This document shows positions 1-33,618 of a stretch of 33,618 bases of DNA, piece after piece. Made by a program: the position numbers and the translations under genes. The notes beneath the pieces were generated by a model. That model worked only from the letters and a program-made list of their open reading frames with translations. It searched no databases and was not told where the DNA came from. This stretch comes from Methylococcaceae bacterium. Its GTDB lineage: Bacteria > Pseudomonadota > Gammaproteobacteria > Methylococcales > Methylomonadaceae. Each line of letters begins with the position of its first letter. The stretch's first letter is position 1. The stretch covers positions 1-33,618 of the forward strand of contig OMIH01000075.1 of assembly GCA_900299045.1 (NCBI GenBank), written 5' to 3'.

Positions 1-1
1 A

Positions 2-1240
2 GACAGGATTGAAGGGGCAATCGAAACAGGCAAAACCTATAACGAGGGGGAGTTTAACCGTACCATTGAAATTCAAGAACGTGAACGCAACCGTGTTGAA
101 TTGTTTATGTCGCGCATCAATCAGAAAGAAAAAACGCTGGTCTTTTGTGCTAATCAAGAACACGCCCTATTGGTACGCGATTTAATCAATCAAATCAAAC
201 ACAGTAAAGACCCGAATTATTGTCATCGTGTCACAGCAAATGATGGCGCGTTAGGTGAGCAATTTTTGCGCGATTTCCAAGACAATGAAAAAACAATCCC
301 GACCATTCTAACTACATCGCAAAAATTATCGACAGGGGTTGATGCACGTAACGTTCGCAACATTGTGTTAATGCGTCCTGTTAATTCGATGATTGAATTC
401 AAACAAATCATTGGGAGAGGTACAAGGCTTTATGAGGGCAAAGATTATTTCACCATTTACGATTTTGTCAAAGCACATCATCATTTTCAAGATGCTGAAT
501 GGGATGGTGAGCCAGAGCCTGACACTTGCCAAAAATGTGGTCAATATCCTTGTGAATGTGCAAAACAGCCGCCTAAATCTTGCCAAAAATGTGAGCAAAT
601 GCCGTGTGAATGTGAAAAAAATCCTTGTAGAAAATGTGAACAGTCCCCGTGTATTTGCGATAAAAAAGTCAAAGTTAAGCTAGCAGATGGCAAAGAACGA
701 TACATTCAGTACCGTATTGCAACGACTTTTTGGCATCCTGATGGAACACCAATGACAGGACAGCAATTTATTGAAGAACTATTTGGACAATTACCTGTCT
801 TTTTCAAAAATGAGGATGAATTACGCCAGTTGTGGAGTGAGCCGAGTACGCGTCTAAAATTGCTTGATGGTCTAGCAGATAAAGGTTTTGGTAAAGCGCA
901 ATTAACCGAAATGCAAAATTTGATTGATGCCGAAAAAAGTGATTTGTTTGATGTGTTAGCGCACGTTGCTTATGCCTTGCCGCCACTTACCCGCGAAGAA
1001 CGCGCCAGCAAAGCGAAAATTGTCCTTAGTACACATTTCAATACTAAGCAAAAAGTATTTTTAGATTTCGTGTTATCGCATTACGTCAGTATTGGTGTGG
1101 AAGAACTCGAGCCGTCAAAACTCACACCACTGCTACGATTGAAATATAATGATTCGATTGCGGATGCGATTGCTGATTTAGGCAAACCGGCTGAAATTAG
1201 TGAAGCGTTTAATGGGTTTCAGCGGTTTTTGTATGGGTGA
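2..1240 (+). CDS. hsdR: Type I restriction endonuclease subunit R (HsdR), C-terminal part, truncated by the window start
   Basis: Frame is open from nt 2. Helicase motor motifs TILTTSQKLSTGVDARNVRNIVLMRPVNSMIEFKQIIGRGTRLYEGKDYFTIYDF, followed by a Cys-rich linker and the HsdR C-terminal domain. The ORF track start at 101 is internal. Confidence 0.9.
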   Translation, partial: DRIEGAIETGKTYNEGEFNRTIEIQERERNRVELFMSRINQKEKTLVFCANQEHALLVRDLINQIKHSKDPNYCHRVTANDGALGEQFLRDFQDNEKTIPTILTTSQKLSTGVDARNVRNIVLMRPVNSMIEFKQIIGRGTRLYEGKDYFTIYDFVKAHHHFQDAEWDGEPEPDTCQKCGQYPCECAKQPPKSCQKCEQMPCECEKNPCRKCEQSPCICDKKVKVKLADGKERYIQYRIATTFWHPDGTPMTGQQFIEELFGQLPVFFKNEDELRQLWSEPSTRLKLLDGLADKGFGKAQLTEMQNLIDAEKSDLFDVLAHVAYALPPLTREERASKAKIVLSTHFNTKQKVFLDFVLSHYVSIGVEELEPSKLTPLLRLKYNDSIADAIADLGKPAEISEAFNGFQRFLYG

Positions 1241-1325
1241 TGTTTAAATTACAGACGAAGATTGGCATGATTCAAAATCGGTTGCCACGACAAATCACGT
1301 AATGTTGTGACTCAACGCCGTTTTT

Positions 1326-1362
1326 GATTGCGTGTCCGAACCAGTTAACGCAATCGTTTTTT
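1326..1362 (+). terminator. Rho-independent terminator downstream of hsdR
   Basis: Perfect 8-bp stem GATTGCGT (1326-1333) / ACGCAATC (1348-1355) followed by GTTTTTT. Confidence 0.7.
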
Positions 1363-1379
1363 GACTCTATAACACCCAC

Positions 1380-1407
1380 AAAAAAGGACGCCAAAGCGTC
1401 CTTTTTT
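1380..1407. terminator. Bidirectional rho-independent terminator between convergent hsdR and the minus-strand operon
   Basis: 12-bp perfect inverted repeat AAAAAAGGACGC-CAAA-GCGTCCTTTTTT with A-tract and T-tract flanks. Confidence 0.85.
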
Positions 1408-1429
1408 ACATCAAACACGGTGGAGTGCT

Positions 1430-2125
1430 TTAATAATTCAAAAACAAATTCACCGATAAAATATGATCTTGACGATCTGGGGCGTTGGCTTTGCGAATAT
1501 ATTGATTCATATAGCCCACTTCGGTTTTGATATTTTGATTGAAATTGTAACCAACCCCTGCAAAAGCACGGTTTTGATCAAAACCGTCATCCGCACCATA
1601 ATTGGTTTTATTGATGTTGGCGAAGTATTCGTCTGAAGCCACTAAACTAAAATCATAAGCAACCGGCACAGAGGCTTTAAACATTTGTCTAAAACGCCAA
1701 CCTACATCACTGCCCGTTTGCATAAAACGCTGTTCAAAACGACTGCGGCTTGTCACTGTCACGCCAGCAAATTTATCGCTCCAAAGCACTTGCTGCCAAA
1801 TACGATGTTCGTCGAATTCTTTTTTTGCAAAGGGTTCATCTGTTGGCACAAATGCGTAACCTAACCATACGCTGACTTTTTCAGCCACAGCGTAACCCAA
1901 ACCGGCACGAAGCATACCTTGAGAAACTTGCGAGGTATCATTACCAAAACGCCCCTGCCCTTCAAGCCAATATTTCATTTTTTGCAAATCGGGACTGATA
2001 ATACCTAAACTGCCCGTTGCGGTAACGTTTCCCCACGTTTGAAAATCTTCTACTGTTTTGGCGTGTCCGACGCAAGGCATCAGCATACTTGCCAATAAAA
2101 CCGTATTGAGCATTTTCTTTTTCAT
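1430..2125 (-). CDS. DUF2490-type outer-membrane beta-barrel protein, last gene of the SulP/Hyf-like operon
   Basis: Signal peptide MKKKMLNTVLLASMLMPCVGHA; repeated amphipathic beta-strand pattern (WLEGQGRFGND, RSRFEQRF, WRFRQMFKASVP, FAGVGYNFNQNIKTEVGYMNQY) ending in an aromatic residue (FLNY). The start is more likely at 2125 (MKKK) than at 2185. Confidence 0.7.
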   Translation of the reverse strand: MKKKMLNTVLLASMLMPCVGHAKTVEDFQTWGNVTATGSLGIISPDLQKMKYWLEGQGRFGNDTSQVSQGMLRAGLGYAVAEKVSVWLGYAFVPTDEPFAKKEFDEHRIWQQVLWSDKFAGVTVTSRSRFEQRFMQTGSDVGWRFRQMFKASVPVAYDFSLVASDEYFANINKTNYGADDGFDQNRAFAGVGYNFNQNIKTEVGYMNQYIRKANAPDRQDHILSVNLFLNY

Positions 2126-2127
2126 TT

Positions 2128-2637
2128 TTATTTTTCCATCAACGTTAATAAACTCTTGAGTAAAACAAGAGGGGTTGGTGGGCAACCATTAATTGTCATA
2201 TCAACAGGAATGACATTGCTCACTGCCCCACATGAAGCATAAGACGTGCCAAACTCACCACCACAACTTGCACAATCACCCATCGCAATGACCCATTTAG
2301 GATCAGGCGTTGCATCATAAGTGCGAAGTAGCGCGGTTTGCATGTGACGTGATACCACTCCCGTGACGAGTAAAATATCTGCATGACGCGGTGATGCGAC
2401 AAAATGAATACCAAAACGCTCCACATCATAAAAGGGATTATTGAGCGCATGAATCTCAAGCTCACAACCATTGCACGATCCCGCATCAACTTGCCGAATC
2501 GCTAAACTGCCCGAAAATTGCTTATCAATACGACGCTTGATTTCAATGCCAAGCGTGGCTAATTCTTCATCATAAGCCGCTTTGTATGTTTCGGTGACAA
2601 TACCGGTGGTTACAATCTTTTTAAATATATCAAGCAT
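2128..2637 (-). CDS. NuoB/HycG/HyfI-like [4Fe-4S] small subunit of a hydrogenase-related complex
   Basis: GSCNGCELE ... AMGDCASCGGEFG ... INGCPPTP cysteine pattern typical of the NuoB/HyfI family. Confidence 0.9.
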   Translation of the reverse strand: MLDIFKKIVTTGIVTETYKAAYDEELATLGIEIKRRIDKQFSGSLAIRQVDAGSCNGCELEIHALNNPFYDVERFGIHFVASPRHADILLVTGVVSRHMQTALLRTYDATPDPKWVIAMGDCASCGGEFGTSYASCGAVSNVIPVDMTINGCPPTPLVLLKSLLTLMEK

Positions 2638-2647
2638 TTATGCCACC

Positions 2648-4228
2648 CTAGAGATCACTACCAGAATAGGAACAATTAAACGATTTATTGCACACAGGAA
2701 AATCAGGCACGATATTATTTAATACCGCTTTTTCAAGCGGTTCCCAATTGAATTGACTTGGATCGCGTGGATAAAAACGCGAAACAGCATTGTTTCGACC
2801 AAATTCCACATACGTCATAATTTCACCGCGCCACCCTTCGACAATTCCCAAACCAAAACGGCCGTTGTCTGGAATGACCCATGACGCAAGCAAATCCCCT
2901 TCAGGCAATAACTCTAATTGAGCGATAAATTGCTCAATTAATTTGAGTGACGCATTGATTTCTTTATAGCGCACCCAAAAACGCGAAGCAATATCCCCTT
3001 GCGTTTCAATCGGCACTTTTACTTTGACGTTTTCATACGGTGCATAAGGCGCATCACGACGTACGTCAAAATCTTGCCCACTCGCCCGCCCAATAAAACC
3101 GAGTGTGCCAAATAATTCGGCTGTTTGCGGCGACAAATAACCGGCTGTATAAATACGGTCTTCCAGTGAGGAACTTAAATCCATAGCTGGAATCAGTTGC
3201 GCTAATTCCACGCGCAATTCGTTAATTTCAATTAGTATAAATTTACCTGCTACATCATTGATATCAACATTGACACCACCTGCAACGATTTTATCCATTA
3301 AAAAACGATGTCCAAACAATTCATAATTTGTACGACACCACAGCTCTTTAAGTCGCATCATCTGCATAAAAGCAAATGTAAACGCCACATCATTACAAAT
3401 CGCGCCAATATCGCCAAGATGATTCGCAATCCGCTCACGCTCGGCAAAAATGCCGCGAATTAACGTCGCGCGTCGTGGAATATGAATGCCTGCTGCTTGC
3501 TCCATTGCCATGCAAGCCGCCCATGTGTGTGCTACTGTGGTATCTCCCGACACACGCCCAGCTAGTTTTGCAAGACCTTCAGGAGTGCGACCTTCTGCAA
3601 TTTTTTCAATACCTTTATGTACATAACCAAGCCGCTCTTCTAAGTTTAAAATCAACTCACCAACGGCTTGAAAACGAAAATGCCCTGGTTCGATAATCCC
3701 CGCATGAACGGGTCCAACTGGAATTTCATAAACGCCTATGCCATGCGCCTCTACAAAGTGATAGCTGGTATCGGGTGGCGTTATCTCAGCAGGTGCGCCA
3801 GTAACAGGAAAATCATGGCGAAGTGGGTATTCATGTCGCCTCCACGCTTGATGACGTGTCCAGCCACGCGAATCGGGATGTTGCAAAAACTCAATGCCAA
3901 ATAAATCATGCGTATGGCGTTCACTGCGATTTGCCGCCGCATAAACCGTTGCTTGCGAAGGGAGTTGCGGTTTTGACCCGTTAATAGTCGTGCGAAATAA
4001 AAGATAAGTCCCTTTTCGCTCAAAACACGCATGAACATGAAATTGTTCACCGCTTTGGACAGCAAAACCCGCTGCCCAGCGCAACTGATTTGCGTTAGCT
4101 ATTTGGGCGAGTTGCTGCCAATGCGTATCATCGATTTGATACAATTCAATATGAGGTGACATTTCCGTTGATTTAACAAAAATATCCGCGTCAACAATTT
4201 GTTGCAGAAAAGTTAGTTTCCAACTCAC
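2648..4228 (-). CDS. NuoC-NuoD fused (HycE/HyfG-like) large subunit lacking the canonical [NiFe] CxxC motifs
   Basis: NuoC-like ERHTHDLFGIEFLQHPD...EYPLRHDFP, then NuoD/HyfG-like IPVGPVHAGIIEPGHFRFQ...LEERLGYVHKGIEK. The L1 position reads RVSGDTTVAHTWA and the C-terminus reads FNCSYSGSDL. Confidence 0.9.
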   Translation of the reverse strand: MSWKLTFLQQIVDADIFVKSTEMSPHIELYQIDDTHWQQLAQIANANQLRWAAGFAVQSGEQFHVHACFERKGTYLLFRTTINGSKPQLPSQATVYAAANRSERHTHDLFGIEFLQHPDSRGWTRHQAWRRHEYPLRHDFPVTGAPAEITPPDTSYHFVEAHGIGVYEIPVGPVHAGIIEPGHFRFQAVGELILNLEERLGYVHKGIEKIAEGRTPEGLAKLAGRVSGDTTVAHTWAACMAMEQAAGIHIPRRATLIRGIFAERERIANHLGDIGAICNDVAFTFAFMQMMRLKELWCRTNYELFGHRFLMDKIVAGGVNVDINDVAGKFILIEINELRVELAQLIPAMDLSSSLEDRIYTAGYLSPQTAELFGTLGFIGRASGQDFDVRRDAPYAPYENVKVKVPIETQGDIASRFWVRYKEINASLKLIEQFIAQLELLPEGDLLASWVIPDNGRFGLGIVEGWRGEIMTYVEFGRNNAVSRFYPRDPSQFNWEPLEKAVLNNIVPDFPVCNKSFNCSYSGSDL

Positions 4229-5685
4229 AACGCACTCCCCGAAATCAATAAAGTCGCTTGGCTAAACCAGCTGCTTAAAAAACTGGGTATCGCAATCCCA
4301 AGCCATAATGCCAAGCCTAAATGCACCATGATAGGCATTAAATTTGCATTGATAGCTGTTTTATCTTCAGGTTTAGCGCCATAGACCATTGGCTGAACAT
4401 GTCGGAATAATCCCGCAAAGGCAATACCGATGCCGAGTAATAAAAAGGGCGTTAACCATGGATATTCGTGCATGGTAGCCAAAAATACTAAAAACTCGCT
4501 CGTAAAAACACCAAACGGTGGAAAACCTGCAATAGCTAACGTACCAACCAGCAATCCCCAGCCAACTTTAGGTTGTGTTTTCATGAGCCCTCGAATGCCT
4601 GTCATTTTTTGCGTCCCTGAAATTTGCGACGCATGACCCACTGTGACAAAAATAGCCGATTTCACGAGTGAATGAACCGTCATGTGTAAAAGTCCGGCAA
4701 ACGTTGCAAGTGAGCCACCTATGCCAAACGCAAAGGTCATCAGTCCTATATGTTCAATTGACGAATAACTAAACAAACGCTTAATATCTTTTTGCCGATG
4801 CAGAAATAATACCGCCACCAAAAAAGACACCAAACCAAAACCCATCATCAAATAACCCGCGATATGGGTTTGTGTTGCGCCATCAATGAGCATTTTATTG
4901 CGAATGACCGCATACAGTGCGTCATTAAGCAGTAAGCCCGATAATACAGCAGACATCGGTGTCGGTCCTTCAGAGTGCGCATCGGGTAGCCAATTATGGA
5001 GAGGAACCAATCCCATTTTTGTACCATAACCAATCAGCAAAAAGACAAATGCAATTTCTAAAATATCGGGATTGAGCTCAGTAGCGTGTTCGTGGAGAAC
5101 AGACCAAAGCAACGCATTGTCACTACCTCCAATTTGTGAGGCAGCGTAATACAGCAAAATAGTTCCAAATAACGCCTGAGCGATTCCCACACCACATAAA
5201 ATAAAATATTTCCATGCCGCTTCAATAGATTCAGGTGTGCGATACAAACTGACAAGTAAAACAGTCGTCAATGTAGCCCCTTCCATTGCCACCCACATGA
5301 TACCCATGTTATTTGTAGTCAATACCAAGTACATGGCGAGCATAAAACCTTGATACATGGAGTAATAGAGTTTTAATCGTGCTTGCGTGAGTTTACCCAG
5401 TTCGATTTCGTGTGCCATATAGGCTTCTGAAAAAAGTGACGTCGTAAACCCAACAAACGCGGTTAAAACAATTAAATAGACATTGAATGAATCAATCAAA
5501 AACGCTTTGCCACTTGATAGCAGCGTGCCTTGATTAAAAACGGTCATTGCTAAGATGATGGTAATAACCAAACTCACGCCATTGATACGCGTATTGAATT
5601 TACCCATATTTTCTTTGTGTCCGCTTAAAGCAAAAAAGACAATACTCGCTGCAGAAAGGAGTAATAAAGAATAAACCGCAATCAT
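4225..5685 (-). CDS. HyfF-like / NuoN-M-type antiporter-like membrane subunit
   Basis: Multi-TM protein with AMEGATLTTVLLVSL, GTKMGLVPLHNWLPDAHSEGPTPMSAVLSG and HSLVKSAIFVTVGHAS; 4-nt overlaps with both neighbours. Confidence 0.9.
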   Translation of the reverse strand: MIAVYSLLLLSAASIVFFALSGHKENMGKFNTRINGVSLVITIILAMTVFNQGTLLSSGKAFLIDSFNVYLIVLTAFVGFTTSLFSEAYMAHEIELGKLTQARLKLYYSMYQGFMLAMYLVLTTNNMGIMWVAMEGATLTTVLLVSLYRTPESIEAAWKYFILCGVGIAQALFGTILLYYAASQIGGSDNALLWSVLHEHATELNPDILEIAFVFLLIGYGTKMGLVPLHNWLPDAHSEGPTPMSAVLSGLLLNDALYAVIRNKMLIDGATQTHIAGYLMMGFGLVSFLVAVLFLHRQKDIKRLFSYSSIEHIGLMTFAFGIGGSLATFAGLLHMTVHSLVKSAIFVTVGHASQISGTQKMTGIRGLMKTQPKVGWGLLVGTLAIAGFPPFGVFTSEFLVFLATMHEYPWLTPFLLLGIGIAFAGLFRHVQPMVYGAKPEDKTAINANLMPIMVHLGLALWLGIAIPSFLSSWFSQATLLISGSAL

Positions 5686-6359
5686 TTGTCCACCTCATGT
5701 AATTTATTCATCAAATCCACATCGAGCGAATCGATACTGATGCGAATATGCAAAAAGAAAATACCAAATAAAATCGCCGCAACCAGCACGTCAAAAGCGA
5801 CGCCAAGCTCAACAACCATAGGCATGCCATTCGTCGCCACAATGGCGGCAAAAAATAATCCGTTTTCAATCGACATAAAACCGACCACGTGGGCAACCGC
5901 TTGACGATGTGAAATCATCAAAAGCAAGCCAAGTAGAACAACCGACAAACTCACCGCTAACGCGTTGAGCATAATCATGGATGACGTATGAATAATGGGC
6001 TGCAGAACGTAATAGCTAAATACCATTAAACTCGCCCCACCTAGCATGACAGCAGTATTATTTTTGAGCGCCTCCACGTCACGGTGCATATTCATTTCCA
6101 GCACCTGTTTTTGCAACATCCATGGAATAAATATGACTTTCAATGAAAAGGTTAATACCGCTGAAATATACAAATGCGGATTATCCAAGCTATATGCAGA
6201 AAGTCCGGTTGTCAGCGTTAATAGCAAACCTTGCAGTGCAAACACAAAAATCAGTCGCAATAAGCGACCTTGCCCAAGCATTAAAAACGATGTCAATCCC
6301 ACGAGCGCAGACATCGATAAAATCGCTTGCGTGTAAAAATCTTGTGATTCGATATTCAT
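5682..6359 (-). CDS. HyfE-like membrane subunit (NuoK-like)
   Basis: 225 aa multi-TM protein with SIENGLFFAAIVATNGMPMVVELGVAFDVLVAAILFGIFFLHI, typical of HyfE; located between the HyfF-like and HyfC-like genes. Confidence 0.85.
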   Translation of the reverse strand: MNIESQDFYTQAILSMSALVGLTSFLMLGQGRLLRLIFVFALQGLLLTLTTGLSAYSLDNPHLYISAVLTFSLKVIFIPWMLQKQVLEMNMHRDVEALKNNTAVMLGGASLMVFSYYVLQPIIHTSSMIMLNALAVSLSVVLLGLLLMISHRQAVAHVVGFMSIENGLFFAAIVATNGMPMVVELGVAFDVLVAAILFGIFFLHIRISIDSLDVDLMNKLHEVDK

Positions 6360-7300
6360 CGCGTTGACTCCAAAATGATATGACTCAGCATACCGAGAAC
6401 GCCTAGTAAATAAGCAAATCCCAGATATTCTTGCACGCGAAATAAGCGCATTTTTGCCACAGCCGTTTCAGCTAACGCCAAGAAAATACAGAGAAAAACA
6501 AGTTTACCTAAAATGGCTAATAGTCCATATCCCAGTGCAGATAACGTAAAACTTTCAGCAATCCCCCAAGGAAAGAAAATATTGGAAATTAACACACCAT
6601 AAAGCATCAATTTCAGTGCGCTTGCCCATTCAATTAAGGCTAAATGGCGACCGCTGTATTCTAAAATCATCGCTTCATGAATCATCGTAAGCTCTAAATG
6701 CGTGGTCGGGTTATCAACAGGAATCCGCCCCGTTTCAGCCATCGTCACCAAAATCAATGCAAATAACGCAAATACAAAAGACGGACGTAAAATAAGCCCT
6801 TCCTGCAACACATGCTCAATAGCGCCTGATAGATTTGTCGTTGAGGCTGTCATGGTTAGGGTAAAAACTGCCATCAGCATAGCCGGTTCAGCAAGCGAGG
6901 AAATCGTCATCTCACGCGAAGAACCCATCCCGCCAAATGCCGTACCAATATCCAGTCCAGCTAAAGCAAGAAAGAAACGCGCAAAAGCAAAAAAACCAAC
7001 TAATACAATCACATCGGCTTCCGCTGAGGTTGGCTGGTCAACAGCAATAAACGGAACCACCGATGCCGCTAAAATCATTGCGGTGAAAATAAGATACGGT
7101 GCCACGCAAAAGAGCCATGATGCCTCTTGTGAAATCACCGGTTGTTTATACGTTAATTTGAGTAAATCACGATAAGGTTGCAAAAATGACGGTGCACGAC
7201 GATTTTGCAGCCAACATTTACAAAATTTAAGAAATCCCATCAACAGCGGGGAAAGTGCCACAAATAAAGCCGTTTGAACCACTGCCATTAACCCATTCAT
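6356..7300 (-). CDS. HyfC/HycD/NuoH-like membrane subunit
   Basis: QNRRAPSFLQPYRDLLKL ... ETGRIPVDNPTTHLELTMIHEAMILEYSGRHLALIEWAS. Start MNGLM at 7300 gives a TGATG overlap with the upstream gene; the alternative start is 7315. Confidence 0.92.
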   Translation of the reverse strand: MNGLMAVVQTALFVALSPLLMGFLKFCKCWLQNRRAPSFLQPYRDLLKLTYKQPVISQEASWLFCVAPYLIFTAMILAASVVPFIAVDQPTSAEADVIVLVGFFAFARFFLALAGLDIGTAFGGMGSSREMTISSLAEPAMLMAVFTLTMTASTTNLSGAIEHVLQEGLILRPSFVFALFALILVTMAETGRIPVDNPTTHLELTMIHEAMILEYSGRHLALIEWASALKLMLYGVLISNIFFPWGIAESFTLSALGYGLLAILGKLVFLCIFLALAETAVAKMRLFRVQEYLGFAYLLGVLGMLSHIILESTR

Positions 7301-9321
7301 CAGCTCACCACCCATAAAAGTAAAATTAACGTCGCGAGCGAATACCCTAAATACGTCCGAATATTCCCTGTTTGAATCCGTCCGACTTGTTTAGCAACGC
7401 GATTCACACCATGCTCAACGGGTTGATAAAGATGAATCCAACTATGATCTTGAATATGTAAGCTATAGCGAACTTGCTCAACGTTTGTTTGCGTGTGGCT
7501 GCGCATCGTTTTTTCAATCGTTTCTTCAATCAAAAAAGCCGGTGAAAAAATACGACGCAGTGGCATGGTGAACGCACTTGAGGTGTATTGCATACGCGGT
7601 GTTAATCCACCAAAACCACAATCCCACGTAGGCGCAATACGAACAGACGTTTTCAACTTTCTATGTAAAACCCAAAAGCAAACACCTGCTGCCATTAACG
7701 CGCCAACGAGAATCAGTGGAGGCGAATAAGACGCTTGTTGCGCTGACAGCGGTGCAATGGAAAAGAAGGACAAGACCGATTGGGCTGGTAAATTTGAGCC
7801 AATTAACTGTTTAGCAACGTTATCAATTAAATGCAGAATAGAACTTGGAAAAATACCAAAAAAGAAACAGAATCCCGCGAGCATCGCAGGCGCTGCCAGC
7901 ATACTTTTGTCGTTAATTTCTTTGGCTTTCTCTGCGTGACGTGAACGAGGTACACCTAAAAAAGTTAATCCAAAAACATTCACAAAACACGCTGCCGCTA
8001 AAGCAGCAGTTAACGCCAAGGCAGCTGCAGACACGGGAATTAAACTACGCAATACGCCATTATCCAGTACATCAACACGCAATGCCGTTTGAAACGCAAG
8101 CCACTCCGAAACAAACCCATTAAAAAGTGGCAACGAGGAAATACTCATGCAGCCAATCAAAAATAAGAAACTTGTTTTAGGCATTCGCTTGATTAACCCA
8201 CCCAGCATATCAATGTTTAGTTCATGTGTCTGATGATGGATAATGCCGGCTCCTAAGAATAATAAATTCTTAAATAATGCGTGATTAAACGCGTGAAGCA
8301 AAGCGGCAAGTAAACCGAGTGCAGCGAGTTCGGGATAATTATTTGCCAAAAAAATCATACTCAGTCCTAGCACCATCACAATGATGCCAATATTTTCAAC
8401 CGAGCTATAAGCCAGCAAACGTTTCAAATTTTGTTGCATCATGGCATATAAAATACCGCTGACCGCTGACAGCGTGCCGATAACCATCAACACCACGCCC
8501 CACTCCCAATGCACTTCAGGGAGCAAATCAAAACAAAACCGAATCAAACCATAAATTGCCACTTTGAGCATGACTCCGCTCATTAACGCAGAAATATGTG
8601 AAGGCGCAACAGGATGCGCTTCGGGTAGCCAAACGTGAATTGGCACAAGACCCGCTTTCATGCCAAAGCCCATTAGCGCGAGAATAAACGCAACGCTCAT
8701 CCACATGGTTGATAAATGCGACGCTCGCAGCGCATCAAACGTGAAGTCACTCGCAAAACTAGCCATGACGCCAAACGCTAAAATAATCAATAACGCGCCC
8801 ACTTCCGCCATCAGCAAATAGAGAAAAGCAGCTCGACGATTAGCCGAATTTTCATGATCAAACGCCACAAGAAAATAACTCGCTACCGACATTAATTCCC
8901 ATGCAATCATAAACATAAACGCATCATCAGCGAGTAAAACCAGCAACATGCCGCCAATAAATACCCCTGTAAATAAACTCAGCACAGCAAACCCTTGCGC
9001 GTCTTTTTGCATAGCGTGCGTGTAATGTGGTGCGTAAAAGCTAATCGAAAAAACAGCAATACCAATAATGAGATAAAACAACGCTGATAAACTATCAAAA
9101 TGGATATGCCAAGGCAGCCATGGCAATCCTAAATTGAGCGTATCTAAATACGTCTGTGAAGTGATAAGTCCACCCACGCCCGCAAGAATCGCTGCAAACC
9201 CTGATAAACCAAGTAACCAAAATACCCATTGTTGATGTACTTCAGGCTTAAACACATGCACTAGCGCAATGCTACCTGACGCAAAACTGAATATGACCGC
9301 GCTATAGGCGAGAAATAACAT
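7300..9321 (-). CDS. HyfB-like / NuoL-type antiporter-like membrane subunit
   Basis: AWELMSVASYFLVAFDHE, GMKAGLVPIHVWLPEAHPVAPSHISALMSGVMLK, HALFKNLLFLGAG; C-terminal extension with WDCGFGGLTPRMQYTSSAFTMPLRRIF as in HyfB. Confidence 0.92.
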   Translation of the reverse strand: MLFLAYSAVIFSFASGSIALVHVFKPEVHQQWVFWLLGLSGFAAILAGVGGLITSQTYLDTLNLGLPWLPWHIHFDSLSALFYLIIGIAVFSISFYAPHYTHAMQKDAQGFAVLSLFTGVFIGGMLLVLLADDAFMFMIAWELMSVASYFLVAFDHENSANRRAAFLYLLMAEVGALLIILAFGVMASFASDFTFDALRASHLSTMWMSVAFILALMGFGMKAGLVPIHVWLPEAHPVAPSHISALMSGVMLKVAIYGLIRFCFDLLPEVHWEWGVVLMVIGTLSAVSGILYAMMQQNLKRLLAYSSVENIGIIVMVLGLSMIFLANNYPELAALGLLAALLHAFNHALFKNLLFLGAGIIHHQTHELNIDMLGGLIKRMPKTSFLFLIGCMSISSLPLFNGFVSEWLAFQTALRVDVLDNGVLRSLIPVSAAALALTAALAAACFVNVFGLTFLGVPRSRHAEKAKEINDKSMLAAPAMLAGFCFFFGIFPSSILHLIDNVAKQLIGSNLPAQSVLSFFSIAPLSAQQASYSPPLILVGALMAAGVCFWVLHRKLKTSVRIAPTWDCGFGGLTPRMQYTSSAFTMPLRRIFSPAFLIEETIEKTMRSHTQTNVEQVRYSLHIQDHSWIHLYQPVEHGVNRVAKQVGRIQTGNIRTYLGYSLATLILLLWVVS

Positions 9322-9323
9322 CG

Positions 9324-10979
9324 TTAGTTTGCCTCAATGATTTTAAGACGACGAGCCGCGAGAGGATGCGTTGAAAATGCCTCATGACGCTCTAAACCAA
9401 TAAACTCACAGTAACCACCTTGTGATTCGTAATCATGTTGAAACTCATGAAAAAATTCCATGACCGTGTGGTCAATTAATGTGACTTCACTTTCATCAAA
9501 AATTAACGTTTTTCCTTTTTCGATTTCACCTAACATTTCTTTTAAAACAAGGAAATTTGAAAAAAGCGCGGCACCTTGAATTTTAATTAAAAGCGAACCA
9601 TCGGATTGCAATTCTTGGGTGAAATGTATTTTAAATAAATTATTAAGTTTGGCACCGTGCAGCACATGGATACACAATTTCACTACAATACCAATCGCCA
9701 CACCAATCAGTAAATCTGTGGCAATCACACTGATAATGGTGACAACAAAAATAAATAATTGCTCTTTGCCAATTCCCATCACATTAGCAAATTCACGCGG
9801 TGAAGCAAGGCGAAAGCCAGTAAAAACAAGCAATGATGCAAGTGCCGCTAACGGAATGCTATGAATTAAACGAGGAAAGAAAACGACAAATAATAATAAA
9901 AAAGCGCCATGAAAAAAATTCGCCCAACTGGTTTTCGCGCCGTTATTTACGTTTGCACTACTCCGCACAATTTCGGCAATCATGGGCAATCCACCAATAG
10001 AGCCCGCCACTAAATTACCTACGCCAACGGCTGTTAAATCTTTATTCAAATTACTGTGGCGTTGATAAGGATCCAATTTATCAACTGCCATCGCACTGAG
10101 CAAACTTTCTAAACTTCCCACCAGTGCAATCGCAATAACCGCCTCCCAAAATTCACTCGTCGCTATTTTTGAAAAATCAGGAAAATGAAAACTGGAGGCA
10201 AAATTATCTGAAATGGCGACTAAAAATCGGGGACCGACTGTTTCTTCATGGCGAGCCAGAAAATGCGCATCGGGCAAAAATAAATATAAATGTTCGTGAT
10301 TTAAATCAAAAAAAGCACCAAAACCAATTCCCACTAACACTACAATTAACGGGGCTGGAATCATTTTTAGAAATTTGTTTTTGAGCTGTGACCAAATAAT
10401 TAAAATCGTCAATCCCATACCACCAATAATGGCAATTTCAGGATTCAAATTCATAAAACTGTTTGGAATTTGCCCAATGGTCGAAAACAAACTGCCCTTT
10501 TCAGGCGTCACGCCGAGTACAACGTGGATTTGCTTTGCCATGATGATAATGCCAATAGCCGCAAGCATGCCATGTACCACTGACGCGGGGAAGAAAGAAC
10601 TCAATCGCCCCGCTTTAAATACCCCCATTAAAATTTGAATCACACTTGCCACAACAATAGCGGCTAAAGTATAACGATAACCCGCCATCGCATCACCGTC
10701 ACCTAGCGACTGAACCGCATCTAATACAACAACAATTAAGCCCGCAGCAGGACCATTAATCGTAATAAATGAACCACTACAGCGTGATACAACAAGTCCA
10801 CCAATAATGGCGGTGATAATCCCCGCTGAGGGCGGAAACCCCGACGCCATCGAAATACCAAGACAAAGAGGCAGTGCAATCAGAAAAACCAAAAAACCCG
10901 ATAACAAATCACCACGCCAGTGCGCCAGCAGTCCAGCTAAACCTGTTTTAGGAATCTCTACTGTCATTTCGTTTATCAT
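9324..10979 (-). CDS. SulP-family inorganic anion transporter with C-terminal STAS domain
   Basis: DLLSGFLVFLIALPLCLGISMASGFPPSAGIITAIIGGLVVSRCSGSFITINGPAAGL (SulP signature) and a C-terminal STAS segment KTLIFDESEVTLIDHTVMEFFHEF; 2-nt gap to the HyfB-like gene. Confidence 0.92.
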   Translation of the reverse strand: MINEMTVEIPKTGLAGLLAHWRGDLLSGFLVFLIALPLCLGISMASGFPPSAGIITAIIGGLVVSRCSGSFITINGPAAGLIVVVLDAVQSLGDGDAMAGYRYTLAAIVVASVIQILMGVFKAGRLSSFFPASVVHGMLAAIGIIIMAKQIHVVLGVTPEKGSLFSTIGQIPNSFMNLNPEIAIIGGMGLTILIIWSQLKNKFLKMIPAPLIVVLVGIGFGAFFDLNHEHLYLFLPDAHFLARHEETVGPRFLVAISDNFASSFHFPDFSKIATSEFWEAVIAIALVGSLESLLSAMAVDKLDPYQRHSNLNKDLTAVGVGNLVAGSIGGLPMIAEIVRSSANVNNGAKTSWANFFHGAFLLLFVVFFPRLIHSIPLAALASLLVFTGFRLASPREFANVMGIGKEQLFIFVVTIISVIATDLLIGVAIGIVVKLCIHVLHGAKLNNLFKIHFTQELQSDGSLLIKIQGAALFSNFLVLKEMLGEIEKGKTLIFDESEVTLIDHTVMEFFHEFQHDYESQGGYCEFIGLERHEAFSTHPLAARRLKIIEAN

Positions 10980-11025
10980 AAAAATCTCACACCAAAAGTA
11001 AATTGAATTACGGCTATGATTGCTA

Positions 11026-11057
11026 TTGACGTGCCATCTATAAAAAACGGTTATAAT
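11026..11057 (+). promoter_or_regulatory. Tentative sigma70-type promoter for bioF
   Basis: TTGACG (11026-11031) and TATAAT (11052-11057); the 20-nt spacer is longer than optimal. Confidence 0.3.
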
Positions 11058-11113
11058 TCATTAAGTAAGCGATTTTTTATTTCCTTATTACATAAAAATA
11101 CTATTCAAAAACA

Positions 11114-11147
11114 GGTGCAAAACCCCCATCGGTGGTGGTTTTGCACC
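11114..11147. promoter_or_regulatory. Strong palindrome/hairpin in the bioF leader, in the divergent SulP-bioF intergenic region
   Basis: GGTGCAAAACC (11114-11124) - 12 nt - GGTTTTGCACC (11137-11147), an 11-bp perfect inverted repeat. Confidence 0.6.
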
Positions 11148-11168
11148 AAAAATACTTTCATCAAAAAA

Positions 11169-12347
11169 ATGACCTCTGACAAATTGCTTAATCATTTACA
11201 TACACGCCAGTCGGCAGGACTGTATCGCACTCGAAAAACGATACACAATCAAAAAAATGCGCATGTCACTGTACAAGGCAAAACGCTTATCAATTTTTGT
11301 AGCAACGATTATTTGGGGCTGTCGGTCAATGAAACCGTCATTGCCGCACTGCAAAAAGGGGCAGAAAAATTCGGTGTAGGGAGTGGCAGTGCGCATTTAA
11401 TTTGTGGGCATTCAAGCGCCCATCATGCACTTGAAGAAGCATTAGCCGATTTTACGGGACGTGAGCGCAGCTTGTTATTTTCAACAGGGTATATGGCAAA
11501 CTTAGGGACGATTACAGCGCTATGTAAACAAGGCGACAGCATCTTTGAAGATAAATTAAATCACGCCTCACTGCTTGATGGTGGTTTATTCTCAGGTGCA
11601 CGGTTTAGACGCTATCCACATAATGATACGCAGCGACTATCACAATTAGTCAGCACCCCAACAGAAGGTGAGAAATTAATTGTGACTGATGGTGTTTTTA
11701 GCATGGACGGGGACGTGGCTGACTTGAGAGCGCTCAGTGACATTGCACAAAAAAATGCAGCGTGGTTAATGGTTGACGATGCCCATGGGTTGGGCGTTTT
11801 AGGCAAAACAGGGGGAGGACTAGTTGAAGAATTACAATTATCGGCAAACGATGTGCCTATTTTAATGGGAACGCTTGGTAAAGCCTTTGGTACATTTGGT
11901 GCCTTTATCGCGGGCTCTAACACCTTAATTGAGAGCTTAATTCAATCTTCTCGTGCCTATATTTACACCACAGCACTCCCTCCCGCTATCGCATACGCGA
12001 CGCACGCAAGCTTGAAAATTGTCACTCAAGAAACATGGCGTAGAGAAACATTACAAGCACTTATCACGCAATTTAAAGCAGGCGCTACACAGTTAAATTT
12101 ACCTTTGATGCCATCAAACTCACCAATCCAACCGGTATTGGTAGGCGACAGCATTCGTGCATTGCAGATGAGCGAGCAATTATTTGCCGCTGGTTTTTTA
12201 GTGAGTGCTATTCGCCCCCCTACAGTTCCACAAGGAAAAGCACGTCTGCGCATTACGCTTTCTGCTCTCCATCAACCTCACGATATCAATCGGCTACTTG
12301 ATGCGCTCGCAACTATCCACCGGTCATATTCATGTAACGCAAAATAA
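11169..12347 (+). CDS. bioF: 8-amino-7-oxononanoate synthase
   Basis: [89 protein letters not shown]. The likely start is MTSDKLL at 11169; the ORF-track extension to 11016 spans the promoter/leader. Confidence 0.92.
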
Positions 12348-13347
12348 CGGGTTGTTCTTTTATATTAAACTCATGCTTTTCGGGTTTGATTGCCATGGCA
12401 TCAATAATGGCCTGTTTGATGGTGTCTGAGGTGGCATTAGGTAAACGAATCATCGTTTTTAAATCAATGGAATGTTCATTGCCTAAACATAAAAGCAAAC
12501 GCCCCTCAACCGTCAAACGGACACGATTGCAAGTGGAACAAAAATTATGGCTATGCGGTGAAATAAATCCCACCTGTGTCTGCGTATTGGGAATATGATA
12601 ATAATCAGAAGGTCCACCTGTTTTTTGTGGACTGGGTATCAGCGTAAAGCGTTTGGCTAAATCGGCTCGAATGACATCACTAGAATAATAGGCTTCAGCG
12701 CGATCATGCTTGCCAACAACACCGAGCGGCATTTCTTCAATAAAACTAATATCAATTTGTTTATCAATGGCAAATTGAACTAAATCAATAACTTCATCAT
12801 GGTTACGATTTTTTAAAATCACGGCATTTAACTTAATTCGCTCAAAACCTGTATGTCTTGCCGCATCAATACCGTCAAGTACTTGTTGCAAATTACCCGT
12901 GCGTGTAATCGATTTAAATTTTTGTGAATCAAGCGTATCTAAACTGATATTAATGCGCTTGACGTTCGCCACTTTTAGAATAGGCGCGGTCGCCAGCAAT
13001 TGAGAGCCGTTAGTTGTCATCACTAATTCACGAAGACCTGCTAACGCGCCAATTTTTTGCAATAACTCCAGCGCACCTTTGCGAACCAGCGGCTCTCCTC
13101 CGGTAATACGAATTTTAGTCACGCCCAGTTCAACAAAGATGCTCGCAAGTAAATAAATTTCTTCAAGACTAAGTATTTCATCACGCGGTAAAAACGTCAT
13201 TTCTTCCGCCATGCAATAAACACAGCGAAAATCACACCTATCCGTAATCGAGATGCGCAGATAATCAACCGTTCGCCCAAAGCGATCGATAAGCCTTTTT
13301 GGAAATCGTGTTGTCGTCACGACATCCTCACTCGACAGAAAATTCAC
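12313..13347 (-). CDS. moaA: GTP 3',8-cyclase, molybdenum cofactor biosynthesis protein A
   Basis: Radical SAM motif [20 protein letters not shown]-terminal Fe-S motif [11 protein letters not shown]...LLLCLG, and the conserved terminal GG (NMTGG). Confidence 0.95.
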
Positions 13348-14968
13348 GCATCATACCCATATCTTCATGTTCTAAATTATGGCAATGATATAAAAATAAG
13401 CCTTTGAAATCGTGGAACGGTTTAATAATTTTAACGCGCTCCATAGGCATCACAAGCACCGTATCTTTCAAACCACTATCAATAAATCCTTCACTAACAG
13501 TGTCATAATCCGTCGTATCGCCTGAAATGCTACGACTCATAATTTCAAACTGTTGCCCATGTAAATGAATCGGATGCGCCATAGACACATTCATGCCTCC
13601 CATACCCATTCCACCCCCCATTCGCATCTCACTATGCGCATGAAAAATTTCAAGAAGTTGAACGCTACCCATTTTGACACGCTCTGAGGGGAGCGGATTA
13701 TTAAATTCATAAGCACGCCCATTGAGTAGCATTGACATGGGGGATTCTGAAATAGCAATCGGCAATGGATTATTAGGATTTGCGGTTTCATTTATGCCGT
13801 AGCGGTGAATTTTCGCGAGTTTAGTGGGTAACTTATGACTATCACTCACTTTTCGCGTAACGTTTATGGTGCAAATGGGATATTCGCTACCCACAGACAA
13901 GCCACCATGATTCATTCCCATTCTTGGACTAACACCAGAGAAGGCTAAACTTTTAAGTGTTAATTGCGCCCCTTCATTGCGAGCACTAAAATCTGCCCAC
14001 ACGTCAAGACGCTCACCGGGTGCGAGCATAACATACGGCTTGATTTCAGGTTGTTCAAGTAAACCGCCATCAACACCGATAACTGTCATTGGCATCCCAT
14101 CGTCCCAAGCAAGTTTATAAATGCGCGACGTTGAGCCATTCATGACACGCAAACGGTACGCTCTACTTGCAACATCTAAATGAAAATTGGCTTGCCCGTT
14201 AACCAGAATCGTGTTGCCTACCATGCCCGACATACGCTGGTGCATATTGGGTGAGTACACTAACTGATTCTCGTTATCAAATTGCTTATCTTGAATAACC
14301 AGCGGAATTTCATATTCACCAGATGGCAATTCCAACGCCGCTTCTTCCTCGTCATTGACAATCACAGCGCCTGCCAGTCCTAAATAGACTTGTTTAGCGG
14401 TTGCTCCGTGAGGATGAGGATGGTACATATTCATATTGGCACGGTTTATCACTTCAAATTCATACACAAGCGTTTGACCGCTTTCGATGGCATATTGTGG
14501 ATGACCGTCCATCATTTGAGGTACATGCAGACCATGCCAATGCACAACACTGGATTGTGATAGCGCATTATGAAAATTCACGCGAACTTTCTGCCCTTTT
14601 TGTAAGCGAATAATCGACCCAAGATAAGAATGCGGGATATCCACTACGGTTTCTTTAGGCCCTTTAATGAGTGTTGCTTGATAACGCAACACCTTTGTCG
14701 GCGTCCCTTTTAAAATTGATACCTCCGTAGGCGTGCAGACTAAATCGAGCTCAACATCTGGATGAAAATTTGGATTCGATTTATTTGGCGTTAATTTAGG
14801 GTAGCTGACCTCACTGCCCATTGAGCTGTGCATTCCCCCCATGCCCATACCTACGCCCATTCGCATACTTTCCATCGCATGGGCAAAATGCGGCAAACCG
14901 GTCAAGGAAACCAGTCCTAAACTCGACTGAGTCAAAAAACGACGACGTGATTGATTAAATTTAGCCAT
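13328..14968 (-). CDS. Tat-exported multicopper oxidase (CueO/CotA-like) with two Met-rich segments
   Basis: Twin-arginine signal [26 protein letters not shown]; copper motifs [38 protein letters not shown]. Confidence 0.93.
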
Positions 14969-15072
14969 AAAATATCCTTCACTCTACTATCAAAAAAGCG
15001 ACATAACACCGCTGGTAAATTTTGAGTGTAGGTGAGAACCTTTTTGTATTCAAGTAAATTATGATGCGATGG

Positions 15073-16173
15073 TTAAAGGGAACTGCTTTCACCTAATTTT
15101 GGCCAAGCGGTTAAGACGGCTTTGACCACAGTGGCTAATGGAATAGCAAGAAAAACGCCCCAAAATCCCCATAAACCACCGAAAAATAAAATAGCAACGA
15201 TAATCGCAATGGCGTGTAAATTTACCGCCTCTGAAAAAAGAAGCGGAACCAGTAACACGCCATCAACTGCCTGAATAATGGCATAAGCAATCACAATCGC
15301 CATAAAATCATCGTTACTCAAGCCCCATTGAAAGTAAGCCACACCTAAAACAGGAAATGTCACTAAAGTTGCGCCAATGTACGGTAAAATCACTTGCAAT
15401 CCCATTAAAACAGCAAGTAACAAAGCATAATTGAGGCCCATGACAGCATAAGTCACATAACTAACCATGGATAAAATAAACACCTCAGCAAACTTTCCAC
15501 GCACATAGTTGCCAATTTGCATGTCTACTTCATGCCACACATGCACGCTCAAATTTCGTTCTGTGGGTAAAAACCCCATAAACCAAGCCATTAAGAGCGC
15601 TTTATCTTTGAGAAAAAAGAAAATCATCATTGGCACAAGAAACAAGTAAATCATGGCGCTAATTAATCCCATAATCGATGCAGCTGATACGGAAAGTAAA
15701 CTTTGACTGTAGCTAATTAATTCTTTTTGGACAACAAGCAATATTTCTTGAATTTTACTTTCAGAAATTAATTTTGGATACAATTTTGGCAAACGCATAA
15801 TACCCGTTTGCGCATGACTTAAAATATCAGGCACTTGCTGCGCTAATTCGACAGCTTGCTGTGAAATAATTGGGATGAGATAAAATAATAAGAAAACAAG
15901 ACTCGCCACAAATAACGAAAACACAATCGCAACAGCACTCAAGCGAGGTACCTGTAAATGTTCCAATTTACGCACAAGCCCTTCGAGTAAATAGGCGAGA
16001 CCAATCGAAACAAAAACAGGCATGAGTAAATCCGCCAGCGAGTAAATAAAAACAAAACTGACCAGCAAAATAATGGCTAGCGCAAGCGCTTGAGAATTGG
16101 GTAGAAAACGTTTCAATCCACGATGAATAAAATTCAATGTTATAAATTGATTAGAGGTGTTGGACGTATTCAT
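15073..16173 (-). CDS. AI-2E family transporter / PerM-like permease
   Basis: Multi-TM 366 aa protein with LMPVFVSIGLAYLLEGLVRKLE, GLQVILPYIGATLVTFPV and FFGGLWGFWGVFLAIPLATVVKAV. Confidence 0.85.
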   Translation of the reverse strand: MNTSNTSNQFITLNFIHRGLKRFLPNSQALALAIILLVSFVFIYSLADLLMPVFVSIGLAYLLEGLVRKLEHLQVPRLSAVAIVFSLFVASLVFLLFYLIPIISQQAVELAQQVPDILSHAQTGIMRLPKLYPKLISESKIQEILLVVQKELISYSQSLLSVSAASIMGLISAMIYLFLVPMMIFFFLKDKALLMAWFMGFLPTERNLSVHVWHEVDMQIGNYVRGKFAEVFILSMVSYVTYAVMGLNYALLLAVLMGLQVILPYIGATLVTFPVLGVAYFQWGLSNDDFMAIVIAYAIIQAVDGVLLVPLLFSEAVNLHAIAIIVAILFFGGLWGFWGVFLAIPLATVVKAVLTAWPKLGESSSL

Positions 16174-16216
16174 GGCAACATCTTCTCAGAAAAGGCACTA
16201 GTGTAAATCATCAGCG

Positions 16217-17053
16217 TTATTTTATGCGTTTAAGTTTGATTAAATAGATACGTCGATTATCCGCTTTAACGACTTCAAAGTTCCAATCATCCACGTCTAA
16301 GCGCTCCCCTCTTTTTGGCATGTGTTCTAATTGACTTACAATAAATCCGCCAATCGTATCGTACTCGTCAGTTGCCAGTTGTGTATTGAAATACTCATCA
16401 AAATCATCTATAGGCATCAACGCTTTAAGCATATATTCATTCTCACTACGCTGAAAAACATAATTTTCATCGCTATGGTCATCATGCTCATCTTCAATAT
16501 CACCGACAATTTGCTCAAGTACGTCCTCAATAGTGACTAGTCCTGCTGCTTGACCATATTCATCCACCACAACAGCCATGTGATTGCCATTTGTACGCGA
16601 TTCTTTTAAAAGTACATTCAATCGTTTACTTTCGGGCACGATACTCACCGAGCGCATAATATCTTGCACAAGCAACGTTTTATTTTCAATCATCCGACCA
16701 AGCAAATCTTTGGCTAATAGCACGCCAATGACTTTACTTTTATCCCCATCAATAACGGGATAGCGTGAATGCCCCGATTCTGCCACTAGAGGTAAAATAC
16801 TTTCCAACGTTGCCTCTTTAGGTAAAACCACCATTTGTACACGCGGAATCATAATATCACGCACTCGCATTTGCGATACTTGCAGTACTCCTTCAATCAT
16901 CGATAGCGCGTCGCTATCAAGTAAACTGCGTGTGCGAGCCTCGCGCAAAATATCCACTAAATCATCTAAATCTTGTGGCTCACCGGTCAGTAAATGACTT
17001 ATTTTATCAAGCCACGTTCTTTGTGGCGTCGCGGGGGGATAGTCGTCGTTCAT
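16217..17053 (-). CDS. corC: CorC/HlyC family CBS-domain transporter-associated protein
   Basis: VRDIMIPRVQMVVLP, GHSRYPVIDGDKSKVIGVLLAKDLL, VVVDEYGQAAGLVTIEDVLEQIVGDIEDEHD; 4-nt overlap with ybeY. Confidence 0.92.
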   Translation of the reverse strand: MNDDYPPATPQRTWLDKISHLLTGEPQDLDDLVDILREARTRSLLDSDALSMIEGVLQVSQMRVRDIMIPRVQMVVLPKEATLESILPLVAESGHSRYPVIDGDKSKVIGVLLAKDLLGRMIENKTLLVQDIMRSVSIVPESKRLNVLLKESRTNGNHMAVVVDEYGQAAGLVTIEDVLEQIVGDIEDEHDDHSDENYVFQRSENEYMLKALMPIDDFDEYFNTQLATDEYDTIGGFIVSQLEHMPKRGERLDVDDWNFEVVKADNRRIYLIKLKRIK

Positions 17054-17511
17054 AGTGTAAAGTTATCGTCGTAAGGATTGGAAATAGATAAGGTTTTTAA
17101 TAAAGCAATTTCTTTTTCTTCCATTTTTTGTGCATCTGTATCATCAATGTGATCATAGCCCAGTAAATGTAGCGTACCGTGAATAATAATATGAGCCCAA
17201 TGCGCCATGAGTGTTTTATGTTGTTCCTGCGCTTCACGCGCAAGCACAGGAGCGCAAATCACTAAGTCACCAAGTAAATTGAGTTCAATACCTTCAGGCA
17301 CATCAAAAGGAAAACTTAATACATTCGTCGCCCCAAATTTATGCCGATAAGTTTCATTGAGTTGAGCTGATTCGTCTTCATCGACAATACGAATGACCAT
17401 TTCAATGCACTCACTCACCTCATGCAAAGCAACATTCGCCCATTGCTCAATTTGCGTGTTTTCGGGTACATGCGTGTCACATGAAATACGCTGAATGTCG
17501 ATGATATTCAT
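17050..17511 (-). CDS. ybeY: Endoribonuclease YbeY
   Basis: NVLSFPFD...LLGDLVICAPVLAREA...AHIIIHGTLHLLGYDHIDD zinc motif HGxxHLxGYDH. Confidence 0.95.
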   Translation of the reverse strand: MNIIDIQRISCDTHVPENTQIEQWANVALHEVSECIEMVIRIVDEDESAQLNETYRHKFGATNVLSFPFDVPEGIELNLLGDLVICAPVLAREAQEQHKTLMAHWAHIIIHGTLHLLGYDHIDDTDAQKMEEKEIALLKTLSISNPYDDNFTL

Positions 17512-18485
17512 GGGAGTGGTTTTTCGTTTTGTTCTTTTTCAAACGATTCATACGCTTCAACGATGCGCTGAACTAACGGATGACGAACCACATCGCGTAC
17601 CGTGAAAAAGGTAAAGCTAATGCCGTCTACTTTTTGCAAAATTTTGAGTACATGACGCAGACCAGACATTTTTTCATTAGGTAAATCAATTTGCGTAATA
17701 TCGCCAGTAATCACGGCTGTTGAACCAAACCCAAGGCGGGTTAAGAACATTTTGATTTGCTCAAGCGTGGTGTTTTGTGCCTCATCGAGAATAATAAACG
17801 CATTATTTAAGGTACGACCACGCATAAAAGCCAATGGCGCTACTTCAATTACTCCTTTTTCAATGAGTTTTTCAACGCGCTCAAGACCGAGCATTTCATG
17901 AAGTGCATCGTAGAGTGGGCGTAAATACGGATCGACTTTTTGCGCCATATCACCAGGCAGAAATCCTAATTTTTCGCCGGCTTCAACCGCAGGACGCACA
18001 AGAATAATTTTTCGCACTTGCTCGGTTTGTAGCGCATGCACCGCGCAAGCCACTGCCAAATACGTTTTACCCGTTCCAGCAGGTCCAATGCCAAAATTGA
18101 CATCATGCGACATAATTTGTTGCATATAGCCTTTTTGGTTTGCACCACGACCTTTAATTAAACCGTGTTTTGTTTTAATCACAACAGGTGCAATAACAGG
18201 TGGCTCACTTTCAACAACAGCCTCAATGCCTGCTTCTTGCACCGCTAAATGCACCATTTCTGGCGTGATATATTCTTTTTCAGTCAACGCATATAACGTT
18301 TGCATTAGCTCACCGCAAGAGGGGAGAATACGCTCTTCACCATTGAGCTGAAAATAGTTGCCACGATTTGCAATGGTGATTCCCAAACGTTTTTCTAAAT
18401 GCCGTAAATGTTCATCATATTGACCACAAAAATTCACCAGACGGTCATTTTCATCTGGCAATAATACCAACTCTTGAGAACTCAT
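17508..18485 (-). CDS. ybeZ: PhoH family ATPase (YbeZ/PhoL)
   Basis: [64 protein letters not shown]. Confidence 0.95.
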
Positions 18486-19831
18486 AGTTCGCTCACAGTG
18501 GATACCACGTCTATCATGCGACCTCGCAACGAATTTGGCATTGCCTCGGTAATTAAAACCTCCACAAATTGCCCTGTTAAACGCGGATGTCCGATGAAAT
18601 TCACGACACGATTATTTTCAGTTCGACCTTGCATCTGAAGTGCATTTTTCTTTGCTTGCCCTTCTACTAAAACCGTTTGCGTACTGCCCACCATACTTTC
18701 TGAAATCGTTGCCGTCATTTCATTAATACGATGCTGGAATCGCTCAAGGCGTAATTTTTTAATCTCCATGGGTACATCGTCAGCAAATTCCGCTGCGGGC
18801 GTTCCCGGTCTTGCGCTATAAATAAAACTAAATGAAAAATCAAACCCAATTTCATTGATAAAATCCATCGTTTCTTCAAATTCCGCATCTGTTTCTCCTG
18901 GAAAACCAATAATAAAATCCGAGGACAAACTAATGGTTGGGCGTACTTTACGCAATTTGCGAATAATTTCTTTATAGTCATCAATAACGTGACCGCGTTT
19001 CATTTTCTGTAAAATGGTATTACAGCCACTTTGCACCGGTAAATGCAGATGATTGACAAGTTGTGGGAGTTCAGCAAATGCCTCAATCAACCCATCGGTA
19101 AATTCCATAGGATGCGACGTGGTGAAACGTAGCCGATCAATTCCTTCAACAGCAGCAACCGCATGTAGTAAAAAAGCAAAATCGGCAATATCACCGTCCG
19201 CCATTTCACCGCGATACGCATTCACATTTTGCCCAAGCAAATTAATCTCGCGTACACCTTGCTTTGCTAACACACGAATTTCAGCCAATACATCATCAAG
19301 TGGACGACTAATTTCTTCGCCGCGTGTATAAGGCACAACGCAATAAGTACAATATTTACTACACCCCTCCATCACCGACACAAACGCTTTCACGCCATCT
19401 GCTCTAGCTTCAGGTAAATTGTCGAATTTTTCAATTTCAGGAAATGAAATATCGACAACGGGTTTATGTTGTTGACGCACTTCATTGAGTAATTGTGGCA
19501 AACGGTGCAACGTCTGAGGACCAAAAACCATATCAACAAAAGGAGCGCGTTTTTGAATCGCAGCGCCCTCTTGACTTGCTACGCAACCGCCCACACCAAT
19601 AATGACATCAGGGCGTTTATCTTTAATTTTTCGCCATTTACCCAATGCAGAAAAGACTTTCTCTTGCGCTTTTTCACGAATAGAACAGGTATTCAGCAAT
19701 AAAACATCTGCCAATTTAGGATCATCCGTTAATTCAAACCCGTGAGAAGCATGCAGCACATCTCGCATTTTATCCGAGTCGTATTCATTCATTTGGCAAC
19801 CGTTGGTTTGAATGTAAAGTTTTTGGGTCAT
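18482..19831 (-). CDS. miaB: tRNA-2-methylthio-N6-dimethylallyladenosine synthase
   Basis: [38 protein letters not shown] (radical SAM CxxxCxxC), C-terminal TRAM-like region. Confidence 0.97.
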
Positions 19832-19837
19832 AGTTTT

Positions 19838-21103
19838 TTATGTAACAGATTGAAGATTTAATAAATGGTAAATGCGTTGCGTTGCACCTTGGTTTTTGGC
19901 AACAACGTGTTTGGCATTTGTTATCAACTGATGTCGCAGTTGCGGTTGTTCATAAAGCTCAATGATTTTAGCATCGAGTTGAGCAACCGTTTCGCATTGA
20001 ATAGCCGCTTGTGCTGACACTAATTCGTCAACAATGAATGTGATGTTGTTCACATCAGTACCGACTAAGATAGGAACGCCTACCGCTGCGGGTTCGAGCA
20101 AATTATGCCCGCCTACTGCTACAAAGCTTCCGCCAACAAAGGCGACATCCGCGCTGGCGTAGAATAATTTTAATTCACCTAAAGTATCAATTAAAAAAAC
20201 ATCTACATTATCATGACAACATGCCTGTGATGTACGCTTAATAACTTGTAATGGCGCGTTTTTAACTAACATTTCCACACGATGAAAACGTTCTGGGTGA
20301 CGTGGTGCAATAGCTAATATTAAATTAGGGATACTTTTTTTGATTGTCTTATAACACGTTAATAATAACGCTTCCTCACCTTCATGTGTGCTCGCCGCTA
20401 AAAACACAAAACGATTTTCAAAAAGGTGTTTTTTGAGTTTATTTCCTTGTGATAAAACGGTATCTTCAACTGCCACGTCAAATTTGATATTCCCCACATT
20501 TTTAACCGTATTTGCTACAGCGCCAATTTTAATAAAATTGGATTTATCACTGTTTGTTTGTGTTGCAATGCAGGTCACCGCTTGCAAGGTTGGAATAATC
20601 AACGATGGAATTTTTTGATAACCTCGCACGGATTTTTCCGATAAACACGCGTTAACTAAATACAACGGTATATTGTTGGCTAAACACGCTTGATAAATAT
20701 TTGGCCAAATTTCTGTTTCCAAAATCACTGCCATTTTAGGTTTAAATGCACGCAAAAATCGACCAATTACATCAGGTAAATCGTAAGGCAAATAAACATG
20801 CTCAACACTATCACCAAGGACAGTTCTTACACGCGCTGACCCTGTCGGTGTGGTTGTGGTAACAAGCAAAGGAAGTGTGGGATGCTGTTGCTTTATTAAA
20901 GCAATCAAAGGAAATAGCGCTTCACTCTCGCCAACTGACACGGCGTGAAACCAAATAACATGTTGTATATAGGGTTGTTTGTAAAAACCAAAACGCTCTG
21001 ACCAACGCGCTTTGTAGGCAGGATTTTTAAGACTCCTCCACCACAAACGCAGTAGAATAAAAGGAGTGATACAATAAAAAAGAAAAGAATAAAATCTTCG
21101 CAT
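19838..21103 (-). CDS. waaA: 3-deoxy-D-manno-octulosonic acid (Kdo) transferase
   Basis: WFHAVSVGESEALFPLI, TTTTPTGSARV, ILETEIWPNI, FVGGSFVAVGGHNLLEPAAVGVPI. The start is more likely at 21103 (MRRFYS) than at 21199, which would overlap rplI. Confidence 0.93.
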   Translation of the reverse strand: MRRFYSFLFYCITPFILLRLWWRSLKNPAYKARWSERFGFYKQPYIQHVIWFHAVSVGESEALFPLIALIKQQHPTLPLLVTTTTPTGSARVRTVLGDSVEHVYLPYDLPDVIGRFLRAFKPKMAVILETEIWPNIYQACLANNIPLYLVNACLSEKSVRGYQKIPSLIIPTLQAVTCIATQTNSDKSNFIKIGAVANTVKNVGNIKFDVAVEDTVLSQGNKLKKHLFENRFVFLAASTHEGEEALLLTCYKTIKKSIPNLILAIAPRHPERFHRVEMLVKNAPLQVIKRTSQACCHDNVDVFLIDTLGELKLFYASADVAFVGGSFVAVGGHNLLEPAAVGVPILVGTDVNNITFIVDELVSAQAAIQCETVAQLDAKIIELYEQPQLRHQLITNAKHVVAKNQGATQRIYHLLNLQSVT

Positions 21104-21116
21104 AAAGTAAACGTTA

Positions 21117-21139
21117 GGCGCGAAGTCAAGCTTCACGCC
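21117..21139. repeat. GC-rich hairpin in the rplI-waaA gap
   Basis: GGCGCGAAG (21117-21125) - TCAAG - CTTCACGCC (21131-21139). Read on the minus strand, transcribed RNA forms a 9-bp stem with one G-U pair; there is no good U-tract. Confidence 0.4.
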
Positions 21140-21155
21140 CTTCGAGTTCAGTAAA

Positions 21156-21605
21156 TTACGCCTCAGCAGTGATTTTAATCGCAATTTTTGCGTTAACATC
21201 AGTATGCAAATGAATATCTACATCAAAATCGCCTAAATGACGAATTGTACCGTGTGGCAAACGAATTTCCTGTTTTTCCACAGCAACACCTGCTTTCACA
21301 ATCGCATCCGCAATGGCATGTGTGCCTACTGAACCAAATAAGCGACCTTCGTCACCGGCTTTGTGCGCGATGGTAATAGTTAATTTGCTCAACGCGTCTG
21401 CACGTTTTTGAGCGGCTGCAAGTTTTTCAGCTGCTACTTTTTCTAATTCAGTGCGACGCACTTCAAATTCTGCAATTTTTTTCGCTGTGGCAACCACTGC
21501 TTTACCTTGTGGAATTAAGTAGTTTCTTGCATAGCCGTTTTTAATGCTAACTTTATCGCCTAAACTGCCTAAATTCGCAATCTTTTCAAGAAGAATTACT
21601 TCCAT
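21156..21605 (-). CDS. rplI: 50S ribosomal protein bL9
   Basis: MEVILLEKIANLGSLGDKVSIKNGYARNYLIPQGKAVVAT; start at 21605, not 21668. Confidence 0.97.
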   Translation of the reverse strand: MEVILLEKIANLGSLGDKVSIKNGYARNYLIPQGKAVVATAKKIAEFEVRRTELEKVAAEKLAAAQKRADALSKLTITIAHKAGDEGRLFGSVGTHAIADAIVKAGVAVEKQEIRLPHGTIRHLGDFDVDIHLHTDVNAKIAIKITAEA

Positions 21606-21686
21606 CTTTACATCCTCATGTGATCTATATCTATAAAATTTCGCGCCAAATACAATACTAGCGCACAAGTAAGTGATTAACGGTTT

Positions 21687-22574
21687 TTATTTTTTATTGG
21701 CTGCAAATTTTTCGCGCAATTTCCACCACGCATCACTCACCCCCACTAACGCAACAGGAATAAGTAAATGTGGAATTAAAAATAGTGTTATATAAAAGCC
21801 AAAAATGACATATCGGGATTGCTTGAGTGCATTGAGTATGTTGTGTGCGACAGCAGTACCGACAAAGGTATAAAGCACAAACGTGAGAATACTTAAATTC
21901 CACGCGACTTCAGCCATCATGCCCGAACTTAAACTAGCAAGCGCAATGAGCGAAATACTACCGAGCGCTAAACGTGGTGAAGTGGCAAGATCTAAATACT
22001 CCGCGCGAAAACCACCAGGATTATAAAGCTCTGCCTGCCACCAACGCGCCAAAAATAACGCAAATATCCAGCCAAATACCGTTCCCGCAACAACAATTCC
22101 TGTCATATAGTGTGCAACCGATTCTATATTCGGTTGCATCGTATCAAGCGATACGTTTGCAGGTGCCATCTGTGTTAGAATATCCAACCACATTTTTGCC
22201 GCTTGCGGATTGTAGAGGTAAAAACCGATAATGCTCAGTCCGCCTAACAATATGGCACTTTCAATCGCAAGCGCGAGTTTGCGTCCAGCTCTAAGCAAAA
22301 TTGCAACAATCCAAATGGGCATCCACAACACTAACCCATAGAGTGCCGTAAACGACACACTACCCAGCATCGCCCCTATTGCAGTCATTCCTGTTAAAGA
22401 AATTCCAAAAACCGTTAATCCTTCGTAAGCGCCGCGACGTAGCGTCACTAATGCTAAAGCGGCAGAACTTACGATACTAATGGGAGGCATAAACAACGAT
22501 AAAAACGCGAGTACGCTCACTGCCGTAGCAGCTTGCCAACGTCCACGCATAATGTAGGTTGCTAAGAATCCCAT
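21687..22574 (-). CDS. DUF2232-type integral membrane protein in the rpsR-rplI cluster
   Basis: Polytopic membrane protein at the position usual for this family in gammaproteobacterial rpsF-rpsR-rplI clusters. Confidence 0.7.
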   Translation of the reverse strand: MGFLATYIMRGRWQAATAVSVLAFLSLFMPPISIVSSAALALVTLRRGAYEGLTVFGISLTGMTAIGAMLGSVSFTALYGLVLWMPIWIVAILLRAGRKLALAIESAILLGGLSIIGFYLYNPQAAKMWLDILTQMAPANVSLDTMQPNIESVAHYMTGIVVAGTVFGWIFALFLARWWQAELYNPGGFRAEYLDLATSPRLALGSISLIALASLSSGMMAEVAWNLSILTFVLYTFVGTAVAHNILNALKQSRYVIFGFYITLFLIPHLLIPVALVGVSDAWWKLREKFAANKK

Positions 22575-22580
22575 TTTTAA

Positions 22581-22808
22581 TTATTTATGTGCGTCGCAAT
22601 AAGGCAACAAGGCAATAAAACGTGCGCGTTTTATTGCTGTGCATAATTGTCTTTGGTATTTCGCTGCTGTACCGGTAATACGGCTAGGAACGATTTTACC
22701 CGTTTCAGTAATATAATCACCAAGTAAGTTCAAATCTTTATAATCAATTTGACTACCGTTTTCTGCACTAAAACGGCAGAATTTTTTACGTCTAATGTTG
22801 CGTGCCAT
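22581..22808 (-). CDS. rpsR: 30S ribosomal protein bS18
   Basis: [64 protein letters not shown]. Confidence 0.97.
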
Positions 22809-22842
22809 GGTAACTTCCGTTATGAATGTGTAATTTAAGAGA

Positions 22843-23298
22843 TTATTCTGCTAAATCTGCGTCAAAATCGTCATGATCTGGGTCGTCATCTAAATCAAGA
22901 TCCGCAGCAGCTAACGCTTCAGTAGCTTCACGCGCTGCATTATCTTTTGCACGCAATTCAGCGGCTTTGTTTTCTTCAGCTGTTGACGTTGCAATAATTG
23001 AAGGCTCTGTAATGGCTTCAGTTTGCAACAAAATCATGCTACGTAAAATTGCGTCATTAAAACGGAAACCGGTTTCAAGTTCTTCTAAAGCAACTTGATC
23101 ACATTCAACATTCATTAAGATGTAGTGGGCTTTATGAATCTTTTTAATTGGATAAGCAAGCGCTCTGCGCCCCCAATCTTCCAAACGATGAATTTTACCT
23201 GAAGTAGCTTCAATGGTCGCTTTGTAGCGATCAATCATCGCAGGAACCTGACTACTTTGGTCAGGATGAACTAAAAAGACAATTTCGTAGTGTCGCAT
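22843..23298 (-). CDS. rpsF: 30S ribosomal protein bS6 with acidic C-terminal tail
   Basis: [25 protein letters not shown]...[33 protein letters not shown]. Confidence 0.97.
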
Positions 23299-23386
23299 TA
23301 TGTTTCCTTTTGGTTAATGCCTTCCATCACTATTTATAAAAATGGTAAAGCAAGGAGAGAGCGAAATGCTCGGTAAAAGATTTTCA

Positions 23387-23414
23387 ATTATATAGGTTTT
23401 TCAGTGAATTGCAA
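23387..23414 (-). promoter_or_regulatory. Sigma70-type promoter upstream of rpsF
   Basis: On the minus strand: TTGCAA - 16 nt - TATAAT, about 90 nt upstream of the rpsF start codon. Confidence 0.55.
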
Positions 23415-23436
23415 AACAAGCAAACACCTTTAACCA

Positions 23437-24645
23437 TTATTTTTCACTCTGTTGAGGTTTCAAAAAGAGAATAACGTCTCGAATACGTTTTGCCGCTTCA
23501 ATACATTCATCGAGCGGCGCAACGAGCGCGATACGAATATGATCTTGCGCAGGATTGATACCCTCAAACTCACGCGACAAGAAACTTCCAGGCAACACGG
23601 TCACATTTTGTTTTTCAAACACTATTTGAGCAAATTGTGTATCTGAAATAGGGGTTTTCAACCAAATATAAAAACTAGCCGGTGGTTTTTCAATTGCACA
23701 CACATCCTGCAAAATAGCGACAAATGCCGCGAATTTTTCACGATATAAACGACGATTTTCAATAACATGCAACCCATCACTCCAAGCGGTAATACTAGCA
23801 TATTGAACAGGCAGCGACATGGCGCAACCATGATAAGTACGGTAACTAAAATAATTTGCCAAAATTTCCGCATCACCTGCAACAAATCCTGAACGCAATC
23901 CCGCACAATTTGACCGTTTTGATAAACTATGAAACGCCACGCAACGTGTAAATGCCGTGTTGCCCATTTTATAAGCGACTTCAAGCAATCCCTTAGGCGG
24001 ATTGTTTTCATCATCATACAATTCACTATAGCACTCATCTGAGGCAATAATAAAATCGTATTGCTCTGCTAATGCTAACACAGTTTTAAAATCCTCTTCC
24101 CCCATCACAACACCACTCGGATTGGCTGGAGAGCAAATATAAAGCAACTGACAACGTTGCCATACATCGGGTGATACGGCACTAAAATCAGGTAAATAAT
24201 GCGTTTGCTGCGTGGCATTTAAAAAATAAGGTTCAGCACCTGCAAGCAACGCTGCACCCTCATAAATTTGATAAAACGGATTAGGCATGACGACTAGCGG
24301 ATTTGTCGTATTATCTACTGCGCACTGTGCAAATGAAAATAGTGCTTCACGCGTACCATTAACGGGCAGAACTTGCGTTTCAGCATTCACTTTGCACGCA
24401 AAACGCCCCTCAAGCCATTGAGAAATTGCTTCACGAAGTGGCAAAATTCCCTTAGTAGTTGGATAATTTGACACGGTGTGCAGATTATCAATAAGCGTTT
24501 TTTTGATAAACTCAGGCGTTGCGTGCGCGGGTTCGCCAATGGACAGCATAATGCATGATTTAGCTTTTGGAGGCTCAATGCCTTTTTTTAATTGTGCTAA
24601 TTTTTCAAAAGGATAAGGATGTAAATGTTTTAAATTAGGGTTCAT
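23437..24645 (-). CDS. dapC: Succinyldiaminopimelate aminotransferase (DapC-type, class I/II PLP)
   Basis: LHPYPFEKLAQLKKGIEPP, LSIGEPAHATPEFI, NPFYQIYEGAALLAGAEP, SPANPSGVVM, SDECYSELYDDE, FHSLSKRSNCAGLRSGFVAGD. Confidence 0.9.
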   Translation of the reverse strand: MNPNLKHLHPYPFEKLAQLKKGIEPPKAKSCIMLSIGEPAHATPEFIKKTLIDNLHTVSNYPTTKGILPLREAISQWLEGRFACKVNAETQVLPVNGTREALFSFAQCAVDNTTNPLVVMPNPFYQIYEGAALLAGAEPYFLNATQQTHYLPDFSAVSPDVWQRCQLLYICSPANPSGVVMGEEDFKTVLALAEQYDFIIASDECYSELYDDENNPPKGLLEVAYKMGNTAFTRCVAFHSLSKRSNCAGLRSGFVAGDAEILANYFSYRTYHGCAMSLPVQYASITAWSDGLHVIENRRLYREKFAAFVAILQDVCAIEKPPASFYIWLKTPISDTQFAQIVFEKQNVTVLPGSFLSREFEGINPAQDHIRIALVAPLDECIEAAKRIRDVILFLKPQQSEK

Positions 24646-24687
24646 TGTGCTTCACTCTTTAATATTTTAATTAACGATAAAAAATAT

Positions 24688-24717
24688 ACGCAACTCGACG
24701 AAGAATTGCGTTTTTTT
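24688..24717 (+). terminator. Terminator-like hairpin upstream of the Sel1-repeat gene
   Basis: ACGCAA (24688-24693) / TTGCGT (24706-24711) 6-bp stem followed by T7. Confidence 0.35.
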
Positions 24718-24758
24718 CAGTTAGAATGACAAAAATTTTTTATATTGTTGAGATCATT

Positions 24759-25565
24759 ATGCGTTATTTAATTGTCGTGGTATTTCTCTTTTTTTCGATT
24801 TCAACCCTTTCCACTGCCGATGATTTTGGTAGTGGCATGGCGGCATATCAAAGTAAGGACTACAAAAAAGCCGTAAAACAATGGCTTATTGCCGCTAAAA
24901 AAGGGCATTCACTAGCCCAAGCAAATCTTGCGCTTATGTACGACAATGGACTTGGCATTCCTAAAGATGCAAAAGAAGCCGTTAAATGGTATTTACTTGC
25001 CGCACAACAAGGGCATGCGATTGCACAATCGAATTTGGGGTTTATGTACCAAAATGGGGAAGGTGTTAATCAAGATATCAATGAAGCGGTGAAATGGTAC
25101 ACACTCGCAGCACAGCAAGGCGTTGCCGCAGCCCAATATAATTTGGGACTACTCTACAGCAATGGACAAGGCGTAATGCAAGACTATCAACAAGCCATCG
25201 CATGGTATCATCTCGCAGCAGAGCAAGAGCACCCTCTTGCCCAATCAAATTTAGGCTTTATGTACGAAAAAGGTCAAGGTGTTCGTCAAAATAATAAAGA
25301 AGCCATGACATGGTATCGCCTTGCCGCAGAAAAAAATAATGCCCTCGCACAATACAACTTGGGGGTTATGTATGCGTATGGACAGGGCGCGGTGCAAGAT
25401 TACACCCATGCTTACGTTTGGTTTAATCTAAGTACCACTAACGGTTACACACCAGCAGCCGAATTGCGTGAAATCGCGTTAAGTAAGCTCTCACCAGATC
25501 AAATTGAAAAGGCACAAAAAATGTCACGCGAGTGCCTTAATTCAACCTATAGAAATTGTGAATAA
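24759..25565 (+). CDS. Secreted Sel1-repeat (TPR-like) protein
   Basis: Signal peptide MRYLIVVVFLFFSISTLSTA followed by about six Sel1-like repeats (e.g. EAVKWYLLAAQQGHAIAQSNLGFMYQNGEGVNQD). Confidence 0.88.
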   Translation: MRYLIVVVFLFFSISTLSTADDFGSGMAAYQSKDYKKAVKQWLIAAKKGHSLAQANLALMYDNGLGIPKDAKEAVKWYLLAAQQGHAIAQSNLGFMYQNGEGVNQDINEAVKWYTLAAQQGVAAAQYNLGLLYSNGQGVMQDYQQAIAWYHLAAEQEHPLAQSNLGFMYEKGQGVRQNNKEAMTWYRLAAEKNNALAQYNLGVMYAYGQGAVQDYTHAYVWFNLSTTNGYTPAAELREIALSKLSPDQIEKAQKMSRECLNSTYRNCE

Positions 25566-25573
25566 ACCCGAAA

Positions 25574-26398
25574 TTACAATTGAATCCGCAAAGATAAATC
25601 AATGGCGCGGACATTTTTTGTTAACGCGCCAATAGAAATATAGTCGACACCCGTTTGCGCAACCGCGCGAATTGTCGTTAAATCAATATTCCCCGATGCT
25701 TCAAGCTCTACTGCTCCAGCGACATAATCCACAGCCAACCGTAAATCATCCAAAGAAAAATTATCAAGCATAATACGATCAGGCGCGGCGTTGAGAGCCT
25801 CTTTTAGCTCAGTTAAATTTTCAACTTCAACCTCAACAGGCGCATCACTTTGTTTACGCGCTATTTTTACAGCGTTATCAATAGAGCCCGCTGCGAAAAT
25901 ATGATTTTCTTTGATAAGCACTCCATCAAATAAACCAATACGATGATTAAAACACCCACCGCAACGTACAGCATATTTTTGCGCTAAACGCAGACCTGGA
26001 ATTGTTTTTCGCGTGTCAAGCACTTTACACTGAGTGCCTTCCACTGCGTTTGCATATTCTCTTGCTAGTGTTGCTGTAGCCGACAACGTTTGCAATAAAT
26101 TCAATGCTGTTCGTTCAGCCGTTAAAATGCCACGCGCATTACCTTGGAGTGTACAAATTTTTGTATTACATGGCACTCTCTCACCTTCAAGTCTGTGCCA
26201 CTCGATTGAAATATGCTCATCTAAATATCGAAATACGGCATCAAACCAATCGCGCCCACACAACACCATCGACTCTCGTGTCAATAATTCTGCTGTCGCT
26301 TGTTGATTTGGCGAAATAATCGCCGCTGTAATATCGCCACTGCCCAGATCCTCATTTAAAAAAGGCGTAATATCGATACAATTTTGCGTATCTGTCAT
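25574..26398 (-). CDS. nadC: Nicotinate-nucleotide pyrophosphorylase (carboxylating)
   Basis: EDLGSGDITAAII, ERTALNLLQTLSATAT, LDTRKTIPGLRLAQKYAVRCGGCFNHRIGLFDGVLIKENH, VEVEVENL, LEASGNI. Confidence 0.96.
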   Translation of the reverse strand: MTDTQNCIDITPFLNEDLGSGDITAAIISPNQQATAELLTRESMVLCGRDWFDAVFRYLDEHISIEWHRLEGERVPCNTKICTLQGNARGILTAERTALNLLQTLSATATLAREYANAVEGTQCKVLDTRKTIPGLRLAQKYAVRCGGCFNHRIGLFDGVLIKENHIFAAGSIDNAVKIARKQSDAPVEVEVENLTELKEALNAAPDRIMLDNFSLDDLRLAVDYVAGAVELEASGNIDLTTIRAVAQTGVDYISIGALTKNVRAIDLSLRIQL

Positions 26399-26401
26399 CG
26401 T

Positions 26402-28741
26402 TTAAAACACATTACTGTAACTATTACGAACATCTTTCAACTCAATGGCAAGTTCACGACGTAACTGAAAATCGCGACGTGTATGTGCAATGTTATAAGG
26501 AATTAGTGGATTGCGTTCGTATTTGACAGCAGTGCGAATAATGCCAATCCACTGACGATCATTATCTTCCATCTCTTTAAATCGATTGCGAATACGCTCT
26601 AATTCCTGATTGCAATAAGTAATAAAACCTGCTGCATAGAACACACTGTTTTTTAAATAATCCTGCAGTGCGGCTAAATCGCCATTGATTTCATTCACCA
26701 CTTGATCAAAATTGCTCGGCTCAGGGGATCTTTCAATATCTTTTGCTGGTGGCGCCACGGCTTCTGATAAGACCGCATCAACCACTGCCTTTGCTGTATT
26801 GCGTGAGCGCCCTGCTGGAACAGTTTTATTGATGGTTGCCCACAAACCATAACGTAAATAATGCGTCAACCCGCCCTCTTGCTTCGCCTTATCCGTACCT
26901 TGATAAAACGCTTCTAGCGTTTTAATTTCAGCCGCACGTTCGCTAAGTAAACGATCTCGCGCTTGTAGTGGTTTTGCGATAAATGCTTCAACCGCAACAC
27001 GCCCAAAACGCAGAAATAACACTTGAAATCCGTGGCGAATACGGGCTTGCTCAATGCTTTCATCTAAATGAGAATGCAGTAAATTACGACGTACGTCCTC
27101 GGTTTCCCAAAGTAGTGTTTGTGTCTTGCTAACAATTTGATCAATTAACGCCTGTAGCGCTTGCGCGAGTTGATCGGTTAATTCCGTTTCAAATTTCTTC
27201 TGGATTTCACGAAACAATTCTTCACGAATTTTATAATTCCCTTCACGCGAATCCGGCATCGAGATTGTCCCACCTGCCGTATAAATACGTTTCAACTCAT
27301 CAGGTTGAGCCGTAATTAAATTGGAAAGTAGCGCTTCAATTTTTTGGTCATACGCTAAACGCAATGCCGCCAACTCTTCATGTTCAGCGCCCAATGCGTC
27401 AGCTTCTTTGCGCCCTTGAATGCTCTGCGCATACCACACATCAAAATCTTTCTTAATACGTTGCCATTCACGTCCCCACCATTGGTTAAACTCTTTGCCA
27501 AGCAAATCATCTTCTTGACGGTCATTTTCTGCGACCGTGCCATAAATTGGCTCAAGTTTCCCTAAAATATCTGTGGCTAATTGACGTGTATTGTGTACTA
27601 ACGAATCACAGCGTTTTTGCAAAACGCCTGAGCGTTCATTATCAATATAAAAATTCACAGCATCTTTTAGCGCATTCATGCCATCGGGAATGCCTAATTT
27701 TTTGAGTTTATTTTTATCATCGGCGCTTTTAGAACGTCGTTGCGTATCCTCAGTTGGAATGCCGAATTCAACTAAGTGCGACCGCGCACAAACGGGTAAT
27801 AATCTTCGCTCTGGCACTGAAGGCCAAAACGTTTTGTGTTTTGCTAATGTATCACGAAAATCAATTTGGTCGTCCATCGCATCGGCTTGTGTTAATACGA
27901 CAAACACTTTATCCGACACGCGCAAGCTAGGATCTTCCGCATCTGCCACCAATAACATCTCTTTTTCAGGTCCCGTAATTGACGGCTGTTTCATTTCTTT
28001 AGCGTAAATAATGGCATCACAATTACGCAAACGATCAATCGCTTGCTCTGCGTGCATTACAATGCCTGAATTAAACCCTGGAACATCATGGAAAATAATG
28101 TCACGATCACTACGCAGACGCACTGTTTTTAATTGAATACGTTTAATGGCAAGCGACTGAGCACGATTTTTAAAAATAGCCGATTGCAGTAAATCGCTAA
28201 TTTCACCAATATCTAAGAAACTTTGTTTAAACCCATTTTTGAGCTTAGTAAATTCATAAATGGCATTGAGATTTTTTTCTGTATCGTTGTAATCTTCTTG
28301 AATTTCTTTCTTTTCTTTATCACTAAGTAACTTTCCAGCTAATGCAAGTTGACGCTGTTGTTGCAATGTGCCAATTTCTTCTCGACTGTAATATTGAATG
28401 GAGAGCAGTTGATCTTGCTCGGTTTGTGCAGACCAAATTTCTGTACTCGTAAACGTACAACGCTCGCGTGCTGACGGTAAAATCTCTTGCCCAAGCCACG
28501 CATTGAGAAGCGCACTTTTACCTGCTTTTTCAAGTCCAATCACAGCAACTTCAAAACGATTTGCCCGTAAACGCTCAAGTTGACGATTTAGACGTGCGTG
28601 TTCAATTTCAAGTTTTTGCTGCATTTCAGGCGATATATCAACACCCGTTTTATTACTTAACGTAATAAGTTTATCTGATAACACCGAGGTTTTTTCTAAG
28701 CGCGTGAGTTGTTTTGCACAAGTTTCTAGCCAAGTTGCCAT
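26402..28741 (-). CDS. Dynamin-like / dynamin-family large GTPase
   Basis: P-loop VAVIGLEKAGKSALLNAWLG, switch region CTFTSTEI, G3 DVPGF, degenerate G4 LTQAD; long helical C-terminal region; 779 aa. Confidence 0.8.
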   Translation of the reverse strand: MATWLETCAKQLTRLEKTSVLSDKLITLSNKTGVDISPEMQQKLEIEHARLNRQLERLRANRFEVAVIGLEKAGKSALLNAWLGQEILPSARERCTFTSTEIWSAQTEQDQLLSIQYYSREEIGTLQQQRQLALAGKLLSDKEKKEIQEDYNDTEKNLNAIYEFTKLKNGFKQSFLDIGEISDLLQSAIFKNRAQSLAIKRIQLKTVRLRSDRDIIFHDVPGFNSGIVMHAEQAIDRLRNCDAIIYAKEMKQPSITGPEKEMLLVADAEDPSLRVSDKVFVVLTQADAMDDQIDFRDTLAKHKTFWPSVPERRLLPVCARSHLVEFGIPTEDTQRRSKSADDKNKLKKLGIPDGMNALKDAVNFYIDNERSGVLQKRCDSLVHNTRQLATDILGKLEPIYGTVAENDRQEDDLLGKEFNQWWGREWQRIKKDFDVWYAQSIQGRKEADALGAEHEELAALRLAYDQKIEALLSNLITAQPDELKRIYTAGGTISMPDSREGNYKIREELFREIQKKFETELTDQLAQALQALIDQIVSKTQTLLWETEDVRRNLLHSHLDESIEQARIRHGFQVLFLRFGRVAVEAFIAKPLQARDRLLSERAAEIKTLEAFYQGTDKAKQEGGLTHYLRYGLWATINKTVPAGRSRNTAKAVVDAVLSEAVAPPAKDIERSPEPSNFDQVVNEINGDLAALQDYLKNSVFYAAGFITYCNQELERIRNRFKEMEDNDRQWIGIIRTAVKYERNPLIPYNIAHTRRDFQLRRELAIELKDVRNSYSNVF

Positions 28742-28779
28742 ATTGTTTCCAATTAAAATTAAGTGTTAATAATGTGATA

Positions 28780-29298
28780 TCAAAGCAAAGGTTCAACCAC
28801 GGAATTTAATTCGCTTGCTGACAATTCCCCCATGTGTCGATAAATAATTATCCCTGCAGAATTTACCACAACCGTATAAGGAATTGCACCCATGATATTG
28901 CCCAATTTTTTTGCTAAAGCAAAACCCGCCCAGTCCCCTGCAATCAGTAGAGGATAATTCACGTCTGTTTCTTCCTGAAACGCGTTGACTGCCGCCAAAT
29001 CATCAAGCGCAATCCCCACAAACTGTACTTTTTCAACGCCATACCGAGATTGCAGCGCCATAAAAGCGGGAATTTCTTTTAAACATGACGGACACCATGT
29101 CGCCCAAAAATTGAGTACCATTATTTTACCTTGCCATTCATTTGAGGTACGAAGCCTAGTGGTGCTATCTGGAAACGAAAATTCAGTGAGTAATTGAGGC
29201 TCTTTATCCATTTGCCATTGCATATACATGCGCACGCCCATACCGGCAGTCAACGCAAGCAATCCAATAATCACTATCCACTGAATTGTTTTCATCAC
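28780..29298 (-). CDS. TlpA-like thioredoxin-fold thiol-disulfide oxidoreductase, membrane-anchored
   Basis: N-terminal TM; GKIMVLNFWATWCPSCLKEIPAFMALQSRYG (WCxxC), GAIPYTVVVNSAG. Confidence 0.9.
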   Translation of the reverse strand: MMKTIQWIVIIGLLALTAGMGVRMYMQWQMDKEPQLLTEFSFPDSTTRLRTSNEWQGKIMVLNFWATWCPSCLKEIPAFMALQSRYGVEKVQFVGIALDDLAAVNAFQEETDVNYPLLIAGDWAGFALAKKLGNIMGAIPYTVVVNSAGIIIYRHMGELSASELNSVVEPLL

Positions 29299-29299
29299 A

Positions 29300-31858
29300 C
29301 TAAACCAGCTGCTTTAAGCGATATACCAATTCCAGTGCTTGCTTGGGCGATAAATCATCAGCCCGCACATCTTCAAGCAAGGCAAGTACGGGGTTCTCAG
29401 CCTGTGAAACAAATAAATCAATTTGATCTGAGCCACGCTTAACCTGTTGTTCACTGTATGCGTGCATTTCAAGCTCACCTAATTTTGTTTTCGCTTTTTC
29501 AATAACACAGCGTGGAACACCTGCAAGCGACGCGACTTGTAAACCGTAGCTCTGACTCGCTGGCCCTTCTTTAACAGCGTGTAAAAAAATAATGGTATCG
29601 CCATGCTCAACAGCATCTAAATGCACATTATGAATACTGCGATGCTGATCTGAAAGTGCTGTTAACTCAAAATAATGCGTTGCAAATAAGGTATAAGCCT
29701 TCGTTTCTTTCGCTAGATAATCCGCGCACGCCCATGCTAAAGATAAACCATCAAAAGTGCTAGTTCCGCGACCAATTTCATCAATTAAAATCAAACTTTT
29801 GGCTGTGGCGTTATGCAGAATATTTGCCGTTTCAGCCATTTCCACCATAAAAGTTGAACGACCACTACTCAAATCATCTGACGCACCAATACGCGTGAAA
29901 ATTTTATCGATTTCACCACAAATAAAATTTTTGGCGGGCACATAACAACCAATATGCGCCATCAGCACCATTAAAGCGGTTTGACGCATAAACGTACTTT
30001 TCCCGCCTGCATTAGGTCCCGTAACAATTAACATACGGCGCTGTGAAGAAAACACGAGATCATTGGGTACAAATGGCGTTTTGGCTATTTGTTCAACCAC
30101 TAAATGACGTCCACCTTCAATATGAATACCTGCTTTCTCTGTTAAGATTGGCTGCGTTAAATTTAAGGCTTCAGCGCGTTGCGCAAAACAACTCAACACA
30201 TCCAGTTCAGCGAGTGCATCAGCACATTTTTGAAGTGATGGAACGGAAAGCGCCACAATATCGAGCAATTGTTCATAGAGAAATTTCTCAAAGGTTAACG
30301 CTTTTTCACGCGCACTAAGCACTTTGTCTTCAAATACTTTGAGCTCTTGAGTGATGTAGCGCTCTGCACCTTTTAGCGTTTGTTTGCGTCGATAATGCGC
30401 GGGGATTTTTTCTGCGTGTAAATGTGAAATTTCAATATAATAGCCATGAATACGATTGTAGCTAACTTTTAACGTATTAATCCCTGTTGCCGTGCGCTCG
30501 CGTTGCTCCATATCGAGTAAAAATTGATCCGCGTTTTGGCTTAAATTGCGTAGTTCATCAAGTTCTTGATGATAACCACTTGCAATAACACCCCCATCTC
30601 GAATTAATACAGGTGGATTATCAATGACTGCACGATACAATAATTCAACCGTATCAGGTTGCAAATGAATATCGTGACTTAATGTTAATAACTGTGGGTT
30701 ATCTTGTGCTGATAGAAGTTGCTGCAAGGCAGGCAACGCTGCAAGACTGTCACGCAAAACAATAAGATCTCTTGGACGCGCGGTTTTGATTGCAATACGC
30801 GAGCTAATTCGCTCAATATCACCAATATGGCGTAATCGATTTTGTATTTCTTGGTAAAGGCGAAGATGAAGCAAGCTTTCAATGCTGGCATAACGATGTG
30901 TTAAAACCGAGTGATTGCGCAAGGGGCGATTTAGCCAACGACGTAAACAACGCCCGCCCATCGCTGTCACGGTACTATCAAGCACACCAAAAAGGGTATA
31001 TTTCATCTCTCCTGAAGGATGCGTATCCAGCTCTAAATTTCGTCGACTAGCCGCATCAAGTAAAATACAATCCTCACTGCTTTCCACACGAATCCCTTGA
31101 ATGTGCGGTAATGCACTTTGCTGCGTATCTTTGATGTATTGCAGTAATGCACCCGCTGCCGCAACCGCAATACGCAATTGCTCACAACCAAAACCCGTTA
31201 AATCGGTTGCTTTGAATTGCGCTAGTAAACGCTCACGCGCACTATCAGCTTCAAAATGCCATGCAGGGCGACGACATAACCCATGACGTTGCTTAAGCAC
31301 TTGCGACAGTGCAAAATCTTCACTAAACAATAACTCCGCTGGATTTAATCGCGCCACTTCGTTAATTAGCGCATCTTCACTATCTACTTGCTGAAGCAAA
31401 AAACGCCCACTCGTTACATCTAAACTCGCTATACCGTATTGCCCCTTAAGCCAACAAATGGCAACAAGTAAATTGTCTTGGTGCTCATCTAGTAATGCAT
31501 CATCGGTTACTGTTGCAGGCGTCACAATACGCACTACTTTCCGCTCAACGGGTCCCTTGCTCGTTGCAGGATCGCCAATTTGCTCACACAATGCAACAGA
31601 CTCTCCCTCCCTTAAAAGCTTCGCAATATACCCCTCAGCCGCATGGTGCGGAACGCCGGCCATTGCAATAGGCTCACCGTTTGATTGCCCTCGACTCGTC
31701 AGCGTAATATTGAGTAGTTGAGCGGCTTTTTTTGCATCATCAAAAAATAACTCATAAAAATCGCCCATACGATAAAACACGAGCGTATCGGGATGCTCGG
31801 CTTTGACGCGTAAATACTGCTGCATCATAGGGGTATGGGCTTTTTCTTGTATCATCAT
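29300..31858 (-). CDS. mutS: DNA mismatch repair protein MutS
   Basis: [84 protein letters not shown]. Confidence 0.98.
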
Positions 31859-33591
31859 TTATGCGCAAAAGGCTTCAACACTTGCCAGAATACCTTGCGT
31901 ATCAAGACCGCATTGCGCTAAACATTCTTCGCGCGTACCTTGTTCAACAAAATAATCGGGCAATCCAAGATTCAAAACAGGCATTAAAATCTTATTTGCT
32001 TGCAGAAAATCATTGACAGCGCTCCCTACCCCTCCTGCCAAGACATTTTCTTCTACGGTGACAAACACATCGTATGTTTTTGCCAACTCTAAGAGCAACG
32101 CCTCATCAAGGGGTTTAATAAAACGCATATTCACAACCGTTGCGGCAAGTTGTTTACCAACAGTCAATGCAGGAATGACCATGCTACCCCACGCTAAAAA
32201 AGCAATTCGGCTGCCTGTGTGTACAATACTGGCTTTACCTATTTCCAGCGATGTCAACGCGCTATCAACGGCACTACCCGCACCTTTACCGCGTGGGTAA
32301 CGAACAGCCGCAGGCCCGTTATATAAAAAGCCCGTCGTCAACATTTGACGGCATTCATTTTCATCAGCAGGTGCCATTAACACCATATTGGGAATGCAGC
32401 GCAAAAAACTATAATCAAAACTTCCCGCATGTGTTGGTCCATCAGGTCCAACTAATCCAGCGCGATCCAGAGCAAAGAGAACATCTAAATTTTGCAGTGC
32501 AACATCATGAATCAGTTGATCATACGCACGTTGTAGGAAAGTAGAATAAATTGCTACAACAGGCTTTGCCCCCTCACACGCATGACCAGCAGCAAGCGTC
32601 ACAGCGTGTTGCTCGGCAATGGCGACATCAAAATAGCGCTCGGGAAATTGCTCAGAAAACTTTACAAGACCTGATCCCTCACGCATAGCAGGTGTGATAC
32701 CAAGTAAACGTGAATCTTTCGCTGCCATATCACAAAGCCATTGCCCAAACACTTCCGTGTAGGTTGGATGTGATGGTGGCGCTTTGGGCAGGTAATCGAG
32801 TTTATGATCAAAAGCGGGGACACCGTGATACCCAAGCGGGTCTTTTTCAGCAGGGGCGTAACCTTTCCCTTTTTTCGTCACGACATGTAAAAAACGAGGA
32901 CCTGAAATATGCTTCAAATTTTCCAGCGTGGATACGAGCATATCAATATCATGTCCATCAATAGGACCGATGTAGTTAAACCCTACTTCTTCAAATAGTG
33001 TTCCCGGTACCACCATGCCTTTGATATGCTCTTCCGTGCGTCTTGCCAGCTCCCACACCGTGGGCATTTTGCTAAGTACTTTTTTACTTTCTTCGCGCAT
33101 AGACGAATAAAGACGACTCGATAAAATTTTTGTCAAATAATTACTCATCGCCCCAACAGGCGGTGAGATAGACATATCATTGTCATTTAAAATAACAAGT
33201 AAATTGGCATCAATAGCCCCCGCATGATTCATTGCCTCATACGCCATGCCCCCCGTAATACTACCATCGCCAATAATGGCAACCATTTGGCGATCCTCCC
33301 CTTTCAAACCCGCCGCAATAGCCATTCCTAGCGCAGCGCTAATCGATGTACTTGAATGACCCACACCAAACGCATCGTGCTCACTTTCACTTCGCGTGGG
33401 AAAGGCTGATACACCGTCTTTTGAGCGAATAGTGGTCATACGGGATTTACGACCTGTCAAAATTTTGTGAGGATAAGCTTGATGCCCAACATCCCAAACC
33501 AACTTGTCGCTTGGCGTATCAAAAACATAATGCAACGCAACTGTCAGCTCAACCGTACCCAAACCTGCCGCAAAATGCCCGCCTGATACAC
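31859..33591 (-). CDS. dxs: 1-deoxy-D-xylulose-5-phosphate synthase, 5'-truncated at the contig end
   Basis: The frame stays open upstream of the listed start: [47 protein letters not shown]; also [30 protein letters not shown]. Biological sequence ends at 33591. Confidence 0.96.
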
Positions 33592-33618
33592 CTGTCTCTT
33601 ATACACATCTGACGCTGC
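33592..33618. other. Nextera/Tn5 transposase adapter sequence (assembly artefact)
   Basis: CTGTCTCTTATACACATCTGACGCTGC equals the first 27 nt of the reverse complement of the Nextera Read 1 transposase oligo (mosaic end plus adapter). Confidence 0.97.

Follow-up and report, generated by a model that had tools for sequence, protein, structure and literature searches.

In Methylococcales, a single operon slot beside one clade of SulP anion transporters holds either HyfBCEFGI or DabA-DabB, and the transporter has switched between these partners repeatedly. HyfBCEFGI is assigned here, on sequence grounds, to the energy-converting-hydrogenase-related (Ehr) complexes, which have been described as of unknown function (PMC10284858), while DabAB is a CO2-hydrating complex driven by the proton motive force (PMF) (PMC13144422). 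We read the SulP-Ehr operon as one version of a Methylococcales inorganic-carbon acquisition locus, at a probability of about 0.52: SulP would import HCO3−, a DUF2490 protein would serve as a pore, and accumulation of CO2 or HCO3− would be coupled to the Ehr complex. None of the protein families is new; what appears to be new is the connection of Ehr to SulP and to DabAB, as neither an Ehr-SulP nor an Ehr-Dab link was found in the open-access literature searched.

A tight eight-gene operon in a methanotroph genome

The window, i.e. the whole stretch of 33,618 nt that was analysed, is contig C75 of a 2.1-Mb genome that is 97% complete (G000; genomes are labelled G, loci L, and c27 and c16 denote flanking genes). 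In a homology search, the nearest named loci to its HyfG were those of Methylobacter and other Methylococcales (65–68%), and we class the genome as Methylococcales-type (methanotroph). The operon runs on the minus strand from 10979 to 1430 in the order SulP, HyfB, HyfC, HyfE, HyfF, HyfG, HyfI, DUF2490:

9324..10979, minus: SulP anion transporter, 551 aa, weak STAS domain, first gene of the operon (PF00916, 225.8 bits)
7300..9321, minus: HyfB-like antiporter-type pump subunit, 673 aa (NF005086, 794 bits, above cut-off)
6356..7300, minus: HyfC/NuoH-like membrane arm subunit (PF00146, 132 bits)
5682..6359, minus: HyfE-like small membrane subunit (NF008556, 77.5 bits, below the cut-off of 136)
4225..5685, minus: HyfF-like antiporter-type pump subunit, 486 aa (NF005045, 758 bits, above cut-off)
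2648..4228, minus: HyfG-like NuoC+NuoD fusion, hydrogenase-derived, without NiFe ligands, 526 aa (PF00329, PF00346 and PF00374)
2128..2637, minus: HyfI/NuoB-like small subunit with four conserved cysteines (PF01058)
1430..2125, minus: DUF2490 putative outer-membrane beta-barrel with signal peptide (PF10677, 198 bits)
about 1379..1406, minus: intrinsic terminator hairpin closing the operon (predicted fold)

All junctions are gaps or overlaps of at most 10 nt: gaps of 2 nt at SulP/HyfB and at HyfI/DUF2490 (DUF2490 ATG at 2125) and of 10 nt at HyfG/HyfI, a 1-nt TGATG overlap at HyfB/HyfC, and 4-nt overlaps at HyfC/HyfE, HyfE/HyfF and HyfF/HyfG. Promoter-like sites across the operon region show no excess (20 versus 22.1 in shuffles), the predicted terminator after DUF2490 folds with −26 kcal/mol over 66 nt (z −4.7), and upstream the operon is bounded by a divergent bioF. 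The eight genes form a single operon, and the array, families, coordinates and junctions given in a preliminary description of this DNA are confirmed. The same description had called SulP genetically fused to the complex; the separate ORFs rule out a gene fusion, and the relation is co-operonic instead. None of the eight genes encodes DabA (PF10070).

Elsewhere in the window, we noted by eye the 3′ part of a helicase-like, type I restriction HsdR-like gene with a cysteine-rich repeat run, cut by the contig end (101-1240, plus strand), a multicopper-oxidase-like protein with Met/Gly-rich stretches adjoining moaA (13328-14968, minus strand), and a large dynamin-like GTPase with nadC-like and thioredoxin-like genes on either side (26402-28741, minus strand).

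The SulP-Ehr order recurs across Methylococcales and is separable

The order SulP-HyfBCEFGI, often followed by DUF2490 and then by a histidine kinase and a sigma-54 response regulator, occurs in many genera of Methylococcales. HyfG is present in 127 of 258 Methylococcales genomes (39 of 48 genera). In at least 50 of the 258, a window-clade SulP is found no more than 12 kb from HyfG, a lower bound among the matches listed and uncorrected for shared ancestry. The pairing is therefore not a peculiarity of this genome, which the preliminary description had named as a finding that would refute it, and since the order recurs in many genera we take the arrangement to reflect more than chance.

The layout varies around this theme. 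Three loci read SulP-HyfBCEFGI-DUF2490-kinase-regulator (L088, L097, L223), and another continues from DUF2490 through DUF347, c27 and c16 to the kinase (L021). SulP sits inside the operon, between HyfF and HyfG, in Methylocaldum and in G071 (L107, L234); it is present as a tandem pair in L031, L097 and L225 and stands divergent to the Hyf operon in L038 and L039. Two loci (L022, 1183-3269; L030) carry genes for an Lcl_C-domain protein and a CxxCH-containing exported protein between DUF2490 and DUF347.

The claimed coupling of SulP to the complex holds as a genetic link across the order, but not as an obligatory one. Three genomes (G010, G011, G012) have the operon in two parts, HyfFGI and SulP-HyfBCE, and SulP-DUF2490 occurs without the complex in L175, L219 and L220. 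A close relative of the window (L180, G013) shows an internal deletion from hyfB to mid-hyfI, possibly a misassembly; there, a frame-broken 3′ hyfI remnant (934-1248) lies between intact SulP (91%) and DUF2490 (92%). Outside Methylococcales, most Ehr loci have neither SulP nor Dab within 10 kb. Among L126 (11598-13600), L094 (6279 onward) and L283 (3730-5490), a different SulP is found between HyfG and HyfI in a Geobacteraceae genome, possibly an independent SulP-Ehr association, and yet another directly upstream of HyfF in Thiomargarita-like loci.

DabA-DabB exchanges with the Ehr complex in the same slot

In relatives, the position of HyfBCEFGI is taken by DabA-DabB. SulP-DabA-DabB-DUF2490 occurs in L167, L168 and L206, followed by DUF347-c27-kinase in L168 and by kinase-regulator in L206; L171 reads SulP-DabA-DabB-DUF347-c27-kinase, and divergent SulP/Dab versions include L169, L170, L208, L209, L211 and L212, among others. 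The flanking genes are orthologous between Hyf- and Dab-type loci, with identities of 53–82% for the kinase, 78% for the regulator, 73–76% for DUF347 and 74–84% for DUF2490 (34% in L167). Both modules share one array, SulP-SulP-HyfBCEFGI-DabA-DabB-DUF2490, in G225 (L203, 1053-17950), and L204 reads HyfBCEFGI-DabA-DabB.

Among the matches listed, a window-clade SulP lies within 6 kb of a short DabA in at least 31 of the 258 Methylococcales genomes (again a lower bound, with shared ancestry uncorrected). Hyf and Dab modules occur together in 28 genomes, fewer than the 41.8 expected (odds ratio 0.37, p = 3e-4; 258 genomes, kinship uncorrected). In the SulP tree, Dab-linked copies are scattered among Hyf-linked ones, with nine label changes, at least six of them forced by strongly supported branches, and at least eight Hyf/Dab switches; L180 carries the label Hyf in this tree solely from its hyfI remnant.

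Because DabA-DabB fills the same slot in relatives and once shares its array, the inorganic-carbon function guessed at in the preliminary description gains support, and the Ehr complex probably helps the cell take in CO2 or bicarbonate. One could instead suppose that SulP, Ehr and DabAB merely belong to one stress or pH/ion-homeostasis regulon with no functional coupling, given that the two-component system and DUF2490 are common to many versions and that SulP and DUF2490 persist where Hyf is missing or decayed (L175, L219, L220; L180). We consider this improbable: repeated partner exchange at one slot, and a SulP gene placed within the operon itself (L107, L234), point to something beyond shared regulation.

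The window genome itself holds a separate Dab-type locus, in which DabA is apparently split over two contig ends (C61, 15277-17265, and C156, 1-1538; L186 and L187) and has several NuoM/NuoL-like neighbours.

HyfG has lost its NiFe ligands and has a new, conserved pocket

The best solved relative of HyfG is HycE of the E. coli formate hydrogenlyase (7z0s, 302 bits), compared with 180 bits for membrane-bound hydrogenase and 175 bits for complex I. The HycE NiFe ligands C241, C244, C531 and C534 align with HyfG S227, T230, S520 and G523. We followed these positions in 179 HyfG homologues from Methylococcales, other Gamma- and Betaproteobacteria, Alphaproteobacteria, Nitrospirae, Zetaproteobacteria and Desulfuromonadales-type genomes: serine is found at S227 in 171, serine or threonine at T230 in 169, serine at S520 in 171 and glycine at G523 in 178. 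Cysteine occurs in none of the 179 at S227, S520 or G523 and in three at T230. With both CxxC-type NiFe motifs absent, an active Group 4 [NiFe] hydrogenase is ruled out; C513, which by eye had seemed a candidate NiFe cysteine, is excluded by the HycE alignment, which places S520 and G523 there. The same homologues show little or no variation at D229, D280 and H183 and along most of the tail DFPVCNKSxNxSYSGxD; E180 is likewise invariant or nearly so. From these residues and the near-invariant substitutes, we conclude that the pocket has been remodelled rather than decayed. Around the pocket, the AlphaFold model of HyfG is poor, and no geometry was taken from it.

The pump subunits keep their key residues, with HyfB E142, K222, K253 and E406 retained in more than 90% of 122 sequences and HyfF E135, K223 and E397 in more than 90% of 170. 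HyfI C55, C58, C122 and C152, presumed ligands of the proximal 4Fe-4S cluster, are invariant in an alignment of ten sequences that includes non-methanotrophs. No genes for HyfA, HyfD, HyfH or formate dehydrogenase are present in the operon. In a by-eye alignment, the position of the complex I quinone tyrosine (Tyr87 of Thermus Nqo4) appears to correspond to HyfG Gly228. The Ehr-like character proposed earlier is borne out by the lost NiFe cysteines and the antiporter-like HyfB and HyfF encoded alongside; to speak of a full proton-pumping module was an overstatement, as the operon lacks both the NiFe site and HyfA and HyfH, through which electrons usually enter.

Because HyfA/HyfH and the quinone tyrosine (in the by-eye alignment) are absent, we find it fairly likely that ion coupling, rather than net electron transfer, is the main mode of action of the complex; a hint of electron transfer comes from the invariant cysteines of HyfI. 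Since these cysteines are kept, the main rival reading is a redox-driven proton pump, its donor perhaps formate- or ferredoxin-linked, which would generate a local PMF that SulP spends on anion uptake or pH control. Redox-coupled pumping has been suspected for Ehr complexes (PMC6349859), and the HyfB/HyfF pump residues are intact, unlike DabB2, which lacks ion-pair motifs (PMC13144422). A pump of this kind is nonetheless unlikely in view of the missing HyfA, HyfH and formate dehydrogenase genes, the absent NiFe ligands and the glycine at the presumed quinone position.

Putative roles of SulP and DUF2490 in anion uptake

In SulP, the STAS domain scores 21.0 bits, just under the cut-off of 22.6. 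The nearest SulP profile is DauA-like, and scores stay far below all NCBIfam cut-offs, including that of the curated BicA profile (133.7 bits, cut-off 880). The best solved match is BicA (6ki1), and E291 aligns with its sodium-site aspartate (D258); a glutamate is also found in SLC26Dg. Membership of the BicA family is ruled out by the profile score and by E291, and the better DauA score counts against the carbon reading. In Methylococcus, a SulP gene shares its operon with a beta-carbonic anhydrase (CA) gene, and overexpression of that CA raised CO2 assimilation (PMC11423575). In the window genome, contig C147 (L200, 850-4634) carries a SulP gene and a SulP-beta-carbonic-anhydrase fusion in tandem, likely another bicarbonate system.

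For DUF2490, the AlphaFold2 model is all-beta with 11 strands (pLDDT 86), and its top Foldseek matches are mostly bacterial porins (OmpC, OmpT, Omp32, NanC, OmpG), all with E values above 0.001. The family (TC 1.B.81) has been listed among putative porins (PMC4827864).

RuBisCO and sulfur genes near the operon

Co-occurrence with RuBisCO fails in the window's family and holds in other lineages. RuBisCO was found in 0 of 37 genomes of the family, and PEP carboxylase had no match in the window genome; both observations weigh against the carbon reading. Across the class, RuBisCO is present in 22 of 29 genomes with a close HyfG versus 161 of 341 others (p = 0.003; kinship uncorrected, and the close-HyfG split was chosen after scores were seen). 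When all HyfG-like matches are taken, there is little association (25/47 versus 158/323), so that the enrichment is confined to the close clade. In Thiomonas (L159), hyfBCEFGI is followed by the form II RuBisCO gene cbbM 0.3 kb past HyfI, a VWA (cbbO-like) gene and LysR; in L285, an Iso_dh gene separates HyfB from a LysR-cbbM pair located 1.7 kb upstream; and L274 has form I rbcL and a cbbX-like AAA gene 6 kb off on the opposite strand. A window-clade SulP lies 3.4 kb after RuBisCO in L174.

Sulfur genes are found near SulP as well. In Methylococcus-like loci (L196-L198), a distance of 1.4–1.7 kb separates a window-clade SulP from cysB, with cysH and gshA in the same region, and in L181 SulP-HyfBCE adjoins a CysB-like/CysA-like pair. 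Together with the SulP family name, this would fit an importer of sulfate or another oxyanion, with the operon serving sulfur assimilation and the Dab link secondary. However, these contexts are two local cases, L196 and L198 also have a carbon-locus-type kinase or regulator close by, and DabAB contexts in at least 31 genomes, together with the array shared with Hyf, make a sulfate role quite unlikely.

Proposed function and comparison with known systems

For the inorganic-carbon locus that we favour, neighbours and conserved residues suggest the following steps. The putative DUF2490 pore would let anions through the outer membrane, feeding SulP, which would most likely be a proton-coupled HCO3− importer with glutamate in place of the BicA sodium-site aspartate. 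The Ehr complex would couple the passage of protons through HyfB and HyfF to CO2/HCO3− accumulation, with the new HyfG pocket doing the chemistry; from the same slot, it may work alongside DabAB, a PMF-driven vectorial carbonic anhydrase, or substitute for it. A stronger version, which we hold to be doubtful, is that Ehr is a hydrogenase-derived machine that uses an ion gradient to hydrate CO2 or to accumulate bicarbonate. It would then stand as a third kind beside DabAB/MpsAB and cyanobacterial NDH-1MS, with the former NiFe pocket of HyfG (D229, D280, E180, H183 and the tail) now a CO2/HCO3− site.

The slot exchange with a CO2-uptake pump, the joint array and some RuBisCO neighbours provide a concrete function hypothesis for the orphan Ehr complexes, which may add a new inorganic-carbon uptake route in methanotrophs and autotrophs. 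If this is true in RuBisCO-free methanotrophs, it raises the question of why such a cell would invest in carbon concentration.

The operon shares with E. coli hydrogenase-4 and formate hydrogenlyase (Hyf, Hyc) homologues of HyfB, C, E, F, G and I, but has no HyfA, HyfD or HyfH and has lost all four NiFe cysteines. With BicA and CA-linked SulP bicarbonate transporters it has in common the SulP family and the 6ki1 match, whereas its SulP is DauA-like by profile with glutamate at the sodium site, and no CA gene is present. Cyanobacterial NDH-1MS is a complex I-type machine recruited for CO2 hydration; by comparison, the operon has no extra CO2-hydrating subunit, and its head is hydrogenase-type, not NDH-type. 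Described Ehr complexes likewise consist of Group 4 hydrogenase/complex I-like subunits without NiFe-binding cysteine motifs (PMC10284858, PMC6349859), as in Acidithiobacillus ferrooxidans, where hyfBCEFGI has a non-hydrogenase catalytic subunit (PMC7735108); here, the operon additionally holds SulP and DUF2490, and the complex swaps with or adjoins DabAB. With DabA-DabB (DAC/DAB2, MpsAB-like), finally, it shares the slot, the SulP clade, the regulators, the barrel and PF00361 pump subunits, but HyfG and HyfI differ in family from the beta-CA-like DabA, and the pump residues are intact where DabB2 lacks its ion-pair motifs (PMC13144422).
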